This document shows, piece after piece, positions 1-64,000 of a stretch of 64,000 bases of DNA. Numbering within the stretch: the first letter of the stretch is position 1; each line of letters opens with the position of its first letter. Where the stretch lies: assembly GCF_037975245.1 (NCBI RefSeq), contig NC_092562.1, forward strand, positions 13,820,501 to 13,884,500, written 5' to 3'. This stretch comes from Apostichopus japonicus. Taxonomy: Eukaryota > Echinodermata > Holothuroidea > Aspidochirotida > Stichopodidae. A program made the position numbers and the translations under genes. The notes beneath the pieces are model-generated. The model was given only the letters and a program-made list of their open reading frames with translations, ran no database searches and was not told the origin of the DNA.

Positions 1-461
1 CCCCTTTCTCCCTTTGATCCAGTCCGTGCTCTGTCTTTGGGATTTACTTCAACTAAGTTCTACTTGTATTTAGCCTATGCTAAGTTAGGCAATGCCTAGA
101 CTAAGGCTAAAGTTAGGGTATGCATACTCTTATTTCTAACGTTGCCTCTAGACGAGTTCGGAGGCGTGGTGCTATCGAAAGCTGGTTTTCTCTGACGCAT
201 TGGTTTATTTCTCCAACCAAACGCGGTATGGAAGAAAAAGTTTCTTGCAAAACATTCATTATGAATGATTATATTAAATGAACTGCTTTGTTTGGACAAA
301 GCTTTGGCGCGACTAATACGAATAAGGGCTTGAAGATATTCTCAATGGTATATTTTTCACCTACTGCAGCAGTTTAAAACGTATATTCAACCATAGTACC
401 GTGGGAACGACACGAACCACGTGCAACGTTGTCATGGCAATACTTCACTACTCTTCGCTCA
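1..461. other. non-coding stretch, nothing recognised
   Basis: Short open frames occur on the minus strand but none shows splice sites, a recognisable domain or a convincing coding pattern. I see no tandem repeat or transposon end here. Confidence 0.5.
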
Positions 462-765
462 CCATGCTGACACAAGTTTTGGACATACTGAAATAAATCT
501 CGACATATACGAAACGTTGGCGCGCGCCGAAGTGCCAAAATTATAGCACGACGTAAATATAGCATGTTGACATGACCAGTGTAGTACGTGTCATGCTGTT
601 ACAAGTTTTCGACATGCTGATGCTGAATTTGACATGTTGATAGACGCAATGGCATATTGTATTTTGTTTCGACATGTTCATATGGAATTGTAACATGCTG
701 ATATAGAATTGTAACATGCTGATATCGACTTGTAACATGTTGATATCGAATTGGACATATATATA
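462..765. repeat. degenerate 21-bp minisatellite
   Basis: The motif CATGCTGATATCGAATTGTAA recurs with a 21-bp spacing that can be read directly at 673, 694, 715 and 736. More diverged copies lie at about 463, 485, 567, 594, 615 and 635. The best copies are on the right and decay leftwards. Because 21 is divisible by three, the array gives a repetitive open frame on the minus strand; I read that as a by-product and not a protein. Confidence 0.75.
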
Positions 766-1227
766 TTAACTTGGACACTTCACTTTCTTTTTCGACATTT
801 ATGGAACGTTTGGCTCTCCGTAAAAAATGTAAAATTGACAATGTTTGTTGTAATATTATTGGACGTGAAACAGGACAAGTCAAGCTAATAAGCAACATTG
901 TTATGGGATAAAAGAGGAGTACCAAATATTGAAAACCAACACAAAATGCTCCTTTAAAGACTTTGGAGTCTCTTTTCGCTCATGCACAATACCTTCTGTA
1001 ATGGTAAAGTGTCCCTCAATATGCCCTACTAGAGAGAGTCCCTGCCACATCTGGGTAGGATTAATTATAGGCCTACCCAGAACACCACTTCCCCCCAGTA
1101 CCATTATCCAAATGCATTGTCCTCGATAGTGCAATTCAATCAAATTGAAATTAGGAGGGAATACAAAGCAATATCGCCAAACATCTTATGTACTAAGGAC
1201 TCTGGCCAGTGTGGCAATATCTCCTTA
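766..1227. other. non-coding stretch with an unassigned ORF pair
   Basis: Open frames of 66 codons (+, 929-1129) and 80 codons (-, 901-1143) overlap antisense. The local base composition is less AT-rich than its surroundings, so a decayed exon is possible. No domain or splice signal supports it. Confidence 0.35.
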
Positions 1228-1730
1228 TAGTGTTTGCACGGGTATAAACGGGATAACTAAAAAATAATAATTGCAAGTGGTTTTTAACTAAACGTTTATT
1301 CCAAATGTGATCATATTGTGGGAATCACGCAATTGTGTGGCTAACTGTGCAAACCCTGGGCTTGCATAATAGATAGTAGTATTTAAAACTGTTTAAGAGC
1401 TAAATTGGATATTTATATGGGAGAGCAAGCATAAGTAGTGGCTGCATTGCGATGTTAGTAGTGATGTTAATTTATTAACAAGTTAATGACAGAAACAAAA
1501 GCAAATAGAAATTGTTGAGGAAGGTTTCATACCTTATCTTACACCTATTTGGACATGAAAACATTGTCAGAGGAGAATATAATTCATTTAGTATAGCACC
1601 CAATATGTAGTTCCTTGTAAATCGCGATACACAAGGGTAATTTTTCCCCGGGTACCCGGATACCCAGATACCCGATGGGTAATAGCTCTCGGGTACTCGG
1701 TTCCTGATTTTTGGACCCTTGTAAACACTA
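1228..1730. mobile_element. hAT-like terminal-inverted-repeat element, shorter copy
   Basis: The left end reads TAGTGTTTGCACGGG and the right end reads CCTTGTAAACACTA, which are imperfect inverted repeats. The interior from about 1243 matches 26640-27115, where a longer copy (862 bp) has an 8-bp target duplication. This copy lacks about 350 bp of the longer copy's left interior. Its left flank (TCTCCTTA) does not match its right flank (ATATTAAC), so the left boundary has probably been rearranged. hAT assignment rests on terminal sequence and on the 8-bp duplication of the sister copy. Confidence 0.6.
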
Positions 1731-1741
1731 ATATTAACAAT

Positions 1742-4700
1742 CATGGGCGGCGATCATGGGGGGGGACGGGGGGAACATGTCCCCCCAATATTTTAGGTGG
1801 GGGATATAGTATCTAATATCCCCCCCAATATTTGATGGCATAGTTTTTTTTAAGCATATGTTTTGTATTATTTTATGATATCGAAGTAATTTCAAAATAG
1901 AAAATGCTTAGATGCAACTTACAAGGCCTTGGAAGTGCCATTTCCAGCGATCTGGGGGGCATTTTCGGCCAAAATTTTCTTTTGCGCTTCGCGCCAACTT
2001 ATGGTGGCGCTACAATTAGAAAGTTTGGGAACAAGCTTTGCCCCTCCCTTGGCAAATTCGTCGCAAGGCGCCTGTCTAACCATGTCACAATTTGTTACTT
2101 TATATGACCGAAAGTAGTTTTTACTTTTTTCTCTCGAAATGAATAGCTAGACGGACTGCATCCGTAATGAAATTTGGTTTGCATCTTGTGTATGAGTTAA
2201 GCCAAGAGCCTGTCCCATATGATTTCACCCCATTTAGCCCAGAAGGTTTGACCCCTTAAAGTTACTTAGACCATCTAGGTCATTCACAAAAAAATTGTCA
2301 GCTCAACCCCAGTGGTCGGGTTCGGACCCCAGACCCCCTGAAAAAGACCCCCCGGGCGGGTTAATTTCACCCCATCTAGCCCATGGACCAAACTTTGGCA
2401 AAAGGAAGTAGCATGGTAGTATGTTACAAAAATGGAAAAACTGACAAACTTGTTGGTCGGGAAGGTGATGTCAGACCCCCACAAAGTTTACCCTGACCCA
2501 CCCCCCAAAAGGCGGGTTGATTTCACCCCATCTAGCCCATGGACCAAACTTTGTCAGAAGGAAGTAGTATGGCTGTGCATTACAAAAAAGGCAAAACTGA
2601 CAAAATTCCTGGTCGGGAAGGGGTTGTCAGACCCCCCACTAAGTCACCCCAGTCGGGTTGATTTCACCCCATCTAGCCCATGGATCAAACTTTGTCAGAA
2701 GGAAGTAGTATGGCTGTACATTACAAAAAAGGCAAAACTGACACAATTCCTGGTCGGGAAGGGGTTGTCAGACCCCCCACTAAGTCACCCCCAGTCGGGT
2801 TGATTTCACCCCATCTAGCCCATGGACCAAACTTTGGCAAAACCAAACTTTGTCAAAAGTTAGTAGTATGGATGTACATTACAAAAAGTAAAACTGACAA
2901 AATTCCCAGTCGGGGAGGTGTTGTCAGACCCCAACAAATGTCACCCTCACCCACTCCAAAAGGTGGGTTGATTTCACCCCATCTTAGTCCACAGACTTAA
3001 CTTTGTCGAAAGGAATAAGTATGTCTGTACATTAAAATAAAGGAAAATCTGACAAAATTGCTGGTCGGGAAGGGGTTTTCAGACCCCCCCAAAAGGTGCC
3101 CCCACCCAGCCAATTCAATTCACGCAATCTAATCATAGACCAGAATTTTGTTTAAAGAAAGTATTCAAGACATTGTATTATAAAACATGGAAAAACTTAC
3201 CAAATGGTCTGAAAGCAAAGATGTACCCATTCTGGTCACATGGGCCACTTTTGTATTTGTGTAACATAATATATACCGTAAAAGCAAGAAATGGATACAT
3301 GTAGAACCAGGAACAAATGTTAAATATGAAAAGTTTTTACACTTGTAAAGCAGATTCCTTTGCATGAAAAATGTAGAAAATAACAACATGCTTTCAACAG
3401 GACCAGTCCCAGTTCATGTTGGTAGAATAAGTTTGCTTGTTCAACATGGTTGTTTGGACTGGCAATTACCATACTTGTGTCTTCAATATGACAAACAGTC
3501 ATGGAAAACTATAATAATTATTATTTAACAAGATAATTTAATTTAGGAAATACCATCCACAAAAGAGGAAATAGTTACAGCTAGAACCCCACCAAACACT
3601 GCATTTGAACAAACATGGCGAATGTGGCCTCACTCAGTTTTAAGGCCCTTCTGTTATTGGGCACAATGCGATTTAAAGGTTTTAAAATACAAATGGTTAT
3701 TCTTAAAAGTCTATATTGTCTTTTTGATTAGTTCCTATGATACAGTACGTCTCTGTCATTGTTCACCATCAGGTCACTTGCATAATTCTGTTGTGTCCAT
3801 CTTATCAATCCACCTCTTTTGCAAATATTTTAAGTAAAGTGTGATTTGTAAACAAATTGCTAAGGTAAAGCTTACCAGTTACAGGATTTTCGACAGATAA
3901 ACCGCAGTTATGAAGCCCCGATCAAGATTGATTTGCCAAATTTGGGTTCAAAATGTGAAAATTATTAGATATAAAAATAAAGGGAAATCCAGATATCTGA
4001 TTTTTCAGAAATTTGTCAGTTTTGCCTTTTTTGTAATGTACCGCCATACTACTTCCTTATGACAAAGTTTGGTCCATGGGCTAGATAGGGTGAAATTAAC
4101 CCGACTGGGGGTGACTTAGTGGGGGGTCTGACAACCCTTTCCCAACCAGGAATTTTGTCAGTTTTGCCTTTTTTGTAATATACAGCCATACTACTTCCTT
4201 CTGACAAAGTTTGGTCCATGGGCTAGATGGGGTGAAATTAACCCGTCCGGGGGGTATTTTTCAGGGGGTCTGGGGTCCGAACCCGACCACTGGGGTTAAG
4301 CTGACAATTTTTTTGTGAATGACCTAGATGGTCTAAGTAACTTTAAGGGGTCAAACCTTCTGGGCTAAATGGGGTGAAATCATATGTGACAGGCTCCCAG
4401 ACTAAGTACGTACAATCATACATATGATCCACATCGATATGGGTTCACTGGGTTTCCATTTGGCCTGTTTCCTACAAGATTTCTAACTGCAGGTGCGTAG
4501 CCAAGGGAAGGGGGGGATGAAGGGTGGAGACCGCCCTCCCCATGGAGCATATTTTTTTATGATATTTTCTAAGATATCGAAGTTTTATAGTAACAGTTAT
4601 AAGAGGTTTTAATATTTGTACACCAATAATTTAACTGTGTCTGAATTTTCAAAAATTCCTTGACCAACATTCTTCATCATACTTCCCTCTACTCGTGCAA

Positions 4701-5190
4701 TTGACCGGTCTATTAGGGGTTGAGGGGGGGTTTTCTAAATTGGTTGTCCATATAGATGAAATTTTGTGCAACATTATGGGTATGTTTTGAAGTGAATTTA
4801 TTATTCAAGTTCTGAACAAATAATGGGCTTAAAACCTTGAAAAGTGGGGCGGACGGGTATTGTGAGGCGTTACATAGAATTACCTACAAAGGCAATGATC
4901 CACAGGAGATGCGATGAGGTCGAACATGATGTGTGACTGGTGACAATCTTGAAAAAAAGGTTATGAATGAAAAAAAAACCTATTAGGAAAACTTGGTTCT
5001 CAGGCAAAAGTGTACATCTGGTTGGTCATTTCCAAGCCCGAGAAGTGCCATTTCCGGTGATTTGGGGGGCTATCAGAAATTTTCTTGTACGCTGCGCGCC
5101 AACCAATGGTGGCGCTCCGCTTTGATAGTAATTTGCCTGCATCCAAGCAAATGTCCCCCCCCCAATATTTGAAACAGATCGCCGCCCCTG
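1742..5190. mobile_element. composite hAT-like insertion with 8-bp target duplication
   Basis: The left end CATGGGCGGCGATC and the right end GATCGCCGCCCCTG are inverted repeats with one mismatch. The element is flanked by TTAACAAT at 1734-1741 and again at 5191-5198, an exact 8-bp target site duplication typical of hAT transposons. A related locus at 27110-27130 reads straight through the same site without the insertion, so it acts as an empty site. Subterminal blocks near 1925-2020 and 5035-5120 are similar and lie in the same orientation; a related block sits in the element at 7578-7967. No transposase frame was seen, so it is non-autonomous. A foldback element (2206-4396) is nested inside, and a further hAT-like end (CAGGTGCGTAGCCAAGG) starts near 4490. 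Confidence 0.8.
2206..4396. mobile_element. foldback element with tandemly repeated arms, copy 1
   Basis: The left end GAGCCTGTCCCATATGATTT returns in inverted form at 4369-4396, with one base changed. About 85 bp of terminal arm sequence is shared. Inside it the left arm has tandem units of about 141-158 bp (copies near 2377, 2533, 2674 and 2815, then degenerate to about 3200). The right arm has about two inverted units (4012-4250). Each unit contains TAGCCCATGGACCAAAC, AAGGAAGTAGTATGG and GGTTGTCAGACCCCC. A core of about 150 bp (3860-4012) is shared with copy 2 at 23020-23168. The open frames at 2432-3000 follow the repeat and are not genes. Confidence 0.8.
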
Positions 5191-6014
5191 TTAACAATGA
5201 TTATTAAACAGTGAAAACCACCAATTCAATTTTGAGTTCTCAAATATTGACTCTGATAAAAACTAACTGAACTTCAATAACATATTTAGTTTTAAGCCAT
5301 AATTCATTGTGAATGAATTATTGTCCATATCTCAACAACACCGTAGAAAACTTGAAATGACCATGTTCATTCACCACATTTGGTGCTTCAAGTTTGACTT
5401 AAGTTATACCTTGGTAGCATAATTGTCTACATTATAAGCATGATTATACTGTATGATAACTCACGTAACATGGTAACTCACGTTACCATTTGCATCACCT
5501 ACCCTACTTAACATAGTGGGGTGCACATCATTTCTTTACTTGTTTCACATTTCGGGGTGATGAGTAGAAACCCAAATCCAATTATGAGATTTTTAGTAGT
5601 GTCATATTTGATGTATGGGGAAAAATATTAATTTTGGTTACTCACTTTACATTAGCTGATAGAGGTTTGAATAAAGCAAATATTGATTATGTTTGATTAT
5701 ATATTCAAAAGGTTGGTAGTGATATCTGAAGTTAGTGCACTATGTAAGCAATAAATAAACAAATCAGTTGAGTATACCATTTAATTTCTTAGGAGAACAA
5801 AAAAAAATCTTTTAATAATTTGTGCACAAAATTTGCATTACAGCATCCTTTCACTTCATATGCAAAATTCTACAACAAAAAAAATCAATATTTAGGAAGG
5901 TATCATATTGATTCCACAAACTTGGATATGTTTACAACAACATTTAACCAATGACAAGATGTGATTGCAGAATTTATATTTTGAGCCCATGTCCACTTTT
6001 TCATGGAAATGCCC
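5191..6014. repeat. segmental duplicate of 27116-27959
   Basis: From the right target duplication of the preceding insertion to GAAATGCCC at 6006-6014 the sequence matches 27116-27959 at high identity with small indels. Both copies carry the near-palindrome GGTAACTCACGTTACC (5472-5487 here). Homology stops abruptly at 6014. I see no gene in it. Confidence 0.75.
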
Positions 6015-6827
6015 TCCTGCTTTAATTCTTTTCTTGAAGAGGGCAAATTTCATCTATTAAGCTCTGGCATCTGGTTCTATCAACATTGCCTTCAAGTAAA
6101 GTGTACTGTATACACCTATACTGCGTTTGTTTTCCCTGAGTGTGGTTTTCACTGCGCTGTGGAGATTGCAACGATCACAGATTTTACCCTTCTGTGTTTT
6201 ATAATGATTCAAGTGCTCAATAGTGTTATGCAATACTTACTTCCTGCTCATTGGCTGATTGAAATTCTAACGAATTACCAACTAGGCTGATGGACATTGT
6301 GTGGAAATTTACATATGAAAATGCCACAGAATTAGTAAATATGCATGAGAAACTGGACAAATGAGTATTTGCTGACAGAGTAGTGATCTAATGAATGCCA
6401 GGAATTGCCCTGATAGCATTAAACACTGAATCCTACTGTAATATACCGGAGCTTGCAGCAGATAACTGGAATTTTTCCTTATAATAGGGGTAGGAACCGG
6501 AAGGGACGAGGTGGCCCTTGCACTGTAGGTCCAAATCTGGGGCTCCACCTTAAGGTTTGGAGGACTACTTTGAAGGATTACTTGTGCCTAAACTTTCACT
6601 CGTCAGCTTAAAAAAACAGTTTAACCCCACTTATGGGCCCGATACAGGCAATCCCTGTTTTTTTTATTTTTCAGTTGGTAAAGATTGCCCGATACCCTCC
6701 TTCCCCCACCCCTATGTATAATGCTCTGGCAACATCCCTGTGAACCAACTACCAAGTAGTACTGTAAACAAAATAATACTATAGAGATCATTTGTTGGAC
6801 AATAGCCTACTTATTGACTGGTCAAGC
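6015..6827. other. non-coding stretch, no gene supported
   Basis: It holds a 95-codon open frame (+, 6003-6290) that begins inside the duplicated segment and shows no domain or splice signal, and a T-rich run near 6658. I do not support a gene here. Confidence 0.45.
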
Positions 6828-6927
6828 GGTAACGGAGGGACATTTGACTGTATTACTGACACATTTTGTTTCTCTCTGCATTAGCTTGGGTGATTATTTT
6901 GCAATTTCTTGTGTGGTTATCTAGACA

Positions 6928-7408
6928 CATAGGCGTAGGAGGCGGGGGGGGGAAGGGGGGCTGTAGCCCCCCAACCAAAATTTTTGGTGAAAATTCAGGC
7001 AAAACGCTGAGAATTTTCAGGCACCTACTGAAAAAAGAATAATTTGCAGTGTAATTTCATTATTTGGGGTGAAAATTCGGCAATATGCTGAGGATTTTTC
7101 GGGCACCTACTGAAAGAAGCATATTTTGCAATGTGTTTTTCAATGGTTAAACTTATATTCTTATGATCATTGTTGTTGTAACAAATTCCCCAATAATTTT
7201 AACAAATATGGAAAGGTAATAAGATGAAAAATGAATGTATGTTATTGGCATGTGATGTTATAACCGATGAATGCCCATATGATATGCACAATAACATGTT
7301 GAACGTGCGGAGTGCGCGAACATTTATTTTATTTTTTATTTTATTTTATTTTATTTTTCGGGCAAGTCTTTACAGCCCCCCAAATCGAATTAGGCTACTA
7401 CGCCTATG
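6928..7408. mobile_element. hAT-like MITE, 481 bp
   Basis: The terminal inverted repeats are CATAGGCGTAGGAG on the left and CTACTACGCCTATG on the right. The flanks TCTAGACA (6920-6927) and TCTAGATA (7409-7416) are an 8-bp target duplication with one mismatch. A G-rich run follows the left end. The interior has two tandem units of about 82 bp starting at 6986 and 7068, each with GGTGAAAATTC and GGCACCTACTGAAA. There is no transposase coding capacity. Confidence 0.8.
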
Positions 7409-7577
7409 TCTAGATAGGTAGTAACTTGCTTCATACCCATATATTTAATTCTTGTGGCTGTTACTGTAGGAAAAATATGGCATGAAAAATATCACGGTAA
7501 CGGAGGGACACAAAATGAATATGTGTTTCACACTTTCTTTTGAAGATGTCAAATTCACTGTTCTTAAGTTACACTGA

Positions 7578-7967
7578 CAGTGGCAGAGCATCCATACAGT
7601 CAGAGGGGGCAAACCCCCCCCCCCCCCCCTTCCACCTGACGGACTCAAATGGACTGCTGGCGCCCTTTTCGGCTTTTTACCACTTTTTACTTATTCGTGA
7701 TTATTGACTTTATTGCGCTCTCAAATACCAATCACAAGAAAAAAATGACATTTTGTTGGTGGCGATGACACCTATTTATTCTTCGTTTATCTGCAAATTA
7801 GCAAGGCCCGCTGGGAAGGGTCAGTTCCGGCGATCTAGGGAGTATCTTTACTCAAAACATTTCTGTACGATCCGCGCCAACCTGTGGTAGCGCTCGCTTA
7901 GATAGTGTTGAAAGCACCCCTAAAGACCATTCTCGCACCCTGACCAATACCCCTAGCTTCGCCACTG
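7578..7967. mobile_element. hAT-like MITE, 390 bp
   Basis: The left end CAGTGGCAGAGCATCC and the right end CTAGCTTCGCCACTG are imperfect inverted repeats. The flanks TACACTGA (7570-7577) and TGCACTGA (7968-7975) are an 8-bp target duplication with one mismatch. A C14-17 run lies near 7614-7630. The interior around 7810-7900 (TTCCGGCGATCTAGGG, GCGCCAACCTGTGGTAGCG) is related to blocks near 1930-2020, 5040-5120 and 14705-14790, tying these elements into one family. Confidence 0.8.
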
Positions 7968-8878
7968 TGCACTGACCATGTAACTGATATCTTGTGTTGG
8001 CTGGTGCATTGCTTCACATATACCAAGGGAAAATTAGATGAACAGGCATCAACTGTCAAATCTACATTTGATCTTCTACAGTAATGGAGGGACAATTCTG
8101 ATGGTAACGAAGGGTCACAAAATATTCGGTGCTGTTTAGTGTAGTCTTTTGCCTGTTTTGCTGCTATAGATTCAATATTTTCATTGCTATTAGACTAACA
8201 GTTATATTACTTAGCGAAACAAGGATAAGAGTATTAAACCAATAGCTTTATTCACCAAACCATTAGCATATGTGGTTACTAAAAGATTTAAGAAAAAAGT
8301 AAAAAATAATAAGAAATTGGTTTAAAGGACAAGTTTAAGCAGAGCACTTTTCATCATTTAACACTCTCTAACTGCATTATGAGAAACTGTGAGGGGGGGG
8401 GGGGGGCTTGTACAGTTCGAAACAAGTCAATTAATCACGTGTATATACAGTAGACAGTTCACAGGTACTGCACTGTACCATGTGCACAAATTTGTTTCTG
8501 TTTCTTGCCAAGATGCCTACTGACTTCACATTCTGAGGAATCATTTTATGCAAGCTATCGTTCTCTTCACATAAACAGGAAGTCAAGGAATCTATTCAAA
8601 GAACACAACAATTAAGTAGCAAGTTAACTCCCAGGAATCTGTGCACAAGAGCATGTGGTAAACAACTGTCCCTCTGTTACTGGTACGGAGGGACACTAGT
8701 TCACTTGTTCTTTACTCTAGCATAAAAATGAGCTAAATCCATGGTTTAACATTTCTTGACTGGTTAATTCTAAGAAAGTGTTTTATACAAATTATGAAAG
8801 TTTCCCAACATTTAATGACTAGGAAATAATATAAAAAAATGTATTTTTGGGTAACGGAGGGACATGTAACGGAGGGTC

Positions 8879-11113
8879 AAATCAGGTAATTAGCAATTAC
8901 TGCTAATTGTCAAGTTATAACATTGAAGGGGAATTATTCCTGTGGTACGCATAATAATGACCATGACAGATATTGTATATATAGATTGTGTACTAGGAAA
9001 AATCTGGTTTTAAAAATATCCCTATAATTCCATAATGTGGGGCACAACACAAGTGAAATTGGCATGTATTATATATGTCTATAACTTTTTATTAAATTAG
9101 TATATTATTACTATATTTTTGTTATGCAAGCACAATGGTAAAATATAATTCATTAACTATCTTAACTATCTTAGCCATACCACATTTGAGCAAGTTCTGT
9201 ACATTTCAACCCAAATGTTACATTTCCCTTGACCCTGCCTAGCAGGCAATACAGAAAAGGTAAGAAAGAAAACCTAATGTTTAATTTTAATATTATGAGT
9301 TTTAATAGGCTGAGGAATGAAAGATAAAGGATAGTGGGGGTTTTAGTAACAGAAGGAGGCTGTATGAGCCTACTACTGGGCGGGATTGCTTGTCTCATAA
9401 GCTGGACATGCAGGGGGACTCCCTGCAGCTTGCTACATACAAGGCATTGGTAAACATAGTTCACCTCCTCCTGCACCTCACCAATAACTCATCCCGCCCT
9501 CCTATAAATACATTAATTAATACACTCCTTTCCAGTAATTGTAGGATTGCCTCCCCTGCAAATTAGGCAATAATGCCACCCCCTTACAAAACAGGTTTAT
9601 TAAAAATTTGGTATCTACATGGAAAGAATTCAATTTCCTCATTTAGAGATTAATTTGTTAATGACGCCATTGATATTAACAAACCAATCCAGTTTTTGAT
9701 TGATATAAACACTTAAATACTAGATCAACACGATCGACTCAACAGTTATTAATGTCCGGTGAGGGTCTTATGACGACGAAAGTCTAACAAAGTCCCAATA
9801 AAAATACACCTTATAATTAAGTACAAGAATTAGAGAAAAATATAGGGTGAAACAAGTATAAAATCTAACTTTCTTTTCATTTACTGAAATGACCAAGGAG
9901 GTGAAGATCTTTAGGGTGGTTTTGCAATATGCCCCATTCTCAAACAATGGAAACTTTGGTTTGGCATAGTCCCAGGCATCATGAATGGCTGCTGCCAGAC
10001 ATGTTAAGTGATGGGAATGCTCATCAGACTCGACCCCCAAATGCCCCCCATCTCCAAATATTTGGTCGGGCTGGAAATATTTGGTCTGGCTGGAGAACCT
10101 ACTGGAAAATGTTTGGCATACAGTTTAAAGTATGTTTATTGTCAACAAATTCCCAATTTCTGGTGGACTTTATTAATTCTGACAATAAATTCACTATATT
10201 TGGGTCAAATTTTCCTAACTATTTTGGAATAATTATGGCATTTTCTCAACTCCTGATAAGAGATAGGGTGACATATTTGAGTTGATTTCAACTGCAACTT
10301 TTTTTGGGGGGGGTCTATTGATACTTTTTCATGGGGGGGGTAAAATGATGGTTTCAACACGATTATATTGTTTTGTGGGTGACCACCCCACTCCCCCTTG
10401 ACACCTATTGCATTGCTGAGATTGGTTACCCATTCATAGATGCTCTACCACTTCCTTAGATCTGACATGGTAGAGCTCAGTATACCTAACACATGTTAGG
10501 TCTCAAGTTGTTGTGTTTTGAAGTGAATCCTTGATCCTAAATGGTTCCATGAAAGACATCAGTTAACTCCGATTATGCATTAACTTCAACCGTAAACTGG
10601 CTTTAACATAAATAAGATTAAAATGCATTTTAAATCTGTGTTCCGATGTTGCAGGCTTTTCAAGTGAACCTATGTGAAAAAGTGGGGTACAATTAGGATC
10701 CAAAGTCTCAATAAAACAGGACAGAAACTCAGTCCCTCTTCTTTAAATGCCTTTTTATAAGGTAAAAAATAATTTGTCAAAGGTATAAATATGGTCAACA
10801 TGGATGTGTAGAGGCTTGAACTGGTTGCTTAAATGAACATAAATAAAGGATACCATTTTAGATGCCATACATACAGTCATGTAGCCTATGGAAGAGCGAT
10901 AACAAGTGTTACCAAAACTGGATATGGTACTTGTGAAAAAAAATATCTTTCTATGCAGTTTCCATCCACATCATATATTATTGCCTCCTCCTTCATTGAA
11001 AACTGCCTCAAGTTTTAACATTTTTTTTTAATCTTAGTAACAGAGCAATTAAGGTATGGATATGGGAGTTGGCCATTGTTTTCTAATCTTGATAATTTTA
11101 AAACTTGTGCCTG
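8879..11113. other. non-coding stretch
   Basis: It contains unsupported open frames (minus 9171-9476, plus 9929-10285), a small direct repeat near 10060-10090 (AATATTTGGTCKGGCTGG), and G-runs near 10310 and 10335 that resemble the G-rich edges of the hAT-like elements. The minus-strand frame at 9390-9476 is relatively GC-rich and could be a decayed exon; no domain is recognisable. Confidence 0.4.
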
Positions 11114-11214
11114 CAGCTCATGGGGGGAATTCCCCGAGACCGAAGGTCCGCGAGACCGAAATTAAAAAAAGGTCCGCGAGACCGAAATTAAAGAAAGGTC
11201 TGCGAGACCGAAAC

Positions 11215-11610
11215 TATTACTAATAATAATAATAATACACAGTTCTTATAAAGCACAAATACACACTTAAGTCTCAGTGCGCTGATTATTATTAACCCCT
11301 GGTCATTGGTAACTTGTCACACCCACACACCAAAGTGTGCACAATTCAATCAATCTCTCCTGGGGCACCACAGTGCACCACAACCATGTGTCCCCCCGGG
11401 GACTTCCCATAGGGTGCAGCCACAAACCGGCGCACGCAACTATATTTACAAGTTACCTCGCAGGTCCCCATTTATACACCTGGGTGAAGAGAGGCAATGG
11501 AGATAAAGCGCCTTGCCCAAGGACACAACGCAATGATCTGGCCAGGGCTCGAACCTGTAATCCTTAGATCACAAGTCCACTGCCTTAACCACTTGACCAC
11601 ACGGCCCTAC
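11215..11610 (-). mobile_element. tRNA-derived SINE
   Basis: On the minus strand the head reads as a tRNA-like promoter. The A box is TGGTCAAGTGG (plus coordinates 11589-11599) and the B box GGTTCGAGCCC (11545-11555), at normal tRNA spacing. A body of about 300 bp follows, including CCTTGGGCAAGGCGCTTTA, a block common in invertebrate SINEs. It ends in an ATT-type microsatellite tail (TAATAATAATAATAAT on the plus strand, 11221-11236). The body and tail rule out a free-standing tRNA gene. It is inserted between the arms of the surrounding foldback element. Confidence 0.8.
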
Positions 11611-11622
11611 TAGGCCCCACGA

Positions 11623-11760
11623 CATCGCCGTAGCCAGAAATTTAAAGCAGGGCACATTTTGAGATTGATATGGGGGGGGGGGGAGGGTCTCTGTTGAGAT
11701 TTTTGTGAACAATTGAAGGTCCTTAGATGCGATCTGGTGCAATGTTTTTCCAGTTTCATC
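11623..11760. mobile_element. hAT-like end fragment
   Basis: CATCGCCGTAGCCAGAA followed shortly by a G12 run resembles the left ends of the nearby hAT MITEs. The downstream text (TTGAGATTTTTGTG, CTTAGATGCGATCTGGTGCA) is related to the degenerate tandem units at 16097-16590. No matching right end was found, so it is called a fragment. Confidence 0.5.
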
Positions 11761-12882
11761 ATTATCATATGATATCATATTATCAGCAGATTTTTTTCCT
11801 GTTTGAATTCTTTTACATGTTCTTTTACATATTATATCAGAAAGACAAACATAGTTCTCTTTATAATTTCTCCAGTAGGATGACTCTTGTTTATTGTCCA
11901 ATGTCTGGACTTTAAAGCCGCATTTTGCGTCTTTTTTTTCTCTCAACCTCAATGAATCCGCAATGATAACGACATACATAACTAGCTTATCTATTCAAAT
12001 CTTACTTCAAATGGTGGCATTAAAGTCGAAAAATTTAAAACTTTCAACTGTTTTGTTTTTCTCGAAGATATTTTTTCGTTGGGATCCAAATAAACCTCGC
12101 CCATAATATGAATATTTAAAAGCTACAAACGTCATTGGCCAATACGTAATACAACACTATGCTTGATTTGTGTATGATTGTCTATGGCAGTTGTTCCAGG
12201 GAGTTGTTAGAGTCCAGCTCGGTTGTACCAAGTTACCAACTCGACGTTCATTGCCAACAGCCTATTGTTGATAGTTGTTAACATTGGCGGCGATATCATC
12301 AACATTTTAGGGGGGACGAGCAAACCCGTGTCTGATTAATATTCTCAACATGCGAAAAATGTTGATCGGCGTCCCGGGGAGAGTAGTGGTGTATACAGGG
12401 TCTTGAGACATGGTTGGGGTGGGTGGGTAGGAGGGGGACTCATAAGCCTATGGAAGAATTTCACTTTAGGAAGGGGGGCATGACGTTCTTTGCCCAAAAT
12501 TTCCAAAACCTTGCCCGAAAAATGGAAGCGTCACCATAGGTTGATGCTACGGGTATTTTTTGAAAAAAATACCTGTCACATTACCGAAAACCAGAAACAT
12601 TTTTGTGCGTTTGTGCTACAAAATGTACAAAAGTTCGGAAGTTAAATTATTTTAAAATTTATTATGAGGAAATTGTGTCAAATGTTACGGGCTGGAGGTT
12701 AAAAGTTGACCCCTAATTAACTTCGGTCTCGCGGAACTTCGGTCTAGCGGAACTTCTGTCTCGTGGAACTTCGGTCTCCCGAACTTTTTTTTTAATTTCG
12801 GTCTTGCGGACTTTCGGTCTCGCGGACCTTTTTATTTTCGATCTCGCGGACCTTCGGTCTCATGGACTGTAATCAGCTCATG

Positions 12883-14689
12883 CACCTTAAAGTAGGAGTC
12901 ATTGGAAGCCTGCTGCTGGTTACACCAATGGGTTTAGGAATATGTTTAGATCATATTTCAAATTACCATGTGTGAGCAATTCCTTACACGATACAATTGC
13001 TGAACTGATCAAATTTGACTGGCATTTGAGGAGAGTGAAGGACTCTTATAAATATTACACATCTGTAATTTTCTGGTATCGTAACATCACTTTAGGGTAA
13101 CGTGAATTCATGTTTTGAGACTGTTCCCTTTTGACTTTGAATAACAACATAACCCCTCTTAAGGGTCAGAGAAAGAACTTGGAGAGGGGCAAAAAAGAAA
13201 GAAGGAGAGGAGGAGAGGAGACCACACATATTATTCAAAAATTGATTTGAATCTAAACTATGATTCTCTGTCCCCGCCCCGCCCCACCCCCTTTGTTTCT
13301 TTGAAATAAAATACTTAATTTTCCAATGTCAATGCAAATATGGACACTGTAATATCATTCACAATACAACACTCAATAAAGACCCATTGTATCCTACGCA
13401 AACACCTGTTTCTTGTGTTCATGAATGACAAAAAGTCTGTTCTCCTTTCCACTAAAAAACAACAGCTCTGGTGTTCTAGTATTTATGAATGGATGAACTA
13501 GAGCCTTGTTTCCATGAAACAGTTGCATTTTGTACAGCATTCAAATTTTTTTTATTTTTTATGATATACTTTCAGAAGTTTTCTGCTCAATCTTTCGAGA
13601 TAGTTGAAACTGCCTTCCGCATTTACACTTATTTGTAATAATACATCCAGCTGGTTGAGTTGCACAAATTTTGGGGTAAAATTTTACGGATTGGGCGTGA
13701 TTTAAAAGGGTTTAAGTTTATTATTGTCACCTTTTGGATTGGGCTAGTCACTGTCCATCTCTAGGGCCCCTTGTATGTTTTAGGGGCATCAGGCTCATGG
13801 GACCTCCTAAATTTATTTATTTTGTTATTTCGATCACTGCCTGTAGGGTAGTGTATAACAGTGAAAGCCAGTAGAAATAAAAAATAAAACAAACTAAATG
13901 CAAAATATGCCTTTAATTATTCAGTACACACCCAGTACCTATAAAAGTGATGATATTTACCCGTGTACCATTGCTGAATCTAGGTGTGGGGGTGAGAACC
14001 CTCACACGCCCCTCTATGTTTTTAATTTATTTATTATTTTTATTCATTCTTCCTTGGAGCCCCAACATTTCCACCCATGGTCAAATCTTGTAACAACTAG
14101 GTTTTTCTAACAGGAAGCTTTATTAAGGTTAAATAAAGTGTATTTGGATTGTTTTGGTCAATTTGGCCAGTTTAATTCTTCAGAAAAGTGTAACCTTTGC
14201 AAATAATGTGTATGTGAGCATGGTAAGAAGGGTAAACTTGAAACAAATGTGTTGTATTGAAAGACCATTAATGGCCATGTAATTAACATGGTCCATCAAT
14301 GAAACTTCAGCTGATTGGATGAAATTAGACCATTTTAAGCCTTAAGGGGCAGCTAATCCATATAGCTTCCAGGGCCTGCAGGGGGTCCCTGGATCCCATA
14401 AAGTGTTCAAAGTGAAAGTAATAAAAACCTTAGGGCTTTTAAACATACTCACTAGTGTAAATAATAATAATACTCTGTACAAATGATTTATACCTTAACT
14501 TCCCATATGGCTTTTTCCCTAGGCAGTATGCTATGTACCCCCATCCTGCCCTAGTGTGCCTTATATGTCTGGTTATTGATGTAACAATTGTAACCAAAAG
14601 TAAATATAAAAGCTTATTAAACTTTTATTTTATGGATGTCTAAATATTTAAAACATGAGATGATGTCAAAATACAGAGGGTTTAGCTGC
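12883..14689. other. non-coding stretch
   Basis: Nothing gene-like is supported. It includes a purine-rich run near 13195-13225, a C-rich run near 13270-13292, and several short AT-rich low-complexity pieces. The 70-codon open frame at 13898-14110 has no supporting features. Confidence 0.4.
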
Positions 14690-14950
14690 AACTGACAATG
14701 CATGGGAAGTGCTGTTTCTGGCAGTCTGGAAGGCATTTTTGGCAAAATATTTCTTTGTTATATGCTAAAGGCCAACCGATGAAGGTGTTCCACTTAGTTA
14801 GTACCACAATGATGGTCAGGGCCTTTTTTGAGAAATTCTAAGTGGGGGGGGTGGCCATTTCACAAAAGGGACCATCTAAGCGAAGGGCCACAATCAGTTG
14901 GCGAATATAGTGTACCAAGAAAATCTATGCCAAAATGCCCCCCAGGTGGT
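14690..14950. mobile_element. hAT-family interior fragment
   Basis: TGGGAAGTGCTGTTTCTGG and the downstream GGCCAACCGATGAAGG around 14703-14790 are diverged relatives of the subterminal blocks at 1930-2020, 5040-5120 and 7810-7900. Terminal repeats are not clear. It lies next to the foldback element at 14974. Confidence 0.5.
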
Positions 14951-14973
14951 GACAGCCCGATATTCATTAGGTT

Positions 14974-15989
14974 CTATATCCATGAGGTTCATTGTTCATA
15001 AGGTTCGCTATTCATAATGAGCCAAAAGGTTCATTGTTCATAAGGTTTGTTATTCATAATGAAAAAAAAAAGGTTCGTTGTTCACAATTGGTAAAAGGGT
15101 TCGATATACATAATGATTAAAAAAGGCTCGTTATTCATAATAGGACGAAGGGTTCGATATTCATAATAGAGCAAAGGGTTCGTAATCCATAATAGATATA
15201 TATAGATTCATAATGGAACAAAGGGTCCGTTATTCATAATAGGCATAGCCAAAAAGGTTCAGTATCATTCACAATGAGGAAAAGGACCCCCTTTAGGAAA
15301 CGTACAAGTTTATGCCGTTAATATGTCGAAAATGTAGGTTTTGCTGCAGGGGGTATAGGGTGAAGCATGGTCTTGATAGTGTGTGGCTCATATTCTCTGC
15401 AAAATTATGCATCCGCCCAGCATCTGGTGGTGCCCCCCATAGGACAGTTGTGCCCCCTGTGTCCCCCCTCTATGAATAAAAAGTATGTTGAGGCCAGTGG
15501 TTGAACACTACAGGCGTCTGCGAAAATAGAGGACGTCTTTTGCACTTGTATGATGCACTTCTCTCCTATTATGAATAACGAATCTTTTTTCACATCACGG
15601 ATTTCGAACCCTTTGTTCAATTATGAATATCGGACCCTTTCTCCTTTTATGAATAACGAACCTTTTTTCCCATTTTGAATAACGGACCCTTCGCTCCATT
15701 ATGAATATCAGACCTTTCTTCCTATTATGAATAACGAAACCTTTTGTCTATTATGGATTACGAACCCTTTGTCCCATTATGAATAACGAACCTTTTTGCC
15801 CATTATGAATATCAAACCTTTGTTTCCATTATGAATACTGGACCTTATGAATTATGATCCCTTTTTATTTTGAATAACGAACTTTATTTCCATTATGAAT
15901 AGCGAACCTTTTTATAAAAATAATGCTTGTTATGAATAACGAACCTTATGAACAATGAACCTTATGAATAGCGGACCTTATGGATATAG
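14974..15989. mobile_element. foldback element with arrayed GGTTCGTTATTCATAATG arms
   Basis: The left arm (14974-15288) is a run of about ten units of the type AAGGTTCGTTATTCATAATG with variable A-rich spacers. The right arm (about 15555-15989) is the same array inverted (CATTATGAATAACGAACC). The outer edges match as CTATATCCAT on the left and ATGGATATAG on the right. The centre (15289-15554) is unique. Arms of this length could form a large cruciform or hairpin transcript. I could not identify a clean target duplication. Confidence 0.75.
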
Positions 15990-15993
15990 GGCA

Positions 15994-16018
15994 GACCCCC
16001 TCCCCCCCCCCCCCCCCA
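15994..16018. repeat. poly-C tract
   Basis: A nearly pure C run follows the right arm of the foldback element. Similar C or G runs occur at 7614, 8392, 11671, 19201, 22825, 30866 and 37821, mostly beside transposon ends. Such tracts can form G-quadruplexes on the G strand. Confidence 0.7.
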
Positions 16019-16096
16019 GGTTGCCTGTAATGGTGTTACATGGTACTTCCCAGGCATTGCAAATTGCATCAAAACTTTTTTTGAGATGACATGTTT

Positions 16097-16590
16097 TATG
16101 AGAATTTTTGGGATTTTAGAAAGCTGCTAGATGAAATGTGGTGCAATATTCATAGGATATTCCTTAGTACTATGGTTGTGTGTGGGGAGGGGTGTCCTCT
16201 GAGAAATTTTTTGATTTTAGAAACCTAGATGAAATATGGTGCAATATTTATAGGTAATTTCCCAGTATTTGTTGTGTGGAGAAAAGTTGGGGGAGGGGTG
16301 CAAGGGGATTAAGGGGTGTCCCCCTCCCTCTTTGAGAATTTTTGGATTTTAGAAAGCTCCTAGATGAGATATGGTGCAATAAAATAGGTTATAAGACAGT
16401 ACTGGTTAGGTGTAGGAAACGTGGGGAGGAGTATAAGGGGAGGGATTCCCCTTTAGCACCCCATTTTGAAAATGTTATTTACTAGTACACTATGGTTGTG
16501 TGTGGGGAGGGGTGTCTATTGAGAATTTTTGGGATTTTAGAAACCTCCTTGTATTTTGGTGCAATATGTATATGTTATTTCCCAGGCCAG
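16097..16590. repeat. degenerate tandem repeat, about four units
   Basis: Units begin with GAGAATTTTTGGGATTTTAG at about 16100, 16201, 16334 and 16519 and contain AGATGAAATATGGTGCAATA. Spacing varies (101, 133 and 185 bp) because of internal insertions such as GGGGAGGGGTGTCC. Related text occurs at 11690-11750, so this is probably transposon interior amplified in place. Confidence 0.6.
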
Positions 16591-17563
16591 TAGTACTTGT
16601 TTATTTGAAAATGCCGACTCAATTGTTAAAAAAAACATCAACTTACAATACTCGCATTTTTATAGTAGTAGTAAAAGCATGCTAGGCGGCCTAGTAATTT
16701 TTTTGTTGCGAAACTGAAGGTGGCACTGGAGTGTCATAGTATCATACCGATCTGGAGGTCGATGAGGTTTAGTCATTGTTATGGCAACAACGAAATATTA
16801 AAGTTTGCTATGGCATTCTGATGGTAGACATAGCTTATAAATGCCATAAGATGTCATGTGTAAATTAATTCTTAGGTTTGTGTTATCTTTTAACTTTTCT
16901 TTTAAATGCCGAAATAGGGACCTTTATTAGGGGTGGGGCCAAATGAGCTGACTGGGGGCCATGTAGGGGACTGGGGGGCCCTGATGATGGTCCCTTTTGT
17001 TAATATCTGAGTTTGTGGTGCATGGTAACTGGTTGTTTCCAAACCCCACCAGCTGTCATTAGCACGGGACCTCTTGCAGGAAAGCCCAACTTTAGTATTT
17101 TCTTCGTCTGCACTATACCCAGCAAATAATTTATCCAGTATCCCTTCTCATTTTGCTACACAATCTGGTCAAATTCCTACACCAATGGAAAAATTGTGTA
17201 GCAGTTTTTTGCATGCATAACCCTAGTGTTTTCAACGATTTTAAGCTAAAGAAATGAAAAACCTCAGAACTGCTACGCAAAATTTGAGCACTAAATTATT
17301 CCCTGGTACCCCCATTCTCCATGCTCTAAATATCAAAGCTGTAGTCTGGACCTGAGTCCTGACTCGGGTCCACTTTTGCTGGACTGGGACTCGGGGGGGC
17401 CTTGGACTCAGCAGTCCACTAAATGAAATGCAAGTACTCAGATATAATTAATTAATTGTAACAATAATGTTATATCTGCACATCCCACATCAGCACTATA
17501 GTAAGCCTATCAGTTCTTCACCAAAGGTATATATAAGGATCTGCATCCATTTATATTAGTACT
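16591..17563. other. non-coding stretch
   Basis: No gene is supported. G-rich patches at 16930-16985 and 17390-17402 resemble transposon edges seen elsewhere in the window. GACTCGGGTCC near 17372 is a short local repeat with inverted partners. Confidence 0.4.
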
Positions 17564-17571
17564 GTTAATGA

Positions 17572-18097
17572 GGTTATATCTCTATGTTCTGACATCTCTA
17601 TGTTCTGACATCTCTATGTTCTGACATCTGTATGTTCTGACGTCTCTATGTTCCGACAATTTTTTTGGACTCAATTTTTTTTACCCAAATTTTTTCGGAC
17701 TTAACTTTTTTTGGACCCAAATTTTTGACCAACATGTTTTCGGACCAACTTTTTTCGGACCAAAACAAACTCATAACAAAATTTGGGCCCTTCTTTTGCG
17801 TGAAAAAAATTGTGGTGCGTCCAAAAAATTGTGTCCCCCAAAAAAAGGTAGGTCAGAAAAAATGTTGGTCCAAAAAAATTGAGTCCCCCAAAATAAATTG
17901 GGTCCCCAAAAATTTGGGGCCCAAAAAATTAAGTCCACCCAAAAATTTGGTCCTAAAAATGGGGGACCAAAAAGATTGAGTCTCCCCCAAAAAATTGGGT
18001 CAGAAAAAATTTTGGTCAAAAAACATTAAGAGTCCAAACAAATTGTTGGAACATAGAGACATTGGAACATAAGACGTCGGAACATAGGGATGTCACC
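17572..18097. mobile_element. foldback element with TCTATGTTCTGACA arms
   Basis: The left arm has four 17-bp tandem copies of ATCTCTATGTTCTGACA (17577-17660), then several units of the type TTTTTTCGGACCAA. The right arm carries the inverse (TTGGTCCAAAAAA units, then GGAACATAGAGACATT copies to 18097). GTTAATGA at 17564-17571 is repeated at 18098-18105, an exact 8-bp target duplication that could extend to 10 bp. The open frames on both strands (17665-17979, 17771-18019) are low-complexity products of the arms. Confidence 0.75.
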
Positions 18098-18107
18098 GTT
18101 AATGAGG

Positions 18108-19172
18108 ATAAAATGAACATGCTATGAATTTATCTATGTTTTTCTAGCTCTGCACAGGTTCACTACACTCTTTTAAAAATTAATCACTATATACAATTGC
18201 TACCATGCAGTACCAGTTAATCTCTTTAAAAATAGGCCTCTGATTCCACTTAAGTCATATATGTACTGTAGTTAACAGAAAATAATAGCAAGGAACTGAA
18301 AAGTCTGTATAGGCCCCAAAGTAAAGCACTCTATAATTGTTAGAAGTTTCCAAAGAGTACATTCCTGGAGGTCTTTACTTGCCAAATTGTTCTCAGATAT
18401 TTGAAATGAACACATAAGAAGACTGAATGTCCCAGTGAGGTACATTTCCTCCAAGGTGGTAATAAAACAGTTTAAGAATTTTGATCAAATGTGACCATAT
18501 TTGAATATCTGGCATATTTGGGGCCAATACAGCATAACATTAAGAATTTAGAAGATTGGGTTCTGAGAAGATTCTGTGCATCCCAAATGAACACTATAGT
18601 AAGCCTATCATTTCTTTGTAATAGGTATATGGATCTGTTTTCAGTGATATAAGTTGGGAAAAGTAAAACATTTCGACAAATATTTTCAAATTATTACACG
18701 TCTTAATTCTTTCAAATATTTTAGGCACCATAATACACGATTGTTTGCTTTGAATTTATCTACAGTAAAATCTAGCACTGTACACTATTTAACAAATTAT
18801 ACACTAAACACTTGCTAACATGCAGTACTAGTTAGTTTATCTCTTTAAATATAGGCTCTCACTTTAGTTTTATTGTTGACAGAAAGTTAGCCAGAACTTA
18901 AGAAGCTTAGCAGATTAGTTGTCTGTGAGCCACACTAAATTCAGTAGGGCTAACAGTGGGTTCTTTGTTATGCCTGAATAGTTTAGGACAGGCAATCAAT
19001 GTACCTATCCATAGGAGCCAGATGAACCTGTAACAATGGAACTTGAACAAGTAAATGGTTGTGATTTACCAGGCTACTTAAAGGTAGTCTGTATAGTCCC
19101 CAATTATAGCACTCTACTTACTGTAGGGTGATCAATGTAGTAGTAATGTTGCTTTAAATGTTGCCTTTATTG
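18108..19172. other. non-coding stretch with a diverged internal duplication
   Basis: Two similar patches are visible: 'AGTAAGCCTATCA' near 17498 and again near 18599, and 'CTCTTTAAA.ATAGGC' near 18222 and 18840. This suggests an old duplication of roughly 1 kb spanning the foldback element. No gene is supported. Confidence 0.4.
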
Positions 19173-19235
19173 CATAGGCGTACAGGACCATTTCAGTTTG
19201 GGGGGGGGGGGGCAAAAATTGTTTTGCCCGAAAGT

Positions 19236-19263
<28 letters not shown>
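19173..19263. mobile_element. hAT-like end fragment with poly-G and TA repeat
   Basis: CATAGGCGTACAGGACC matches the terminal repeat type of the MITE at 6928. It is followed by a G13 run (19200-19212) and then a TA dinucleotide run of about 15 repeats (19234-19263). I found no matching right end. Confidence 0.5.
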
Positions 19264-19268
<5 letters not shown>

Positions 19269-19440
19269 ACGAAAATCCACGTTTACTCCAAAAGAAAATA
19301 TTATTAGAGAAAACCAGAGAAATAAGATGTGACTCATAATTGACAAATAAGGAGTAAGTTTTAGAAAATATATTGGAATTTTCGGTCCCCCTGGGACCTT
19401 CGTCAGCAATACTTGGCAGTCGAATGAGAAGTACAAAATG
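19264..19440 (-). mobile_element. possible retroelement 3' end fragment
   Basis: On the minus strand the sequence reads CTGACGAAGGTCCC, a short loop, then GGGACCGAAAATTCC, followed by AT-rich sequence. The plus-strand form at 19385-19400 is the perfect hairpin GGTCCC-CCT-GGGACC. This arrangement is familiar from 3' regions of some invertebrate retroelements, but the assignment is from memory of the pattern and is weak. The two overlapping minus-strand frames (19132-19448) do not show reverse transcriptase motifs. Confidence 0.3.
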
Positions 19441-19470
19441 TGACACAATGAAAGTATGACGCTAGATAAG

Positions 19471-20590
19471 TGTAAGTTGCAATGATGGAATTAAAACCAA
19501 ATAAACCATGACTTTACAGGAAGCGGAGAATTTTTGTTAGATTCTCTTTAAGAGAATCCTACTCCACACACTTGAACATTAGAACCGAAACAGTACCTCT
19601 TACTCATCAATTTTTTGAGCAAACTTTAGGTAAATTGTTTTTTTTACTCCTCTTGACTATATATGAAAAATGCATCAGTAGGGTCCACGGCCCGCTGAGC
19701 CCCTAGCATCATCTATATAGACTTAACCTTTTATGAGAGCTTCTGCCGGGTCTCTTGACCCTTATTTGTATACATGCCTTTTCATTTATTTGAAAAGATA
19801 TAATTAAAATTAGGCTTAATTGGTATTCCGCCTGGAACAAGGCAGACATTTTGGGATTATGACAATTACACATTTTATGCTCACCTAGTTCTAACAATAT
19901 AGTTTGTAGAAGACACTTTCAAGGTCTGTATTCCTTTAGAATAATCTCTTTCATGTTTAAGAAGCATAGATGCAACATGGTGCTATTTTTGGCATCAAGG
20001 GCTGATTTTTCCCACTTATTGCTAATCATTTGAATATTGGTAAATGCATTTTGGGAAATGCATCTTGGGAATTCCCCCTCCCCCTCCCCCTCCCCCTCCC
20101 CCTTCCCCCTTCCCCCACAAAATCAAACAAAAGGTACCACAAATGTTGTGATCTGATATTTAACTTTAATCAAAGGTATATTGTTTACTTAAAAATATCC
20201 TGGAACACAAAGATTTTGGCATTGGAAATTGCCACAGAAGCAATCTAATTTATAAAATCAAGGGCTTTGCGCCTTTGACACTCAATGTGATAATGACATT
20301 ATGTCGCCAGCATAAGTCAAAACATTTTTTATTTAACCTTGGAAATGTGTTTGCCCCTGCCATGCAAGCTTTCTGCGGATGCCCATGGATATACCACCCT
20401 TTTAGTGAAAGGTTTTGCCTTGTGACAATCAAACATTCTGTTTCCCCCTCCCTTCCCCCTCCCCCCCCCCCTTGACAGCACAGAGAAGCACAGTACAGTA
20501 CATGCCCACATAGCTGGAATCCATCTTTCAATGAGGTAGACACTCAGCTTGTATACACAGAGAAACATGCTTGGATTGTTTTACTCTGGG
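19471..20590. other. non-coding stretch
   Basis: No gene is supported. It contains two polypyrimidine tracts (20072-20116 and about 20439-20472). Confidence 0.4.
20072..20116. repeat. CCCCCT polypyrimidine microsatellite
   Basis: Consecutive CCCCCT units run with almost no purine. The complementary strand is GGGGGA repeats, able to form G-quadruplex or triplex structures. A second, less regular C/T tract lies at 20439-20472. Confidence 0.8.
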
Positions 20591-23500
20591 AGCCTGTCCC
20601 ATATGATTTCACCCCATTTAGCCCAGAAGGTTTGACCCCTTAAAGTTACTTAGACCATCTAGGTCATTCACAAAAAAATTGTCAGCTCAACCCCAGTGGT
20701 CGGGTTCGGACCCCAGACCCCCTGAAAAATAACCCCCCGGACGGGTTAATTTCACCCCATCTAGCCCATGGACCAAACTTTGTCAGAAGGAAGTAGTATG
20801 GCTGTACATTACAAAAAAGGCAAAACTGACAAATTTCCTGGTTTGGAAGGGGTTGTCAGACCCCCCACTAAGTCACCCCCAGTCGGGTTGATTTCACCCC
20901 ATCTAGCCCATGGACCAAACTTTGTCAGAAGGAAGTAGTATGGCTGTACATTACAAAAGAGGCAAAACTGACAAAATTCCTGGTCGGGAAAGGGTTGTCA
21001 GACCCCCCACTAGGTCACCCCAGTCGGGTTGATTTCACCCCATCTAGCCCATGGACCAAACTTTTGCAATACCAAACTTTGTCAAAAGGTAGTAGTATGG
21101 ATGTACATTACAAAAAAGGCAAAACTGACAAATTTCCTGGTTGGGAAGGGGTTGTCAGACCCCCCACTAAGTCACCCCCAGTCGGGTTGATTTCACCCCA
21201 TCTAGCGACCAAACTTTGTCAGAAGGAAGTAGTATGGCTGTACATTACAAAAGAGGCAAAACTGACAAAATTCCTGGTCGGGAAAGGGTTGTCAGACCCC
21301 CCACTAGGTCACCCCAGTCGGGTTGATTTCACCCCATCTAGCCCATGGACCAAACTTTTGCAATACCAAACTTTGTCAAAAGGTAGTAGTATGGATGTAC
21401 ATTACAAAAAGTGTAAAACTGACAAAATTCCTGGTCAGAAAGGGGTTGTCAGACCCCCCACTAAGTCACCCCCAGTAGGGTTGATTTCATCCCATCTAGC
21501 CCATGGACCAAACTTTGTCAAAAGGAAGTAGTATTGATGTACATTACAAAAAGTGTAAAACTGGCAAAATTCCTAGTCGGGAAGGTGTTGTCAGACCCCC
21601 ACAAAGGTCACCCTCACCCAACCCCAAAAGGCGAGTTCATTTCACCCCTTCTAGCCCATAGACCAAATTTTGTCAAAAGAAGGTAGTATGTCTGTACGTT
21701 AAAAAAAAGGAATATCTGACAAAATTGCTGTTCAGAAGGGGTTGTCAGACCCCTACAAAGAGCCCCTACCCAGTGTCTTTTACCCATGAACTGAGATGAT
21801 AAACATATAAACATAATTATTACAAAAATAAATAATTAATGATTATATTTATGAGAGGAGATATTCTATGTAATTCAAAAGAGCCTTCAATGTCCATTAT
21901 GGCTTGCCTTTCTTAATTGCTTCATCTTTTTTGGTGACAAGCAGTCCAAAGTTGCTAGGCAAGGAAGTGACTGAAACACAATGATGCTCCTGTTTTTGGT
22001 CAGTTTAAAACATTTTGATTTTTTTTTACTATAGCACCTAAGTAAAAATTATGGGTAGGCATCCCTGGCCTAATAAACATACTGATATAGATGAGAATCT
22101 TGTGGGAGGAGTTTCTCCTGCCTTTTGCTGGAAATGTTTTAATTCATAAGACAATACATTGACCCTCTTTGTCTTATGTCTGTATTACTGTACAACCTTG
22201 CCCACATCCTGTTATGTGACCATAGTTGGTCCTCCACTTTCACCAAATTGCTCTATTCCCATGTTTTATTCATGTAAAAAATAAGACCTGCTATAGTTAA
22301 TGGCCTGCAACCCAGTTATCTGCTTGGTCCCATAATATATGGTGTTACAGCAGAGGTGGAACAAAAAAATATTGGGGACCCTTTGGCATATTAGATATCA
22401 TTATTGGAACATTCTTCTAATTTCTGAAGCCTTTTCAAATAGTTATAGATATGACAGGTATATAATTGGTTAATCAAAGAAGTTTATTTGGGGGGGGGGA
22501 GGCTTGACCACTCAATTATATTATTGAAGCTGCCCCCCCCCCTCCCCTGCTTCAGCTGTTTTTGTGTAACGAATGCATACTTTCCTTGTGCAATTGTTTT
22601 CATTTCATTTTTGGCATTTCCTTAAATATATATCCTATGGGTTAGATTTCTATAGTAGCTCACATTGTACTATTGCAACCAATAATTAAGTACTCATATT
22701 GTTTCTTTTTAAACCTACAATTGGTAACATATGCCAGTATAAAGATTATTTGGTTGAAATCAAGGAATATTTACAAAATCTGGAAGTTTAATTTGATTTA
22801 CATCATAGGTGAAAAGGCAGTATTCGCCCCCCCCCCCACAAAAAAAAAAAAAAAAAAAAACCAAGAGCATATTTCAACTATTTGATCTGTATTTAGTGTC
22901 TGATTTAGGGGGTGTTGTGGCGGGTGTACCCTTCCCCTTTCAGACCACCCCAAAAAAGTTGTGTTCCAGACGAGAATGCTGGAAAATAAGTGCATTATTC
23001 AAATCGTGCAGACACTACTTGTCTGAAAAATCAGATATCTGGATTTCCCTTTATTTTTATATCTAATAATTTTCACATTTTGAACCCAAATTTGGCAAAT
23101 CAATCTTGATCGGGGCTTCATAACTGCGGTTTATCTGTCGAAAATCCTGTAACTGGTAAGCTTTACCTTCCGAAAACCCCTTCCCGACCAGCAATTTTGT
23201 CAGATTTTCCTTTATTTTAATGTACAGACATACTAATTCCTTTCGACAAAGTTAAGTCTGTGGGCTAAGATGGGGTGAAATCAACCTGCCTTTTGGAGTG
23301 GGTGAGGGTGACATTTGTTGGGGTCTGACAACACCTCCCCGACAGGGAATTTTGTCAGTTTTACTTTTTGTAATGTACATCCATACTACTAACTTTTGAC
23401 AAAGTTTGGTTTTGCCAAAGTTTGGTCCATGGGCTAGATGGGGTGAAATCAACCCGACTGGGGGTAACCTAGTGGGGGGTCTGACAACCCCTTCCTGACC

Positions 23501-24187
23501 AGGAATTTTGTCAGTTTTGCCTTTTTTGTAATGTACAGCCATACTACTTCCTTCTGACAAAGTTTGATCCATGGGCTAGATGGGGTGAAATCAACCCGAC
23601 TGGGGTGACTTAGTGGGGGGTCTGACAACCCCTTCCCGACCAGGAATTTTGTCAGTTTTGCCTTTTTTGTAATGTACAGCCATACTACTTCCTTCTGACA
23701 AAGTTTGGTCCATGGGCTAGATGGGGTGAAATCAACCCGCCTTTTGGGGGGTGGGTCAGGGTTAACTTTGTGGGGGTCTGACATCACCTTCCCGACCAAC
23801 AAGTTTGTCAGTTTTTCCATTTTTGTAACATACTACCATGCTACTTCCTTTTGCCAAAGTTTGGTCCATGGGCTAGATGGGGTGAAATCAACCCGACTGG
23901 GGGTGACTTAGTGGGGTGTCTGACAACCCCTTCCCGACCAGGAATTTTGTCAGTTTTGCCTTTTTTGTAATGTACAACCATACTACTTCCTTCTGACAAA
24001 GTTTGGTCCATGGGCTAGATGGGGTGAAATTAACCTGCCCGGGGGGTCTTTTTCAGGGGGTCTGGGGTCCGAACCCGACCACTGGGGTTGAGCTGACAAT
24101 TTTTTTGTGAATGACCTAGATGGTCTAAGTAACTTTAAGGGGTCAAACCTTCTGGGCTAAATGGGGTGAAATCATATGGGACAGGCT
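20591..24187. mobile_element. foldback element with tandemly repeated arms, copy 2
   Basis: AGCCTGTCCCATATGATTT at 20591 returns inverted at 24168-24187. The left arm (to about 21780) has seven or eight units of about 140-145 bp, and the right arm (23168-24187) about five or six inverted units. Unit landmarks are CCATGGACCAAACTTTG, AAGGAAGTAGTATGGC and GGTTGTCAGACCCCCC. The ~150-bp core (23020-23168) is shared with copy 1 but sits in the opposite orientation. Unlike copy 1, the extra interior sequence (21780-23020) lies between the left arm and the core. Long open frames (178 codons at 20995-21531; 123 codons on minus at 23449-23820) come from a unit length near 141 bp, which is 47 codons. 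Confidence 0.8.
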
Positions 24188-26245
24188 TTTGGCCTATTTG
24201 GGTTTAATTGTTATTTCAAAATTTCATCAATGTGAAGGTGTGACATTGCAAAGAAATAAAAGACAATTTGGTTTCCTTGTGAGGTTATTTTACAATAAAA
24301 TGCATAATTGGACTTAACTTACAGAAAATATTTATCATTACAGGCCTTACAAGTAGTTTGTGTCAGTGAAGTTACTTGGTGCATTCAAACTATCCATGGG
24401 AAAGGCAATTCTAGTATGAACAGGAAATTTTCCCATTTGGTAGTTATAATGTAGACAACAGTATACTCCCATCTTATAAGGAAGAAACCATGGAAATAGT
24501 GCACTTGTTTTCTTTGGAACTTCGAAAGGAATGTATCAGATTTCATTTATAAACATGCCTTACAGCCAGATTGAACTCTCATGAATTCACTGTGTATAGT
24601 CATTACAAGAAGACCATAGGCCTATGTGAGAGCTGGATGGGATCATATGTCTTGCTACTGGGAACAGTCACTAGAGAGGAGGAATGCATATGGTATCACT
24701 ACAAGCATGTACTGTAACCCATTTGCACAGTGATAAAGCTTATGCATTTGGAAAGAGTCTGCATAGAGAAAATTCATGCTCTGTCCAGGGAGTTGTTATG
24801 GACAACTCCCTGGTTAGACCAGTAGTCTCATTTTATTCACAACAAATGGGCACTTTATGAATAAACCATTTACTTTTTTGGGGGGTCATGTTGGGGGGAG
24901 GGTTTCTTTTAGTTTTGACTTCAAAGGTTTGTTAACTGCCAGGTACATTGTATTACTGTAGCGCTTCCATGGTATTAGCACATACAGTCTGCTTTATAGA
25001 TAGTCAAGTTATCTGATTAAAATGTGAAACTCTCAGTACAGTCTAAAGAAGAGAAGTTTATTTCACTGGTAGCATTGTATCAGACCTTAAATGTTTTGGT
25101 TCCTTGTATATCATATTTATTAACGGGGTCACAGCCTCACAGGGTCAAATGTGTGAATATGCAAATTGTAGAACTGCAAATTTAAGTTAGATTTTAACAG
25201 GTACATTACATGATGGTTATATTAAACTTGGTATCATGCATATTACTATTACAGAACTTGAGAAACCACAGTGGTTATTAACCTTTAACACACGGCTAAG
25301 TACCGTTGTCTTTGAGATATTGCTGCTCTTGTTGTTTTATCTTATTTGTTTTTTGAGTTAGTCATAAACTAACATTTTTTGTCAAGTTTTGCATTTCCAC
25401 GGTAACTCACATTAATTTTTGATGTTTTTCGTCTTCTCTTTGTACCATATATTGTACTAACACAACATTACTTCTTCTATAGTAGTTACCACAATGCTGA
25501 CGGCATACCTAAGTAAAAAAAAAAAAAAAAAAATCAAAAATTTGCTTCATGTAGATTGTATAGGGAAAATTGAGTCGGTAACTCACGTACATATCTAAAA
25601 GTGCCAAAACTGGTAAACAAATTTTACTTAAAAAGTGTCCTCATACTAAGTGAACTCTAAGACAAGTGAAATTTGGTAGTTATACCTTACGTACTATAGT
25701 AAACATATAGGTTGCCAAAAAATTCCTATATCATTGTCCAGTTGCATAAAAATGATGCAAGACACGGTAACTCACGTTACAATTTGTCCACGCATAACAG
25801 TTAATAAAAAATAAGTTGCTGACACAATTCAATCTTACTAACTTTTATGTAACAGTTTCAAGCTTTAATAAAATTACTTCTTGTGTTCACTTTGTAACAC
25901 AGTGTAACTGTTATTAACTTATTTGCAGTTTCATATTATGTAGGAATCACTGCAGTGCTCCATATCATTCAACAGTAGAGCCAATGAACAGTGGAGGAAA
26001 TGGCCAAAACAATTGACATCAATGATAAAGTTTGTTAAATTGCAAGTGGCGAGGTTAAATAGGCCCTGTGATAGTATTGAGGAATATTTCATGTTGGATG
26101 TATCTATATGGTTATGGGTTACTATGTCTAACACTGTCTAACAGCATTAGCAGCCCCCGTTTCTTATATCTGGCCTAGCTTAATGTACCAAAATCAAAAT
26201 TCCTTTTAGCATACGAAAGGGTTAAATTGTAAGACATTTACACGC
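24188..26245. other. mostly unique non-coding stretch
   Basis: No gene is supported. It contains a small hairpin (24786-24812), a G-rich patch near 24880-24900, a poly-A run at about 25515-25533, and the first three copies of the GGTAACTCACGTTAC word (25401-25780). Confidence 0.4.
24786..24812. repeat. 27-bp hairpin of the CAGGGAG type
   Basis: The arms CAGGGAGTTGT and ACAACTCCCTG pair perfectly across a 5-base loop (TATGG). The ends match the two hairpin elements at 36901 and 36991. Here the flanks show no target duplication; GTC and GAC extend the palindrome imperfectly. A single arm (CAGGGAGTTGTTAG) also occurs at 12197 without a partner. Confidence 0.6.
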
Positions 26246-27591
26246 ACATTAACTAGTGTTTGCAAGGGGTATCCGGGTACCCACCCGTCGTGATACTACC
26301 TGGTTCCTAACTTATTACCCGAATCCTATGCAAAGTGTGACATTTTTTTTTGCATACCGATGGTTATGCAAGATTTTCCCATTGACTTAGTGTGGTGTTA
26401 GGCTACCATGTGGTCAAAGATAATAGCAATAATATAAGTATTCCATAGATATCTCATAACTGTGTCACAATTTCAGCAAATAAACAGATGGTTAGGCTAG
26501 ATTACCCGATTGACTTAATGAGGTGTTAGGCTACCATGTGGAAGAAATTGAAAGAATTTTTACAATTATTATTTTTTCATTCATTTATTTCATAAATGGA
26601 AAGACTGACATTTACCAGATGTTATTAATGGATTATAGACGGGATAACTAAAAAATAGTAATAATCGCAAGTGGTTTTTAACTAATTGTTATTCCAAATA
26701 CGATCAAACTGCGGGAATCACGCAATCGCGCGGCTAATGCGAACCCTGGGCCTGCATATTAGATAGTAGTGGTAAAAACTGTTTAAGAGCTCAATTGGAT
26801 ATTTATATGGGACAGCAAACATAAGCAGCGACGGCAGTGCGATGTTAGTAGTGATGTTAATTTATTAAAAAGTTAATGAAAGAAACAAGCAAATAGAAAT
26901 TGCTGAGGAAGGTTTTATATAGGTCTAATCTTACAATCTTACACCTATTTGAACATGAAAACATTGTCAGTGGAGAATATAATTCATTTAGTATAGCATC
27001 CAATATGTAGTTTCTTGAAAATCGCGATACACAAGGGTAATTTTTTTGCCAGAGACTCGATGGGTAATGGCTCTCGGGTACCTGGTTCCTGATTTTTGGA
27101 CCCTTGTGAACACTAATATTAACAATGATTATTAAACAGTGAAAACCACCAATTCAAATTTGAGTTCTCAAATCTTGACTCTGATAAAAACTAACTGAAC
27201 TTCAACAACATATTTACAGTTTTAAGCCATAATTCATTGGGAATGAATTATTGTCCATTTCTCAACAACTCCGTAGAAAACTTGAAATGATCACGGTTGT
27301 TCACTACTTTTGGTTTTTAAGTTTTACTTTTGAGTTATACCTTGGTAGCATAATTGTCTACTACACTGACATTATAAGCATGATAATACTGTATGGTAAC
27401 TCATGTAACATGGTAACTCACGTTACCATTTGCATCACCTACCCTACTTAACATAGTGGGGTGCACAACATTTCTTTACTTGTTTCACATTTCGGGGTGA
27501 TGAGTAGAAACCAAAATCCAATTATGAGATTTTTAATAGTGTCATATTTGATGTATGGGGAAAAAATAATAATTTCAATAACTCATGTTAC
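25401..27591. repeat. dispersed cluster of the word GGTAACTCACGTTACC
   Basis: Copies lie at 25401 (GGTAACTCACATTAA), 25577 (GGTAACTCACGTAC), 25766 (GGTAACTCACGTTAC), 27395 (GGTAACTCATGTAAC), 27412 (GGTAACTCACGTTACC) and 27577 (AATAACTCATGTTAC). The paralogous segment has three more (5455, 5472, 5636). The word is itself an inverted repeat, GGTAAC and GTTACC around TCAC. The 862-bp hAT-like element splits the cluster. The function is unknown. Confidence 0.6.
26254..27115. mobile_element. hAT-like element, 862 bp, with 8-bp target duplication
   Basis: The ends TAGTGTTTGCAAGGGG and CCCTTGTGAACACTA are imperfect inverted repeats. The flanks ACATTAAC (26246-26253) and ATATTAAC (27116-27123) form an 8-bp duplication with one mismatch. 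GGTACCC-like blocks lie just inside both ends (26276-26282 and about 27077-27082). There is no transposase. It is the fuller copy of the element at 1228-1730. Confidence 0.75.
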
Positions 27592-27959
27592 ATCAGCTAC
27601 AGTACATAGAGGTTTGAATAAAGCAAAAAATATATTATTTTTGATTATATATTCAAAAGGTTGGTAGTGATATCTGAAGTTAGTGCACTATGTAAGCAAT
27701 AAATGTACAAATCAGTTGAGTAATACCATTTAATTTCTTAGGAGAACAAAAACAAATCTGTTAATAATTTGTGCACAAAATTTGCATTACAGCATCCTTT
27801 CACTTCATATGCAAATTTCTAAAATTCAATCAATATTTAGGAAGGTATCATATTGATTCCACAAACTTGGATATGTTTGCAACAACATTTAACCAATGAC
27901 AAAATGTGATTGCAGATTTTATATTTTGAGCCCATGTCCACTTTTTCATGGAAATGCCC
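27116..27959. repeat. segmental duplicate of 5191-6014
   Basis: It is collinear with 5191-6014 and ends at the same GAAATGCCC. Directly upstream it continues into the hAT-like element without the 3.45-kb insertion found in the other copy, so it serves as an empty-site control. It lies about 330 bp upstream of the first recognised exon of the recombinase-like gene. Confidence 0.75.
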
Positions 27960-28288
27960 ATTGGACATTTCTGTAATTTTAGTTGAAGTGGCATTTCTTA
28001 CATTATTTCAGTACTTCTCACTTAAAAGATGAGCTAGCTACTTGGAACTACATGGAGCCAGTATCGGGTGACGTATGTATAGGTTTATTTCAGGTTAGGA
28101 TGTCTAAAACATCATTTTGCTTCTGCTTTTAACTGCTTTCAAAGTCACTGCATGTGTTTTCATGATGTTATATGTTTTGTGATGTTATCTCTTTTTGTGT
28201 AGTTTCATAAAAGGATCACCCCACAACAGGACTGCTTCCATCATGTTGGACTAAAGTGCGATAAGGAAGGCTTTGAAGTGAGGTACAA

Positions 28289-28490
28289 GTGTTTGCCCTG
28301 GGGGAGCACCAAGCTCAATGGCTTGCTGAGCACTTGGGCCATTCTATGGCTGTTCACCATCAACATTATAGGCTTCCAAGCAGCACCCTAGAAAAGGCAA
28401 AAGTAGCAAAACTACTCATGGCAGTCGACTCGGGCAAGTCTTCAAATTTTGTTGGGAGGACCTTAGACGAGATCTCGTTGGACGAAATAG
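28289..28490 (+). CDS. exon: recombinase catalytic His/Tyr segment
   Basis: The exon encodes 67 residues plus one base. The segment WLAEHLGHSMAVHHQHYR places Gly-His (residues 17-18) ten positions (Gly to Tyr) before a tyrosine (27), the spacing of the LGH...Y box in phage-integrase-type recombinases. The His would be the active-site His of the C-terminal box and the Tyr the nucleophile. The following KAKVAKLLMAVDSG and TLDEISLDEIG resemble the tail of recombinase-derived proteins in animals. The exact acceptor is uncertain; a different frame is open through 28203-28370, so a frameshift or an alternative acceptor is possible. The donor at 28491 is strong. Confidence 0.65.
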
Positions 28491-30687
28491 GTATGTTTAC
28501 AGAAGTTAAAACTGCAATGAGATGGCTGGGCTGTATAAATAAATCAACGCACGTAGGAGAGCAGAACTACTGCACAACTATCGTATATGTGTAGATTTTG
28601 ACTCGCAGATGAAATGCACCAAAACAAAAAATGAAATAAAAGTGACATCATGCAAAGTCTGCTGACAATGCTGGGGCATTTTGTACTACAGATCTTTGAA
28701 GATGACACCACCTATTTAAGAATGTATTTCTGATACTAGTCTGTACCTTGGGTCATTAGTTTTTAAAGACATATCCTTCATTCTCTAGATTCAAGTCACT
28801 AAACTGCAATATAGATGGTAGCTGCGGGTTGAATTTGTTGTTTGTGTGGAAAATGTATATATAAAAAAAAAAGCATGTTCATAAGTGCATCTTAAGTTTG
28901 CCTAACATTTATGTTTGGATCAATTACTGTTGATGTACTACTGGATTCAAAGTTTGCTAATATGATAGCTGGGTAAATTTTAAAGAATGAGGGCAGTGAA
29001 CCAATTAGTCTACTAAGTATGACATACTTAACAACTCTTATAACATTAGTTAGGGTCTTCCAAATCTTGTATAAAACAATCCTTACATTTTATGAGAAAT
29101 CATGTTACTTTCTGAGTGTTATGTAGGTTGCTGAGCTAATTTCATAGAAAAAACTTTTTCCTCTACAGAACTTACTCAGGTCTTGGAGGAGGAAGGTGAA
29201 ACAATTGAGCAGAATGAAAAGATGGATAAAATGACTTCAGGTGAGAAATGTCACTTGTTGTGGCTTTGATCTAAAGACCTACTTCATTGAATGAATCAAA
29301 GTTTTGATGTGTATTAGTTTTATGTGTGCTGCTGTAAATGTAATGCATAATTTTATTTCTGTTTTACAGAAATTCCTGAACATTCTGAACAGATGTGTTA
29401 TAGAGCTAAGGATGCTCAGCCAAGTACCTCAAAAACAGAAAGGAAACCAAAAAACACTTCCGGTAAGAAATGTTAGTTGTGGCTTTGATGTATATTGAGT
29501 GATGAAGGCTACTGAGTAGACAGATGGACTGTCTGCGTACTTTGTATGTTTATGGATTTCTTTCTCACCTGGTGATGGAGAAAAAATGAGAATAACTAAC
29601 TAACTTTCCAAATGCTCATCTTGGAAACACAAATTGAGAAGCACTAGCAAAGCCTAGTTTCATAACAAAATACTTAAACTTGAGGCATAAAATTTGCTAT
29701 GGTTGGTGATAGTCGATTGAAACAAACTTATTTTAAGTACATTTATTTTTCTATATATGTCCTGCTTTTTGAAGAGTGGTTAGCTCCTTTGTAGCAAACT
29801 TTAAGCAGCTTTTTGCATTTTGTCGCCATTTTCCACCCTTGTGACATGTCCATCAAGTTTTCTACATGTATCAATCACAAAAAAGCAAACTAAGATATTC
29901 AGCAATTCTTTTTCAGAAAATTTCTTTGAGACAATGTTGAAAGTTCTAACTTTTTTCCTTTAATTTCACCATTTGAAGTTAGATTTCTTCTTTTGTATGA
30001 CGTTATGGCATTGTGAGGTCAATGAGGTTGTGAAAATCATACAAAAGGATGCAGAAAGTTGCAAACTTCTATTATCTAAATATTGATATATTTCTTGTCT
30101 TCAAGTATTATATAGATACTGCATACTTACTAAGACATGTCCTTGTTAAGTTTAAATTGTTATCTTGTCCTTTGATAAGAGAATAGTCTATCATATGCGT
30201 CCTAGCCACTTCATGTGTTGTTTCTGACAGGAATGTGTCATAAACTATGAATTCCACCTTCTGAAATTGATGAGTATACAGTATGAAAATATTAATATCT
30301 CAAAGAGTCAAGGAATTTATTTTGGTATGTTGCATGACTGATAGAAGTTATCCATTTATGTTTTTTGCAATGCCACAAAAATTTTCGACCTTGAGTCACT
30401 GTCTAATTTTGAAAATAACAATTATATTGATAAATGAAGTGACTTAGTTTTCCTGTATTTTTGCATTTCTCTCTTTAAAAGGCATTCCAAGAAAGTGGCC
30501 AGAAGAAGACAAGGATATTTTAACTAAACACTTCAAGAAATACATCAAGAGAGGGACCCTTCCTGGAAAGGATAAGATTTTAGTATGCATGGAAAATTAT
30601 CCAGCCAATTTTTCAGGAAGGACCTGGAAAAACATTAAGGATTGCATTAGAAACATTTCATCATCATTAAAACTGCCAAGCATTTAG
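28289..30687 (+). CDS. tyrosine-recombinase-like / SANT-like gene, last four exons (5' partial)
   Basis: I support four exons: 28289-28490, 29169-29240, 29370-29462 and 30482-30687. Donors are AG|GTATGT, CAG|GTGAG and CG|GTAAG; acceptors follow CTCTACAG, TTTTACAG and TTTAAAAG. All three introns fall after codon base 1, and the joined frame stays open to a TAG at 30685-30687. The product is the C-terminal end of a protein of about 190 residues or more. It has a tyrosine-recombinase C-terminal catalytic segment (exon 1), a short acidic linker (exons 2-3) and a Myb/SANT-like domain (exon 4). This architecture is known from recombinase-derived (Crypton-like) genes in fish and invertebrates. The in-frame TGA at 28274-28276 means coding must enter by splicing downstream of it; the catalytic-arginine exons were not found. 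No AATAAA was seen in the next 700 bp. It may be a host gene, an element or a decaying copy. Confidence 0.7.
30482..30687 (+). CDS. terminal exon: Myb/SANT-like C-terminal domain
   Basis: After the acceptor AAAAG the exon encodes 68 full residues and stops. KWPEEDKDILTKHFKKYI, then LPGKDKI, then a conserved-looking SGRTWKNIKDCIRNI match the pattern of SANT/Myb-like modules, with regularly spaced Trp residues and basic helices. The module is commonly found at the C terminus of recombinase-derived animal proteins. The stop lies a few codons after the domain, as expected for a natural C terminus. The family link is by recall of the pattern. Confidence 0.65.
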
Positions 30688-30699
30688 ACGCCACATTTT

Positions 30700-33600
30700 T
30701 TAATTTTTTGGCTTTGTGTAGATGCCAAAGTATAAGTACTTTCCTAGAGTGGCAATGGTTTATTAGAGAATACTGAGTACACTTTTTGAGTACAATATCT
30801 GCTATCTTTCTGCTACATTTTTTCTGTTGAGAAAATAGTCCAGAATTGTGTCTGAGAGTTTGTGGAGGGGGGGGGGGGCGGGGACATTGGGGACAAGTAT
30901 TATACAAAATTGGGGACAAGCATTATTACAAAATGACAAAAGTCCAGCGTATTTTCATAAAGTGGCAATGCCAGCTGCACTGGCATTATTAGAGAATACT
31001 GAGTACAGAGAATATACAGTTATGCATTAAGCATATACACATTCCACCATATTTGTACAAAATGACAAAGTCCAGAGTAATTTCCTAGATTGGCAATGCC
31101 AGCTTCTCTGGCATTATTATAGAATACACAGTAAGGTTTTTTACTGAGTACACTTTCTGTTCCATTTTTTGCTACAGAAAAAAGTCCAAAAGTGTGTCTA
31201 ATCTGAAGTATACATACCTAGACTGGCTATGCCAGCTTCACTTATAGAAAACACAAGCATTATAGGAGAATATACAGTTTAATGCATTAGGCATATACAC
31301 ATTCCACCATCTTTTTACAAAATGACAAAAGTCCAGCATATTTTCATAAAGTGGCAATGCCAGCTGCACTGGCATTATTAGAGAATAGTGCATATTCTGA
31401 GTACACTTTCTGCTACAATTTTTTGTTCAGAAAAAAAGTCCAGAAGTGTGTCTGATAGATTGATAAATTATTAGAGAATACACAGTTAGGTATTCACTGA
31501 GTACACTTTCTGCTGCACTTTTGTTTTTGCAGGGAAAAAATGGCCAGAATTGTATCTGATAGCAGGTTGTGGGGAGTGGGGGTATATAGAACAATACACA
31601 GTTGTGCATTTGGTTTTGAAACAACTTTGTTTGTCATGGCAGCACTGCATTGATGTCAAATAGGGTGCCTTTGCCTACCTCAGTATTTGAGACAGTGGTC
31701 AGATGCTGGGGTATACACTGTAGTCCGTAGGACGGGGACATTAAATGGCGGTCCCGGTAGCAGGAATGGGAGCAAAATCACACACCTGCCTCGTTATCCT
31801 TTGAACACTTATCGTAAAGAGAAGGCTTGAAATAAGCCGGTGTTCGTCCACGATCTAACACGTATACATGGCCTCAAATAAGCTAATGTCAGGCTTCTTC
31901 ATCTTTGGGTCTCTAAACTAAACTATTTAACATAAACAAGAGCATATACACTTTCCATTATTTTTGTACAAATGACAAAGTCTAAAGTATTTTCCTGGAG
32001 TTTCAATGCTAGCTGCATTGGCATTATTGGAGAATATAATTTTTTCAGAAACAAAGTCCAAAAGTGTATCTGATTGTGTGTGGGTGGGGGCACGATCATT
32101 ATAGGAGAATATCCAGTAATACATTCCATATGCATTCCATCATCATTGTGCATTGGCATTATTGGAGATTATAATTTTTTTTTTCTCAGAAATAAAGTCC
32201 AAAAGTGTATCTGATTGTGTGTAGGTGGGGGCACTAACGTTATGATAGGAGAATAAACAGTTATGCATTGAGCATATTCCACCATCTTTGTACAAAATGA
32301 CAAAATTCCAAAGTATTTTCCTAGAGTGGCAATGCCAGCTGCATGGCATTATTGGAGAATATAATTTTTTGTTTTCAGAATAAAAGTCCAAAAGTGTATC
32401 TAATTGTGTGTAGGTGGGGGCACGAGCATTATAGGAGAATATACAGTTATGCATTGAGCATATTCCACCATCTTTGTACAAATGATAAAGTCCAGAGTAT
32501 TTTCCTAGAGTGGCAATGCCAACTGCATTGGCATTATTGGAGAATATAGTTTTTTTCAGAAACAAAGTCCAAAAGTGTATGTGATTGTGTGTGGGTGGGG
32601 GCTCGAGCATTATATGAGAATAAACAGTTATGCATTGAGCATATTCCACCATCTTTGTACAAAATGACAAAATTCCAAAGTATTTTCCTAGAGTGGCAAT
32701 GCCAGCTGCATGGCATTATTGGAGAATATAATTTTTTGTTTTCAGAATAAAAGTCCAAAAGTGTATCTAATTGTGTGTAGGTGGGGGCACGAGCATTATA
32801 GAAGAATATACAGTTATGCATTGAGCATATTCCACCATCTTTGTACAAATGATAAAGTCCAGAGTATTTTCCTAGAGTGGCAATGCCAACTGCATTGGCA
32901 TTATTGGAGAATATAGTTTTTTTCAGAAACAAAGTCCAAAAGTGTATGTGATTGTGTGTGGGTGGGGGCTCGAGCATTATATGAGAATAAACAGTTATGC
33001 ATTGAGCATATTTCACCATCTTTGTACAAAATGACAAAGTCCCAGAGTATTTTCCTAGAGTGGCAATACCAGCTGCACTGGCAATAATGGAGAATATAAT
33101 TTTAATTCAGAAAAAAAGTCCAAAAGTGTATCTAATTGTGCGTAGGTGGGGCACGAGCATTATAGGAGAATAAACAGTTATGCATTGAGCATATTCCACC
33201 ATCTTTGTACAAATGACAAAATTCCAAAGTATTTTCCTAGAGTGACAATGCCAGCTGCACTACCATTATTGGAGAATATAATTTTTTGGAAAAAAAGTCC
33301 AAAAGTGTATCTAATTGTGCGTAGGTGGGGGCACGATCATTATAGGAGAATATACAGTAATGCATTAAGCTTATTTGCATTCCATCATCATTGTGCATTG
33401 GCAATATTGGATATTATAATTTTTTTTTCTTCAGAAATAAAGTCCAAAAGTGTATCTGATTGTGTGTAGGTGGGGGCATTATAGGAGAATAAACAGTTAT
33501 GCATTGAGCATATTCCACCATCTTTGTACAAAATGACAAAGTCCAGAGTATTTTCCTAGAGTGGCAGTACCAGCTGCACTGGCAATAATGGAGAATATAA

Positions 33601-34720
33601 TTTTAATTCAGAAAAAAAGTCCAAAAGTGTATCTAATTGTGCGTAGGTAGGGGCACGAGCATTATAGGAGAATAAACAGTAATGCATTGAGCATATTCCA
33701 CCATCTTTGTACAAAATGGCAAAATTCCAAAGTATTTTCCTAGAGTGACAATGCCAGCTGCACTACCATTATTGGAGAATATAATTTTTTTTGGAAAAAA
33801 AGTCCAAAAGTGTATCTAATTGTGCGTAGGTGGGGGCACGATCATTATAGGAGAATAAACAGTTATGCATTGAGCATATTCCACCATCTTTGTACAAAAT
33901 GACAAAGTCCAGAGTATTTTCCTAGAGTGGCAATTCCAGCTGCACTGGCAATAATGGAGAATATAATTTTAATTCAGAAAAAAAGTCCAAAAGTGTATCT
34001 AATTGTGCGTAGGTGGGGGCACGAGCATTATAGGAGAATAAACAGTTATGCATTGAGCAAACTCCACCATCTTTGTACAAATGACAAAGTCTAAAGTATT
34101 TTCCTGGAGTTTCAATGCTAGCTGCATTGGCATTATTGGAGAATATAATTTTTTCAGAAACAAAGTCCAAAAGTGTATCTAATTGTGCGTAGGTAGGGGC
34201 AAGATCATTATAGGAGAATATACAGTAATGCATTAAGCTTATATGCATTCCATCATCATTGTGCATTGGCATTATTGGAGATTATAATTTTGCATTGAGC
34301 ATATTCCACTATCTTTGGGGAGGAGGGTGGGGGACACGAGCATTTTAGAAAATACACAGTTCTGTATTGAACATAAGCATATATGCTTTCCATTATTTTT
34401 GTACAAAATAACAAAGTCCAAAGTAGTTTCCTAGAGTGACAATGCCAGCTTATCATTATCATTATCCGAGAATACACAGTTAGGTATTCACTGAGTACAC
34501 TTTCTGCTACAATTTTTTGGCAGAAAAGATCAAAATCGTGTCTGATAATGGGTGATGTGGGAGTGGGGGGTGGGGGAAACGAGCATTATAGGAGAATACA
34601 CAGTTCGGCATTGAACATAAGCATATGCTTTCCATTATTTTTGTACAAAATAACAAAGTCCAGAGTATTTTCCTACATTGGCAATGCCAGCTTCACTTAT
34701 AGAAAACACAGGTATTGCTG
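30700..34720. repeat. ~180-bp minisatellite array, about twenty units
   Basis: Recurring landmarks are CCTAGAGTGGCAATGCCAGC, GGCATTATTGGAGAATATA, GTCCAAAAGTGTATCTAATT, GTAGGTGGGGGCACGAGC and CAGTTATGCATTGAGCATAT, with a period near 180 bp and frequent small indels. Units at 30.7-31.6 kb are the most diverged. At 32.3-33.0 kb a two-unit block is duplicated almost exactly at an offset of 367 bp. A SINE-like fragment (31640-31912) interrupts the array. The minus-strand frames of 175 and 167 codons (32143-32670, 32534-33037) are repeat products. The array begins only tens of bases after the stop codon of the upstream gene. Confidence 0.85.
31640..31912. mobile_element. SINE-like conserved fragment inside the minisatellite
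   Basis: The block AGTCCGTAGGACGGGGAC, ATTAAATGGCGGTCCCGG, then GTAAAGAGAAGGCTTGAAA has no counterpart in the array units. It resembles a conserved body region I recall from many invertebrate SINEs. GGGAC and GTCCC can pair. No A or B box is visible upstream, so it is either 5'-truncated or the assignment is wrong. Confidence 0.45.
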
Positions 34721-36892
34721 TATTTTGCTTCATTTTCCCCTGTAACACAAAGAGTACAATGTTTTCACATTTGTTATTATGGTTATTATTAGTTATCACT
34801 TGTTTGTATTTGCTATTATCAGTTATTTTGGTTTTTATTGAACATAATTGAATATATAATTGAAATATATTTAACATGTGTGCAAAGTAGTTACCACTTC
34901 TTTAATGCTTTGTTGTCATCTTTCTATCTCTCAAATGTGTTGAGCTGCTAAGCTATTAATGTTAATTCAAGATTCACTTTGCAACACTGTGTTTGCAACA
35001 CTGTAAAAGTGTTTAATGTAACAAAGTTAACTGTTATTATTTCTATGTGGTTTTCTGAGTCTAAAACAATTTTGCAGCCGCTCCATTTCTGAACCTTTTA
35101 TTCTGAAACTAGTACTATGTATTTATGATGAAGCAAAAAGAAGTTACTATTTGGAGTTGATAAATCTGTTCTTTTCTATGACTCTTACACGGTTTTAGGG
35201 ATCAAATGGCCCAAATCGGGCTCAAACACAGTCTTCATGAACAATATGTGTAACTTCATTTCTATGGTTACTCAAACACATGTTTACCTGCTCGACTTCA
35301 GTTGCCCAATCAGATCACATGAACAACTGAAACAAATGTCTACAGGTCATCTGTACACATGGATTATCTGTGAATTCCTCAAATTGCTTTCTGGGATAGC
35401 TGACGCATTTGTATCATGCAACCGGTGTCAATGCTCAACCTCGTAATATTTCAACCAAGTTAGTGTACAAAATGTTAAAACGAAGTGTACTGACAGTATA
35501 AATTGAAACATTTCATCATATGGGCTATTTTTAAAAAGTGTGCTTATATTTTTTGCCCCTAACTCCTAAATAATTCATCAGGGCAATGCAGTGTTTGCAA
35601 TTCCCATATCTGGCTGTGCAATCCCACAAAGAACATTTGTCTGCTGAGGAAATGCCCGAACTCTTTTCTTGCATATATGCAATTACTTAATGAGCAACTG
35701 ATCCACTTGTTCATTAGCCTATATACACATAAAATTTTTTGAAAATTGATCAGTCACACAGAAATACGTCTTAGAAGAAAAGAAGCTTGTTTACATATCT
35801 TCTAGTATGGTTAGAAAATTAGACCTCGTTTCTTTAAAATTGGCAACACAATACTTAAGTTCAAGACATAATTAGGTGTAATAACTTTCCCATTCTGAAA
35901 TACTGTCCAAACTAGTAATGGAGAAACATTTGCAGGAATTTAATGTCTCATAAATGATAACAAGACTGAAGTGAACAAAGCTTTTCAAGAAGACAATTAC
36001 ATTTACAGCACAACATGAGACTGATGATAAATAACGTTCAGTGATTTTGTATTATAGAATATTGAGAATCTGCAGCAATTGCTACTATGTTTCCATAAAT
36101 TGTTTAACAGTCCCATTCAGGGTTTGCCAAATTTAAACTTTGACCATCCCAGTTTATTGCACTGAAATGTCAGTGAAAATAACACATTTCTGTGCATTTT
36201 TCATATCAATAGTCATTAGCTTTATTGAGTTATCTGTCGTTAAAAATGCTGAACTGAATAAATGCTGCCATAATTTTTAAGGAGGGTGTAGATTCTACAA
36301 ACTTCGATCAATATATGCAAGTCCCGCCAAACAGATCACCGGCCAATCAAATCTCTCTGTGTTGTTTATGACCGTTATAAACCTAGGCCTTTACTATCAC
36401 TTTCATGTTTAAGCTGTTCCTTTTCTTGAAAGGTATCTTTCTATCGGTTTTACCGATGTAGCTTGCAAATTGTGTAATTTGCTTCCATTGCAATGAATAC
36501 GCAGGTGATTTCAGACGTTTCCTCCGTGGAATTTAAAATAGTGTTCGATACGAATGGGACTGCATTGAAGACTATTTTGTTTACATTTGTGTAATGAACC
36601 TTACTAAAATAGGCAGTCGCAGTGATATTAGGGTAAATCGATACCGCCATAAGGGCAACAGAAATATTTCTTTCGATTGTGACAGCTTTTCTCCATATAC
36701 CCACCTGGTCAGAGTGAATTTAGGTTAACAAACATTGAATCTACTTCGGAAGTTTGTTTTCAGAAATTCATAAGCAAACTGTGAATTGGACTTTTATTTG
36801 ATATTACCAATTGTAAGCCTGAATTGAAATACGATAGGCATGCAGATAGATAATACTGTTCAGTAAAATTAATTCCCAGAGAAAAGTTGTTT
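34721..36892. other. mostly unique non-coding stretch
   Basis: Two open frames were considered: 69 codons (+, 35237-35446) and 84 codons (-, 36450-36704). The minus frame has fairly even codon use and a possible splice junction near 36705, but no domain. I do not support either as a gene. Confidence 0.4.
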
Positions 36893-36900
36893 GACACAAG

Positions 36901-36927
36901 CAGGGAGCTGCTAGTAGCAGCTCCCTG
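36901..36927. mobile_element. 27-bp perfect hairpin with target duplication
   Basis: The arms CAGGGAGCTGCTA and TAGCAGCTCCCTG are perfect 13-bp inverted repeats around a single G. ACACAAG flanks both sides (36894-36900 and 36928-36934). With one base shared with the palindrome, the duplication is 8 bp (GACACAAG). The ends CAGGG...CCCTG and the duplication length match hAT transposition. Nothing lies between the arms, so it may be the footprint-sized remnant of a MITE or an extremely small mobile unit. Confidence 0.7.
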
Positions 36928-36990
36928 ACACAAGTACTGTCCACTGCCACACAGTAATACCTAATAAAGTAAAACATGATACCCTCCCAC

Positions 36991-37022
36991 CAGGGAGCTG
37001 CTACTCTAACAGCAGCTCCCTG
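36991..37022. mobile_element. 32-bp hairpin with target duplication
   Basis: The arms CAGGGAGCTGCT and AGCAGCTCCCTG are perfect 12-bp inverted repeats around the 8-base loop ACTCTAAC. CTCCCAC flanks both sides (36984-36990 and 37023-37029), extending to 8 bp (CTCCCACC) with one base of overlap. It is the second such unit within 100 bp, with a different target sequence, so it is an independent insertion. Confidence 0.7.
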
Positions 37023-37030
37023 CTCCCACC

Positions 37031-38187
37031 CTCACCCTTCTGCCAATCAAGGTAGGCCATGTGTAGTTAATTGAATCCCCTTGCCTACTGAAATAAAGGA
37101 CTGAAGTCTTTGTGTTTCAGCTAATAAAAGACCTTGGCAGAAAGCTAATCCACCATGAAAGGGTCAATTACTTCCCCTAAGGCAGCTTTAATTGCTGTGT
37201 GTCCTTATGTGAGGACATTGCTACCTTCTATATGTGCAATATCAACAAACTGAGTTAAGCCACAAATTTGATTGTAACTTTGTGACTCTTTCAGCTCAAA
37301 CTTTTGAATGCCATAAGTTCTATAGGATCTCTGATTGGTCCTTCCTTGGTAGGCATGTACAGGGCAAACAAATGAGAACAGGGGATTCATGAAATAAGAA
37401 GAATGCAGTATCGTTGTGAAGAACTCATCACCCCCAGTACCACTGTGGATACTGTTGATAGGCTTGTTTTACATGCAATTTTTAAGCACATTTCTAGTTA
37501 TTAACTCTCACTATTTATTCCCATAGCTACTTTCAGATGAAATTGTTAATACTGGTGGATCGTGGGGGCCACGAGGGGGCTTAGCATACTAAAAAACTAC
37601 CAAATTTATAGAAAATTCAAAACTCTCTTAAATGCAGCAACTTTCCAAGGGGGAAGGATTGTCCCCTTCTCTGAGACCCCTCTTCAGGACCACGGGTAGA
37701 TACCCCCCACCCCCGCCCTCCCGAGGGCAATCAAAATAACTTAAAAAGAATTTTGATTTTGGACTTAACATATTACCAGTTTGCATGTAGGAACCCTGAA
37801 AATTATTTCTTAAACAGTTCGGGGGGGGGGGGGGGGGTTCCTGCCCCTATGCCCCTCTACCAGTACCTGATCACTATCACTTCATTTTGGTCTTTTCCAA
37901 ACGTGAATTCTGGAACCACTGATACCAGGAGCCCTATTAGAAGTGGCCCAATAAATGGGGATTGTGATTATAAAGGAGGCAGTGAGGCCTTGGCCCCAAC
38001 ACTGGTCGGTTGAGGGAAAATCACTTTCAACAGTTGGATAAAAAATATTCACCGGTGGAGGAGGGGGGAGCATGGGCTGAGGTAATTATTTTCTGGATAT
38101 TCGATTTCATATTCCGCATTACAAACACAACCATTCCCAACGATCTAATTTGCCAAATTTAATGGGTGGAAATTATGCCCCGCCAAA
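37031..38187. other. mostly unique non-coding stretch
   Basis: It holds a G17 run (37821-37837) beside a C-rich block typical of transposon edges in this window, and another C-rich patch near 37705-37725. The open frame at 37753-38013 spans the G-run and is not credible. Confidence 0.4.
37821..37837. repeat. poly-G tract
   Basis: Seventeen consecutive G. Its neighbourhood (CCTGCCCCTATGCCCCTC) resembles the G/C-run edges of hAT-like elements, but no terminal repeat could be identified. Confidence 0.8.
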
Positions 38188-38310
38188 ATGTCATATTTAA
38201 GGCGCATTTTGTGGTCCATAGCATGGGACTCTCATGCAGAGACTGTTGCATTATTGCCACTAGTCTCCGGTTGGCTACATGAAGTTTTCCTTGTTCTCTC
38301 TTACCTAGGT
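38188..38310 (+). CDS. candidate exon, unknown product
   Basis: The frame starting with ATG at 38188 encodes about 41 residues rich in hydrophobics (ETVALLPLVSGWLHEVFLVL) and ends at a good donor, TAG|GTAAG (about 38311). A diverged copy of the same block lies at about 38560-38650 (CGCATTATTGCCAATAGTC and TTCCTTGTTCTCTCTCCC) but carries an in-frame stop. The hydrophobic run could be a membrane segment. I do not recognise the family. It could equally be part of a decayed repeat. Confidence 0.25.
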
Positions 38311-38762
38311 AAGATTGTCCTCAATTTCTACCTTTTGGTCAAATTAGGTAATAATAAGCGAACCATAAATGTCTTGAGATCTTAAATGTGCTGGTTTTCT
38401 GCTGGTGTATATACTAAATGGTTAGCGAGGCCACAGCTGTGGGGTAATTTTGAGTGATGTCACAATTGACGTCACTTCAGGATTCCCCCAAATTGTTTCG
38501 TCCAGCTGCTACAGTTTGGCATACTTTGTATGTATGTCTTGGCCACATTTTACCATACTTCGTTTCTATGATCCAATACTGAAACAAACTGTCGCATTAT
38601 TGCCAATAGTCACTGTTATTTGAAGATTTCCTTGTTCTCTCTCCCGTAGTGTCCTGACGTAGGAATACGCATCTGGCTGTTTGATGCAGGGTTTGTTGCA
38701 ATTAATACGCAATTCATTCTGTTATGTGTAATTATCACTATCTCGATATTCAACAATTTCAG

Positions 38763-38953
38763 TTGATACTATGGTCTTGTACATTTATCAGAAGCCTTCC
38801 TTTGATTATATGGCAGATTTGCTGCGGAAAAGTGAAGAAGCCAATCAGGTTTGTCAAATGGGCTCATTTCCCCCAATATGGTATCCAAGCCCTCCATCCT
38901 CCAGTGAACTATCACTTGGTCTTAGATTGTTTTCTACAATGCAAGACGCATGA
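38763..38953 (+). CDS. candidate terminal exon, unknown product
   Basis: After a plausible acceptor (CAACAATTTCAG, AG at 38761-38762) a frame stays open for about 62 codons to a TGA at 38951-38953. The sequence (TMVLYIYQKPSFDYMADLLR, then KSEEANQ) looks like real coding, with mixed charged and aromatic residues. A possible internal donor, CAG|GTTTGT, follows EEANQ at about 38849. I do not recognise the family. It may be joined to the candidate exon at 38188, but frame compatibility through an intron is not proven. Confidence 0.4.
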
Positions 38954-39324
38954 CGTAGTATCATTGCCAAAACCTATGTATATAACATATTTCAATCAGA
39001 GTTGACCTTGAATTTATTCCTCCACATGTCCTTTTTCCATAACACTCCACAGGATTTCTTGGTTTCTTCAAAGAAGTAGAATTTTGTTCTTTTCTCTGCG
39101 CAACTTACGTGATGCGTACTTAAGCATGCTATCTCATACAACATGAGAGTAGCTAAACCAAATGTCATGACACAACTGCAGATTGCCAAGGCATAAAGTA
39201 AATATTTTTCTGACTTAAGCTACATGTCCGAGTGAGGAGGAGATCGATTTTTTTTGGTCAAATTTGGCTCTAACGTGGAATGGCCCATGAAGTCATCTCC
39301 AGTTAATACTTTATTTATCAAAGT
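38954..39324. other. non-coding stretch before the satellite
   Basis: No gene or repeat unit is recognised between the candidate exon and the first diverged satellite sequence. Confidence 0.4.
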
Positions 39325-41479
39325 AATATTTGCATTGTTTGCAAGGTTGAAGGTTAAGGTCATGAGAAACAAATGGAATCTCACTGTCTGTATCCCACAA
39401 GGTAAATGAAGGTTTCTACTTTAGGGTGCTATTAGATACATTAAGGTATACTAATATCACATTATAGTTCTGTACCCCACAAGCCATACACTGGTTCTCA
39501 AATTATATTTAGGTCCTATAATTATGCAAATAATAAGTATTTTCCTGTACAGATTATCGCTATCAATTAGATGAATTCATATCAAGGAATTTCCATTGTT
39601 TGCTGGGTCGAAAATTTAAGTTCTTTAGAGAAAAATTGTAATTTAATTTCACTCTCTGTACCCCACAAGGTATCCTGGCACTCATACAACATGACCAGAA
39701 TACAGCATCAATAGGTGAATTTTCATATTCCAGTATAAAACCTGGGTCAAAGTTATTGTTTGGCATCTTATAGCAACGAAGGCATCTACTTTAGGCTGCA
39801 ACTTAGATGCATTAAGGTATACTTATATCACATTTGAATTTTGTACCTCACAAGCTACATTTGTACTCGTATAATATTTAGGTCCTACAATGAAAATAAT
39901 AAATTTACTGTACAGATTACCACTGTCAATTAGATGAATTCATATCAAGAAATTTCCATTGTTTGCTAGGTAGAAGGATTAAGTTCTTTTGAGCCAAATT
40001 GAAGTTTTATTTCACTTTCTGTACACCACAAGGTATCCTGGCACTCATACAACATGGCCAGAATACAGCATCAATAGGTGAATTTTCATTATCCAGTATA
40101 AAGCCAGGGTCAAAGTTACTGTTGGCTTCTAATAGCAATGAAGGCATCTACTTTAGGCTGCAACAAGGATGCATTAAGGTATATTTATATTACATTAAAG
40201 TTCTGTACCCCACAAGCTACACTTGAACTCAAATAATCTTAGGTCCTACAATGGGAGTAAAAAAGTATTTTCTTGAACAGATTACAGCTGTCAATTAGAT
40301 GAATTCACATCAAGGAACTGCCATTGTCTGCTAGGTCGAAAGTTTAACTTCTTGTTAAGTTCTTGAGAGACAAATTGTAATTTAATTTCACAGTCTGTAC
40401 CCCACAAGGTATCCCGACACTCATACCACATGACCAGAGTACAGTATCAACAAGATAAATTTCATTATCCTGTATATAAAGCACTGTAAAAAATATTGTT
40501 GGCTACTCGTAGCAATGAAGGCATCTACTCTAGGCTGCCATTTAGATGCATTAAGGTATGTTTATATCACATTAAAGTTCTGTACCCCACAAGCTACACT
40601 GGTACTCATATAATCTTAAGTCCTACAATTAGAATAATAAGTATGTTTTGTATAGAGTATCGCTGTCAATAAGATTAATTTATATTGAAGAATTTTCATT
40701 GGTAGATGGATTTAGTTCTTATTAAGTTCTTGAGAGACAAATTGTATTTTAACTGTCTGTACCCCACAAGGTATCCTGGCACTCATACCACATGACCAGA
40801 GTACAGCATCAATAGGTGAATTTTCATTATCCAGTATATAAAGCACTGTCAAAGTTATTGGTGGCTATACTCATAGCAATGAAGGCATCAACTTTAGGCT
40901 GCCACTTAGATGCATTAAGGTATATGTTTGGCTAGGTAGAAGGATTTAGCTCTTGTTAAGTTCTTGAGAGACAAATTTTAATTTAATTTAACTGTCTGTA
41001 CCCCACAAGGTATCCTGGCACTCATACCACATGACCAGCGTACAGTACGACAAATTGTTATTTAACTGTCTGTACCCAACAAGGTATCCTGGCACTCATA
41101 CAACATGACCAGAATACAGTATCAATAGGTGAATTTTCATTATCCAGTATAAAGCCAGGGTCAAAGTTATCGTTGGCTTCTAATAGCAATGAAGGCATCT
41201 ACTTAAGGCTGCAACAAGGATGCATTAAGGTATATTTATATTACATTAAAGTTCTGTACCCCACAAGCTACACTGGTACTCATATAATATTAGGTCCTAC
41301 AATGCGAATGATAAGTTTTATTCTGTATAGATTATCGCTGTCAATTAGATGAATTTATTTCGAAGAATTTTCATTGTTTGCTAGGTAGATGGATTTAGTT
41401 CTTATTAAGTTCTTGAGAGACAAATTGTAATTTAACTGACTGTACCCCACAAGGTATCCTGGCACTCATACCGCATGAC

Positions 41480-44400
41480 CAGAGTACAGTACGACAAATT
41501 GTGATTTAACTGTCTGTACCCCACAAGGTATCCTGGCACTCATACAACATGACCAGTGTACACTATCAACAAGTTTATATTTATTATCGGGCATATAAAG
41601 CACTGTAAAAAATATTGTTGGCTACTCATAGCACGGAAGGCATCTACTTTAGACTGCCGCATAGATGCATTAAGGTATATTTTTGGCAAGGTAGAAGGAT
41701 TTAGCTCTTGTTAAGTTCTTGAGAGACAAATTTTAATTTAATATAACTGTCTGTACCCCACAAGGTGTCCTGGCACTCATACAACATGACCAGAATACAG
41801 CATCAATAGGTGAATTTTCATATTCCAGTATAAAACCAGGGTCAAAGTTATTGTTTGACTTCTAATAGCAATGGAGGCATCTACTCTAGCTGCCACTTAG
41901 ATGCATTAAGGTGTATTTTTATCACATTTAAGTTTTGTACCCCACAAGCTACACTGGTACTCATATAATATTAGGTCCTACAATGCGAATGATAAGTATT
42001 TTTCTGTATGGACTATCGCTGTCAATGAGATGAATTTATATTGAAGAATTTTCATTGTTTGCTAGGTAGATGGATTTAGTTCTTTTTAGGTTCTTGAGAG
42101 ACAAATTGTAATTGAACTGTCTGTACCCCACAAGGTTTCCTGGCACTCATACCACATGACCAGAGTACAGTACAACAAATTGTAATTTAACTGTCTGTAC
42201 CTCACAAGGTATCCTGGCACTCATACAACATGACCAGAGTACAGTATCAACAAGTTAATATTTATTATCCAGCATATAAAGCACTGTAAAAAATATTGTT
42301 GGCTACTCATAGCAATGAAGGCATCTACTTTAGGCTGCCATTTAGATGCATTAAGGTATGTTTATATGACATTAAAGTTCTGTACCCCACAAGCTACACT
42401 TGTACTCATATAATCTTAAGTCCTACAATGCGAATAAAAATGTTACTGTACAGAATACCACGGTCAATCAATGAATTCATATCAAGGAATATCCATTGTT
42501 TGCTAGGTAGAAGGATTTAGTTCTTGTTAAGTTCTTGAGAGACAAATTTTAATTTAAATGTCTGTACCCCACAAGGTATCCTGGTACTCATACCACATTA
42601 CCAGAATACAGTATCAATAGGTGAATTTTCATATTCCAGTATAAAACCAAGGTCAAAGTTATTGTTGGCTTCTAATAGCAATGAAGGCACTTACTTTAGG
42701 CTGCCACTTAGATGCATTAAGGTATATTTATATCACATCAAAGTTCTGTACCCACAAGCTACACTGGTACTCATATAATCTTAAGTCCTATGATGCAAAT
42801 TATCAATTTACTATACAGATATCCATGGTAAATTCTTTGAATTCATATTGAAGGATTTCCATTGTTTGTTAGGTAGAAGGATTTAGTTCTTGTTAAGTTC
42901 TTGAGAGACAAATTGTAATTTAACTGTCTGTACCCCACAAGGTATCCTGGCACTCATACCACATGACCAGAGTACAGTATCAACAAGTTAATATTTATCA
43001 TCCATTATATAAAGCACTGTCAAAGTTATTGTTGGCTATTCATAGCACTGAAGGCATCTACTCAAGGCTGCCTGCATAGATGCATTAAGGTATATTTTTT
43101 GCTAGGTAGAAGCATTTAGCTCTTGTTAAGTTCTTGAGAGACAAATTTTAATTTAAATGTCTGTACCCCACAACGTATCCTGGTACTCATACCACATTAC
43201 CAGAATACAGTATCGATAGGTGAATTTTCATATTCCAGTATAAAACCAAGGTCAAAGTTATTGTTGGCTTCTAATAGCAATGAAGGCATCACTTTAGGCT
43301 GCCACTTAGATGCATTAAGGTGTATTTATATCACATTTAAGTTCTGTACCCCTCAAGCTACACTGGTACTCATATAATATTAGGTCCTACAATGCGAATG
43401 ATAAGTTTTATTCTGTATAGATTATCGCTGTCAATTAGATGAATTTATATTGAAGAATTTTCATTGTTTGCTAGGTAGATGGATTTTGTTCTTATTAAGT
43501 TCTTGAGAGACAAATTGTAATTTAACTGTCTGTACCCCACAAGGTATCCTGGCACTCATACCACATGACCAGAGTACAGTACAACAAATTGTAATTTAAC
43601 TGTCTGTACCCCACAAGGTATCCTGGCACTCATACCACATGACCAGAGTACAGTATCAACAAGTTAATATTTATTATCCAGTATATTAAGCACTGTAAAA
43701 AATATTGTTGGCTACTCATAGCAATGAAGGCATCTACTTAAGGCTTCCACTTAGATGCATTAAGGTATATTTATATCACATTAAAGTTCTGTACCCCACA
43801 AGCTGCACTTGTACTCATATAATCTTAAGTCCTACAATGCGAATACAAATTTTACTGTACAGATAACCGCGGTCAATCGGTGAATTCATATCAAGGAATA
43901 TCCATTGTTTGCTAGGTAGAAGGATTTAGTTCTTGTTAAGTTCTTGAGAGACAAATTTTAATTTAAATGTCTGTACCCCACAAGGTATCCTGGTACTCAT
44001 ACCACATTACCAGAATACAGTATCAATAGGTGAATTTTCATATTCCAGTATAAAACCAAGGTCAAAGTTATTGTTGGCTTCTAATAGCAATGAAGGCATC
44101 TACTTTAGGCTGCCACTTACATGCATTAAGGTGTATTTATATCACATTTAAGTTCTGTACCCCACAAGCTACACTGGTACTCATATAATATTAGGTCCTA
44201 CAATGCGAAGGACAAGTTTTATTCTGTACAGATTATCGCTGTCAATTAGATGAATTTATATTGAAGAGTTTTCATTGTTTGCTAGGTAGATGGATTTAGT
44301 TCTAATTAAGTTCTTGAGAGACATATTGTAATTGTAATTTAACTGTCTGTACCCCACAAGGTATCCTGGCACTCATACCACATGACCAGAATACAGCATC

Positions 44401-44700
44401 AATAGGTGAATTTTCATTATCCTGTATATAAAGCACTGCCAAAAATATTGTTGGCTACTCATAGCAATAAATGCATCTACTTAAGGCTGCCATTTAGATG
44501 CATTATTTTTAAGGTATATTTATATGACATTTAAGTTTTGTACCCCACAAGCTACACTGGTACTCATATAATATAAGGTCCTACAATGCGAATGATAAGT
44601 TTTATTCTGTATAGATTATCGCTGTCAATGAGATGAATTTATATTGAAGAATTTTCATTGTTTGCTAGGTAGATGGATTTTGTTCTTATTAAGTTCTTGA
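41480..44700. repeat. higher-order block, repeated at 46032-49252 (offset 4552 bp)
   Basis: Rare variants are shared at a constant 4552-bp offset. Examples are TATCGGGCATATAAAG (41587 and 46139), the 74-codon frame at 42296 and 46848, and GATAACCGCGGTCAATCGG (43862 and 48414). Only scattered substitutions separate the two blocks, so the duplication is recent relative to divergence between units. Confidence 0.8.
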
Positions 44701-45988
44701 GAGACAAATTGTAATTTAACTGTCTGTACCCCACAAGGTATCCTGGCACTCATACCACATGACCAGAGTACAGTACGACAAATTGTAATTTAACTGTCTG
44801 TACCCCACAAGGTATCCTGGCACTCATACCACATGACCAGAGTACAGTACAACAAATTGTAATTTAACTGTCTGTACCCCACAAGGTATCCTGGCACTCA
44901 TACCACATGACCAGAGTACAGTATCAACAAGTTAATATTTATTATCCAGTATATTAAGCACTGTAAAAAATATTGTTGGCTACTCATAGCAATGAAGGCA
45001 TCTACTTAAGGCTTCCACTTAGATGCATTAAGGTATATTTATATCACATTAAAGTTCTGTACCCCACAAGCTACACTTGTACTCATATAATCTTAATTCC
45101 TACAATGCGAATACAAATTTTACTGTACAGATAACCGCGGTCAATCGGTGAATTCATATCAAGGAATATCCATTGTTTGCTAGGTAGAAGGATTTAGTTC
45201 TTGTTAAGTTCTTGAGAGACAAATTTTAATTTAAATGTCTGTACCCCACAAGGTATCCTGGTACTCATACCACATTACCAGAATACAGTATCAATAGGTG
45301 AATTTTCATATTCCAGTATAAAACCAAGGTCAAAGTTATTGTTGGCTTCTAATAGCAATGAAGGCATCTACTTTAGGCTGCCACTTACATGCATTAAGGT
45401 GTATTTATATCACATTTAAGTTCTGTACCCCACAAGCTACACTGGTACTCATATAATATTAGGTCCAACAATGCGAAGGATAAGTTTTATTCTGTACAGA
45501 TTATCGCTGTCAATTAGATGAATTTATATTGAAGAGTTTTCATTGTTTGCTAGGTAGATGGATTTAGTTCTAATTAAGTTCTTGAGAGACATATTGTAAT
45601 TGTAATTTAACTGTCTGTACCCCACAAGGTATCCTGGCACTCATACCACATGACCAGAATACAGCATCAATAGGTGAATTTTCATTATCCTGTATATAAA
45701 GCACTGCCAAAAATATTGTTGGCTACTCATAGCAATAAATGCATCTACTTAAGGCTGCCATTTAGATGCATTATTTTTAAGGTATATTTATATGACATTT
45801 AAGTTTTGTACCCCACAAGCTACACTGGTACTCATATAATATAAGGTCCTACAATGCGAATGATAAGTTTTATTCTGTATAGATTATCGCTGTCAATGAG
45901 ATGAATTTATATTGAAGAATTTTCATTGTTTGCTAGGTAGATGGATTTTGTTCTTATTAAGTTCTTGAGAGACAAATTGTAATTTAAC
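43452..45988. repeat. 1268-bp tandem duplication within the satellite
   Basis: Landmarks at 43600 and 43859 recur at 44868 and 45127, an exact 1268-bp shift, and 44720 recurs at 45988. The two copies differ in the number of the 74-bp sub-units they contain. Confidence 0.75.
44720..44941. repeat. 74-bp sub-repeat, three copies
   Basis: CTGTCTGTACCCCACAAGG starts at 44720, 44794 and 44868, spaced 74 bp. Each copy ends in GAGTACAGTACRACAAATTG. The same short amplification is seen at 41445-41585, 42118-42260, 43526-43600, 52670-52890, 54700-54900, 56710-56930, 58730-58930 and 63425-63580, with two or three copies each. It is a truncated half A that has expanded locally. Confidence 0.8.
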
Positions 45989-48959
45989 TGTCTGTACCCC
46001 ACAAGGTATCCTGGCACTCATACCACATGACCAGAGTACAGTACGACAAATTGTGATTTAACTGTCTGTACCCCACAAGGTATCCTGGCACTCATACAAC
46101 ATGACCAGTGTACACTATCAACAAGTTTATATTTATTATCGGGCATATAAAGCACTGTAAAAAATATTGTTGGCTACTCATAGCACGGAAGGCATCTACT
46201 TTAGACTGCCGCATAGATGCATTAAGGTATATTTTTGGCAAGGTAGAAGGATTTAGCTCTTGTTAAGTTCTTGAGAGACAAATTTTAATTTAATATAACT
46301 GTCTGTACCCCACAAGGTGTCCTGGCACTCATACAACATGACCAGAATACAGCATCAATAGGTGAATTTTCATATTCCAGTATAAAACCAGGGTCAAAGT
46401 TATTGTTTGGCTTCTAATAGCAATGGAGGCATCTACTCTAGCTGCCACTTAGATGCATTAAGGTGTATTTTTATCACATTTAAGTTCTGTACCCCACAAG
46501 CTACACTGGTACTCATATAATATTAGGTCCTACAATGCGAATGATAAGTATTTTTCTGTATGGACTATCGCTGTCAATGAGATGAATTTATATTGAAGAA
46601 TTTTCATTGTTTGCTAGGTAGATGGATTTAGTTCTTTTTAGGTTCTTGAGAGACAAATTGTAATTGAACTGTCTGTACCCCACAAGGTTTCCTGGCACTC
46701 ATACCACATGACCAGAGTACAGTACAACAAATTGTAATTTAACTGTCTGTACCTCACAAGGTATCCTGGCACTCATACAACATGACCAGATTACAGTATC
46801 AACAAGTTAATATTTATTATCCAGCATATAAAGCACTGTAAAAAATATTGTTGGCTACTCATAGCAATGAAGGCATCTACTTTAGGCTGCCATTTAGATG
46901 CATTAAGGTATGTTTATATGACATTAAAGTTCTGTACCCCACAAGCTACACTTGTACTCATATAATCTTAAGTCCTACAATGCGAATAAAAATGTTACTG
47001 TACAGAATACCACGGTCAATCAATGAATTCATATTAAGGAATATCCATTGTTTGCTAGGTAGAAGGATTTAGTTCTTGTTAAGTTCTTGAGAGACAAATT
47101 TTAATTTAAATGTCTGTACCCCACAAGGTATCCTGGTACTCATACCACATTACCAGAATACAGTATCAATAGGTGAATTTTCATATTCCAGTATAAAACC
47201 AAGGTCAAAGTTATTGTTGGCTTCTAATAGCAATGAAGGCACTTACTTTAGGCTGCCACTTAGATGCATTAAGGTATATTTATATCACATCAAAGTTCTG
47301 TACCCACAAGCTACACTGGTACTCATATAATCTTAAGTCCTATGATGCAAATTATCAATTTACTATACAGATATCCATGGTAAATTCTTTGAATTCATAT
47401 TGAAGGATTTCCATTGTTTGTTAGGTAGAAGGATTTAGTTCTTGTTAAGTTCTTGAGAGACAAATTGTAATTTAACTGTCTGTACCCCACAAGGTATCCT
47501 GGCACTCATACCACATGACCAGAGTACAGTATCAACAAGTTAATATTTATCATCCATTATATAAAGCACTGTCAAAGTTATTGTTGGCTATTCATAGCAC
47601 TGAAGGCATCTACTCAAGGCTGCCTGCATAGATGCATTAAGGTATATTTTTTGCTAGGTAGAAGCATTTAGCTCTTGTTAAGTTCTTGAGAGACAAATTT
47701 TAATTTAAATGTCTGTACCCCACAACGTATCCTGGTACTCATACCACATTACCAGAATACAGTATCGATAGGTGAATTTTCATATTCCAGTATAAAACCA
47801 AGGTCAAAGTTATTGTTGGCTTCTAATAGCAATGAAGGCATCACTTTAGGCTGCCACTTAGATGCATTAAGGTGTATTTATATCACATTTAAGTTCTGTA
47901 CCCCTCAAGCTACACTGGTACTCATATAATATAAGGTCCTACAATGCGAATGATAAGTTTTATTCTGTATAGATTATCGCTGTCAATGAGATGAATTTAT
48001 ATTGAAGAATTTTCATTGTTTGCTAGGTAGATGGATTTTGTTCTTATTAAGTTCTTGAGAGACAAATTGTAATTTAACTGTCTGTACCCCACAAGGTATC
48101 CTGGCACTCATACCACATGACCAGAGTACAGTACAACAAATTGTAATTTAACTGTCTGTACCCCACAAGGTATCCTGGCACTCATACCACATGACCAGAG
48201 TACAGTATCAACAAGTTAATATTTATTATCCAGTATATTAAGCACTGTAAAAAATATTGTTGGCTACTCATAGCAATGAAGGCATCTACTTAAGGCTTCC
48301 ACTTAGATGCATTAAGGTATATTTATATCACATTAAAGTTCTGTACCCCACAAGCTGCACTTGTACTCATATAATCTTAAGTCCTACAATGCGAATACAA
48401 ATTTTACTGTACAGATAACCGCGGTCAATCGGTGAATTCATATCAAGGAATATCCATTGTTTGCTAGGTAGAAGGATTTAGTTCTTGTTAAGTTCTTGAG
48501 AGACAAATTTTAATTTAAATGTCTGTACCCCACAAGGTATCCTGGTACTCATACCACATTACCAGAATACAGTATCAATAGGTGAATTTTCATATTCCAG
48601 TATAAAACCAAGGTCAAAGTTATTGTTGGCTTCTAATAGCAATGAAGGCATCTACTTTAGGCTGCCACTTACATGCATTAAGGTGTATTTATATCACATT
48701 TAAGTTCTGTACCCCACAAGCTACACTGGTACTCATATAATATTAGGTCCTACAATGCGAAGGATAAGTTTTATTCTGTACAGATTATCGCTGTCAATTA
48801 GATGAATTTATATTGAAGAGTTTTCATTGTTTGCTAGGTAGATGGATTTAGTTCTAATTAAGTTCTTGAGAGACATATTGTAATTGTAATTTAACTGTCT
48901 GTACCCCACAAGGTATCCTGGCACTCATACCACATGACCAGAATACAGCATCAATAGGT

Positions 48960-51900
48960 GAATTTTCATTATCCTGTATATAAAGCACTGCCAAAAATAT
49001 TGTTGGCTACTCATAGCAATAAAGGCATCTACTTAAGGCTGCCATTTAGATGCATTATTTTTAAGGTATATTTATATGACATTTAAGTTTTGTACCCCAC
49101 AAGCTACACTGGTACTCATATAATATAAGGTCCTACAATGCGAATGATAAGTTTTATTCTGTATAGATTATCGCTGTCAATGAGATGAATTTATATTGAA
49201 GAATTTTCATTGTTTGCTAGGTAGATGGATTTTGTTCTTGTTAAGTTCTTGAGAGACAAATTGTAATTTAACTGTCTGTACCCCACAAGGTATCCTGGTA
49301 CTCATACCACATGACCAGAATACAGTATCAATAGGTGAATTTTCATATTCCAGTATAAAACCAAGGTCAAAGTTATTGTTGGCTTCTAATAGCAATGAAG
49401 GCATCTACTTTAGGCTGCCACTTACATGCATTAAGGTGTATTTATATCACATTTAAGTTCTGTACCCCACAAGCTACACTGGTACTCATATAATATTAGG
49501 TCCTACAATGCGAAGGATGAGTTTTATTCTGTATAGATTATCGCTGTCAATTAGATGAATTTATATTGAAGAGTTTTCATTGTTTGCTAGGTAGATGGAT
49601 TTAGTTCTAATTAAGTTCTTGAGAGACATATTGTAATTGTAATTTAACTGTCTGTACCCCACAAGGTATCCTGGCACTCATACCACATGACCAGAATACA
49701 GCATCAATAGGTGAATTTTCATTATCCTGTATATAAAGCACTGCCAAAAATATTGTTGGCTACTCATAGCAATGAAGGCATCTACTTAAGGCTGCCATTT
49801 AGATGCATTATTTTTAAGGTATATTTATATGACATTTAAGTTTTGTACCCCACAAGCTACACTGGTACTCATATAATATTAGGTCCTACAATGCGAAGGA
49901 TGAGTTTTATTCTGTATAGATTATCGCTGTCAATTAGATGAATTTATATTGAAGAGTTTTCATTGTTTGCTAGGTAGATGGATTTTGTTCTAATTAAGTT
50001 CTTGAGAGACATATTGTAATTGTAATTTAACTGTCTGTACCCCACAAGGTATCCTGGCACTCATACCACATGACCAGAATACAGCATCAATAGGTGAATT
50101 TTCATATTCCAGTATAAAACCAGGGTCAAAGTTATTGTTTGGCTTCTAATAGCAATGGAGGCATCTACTCTAGCTGCCACTTAGATGCATTAAGGTGTAT
50201 TTATATCACATTTAAGTTCTGTACCCCACAAGCTACACTGGTACTCATATAATATTAGGTCTTACAATGCGAATGATAAGTTTTATTCTGTATAGATTAT
50301 CGCTGTCAATTAGATGAATTTATATTGAAGAGTTTTCATTGTTTGCTAGGTAGATGGATTTAGTTCTAATTAAGTTCTTGAGAGACATATTGTAATTGTA
50401 ATTTAACTGTCTGTACCCCACAAGGTATCCTGGCACTCATACCACATGACCAGAATACAGCATCAATAGGTGAATTTTCATTATCCTGTATATAAAGCAC
50501 TGCCAAAAATATTGTTGGCTACTCATAGCAATAAAGGCATCTACTTAAGGCTGCCATTTAGATGCATTATTTTTAAGGTATATTTATATGACATTTAAGT
50601 TTTGTACCCCACAAGCTACACTGGTACTCATATAATATAAGGTCCTACAATGCGAATGATAAGTTTTATTCTGTATAGATTATCGCTGTCAATGAGATGA
50701 ATTTATATTGAAGAATTTTCATTGTTTGCTAGGTAGATGGATTTTGTTCTTGTTAAGTTCTTGAGAGACAAATTGTAATTTAACTGTCTGTACCCCACAA
50801 GGTATCCTGGTACTCATACCACATGACCAGAATACAGTATCAATAGGTGAATTTTCATATTCCAGTATAAAACCAAGGTCAAAGTTATTGTTGGCTTCTA
50901 ATAGCAATGAAGGCATCTACTTTAGGCTGCCACTTACATGCATTAAGGTGTATTTATATCACATTTAAGTTCTGTACCCCACAAGCTACACTGGTACTCA
51001 TATAATATTAGGTCCTACAATGCGAAGGATGAGTTTTATTCTGTATAGATTATCGCTGTCAATTAGATGAATTTATATTGAAGAGTTTTCATTGTTTGCT
51101 AGGTAGATGGATTTAGTTCTAATTAAGTTCTTGAGAGACATATTGTAATTGTAATTTAACTGTCTGTACCCCACAAGGTATCCTGGCACTCATACCACAT
51201 GACCAGAATACAGCATCAATAGGTGAATTTTCATTATCCTGTATATAAAGCACTGCCAAAAATATTGTTGGCTACTCATAGCAATGAAGGCATCTACTTA
51301 AGGCTGCCATTTAGATGCATTATTTTTAAGGTATATTTATATGACATTTAAGTTTTGTACCCCACAAGCTACACTGGTACTCATATAATATTAGGTCCTA
51401 CAATGCGAAGGATGAGTTTTATTCTGTATAGATTATCGCTGTCAATTAGATGAATTTATATTGAAGAGTTTTCATTGTTTGCTAGGTAGATGGATTTTGT
51501 TCTAATTAAGTTCTTGAGAGACATATTGTAATTGTAATTTAACTGTCTGTACCCCACAAGGTATCCTGGCACTCATACCACATGACCAGAATACAGCATC
51601 AATAGGTGAATTTTCATATTCCAGTATAAAACCAGGGTCAAAGTTATTGTTTGGCTTCTAATAGCAATGGAGGCATCTACTCTAGCTGCCACTTAGATGC
51701 ATTAAGGTGTATTTATATCACATTTAAGTTCTGTACCCCACAAGCTACACTGGTACTCATATAATATTAGGTCTTACAATGCGAATGATAAGTTTTATTC
51801 TGTATAGATTATCGCTGTCAATTAGATGAATTTATATTGAAGAGTTTTCATTGTTTGCTAGGTAGATGGATTTAGTTCTAATTAAGTTCTTGAGAGACAT

Positions 51901-51985
51901 ATTGTAATTGTAATTTAACTGTCTGTACCCCACAAGGTATCCTGGCACTCATACCACATGACCAGAATACAGCATCAATAGGTGA
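48960..51985. repeat. 1512-bp tandem duplication within the satellite
   Basis: The minus-strand frame at 49207 recurs at 50719, and CTGTCTG at 50407 recurs at 51919, both at 1512 bp. Identity is near complete until about 51985, where the right copy switches to a different half-A variant. Confidence 0.75.
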
Positions 51986-54900
51986 ATTTTCATATTCCAG
52001 TATAAAACCAGGGTCAAAGTTATTGTTTGGCTTCTAATAGCAATGGAGGCATCTACTCTAGCTGCCACTTAGATGCATTAAGGTGTATTTTTATCACATT
52101 TAAGTTTTGTACCCCACAAGCTACACTGGTACTCATATAATATAAGGTCCTACAATGCGAATGATAAGTTTTATTCTGTATAGATTATCGCTGTCAATTA
52201 GATGAATTTATATTGAAGAGTTTTCATTGTTTGCTAGGTAGATGGATTTAGTTCTAATTAAGTTCTTGAGAGACATATTGTAATTGTAATTTAACTGTCT
52301 GTACCCCACAAGGTATCCTGGCACTCATACCACATGACCAGAATACAGCATCAATAGGTGAATTTTCATTATCCTGTATATAAAGCACTGCCAAAAATAT
52401 TGTTGGCTACTCATAGCAATGAAGGCATCTACTTAAGGCTGCCATTTAGATGCATTATTTTTAAGGTATATTTATATGACATTTAAGTTTTGTACCCCAC
52501 AAGCTACACTGGTACTCATATAATATAAGGTCCTACAATGCGAATGATAAGTTTTATTCTGTATAGATTATCGCTGTCAATGAGATGAATTTATATTGAA
52601 GAATTTTCATTGTTTGCTAGGTAGATGGATTTTGTTCTTATTAAGTTCTTGAGAGACAAATTGTAATTTAACTGTCTGTACCCCACAAGGTATCCTGGCA
52701 CTCATACCACATGACCAGAGTACAGTACGACAAATTGTAATTTAACTGTCTGTACCCCACAAGGTATCCTGGCACTCATACCACATGACCAGAGTACAGT
52801 ACGACAAATTGTAATTTAACTGTCTGTACCCCACAAGGTATCCTGGCACTCATACCACATGACCAGAGTACAGTATCAACAAGTTAATATTTCTTATCCA
52901 GTATATTAAGCACTGTAAAAAATATTGTTGGCTACTCATAGCAATGAAGGCATCTACTTAAGGCTTCCACTTAGATGCATTAAGGTATATTTATATCACA
53001 TTAAAGTTCTGTACCCCACAAGCTACACTTGTACTCATATAATCTTAATTCCTACAATGCGAATACAAATTTTACTGTACAGATAACCGCGGTCAATCGG
53101 TGAATTCATATCAAGGAATATCCATTGTTTGCTAGGTAGAAGGATTTAGTTCTTGTTAAGTTCTTGAGAGACAAATTTTAATTTAAATGTCTGTACCCCA
53201 CAAGGTATCCTGGTACTCATACCACATTACCAGAATACAGTATCAATAGGTGAATTTTCATATTCCAGTATAAAACCAAGGTCAAAGTTATTGTTGGCTT
53301 CTTATAGCAATGAAGGCATCACTTTAGGCTGCCACTTAGATGCATTAAGGTGTATTTATATCACATTTAAGTTCTGTACCCCACAAGCTACACTGGTACT
53401 CATATAATATTAGGTCCTACAATGCGAATGATAAGTTTTATTCTGTATAGATTATCGCTGTCAATTAGATGAATTTATATTGAAGAGTTTTCATTGTTTG
53501 CTAGGTAGATGGATTTAGTTCTAATTAAGTTCTTGAGAGACATATTGTAATTGTAATTTAACTGTCTGTACCCCACAAGGTATCCTGGCACTCATACCAC
53601 ATGACCAGAATACAGCATCAACAGGTGAATTTTCATTATCCTGTATATAAAGCACTGCCAAAAATATTGTTGGCTACTCATAGCAATGAAGGCATCTACT
53701 TAATTGCTGCCATTTAGATGCATTATTTTTAAGGTATATTTATATGACATTTAAGTTTTGTACCCCACAAGCTACACTGGTACTCATATAATATAAGGTC
53801 CTACAATGCAGATGATAAGTTTTATTCTGTATAGATTATCGCTGTCAATTAGATGAATTTATATTGTAGAATTTTCATTGTTTGCTAGGTAGATGGATTT
53901 TGTTCTTGTTAAGTTCTTGAGAGACAAATTGTAATTTAACTGTCTGTACCCCACAAGGTATCCTGGTACTCATACCACATGACCAGAATACAGTATCAAT
54001 AGGTGAATTTTCATATTCCAGTATAAAACCAAGGTCAAAGTTATTGTTGGCTTCTAATAGCAATGAAGGCATCTACTTTAGGCTGCCACTTAGATGCATT
54101 AAGGTGTATTTATATCACATTTAAGTTCTGTACCCCACAAGCTACACTGGTACTCATATAATATTAGGTCCTACAATGCGAATGATAAGTTTTATTCTGT
54201 ATAGATTATCGCTGTCAATTAGATGAATTTATATTGAAGAGTTTTCATTGTTTGCTAGGTAGATGGATTTAGTTCTAATTAAGTTCTTGAGAGACATATT
54301 GTAATTGTAATTTAACTGTCTGTACCCCACAAGGTATCCTGGCACTCATACCATATGACCAGAATACAGCATCAATAGGTGAATTTTCATTATCCTGTAT
54401 ATAAAGCACTGCCAAAAATATTGTTGGCTACTCATAGCAATAAAGGCATCTACTTAAGGCTGCCATTTAGATGCATTATTTTTAAGGTATATTTATATGC
54501 CATTTAAGTTTTGTACCCCACAAGCTACACTGGTACTCATATAATATAAGGTCCTACAATGCGAATGATAAGTCTTATTCTGTATAGATTATCGCTGTCA
54601 ATGAGATGAATTTATATTGAAGAATTTTCATTGTTTGCTAGGTAGATGGATTTGTTCTTATTAAGTTCTTGAGAGACAAATTGTAATTTAACTGTCTGTA
54701 CCCCACAAGGTATCCTGGCACTCATACCACATGACCAGAGTACAGTACGACAAATTGTAATTTAACTGTCTGTACCCCACAAGGTATCCTGGCACTCATA
54801 CCACATGACCAGAGTACAGTACAACAAATTGTAATTTAACTGTCTGTAACCCACAAGGTATCCTGGCACTCATACCACATGACCAGAGTACAGTATCAAC

Positions 54901-57900
54901 AAGTTAATATTTATTATCCAGTATATTAAGCACTGTTAAAAATATTGTTGGCTACTCATAGCAATGAAGGCATCTACTTAAGGCTGCCACTTAGATGCAT
55001 TAAGGTATATTTATATCACATTAAAGTTCTGTACCCCACAAGCGACACTTGTACTCATAATCTTAAGTCCTACAATGCGAATACAAATTTTACTGTACAG
55101 ATAACCGCGGTAAATCATTGAATTCATATCAAGGAATATCCATTGTTTGCTAGGTAGAAGGATTTAGTTCTTGTTAAGTTCTTGAGAGACAAATTTTAAT
55201 TTAAATGTCTGTACCCCACAAGGTATCCTGGTACTCATACCACATTACCAGAATACAGTATCAATAGGTGAATTTTCATATTCCAGTATAAAACCAAGGT
55301 CAAAGTTATTGTTGGCTTCTAATAGCAATGAAGGCATCTACTTTAGGCTGCCACTTAGATGCATTAAGGTGTATTTATATCACATTTAAGTTCTGTACCC
55401 CACAAGCTACACTGGTACTCATATAATATTAGGTCTTACAATGCGAATGATAAGTTTTATTCTGTATAGATTATCGCTGTCAATTAGATGAATTTATATT
55501 GAAGAGTTTTCATTGTTTGCTAGGTAGATGGATTTAGTTCTAATTAAGTTCTTGAGAGACATATTGTAATTGTAATTTAACTGTCTGTACCCCACAAGGT
55601 ATCCTGGCACTCATACCACATGACCAGAATACAGCATCAATAGGTGAATTTTCATATTCCAGTATAAAACCAGGGTCAAAGTTATTGTTTGGCTTCTAAT
55701 AGCTATGGAGGCATCTTCTCTAGCTGCCACTTAGATGCATTAAGGTGTATTTATATGACATTTAAGTTTTGTACCCCACAAGCTACACTGGTACTCATAT
55801 AATATTAGGTCTTACAATGCGAATGATAAGTTTTATTCTGTATAGATTATCGCTGTCAATTAGATGAATTTATATTGAAGAGTTTTCATTGTTTGCTAGG
55901 TAGATGGATTTAGTTCTAATTAAGTTCTTGAGAGACATATTGTAATTGTAATTTAACTGTCTGTACCCCACAAGGTATCCTGGCACTCATACCACATGAC
56001 CAGAATACAGCATCAATAGGTGAATTTTCATATTCCAGTATAAAACCAGGGTCAAAGTTATTGTTTGGCTTCTAATAGCAATGGAGGCATCTACTCTAGC
56101 TGCCACTTAGATGCATTAAGGTGTATTTTTATCACATTTAAGTTTTGTACCCCACAAGCTACACTGGTACTCATATAATATAAGGTCCTACAATGCGAAT
56201 GATAAGTTTTATTCTGTATAGATTATCGCTGTCAATTAGATGAATTTATATTGAAGAGTTTTCATTGTTTGCTAGGTAGATGGATTTAGTTCTAATTAAG
56301 TTCTTGAGAGACATATTGTAATTGTAATTTAACTGTCTGTACCCCACAAGGTATCCTGGCACTCATACCACATGACCAGAATACAGCATCAATAGGTGAA
56401 TTTTCATTATCCTGTATATAAAGCACTGCCAAAAATATTGTTGGCTACTCATAGCAATGAAGGCATCTACTTAAGGCTGCCATTTAGATGCATTATTTTT
56501 AAGGTATATTTATATGACATTTAAGTTTTGTACCCCACAAGCTACACTGGTACTCATATAATATAAGGTCCTACAATGCGAATGATAAGTTTTATTCTGT
56601 ATAGATTATCGCTGTCAATGAGATGAATTTATATTGAAGAATTTTCATTGTTTGCTAGGTAGATGGATTTTGTTCTTATTAAGTTCTTGAGAGACAAATT
56701 GTAATTTAACTGTCTGTACCCCACAAGGTATCCTGGCACTCATACCACATGACCAGAGTACAGTACGACAAATTGTAATTTAACTGTCTGTACCCCACAA
56801 GGTATCCTGGCACTCATACCACATGACCAGAGTACAGTACGACAAATTGTAATTTAACTGTCTGTACCCCACAAGGTATCCTGGCACTCATACCACATGA
56901 CCAGAGTACAGTATCAACAAGTTAATATTTATTATCCAGTATATTAAGCACTGTAAAAAATATTGTTGGCTACTCATAGCAATGAAGGCATCTACTTAAG
57001 GCTTCCACTTAGATGCATTAAGGTATATTTATATCACATTAAAGTTCTGTACCCCACAAGCTACACTTGTACTCATATAATCTTAATTCCTACAATGCGA
57101 ATACAAATTTTACTGTACAGATAACCGCGGTCAATCGGTGAATTCATATCAAGGAATATCCATTGTTTGCTAGGTAGAAGGATTTAGTTCTTGTTAAGTT
57201 CTTGAGAGACAAATTTTAATTTAAATGTCTGTACCCCACAAGGTATCCTGGTACTCATACCACATTACCAGAATACAGTATCAATAGGTGAATTTTCATA
57301 TTCCAGTATAAAACCAAGGTCAAAGTTATTGTTGGCTTCTTATAGCAATGAAGGCATCACTTTAGGCTGCCACTTAGATGCATTAAGGTGTATTTATATC
57401 ACATTTAAGTTCTGTACCCCACAAGCTACACTGGTACTCATATAATATTAGGTCCTACAATGCGAATGATAAGTTTTATTCTGTATAGATTATCGCTGTC
57501 AATTAGATGAATTTATATTGAAGAGTTTTCATTGTTTGCTAGGTAGATGGATTTAGTTCTAATTAAGTTCTTGAGAGACATATTGTAATTGTAATTTAAC
57601 TGTCTGTACCCCACAAGGTATCCTGGCACTCATACCACATGACCAGAATACAGCATCAACAGGTGAATTTTCATTATCCTGTATATAAAGCACTGCCAAA
57701 AATATTGTTGGCTACTCATAGCAATGAAGGCATCTACTTAATTGCTGCCATTTAGATGCATTATTTTTAAGGTATATTTATATGACATTTAAGTTTTGTA
57801 CCCCACAAGCTACACTGGTACTCATATAATATAAGGTCCTACAATGCAGATGATAAGTTTTATTCTGTATAGATTATCGCTGTCAATGAGATGAATTTAT

Positions 57901-58870
57901 ATTGAAGAATTTTCATTGTTTGCTAGGTAGATGGATTTTGTTCTTGTTAAGTTCTTGAGAGACAAATTGTAATTTAACTGTCTGTACCCCACAAGGTATC
58001 CTGGTACTCATACCACATGACCAGAATACAGTATCAATAGGTGAATTTTCATATTCCAGTATAAAACCAAGGTCAAAGTTATTGTTGGCTTCTAATAGCA
58101 ATGAAGGCATCTACTTTAGGCTGCCACTTACATGCATTAAGGTGTATTTATATCACATTTAAGTTCTGTACCCCACAAGCTACACTGGTACTCATATAAT
58201 ATTAGGTCCTACAATGCGAAGGATGAGTTTTATTCTGTATAGATTATCGCTGTCAATTAGATGAATTTATATTGAAGAGTTTTCATTGTTTGCTAGGTAG
58301 ATGGATTTAGTTCTAATTAAGTTCTTGAGAGACATATTGTAATTGTAATTTAACTGTCTGTACCCCACAAGGTATCCTGGCACTCATACTACATGACCAG
58401 AATACAGCATCAATAGGTGAAGTTTCATTATCCTGTATATAAAGCACTCCAAAAATATTGTTGGCTACTCATAGCAATAAAGGCATCTACTTAAGGCTGC
58501 CATTTAGATGCATTATTTTTAAGGTATATTTATATGACATTTAAGTTTTGTACCCCACAAGCTACACTGGTACTCATATAATATAAGGTCCTACAATGCG
58601 AATGATAAGTCTTATTCTGTATAGATTATCGCTGTCAATGAGATGAATTTATATTGAAGAATTTTCATTGTTTGCTAGGTAGATGGATTTGTTCTTATTA
58701 AGTTCTTGAGAGACAAATTGTAATTTAACTGTCTGTACCCCACAAGGTATCCTGGCACTCATACCACATGACCAGAGTACAGTACGACAAATTGTAATTT
58801 AACTGTCTGTACCCCACCAAGGTATCCTGGCACTCATACCACATGACCAGAGTACAGTACAACAAATTGT
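51900..58870. repeat. 4038-bp higher-order period
   Basis: Landmarks at 51961, 52621, 53875 and 54648 recur at 55999, 56659, 57913 and 58686, all shifted 4038 bp. The shared order of variants, including the 74-bp triplets and the rare TACTTAATTGCTGCC (53697 and 57735), shows a block duplication. The copies diverge in structure after about 54830 and 58870. Confidence 0.8.
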
Positions 58871-60360
58871 CATTTGACTGTCTGTACCCCACAAGGTATC
58901 CTGGCACTCATACCACATGACCAGAATACAGCATCAATAGGTGAATTTTCATTATCCTGTATATAAAGGACTGCCAAAAATATTGTTGGCTACTCATAGC
59001 AATGAAGGCATCTACTTAAGGCTGCCATTTAGATGCATTATTTTTAAGGTATATTGATATGACATTTAAGTTTTGTACCCCACAAGCTACACTGGTACTC
59101 ATATAATATAAGGTCCTACAATGCGCTGTCAATGAGATGAATTTATATTGAAGAATTTTCATTGTTTGCTAGGTAGATGGATTTTGTTCTGATAAAGTTC
59201 TTGAGAGACAAATTGTAATTTAACTGTCTGTACCCCACAAGGTATCCTGGCACTCATACCACATGACCAGAGTACAGTACAACAAATTGTAATTTAACTG
59301 TCTGTAACCCACAAGGTATCCTGGCACTCATACCACATGACCAGAGTACAGTATCAACAAGTTAATATTTATTATCCAGTATATTAAGCACTGTTAAAAA
59401 TATTGTTGGCTACTCATAGCAATGAAGGCATTTATTTAAGGCTGCCACTTAGATGCATTAAGGTATATTTATATCACATTAAAGTTCTGTACCCCACAAG
59501 CTACACTTGTACTCATAATCTTAAGTCCTACAATGCGAATACAAATTTTACTGTACAGATAACCGCGGTAAATCATTGAATTCATATCAAGGAATATCCA
59601 TTGTTTGCTAGGTAGAAGGATTAAGTTCTTGTTAAGTTCTTGAGAGACAAATTTTAATTTAAATGTCTGTACCCCACAAGGTATCCTGGTACTCATACCA
59701 CATTACCAGAATACAGTATCAATAGGTGAATTTTCATATTCCAGTATAAAACCAAGGTCAAAGTTATTGTTGGCTTCTAATAGCAATGAAGGCATCTACT
59801 TTAGGCTGCCACTTAGATGCATTAAGGTGTATTTATATCACATTTAAGTTCTGTACCCCACAAGCTACACTGGTACTCATATAATATTAGGTCCTACAAT
59901 GCGAATGATAAGTTTTATTCTGTATAGATTATCGCTGTCAATTAGATGAATTTATATTGAAGAGTTTTCATTGTTTGCTAGGTAGATGGATTTAGTTCTA
60001 ATTAAGTTCTTGAGAGACATATTGTAATTGTAATTTAACTGTCTGTACCCCACAAGGTATCCTGGCACTCATACCATATGACCAGAATACAGCATCAATA
60101 GGTGAATTTTCATTATCCTGTATATAAAGCACTGCCAAAAATATTGTTGGCTACTCATAGCAATAAAGGCATCTACTTAAGGCTGCCATTTAGATGCATT
60201 ATTTTTAAGGTATATTTATATGACATTTAAGTTTTGTACCCCACAAGCTACACTGGTACTCATATAATATAAGGTCCTACAATGCAGATGATAAGTTTTA
60301 TTCTGTATAGATTATCGCTGTCAATTAGATGAATTTATATTGTAGAATTTTCATTGTTTG

Positions 60361-63300
60361 CTAGGTAGATGGATTTTGTTCTTGTTAAGTTCTTGAGAGA
60401 CAAATTGTAATTTAAATGTCTGTACCCCACAAGGTATCCTGGTACTCATACCACATTACCAGAATACAGTATCAATAGGTGAATTTTCATATTCCAGTAT
60501 AAAACCAAGGTCAAAGTTATTGTTGGCTTCTAATAGCAATGAAGGCATCTACTTTAGGCTGCCACTTAGATGCATTAAGGTGTATTTATATCACATTTAA
60601 GTTCTGTACCCCACAAGCTACACTGGTACTCATATAATATTAGGTCCTACAATGCGAATGATAAGTTTTATTCTGTATAGATTATCGCTGTCAATTAGAT
60701 GAATTTATATTGATGAGTTTTCATTGTTTGCTAGGTAGATGGATTTAGTTCTAATTAAGTTCTTGAGAGACATATTGTAATTGTAATTTAACTGTCTGTA
60801 CCCCACAAGGTATCCTGGCACTCATACCATATGACCAGAATACAGCATCAATAGGTGAATTTTCATTATCCTGTATATAAAGCACTGCCAAAAATATTGT
60901 TGGCTACTCATAGCAATAAAGGCATCTACTTAAGGCTGCCATTTAGATGCATTATTTTTAAGGTATATTTATATGACATTTAAGTTTTGTACCCCACAAG
61001 CTACACTGGTACTCATATAATATATAGTCCTACAATGCAGATGATAAGTTTTATTCTGTATAGATTATCGCTGTCAATTAGATGAATTTATATTGTAGAA
61101 TTTTCATTGTTTGCTAGGTAGATGGATTTTGTTCTTGTTAAGTTCTTGAGAGACAAATTGTAATTTAAATGTCTGTACCCCACAAGGTATCCTGGTACTC
61201 ATACCACATTACCAGAATACAGTATCAATAGGTGAATTTTCATATTCCAGTATAAAACCAAGGTCAAAGTTATTGTTGGCTTCTAATAGCAATGAAGGCA
61301 TCTACTTTAGGCTGCCACTTAGATGCATTAAGGTGTATTTATATCACATTTAAGTTCTGTACCCCACAAGCTACACTGGTACTCATATAATATTAGGTCC
61401 TACAATGCAAATGATAAGTTTTATTCTGTATAGATTATCGCTGTCAATTAGATGAATTTATATTGAAGAGTTTTCATTGTTTGCTAGGTAGATGGATTTA
61501 GTTCTAATTAAGTTCTTGAGAGACATATTGTAAGTGTAATTTAACTGTCTGTACCCCACAAGGTATCCTGGCACTCATACCATATGACCAGAATACAGCA
61601 TCAATAGGTGAATTTTCATTATCCTGTATATAAAGCACTGCCAAAAATATTGTTGGCTACTCATAGCAATAAAGGCATCTACTTAAGGCTGCCATTTAGA
61701 TGCATTATTTTTAAGGTATATTTATATGGCATTTAAGTTTTGTACCCCACAAGCTACACTGGTACTCATATAATATAAGGTCCTACAATGCAGATGATAA
61801 GTTTTATTCTGTATAGATTATCGCTGTCAATTAGATGAATTTATATTGAAGAATTTTCATTGTTTGCTAGGTAGATGGATTTTGTTCTTGTTAAGTTCTT
61901 GAGAGACAAATTGTAATTTAACTGTCTGTACCCCACAAGGTATCCTGGTACTCATACCACATGACCAGAATACAGTATCAATAGGTGAATTTTCATATTC
62001 CAGTATAAAACCAAGGTCAAAGTTATTGTTGGCTTCTAATAGCAATGAAGGCATCTACTTTAGGCTGCCACTTAGATGCATTAAGGTGTATTTATATCAC
62101 ATTTAAGTTCTGTACCCCACAAGCTACACTGGTACTCATATAATATTAGGTCCTACAATGCGAATGATAAGTTTTATTCTGTATAGATTATCGCTGTCAA
62201 TTAGATGAATTTATATTGAAGAGTTTTCATTGTTTGCTAGGTAGATGGATTTAGTTCTAATTAAGTTCTTGAGAGACATATTGTAATTGTAATTTAACTG
62301 TCTGTACCCCACAAGGTATCCTGGCACTCATACCATATGACCAGAATACAGCATCAATAGGTGAATTTTCATTATCCTGTATATAAAGCACTGCCAAAAA
62401 TATTGTTGGCTACTCATAGCAATGAAGGCATCTACTTAAGGCTGCCATTTAGATGCATTATTTTTAAGGTATATTTATATGACATTTAAGTTTTGTACCC
62501 CACAAGCTACACTGGTACTCATATAATATAAGGTCCTACAATGCGAATGATCAGTCTTATTCTGTATAGATTATCGCTGTCAATTAGATGAATTTATATT
62601 GAAGAATTTTCATTGTTTGCTAGGTAGATGGATTTGTTCTTATTAAGTTCTTGAGAGACAAATTGTAATTTAACTGTCTGTACCCCACAAGGTATCCTGG
62701 TACTCATTCCACATGACCAGAATACAGTATCAATAGGTGAATTTTCATATTCCAGTATAAAACCAAGGTCAAAGTTATTGTTGGCTTCTAATAGCAATGA
62801 AGGCATCTACTTTAGGCTGCCACTTAGATGCATTAAGGTGTATTTATATCACATTTAAGTTCTGTACCCCACAAGCTACACTGGTACTCATATAATATTA
62901 GGTCCTACAATGCGAATGATAAGTTTTATTCTGTATAGATTATCGCTGTCAATTAGATGAATTTATATTGAAGAGTTTTCATTGTTTGCTAGGTAGATGG
63001 ATTTAGTTCTAATTAAGTTCTTGAGAGACATATTGTAATTGTAATTTAACTGTCTGTACCCCACAAGGTATCCTGGCACTCATACCATATGACCAGAATA
63101 CAGCATCAATAGGTGAATTTTCATTATCCTGTATATAAAGCACTGCCAAAAATATTGTTGGCTACTCATAGCAATGAAGGCATCTACTTAAGGCTGCCAT
63201 TTAGATGCATTATTTTTAAGGTATATTTATATGACATTTAAGTTTTGTACCCCACAAGCTACACTGGTACTCATATAATATAAGGTCCTACAATGCGAAT

Positions 63301-64000
63301 GATCAGTCTTATTCTGTATAGATTATCGCTGTCAATTAGATGAATTTATATTGAAGAATTTTCATTGTTTGCTAGGTAGATGGATTTGTTCTTATTAAGT
63401 TCTTGAGAGACAAATTGTAATTTAACTGTCTGTACCCCACAAGGTATCCTGGCACTCATACCACATGACCAGAGTACAGTACGACAAATTGTAATTTAAC
63501 TGTCTGTACCCCACAAGGTATCCTGGCACTCATACCACATGACCAGAGTACAGTACAACAAATTGTCATTTGACTGTCTGTACCCCACAAGGTATCCTGG
63601 TACTCATACCACATGACCAGAATACAGTATCAATAGGTGAATTTTCATATTCCAGTATAAAACCAAGGTCAAAGTTATTGTTGGCTTCTAATAGCAATGA
63701 AGGCATCTACTTTAGGCTGCCACTTAGATGCATTAAGGTGTATTTATATCACATTTAAGTTCTGTACCCCACAAGCTACACTGGTACTCATATAATATTA
63801 GGTCCTACAATGCGAATGATAAGTTTTATTCTGTATAGATTATCGCTGTCAATTAGATGAATTTATATTGAAGAGTTTTCATTGTTTGCTAGGTAGATGG
63901 ATTTAGTTCTAATTAAGTTCTTGAGAGACATATTGTAATTGTAATTTAACTGTCTGTACCCCACAAGGTATCCTGGCACTCATACCATATGACCAGAATA
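60361..64000. repeat. 753-bp higher-order tandem units
   Basis: CTAGGTAGATGGATTT(T)GTTC starts at 60361, 61114, 61867, 62620 and 63372, spaced 752-753 bp. Each unit is two dimers of about 370 and 383 bp with distinct variants (TTCTAATTAAG versus TTCTTGTTAAG or TTCTTATTAAG). Homogeneity is high, as expected for recent amplification. Confidence 0.8.

Follow-up and report, generated by a model that had tools for sequence, protein, structure and literature searches.

One of the strand cuts of P transposase falls 17 nt inside the terminal inverted repeat (TIR), and the enzyme has internal binding sites besides the termini, as described in PMC7776569. The Drosophila P repair junctions in Table 1 of PMC2895639 read as target site duplication (TSD), up to 17 nt of each TIR, and TSD again, with trimming, AT/TA microhomologies, short fillers and an occasional deletion past the TSD. 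TSDs of 8 bp are found in the P element and in zebrafish Pdre2; those of Galileo, also of the P superfamily, are of 7 bp with a few of 8, and follow the consensus GTANTAC (PMC4168063, PMC2775673). P-type footprints are already known from experiments; in the open-licence literature we found no description of large natural sets of them, or of the cut position of lost families read from such sets.

The hairpins reported here fall into two families, F1 and F2, and we refer to them as scars for the reading that we favour. Their layout of TSD-arm-arm-TSD, with trimming, microhomology and fillers, is that of the Drosophila melanogaster P junctions described in PMC2895639 and PMC7776569, but those junctions are experimental, come from one element and have an 8-bp TSD, whereas the present ones are natural, have a 7-bp TSD and have arms that run to 19-20 nt. 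With Galileo they share the 7-bp TSD, and their target motif resembles its palindromic GT...AC target (PMC4168063, PMC2775673); Galileo differs in being placed by its transposase and in having whole and partial elements with long TIRs, whereas F1 and F2 are known from their putative scars alone.

Hairpins of the window and their carrier repeat

The window is the whole 64-kb stretch analysed, C2:13820501-13884500 of an assembly of 671.6 Mb in 35 contigs. The original prediction described two hairpins of 27 and 32 bp at 36893-37030, each bordered by its own direct repeat, and we found both in place with exact 7-bp TSDs, as follows.

36500 to 37400, no strand assigned: carrier repeat in which both hairpins lie (the query, not the repeat, sets these limits); 14 or more full-length matches at 98-100%, the window among them
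36894 to 36900, plus strand: left TSD copy ACACAAG (7 bp), an exact match to the right copy
36901 to 36927, plus strand: putative excision scar 1 of family F1, 27 bp, with CAGGGAGCTGCTACTCTAAC arms and the centre lost
36928 to 36934, plus strand: right TSD copy ACACAAG
36984 to 36990, plus strand: left TSD copy CTCCCAC (7 bp), an exact match to the right copy
36991 to 37022, plus strand: putative excision scar 2 of family F1, 32 bp, with a full 20-nt arm and 12 nt of the other arm
37023 to 37029, plus strand: right TSD copy CTCCCAC

A scan of the 64 kb that asked for arms of 10 bp or more, a spacer no longer than 20 and an exact 7-bp TSD returned this pair and nothing else, and the same arm, spacer and TSD criteria gave no hairpin in 12 of 12 Markov-1 simulated windows. 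We read the TSDs as 7 bp, and take the further base that would have made them 8 bp by overlap to be a chance match. Rfam gave no match at the gathering threshold at the hairpin site.

A 901-base query around the pair matched at full length, at 98-100%, in at least 14 places including the window, a lower bound obtained from scoring 40 of 971 candidates. Three other copies of the pair (L030, L035 and L041) carry both hairpins with the identical two TSDs. With so many near-identical carrier copies, the proposal of two separate insertions 63 bp apart fails as a description of events at this locus. Each insertion most simply occurred once, in an ancestor of the carrier repeat, and the two scars of the window would have come in as passengers of this larger repeat. 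As passengers they need no function, and none was seen.

Two further places in the window carry related units.

24786 to 24812, plus strand: putative scar of the sister family F2, arm CAGGGAGTTGTTATGGAAC, with flanks CTCTGTC and GTTAGAC that agree at 3/7
12197 to 12221, plus strand: degraded F2-like scar of 25 bp, between GTTGTTC (12190-12196) and GTTGTAC (12222-12228)

The third hairpin, at 24786, had been assigned to the same family as the pair; it is real, but belongs to the sister family (CAGGGAGTTGT...), and its flanks agree poorly. What had been taken for a lone arm at 12197 proved to be the degraded unit listed above, between near-identical 7-mers. Six related repeat copies (L066, L068, L069, L075, L076 and L140) hold a 25-bp F2 scar at this target, some with mismatches, and the window copy (12190-12228) holds a 25-bp unit with the same start as theirs and a different remainder. 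Perhaps this repeat spread with the transposon still inside and its copies lost it independently. Scars also stand side by side, with a shared or nearly shared flank, in L062 (69-127), in L113 and in the window (24779-24819), and the identity of the F2 scar of the window with L062 ends just past the right flank.

Elsewhere in the window, more than a third of the sequence (39405-63629) is a long stretch that resembles satellite DNA, with units of 74 bp and of about 376 bp. A similar tandem unit of 142/156 bp recurs at four places (2350-3094, 4008-4272, 20734-21753 and 23416-24035), and in the region of this unit one frame is open for 219 codons (20872-21531). On the minus strand at 11534-11606 there is a tRNA match of 29.2 bits against a family cut-off of 29, perhaps a SINE head or a relic.

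Target duplications, arms and joints across the genome

Both families are dispersed through the genome. The F1 hairpin pattern CAGGGAGCTGCT N0-20 AGCAGCTCCCTG occurs 261 times and its reversed form 0 times, and the F2 pattern CAGGGAGTT N0-24 AACTCCCTG 1,974 times against 1; the 20-nt F1 arm CAGGGAGCTGCTACTCTAAC occurs 381 times and the F2 arm CAGGGAGTTGTTATGGAAC 1,186 times, each with 0 occurrences reversed, all of these being counts of copies rather than events, because many copies were inherited inside larger repeats. The 40-bp F1 forms are two CAGGGAGCTGCTACTCTAAC copies head to head. The other F1 forms listed or read have bases missing or changed at the joint, and a few of them repeat an arm.

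We read 60 F1 loci (from C1-C7) and 20 F2 loci (from C1), taken as the first places listed and therefore non-random. In 20 F1 loci from the hairpin list, 17 of 23 hairpins had an exact 7-bp TSD, six of these 17 being copies of the window pair. Two recognisable arms were present in 52 of the 60 F1 loci, giving 60 rows and, after merging of equal flanks, 41, among which four tandem or nested loci appear in more than one reading. Of these rows, 21 had an exact 7-bp TSD, 5 agreed at 6/7 and 15 at 5/7 or less; 2000 draws of a swapped-flank control gave 9 exact matches and 45 near ones. For F2, 18 of the 20 loci gave 20 rows and 16 after the same merging (8 exact, 3 at 6/7, 5 at 5/7 or less), against 33 exact and 56 near in 2000 draws. 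Among the loci read, most copies thus have a flanking duplication, at 6/7 or better in 26 of 41 F1 rows and 11 of 16 F2 rows, and the predicted dispersed family with its own target duplications is borne out by dispersed hairpins that lie between differing TSDs.

The single-arm loci (8 of 60 for F1 and 2 of 20 for F2) stand outside this count; in one of them, L009, 4 bases of the second arm are followed by a perfect TSD. An empty target is also visible, as the repeat copy L023 has one ATCTCAG and L072 has ATCTCAG-scar-ATCTCAG. When 28 TSDs (26 distinct) were symmetrised, the motif showed T2/A6 at 82% and G1/C7 at 46%, with weak positions 3 and 5. Their mean match to the Galileo consensus GTANTAC was 3.04 of 6, compared to 1.63 for random 7-mers of the window.

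The units consist of two arms and a joint, with no interior. Arms stop at nt 20 in the F1 loci read, where the 40-bp units are two full arms, and at nt 19 in F2, limits that are partly circular because the scars themselves served to define the arms and a full arm was a criterion in the choice of many loci. Among the 26 flank-unique F1 units with a TSD of 6/7 or better there are 16 different sequences and 11 lengths, from 27 to 59 bp, and the arms overlap by 1-2 bases in 13, meet flush in 6 and are joined with fillers or repeated arms in 7. The F2 joints have a 3-base overlap in 9 of 11 units with a TSD of 6/7 or better, at loci picked for one full arm: the 3′-terminal AAC of the 19-nt arm lies on either of two internal GTTs of the other arm, which is then of 9 or 12 nt. 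These two AAC/GTT forms also make up 17 of 50 listed hairpins in the F2 hairpin list, which was not picked by arm (counted by eye, some being repeat copies).

At L028 the single arm ends in ...AAC and the sequence resumes at an AAC further along the target repeat, with 13-14 nt of flank lost; the arm is absent from all 10 related copies displayed, six of them aligned. Single-arm loci look like joins that run into the flank. Separately, at three loci (L010 201-259, L025 201-248 and L013 373-439) the arm occurs as a tandem of two or three copies whose junctions read ...CTAACAGGGAG..., with the same 19-base step at three different targets, which simple end joining does not explain.

A P element of the same genome and the search for F1 and F2 elements

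A PF21787 profile search of the genome gave 45 P-transposase matches, and P49 provides a reference for the hairpins.

C13:12995314-13003493: P49 (L049), 8,180 bp, with TIR, 8-bp TSD and P-transposase domains

Both ends of the P49 TIR, CACTGATCTACACTAACTGGATAGG..., are identical across the 30 nt compared, and the 8-bp TSD is ACTGCGCG. Its two long frames match PF12017, PF21787, PF21788 and PF21789; no THAP domain was seen in the two frames scanned. By its predicted transposase domains, its TIR and its 8-bp TSD, P49 is a member of the P superfamily. The 25-nt end has 42 exact copies, 32 of which form 16 inward pairs, 15 of them spanning 2-9 kb (by eye).

P49 ends also occur as hairpins, 31 in the genome and 0 for the reversed pattern, under a search that takes spacers up to 20 nt and totals up to 42 nt and would miss longer remnants. 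We read 21 of them in 20 loci: 16 have an exact 8-bp TSD (13 different), one agrees at 7/8 and four at less. None of these 21 scars has an arm past nt 18 of the 30-nt TIR, and as nt 18 is a T that the joint can supply, a true 18th nucleotide and a chance match look alike. P49 is the one test of an arm limit against an intact TIR, and the arms stop though the TIR runs on, so bona fide P ends occur in this genome as hairpins limited to about 17 nt, like the cut of the P element. These hairpins show many joints, with intact parents present. They are like those of F1 and F2 in lying between target duplications and in arms that end in ...AAC, and differ in the 8-bp TSD, the 17-nt (at most 18) arms, the TIR CACTGATCTACACTAACTGG... 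and the presence of intact copies. All three arms share this terminus (...CTAAC in P49, ...CTAAC in F1 and ...GGAAC in F2), and the AAC may mark the internal cut. One P49 scar is separated by 27 bp from an exact P49 end (G000, C17:4698755-4698839), and at L083 the 8-bp TSD of a P49 scar fits only when five additional bases, CACTG, which copy the element end, are set aside.

Elements still carrying F1 or F2 ends were sought at 22 P-transposase loci read wide (10 of 8-10 kb and 12 of about 8 kb), which cover 23 of the 45 PF21787 matches. F1 or F2 ends facing inward around the transposase were found in 0 of the 22; L051-L053, L055 and L140 have F2-like arms or scars within them or close by. Any CA...TG inverted repeat with a TSD of 7 or 8 bp was sought in 8 of the 10 and 12 of the 12 loci, and nothing convincing emerged beyond P49. 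A P-transposase fragment at L143 is flanked by a 7/7 TSD and an 11/14 TIR, which we treat as chance-level after so many comparisons. CAGGGAGTTGTT, considered as the TIR of L051 and L052, proved to be an F2 scar inside a shared repeat. These two loci are 98%-identical P-transposase repeats on different contigs, and the F2-like scar stands in their shared stretch (near 2019 in L051 and near 2014 in L052); as it is common to both, F2 probably once entered and then left that repeat.

Pairing of the arms gave a similar result. Among 72 and 31 listed arms the sole close inward pair, 6.56 kb apart on C14, was rejected as an intact F1 element, being two separate scars with no frame of more than 180 codons between them. 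No inward pair of 0.1-15 kb was seen by eye among the first 100 F1-arm places, the first 100 F2-arm places and 58 more listed, and one F2 arm pair lies 20.6 kb apart (C2:15691879 and 15712475). The single-arm loci were also considered as a source of element interior and set aside, as their flanks are repeats: L028 has copies without the arm, and the copies of L027 differ around the arms. We take the stretches flanking both as target repeats with one-sided deletions. Neither the 22 P loci nor the arms listed and paired, which are part of the 381 F1 and 1,186 F2 occurrences, thus yielded an intact F1 or F2 element. Among the literature matches listed for the F1 and F2 arm sequences, none concerns transposons by its title.

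Probable origin of the hairpins and what they may record

Taken together, the TSDs, the arm limits and the diversity of the joints argue that the hairpins are most likely scars of an excised P-superfamily transposon and not mobile micro-elements. A DNA transposon with the TIR CAGGGAGCTGCTACTCTAAC... (F1), and a sister with CAGGGAGTTGTTATGGAAC... (F2), would have inserted with a 7-bp TSD and later left. Of the two strands, the transposase would have cut one at the element end and the second within the TIR, at a distance of 20 nt in F1 and 19 nt in F2, and each donor end would keep a 3′ overhang that is the terminus of the element itself. Two identical overhangs could then be end-joined with trimming and microhomology, presumably in a polymerase-theta-like manner, into TSD-arm-arm-TSD, a hairpin with a variable centre. 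Membership of F1 and F2 in the P superfamily is what we infer, since the loci and arms searched gave no intact element with these ends, and Galileo comes closest among the known members in the length of its TSD and in its target motif.

An origin of the F1 and F2 scars in another superfamily, hAT or undescribed, with a long staggered cut, seems to us unlikely, and it is the alternative that best survives. The start CAGGG is also common in hAT elements, no P transposase was tied to F1 or F2 ends in the 22 loci, and neither the 7-bp TSD nor the 19-20-nt arm has the value seen in the P element (8 bp and 17 nt). hAT elements, however, have 8-bp TSDs and leave footprints of a few bases, whereas the TSD of F1 and F2 is 7 bp. 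The scars that P49 makes in this same genome are of the same kind. A cut far inside the end is described for P in PMC7776569, where it is called unusual, and the TSD has the length, and resembles the motif, of the Galileo targets described in PMC4168063. The earlier suggestion of ends left by a larger hAT-like MITE came close in having a larger element depart; the 7-bp TSD and the sharp limit at 19-20 nt speak for P-type cleavage rather than hAT.

Could the hairpins themselves be mobile, each a minimal transposon that consists of two inverted repeats and is moved by a transposase acting in trans? The copies are dispersed with different TSDs and some middles recur, such as the 29-bp and 40-bp forms at several sites, yet we regard this as very improbable. 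One conserved sequence is not what we found: the 26 F1 units with a TSD comprise 16 sequences that differ at the joint, as would be expected of repair joints but not of copies of one mobile unit, and this does not support the original prediction of an element made of its inverted repeats alone. Where a middle recurs, it is often one to be expected from microhomology (TA/TA in F1 and AAC/GTT in F2), the P49 hairpins also have many joints with intact parents at hand, and such a unit leaves no room for the internal binding sites of P transposase as described in PMC7776569. MITEs are likewise short and dispersed, with inverted repeats and a TSD; the hairpins differ in having no interior or fixed middle, and would be products of leaving, not arriving.

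We give just as little credence to an origin by abortive gap repair instead of end joining, in which internal deletion would have reduced MITE-like elements to their ends. This would agree with the two arms that remain and with the internally deleted copies that P elements do yield (PMC7776569), but it should leave remnants of many lengths beyond nt 17-20, whereas 0 of 21 P49 scars, among hairpins of up to 42 nt, has an arm past nt 18 of the 30-nt TIR. One-sided loss, moreover, extends into the flank at L028. The chance that these are accidental palindromes, a structural RNA or a protein-binding repeat is negligible given the 261 F1 and 1,974 F2 hairpins, where the reversed patterns yield 0 and 1, and a fixed TSD length, and the TSD statistics contradict it.

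Returning to excision as the source of the scars, we see about an even chance that F1 and F2 are 'ghost' lineages of the P superfamily, gone from the genome and known only from their scars, with cuts 20 and 19 nt inside the TIR and 7-bp target cuts. If so, the superfamily would not have a constant stagger of 17 nt, and sequence alone would reveal the stagger at nucleotide resolution, even for vanished elements.

To our knowledge, most transposons leave few bases or nothing on excision, and for this reason excision is usually studied with reporters. P-type scars can keep 30-40 bp, in which target duplication, cut position and repair joint are held together. Short palindromic repeats with TSDs should accordingly not be annotated at once as the smallest mobile elements. 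The more than 2,000 such hairpins, counting copies inherited within repeats, amount to a natural repair assay of cut geometry across several families, from which the rules of microhomology in germline end joining can be read and vanished transposons detected.
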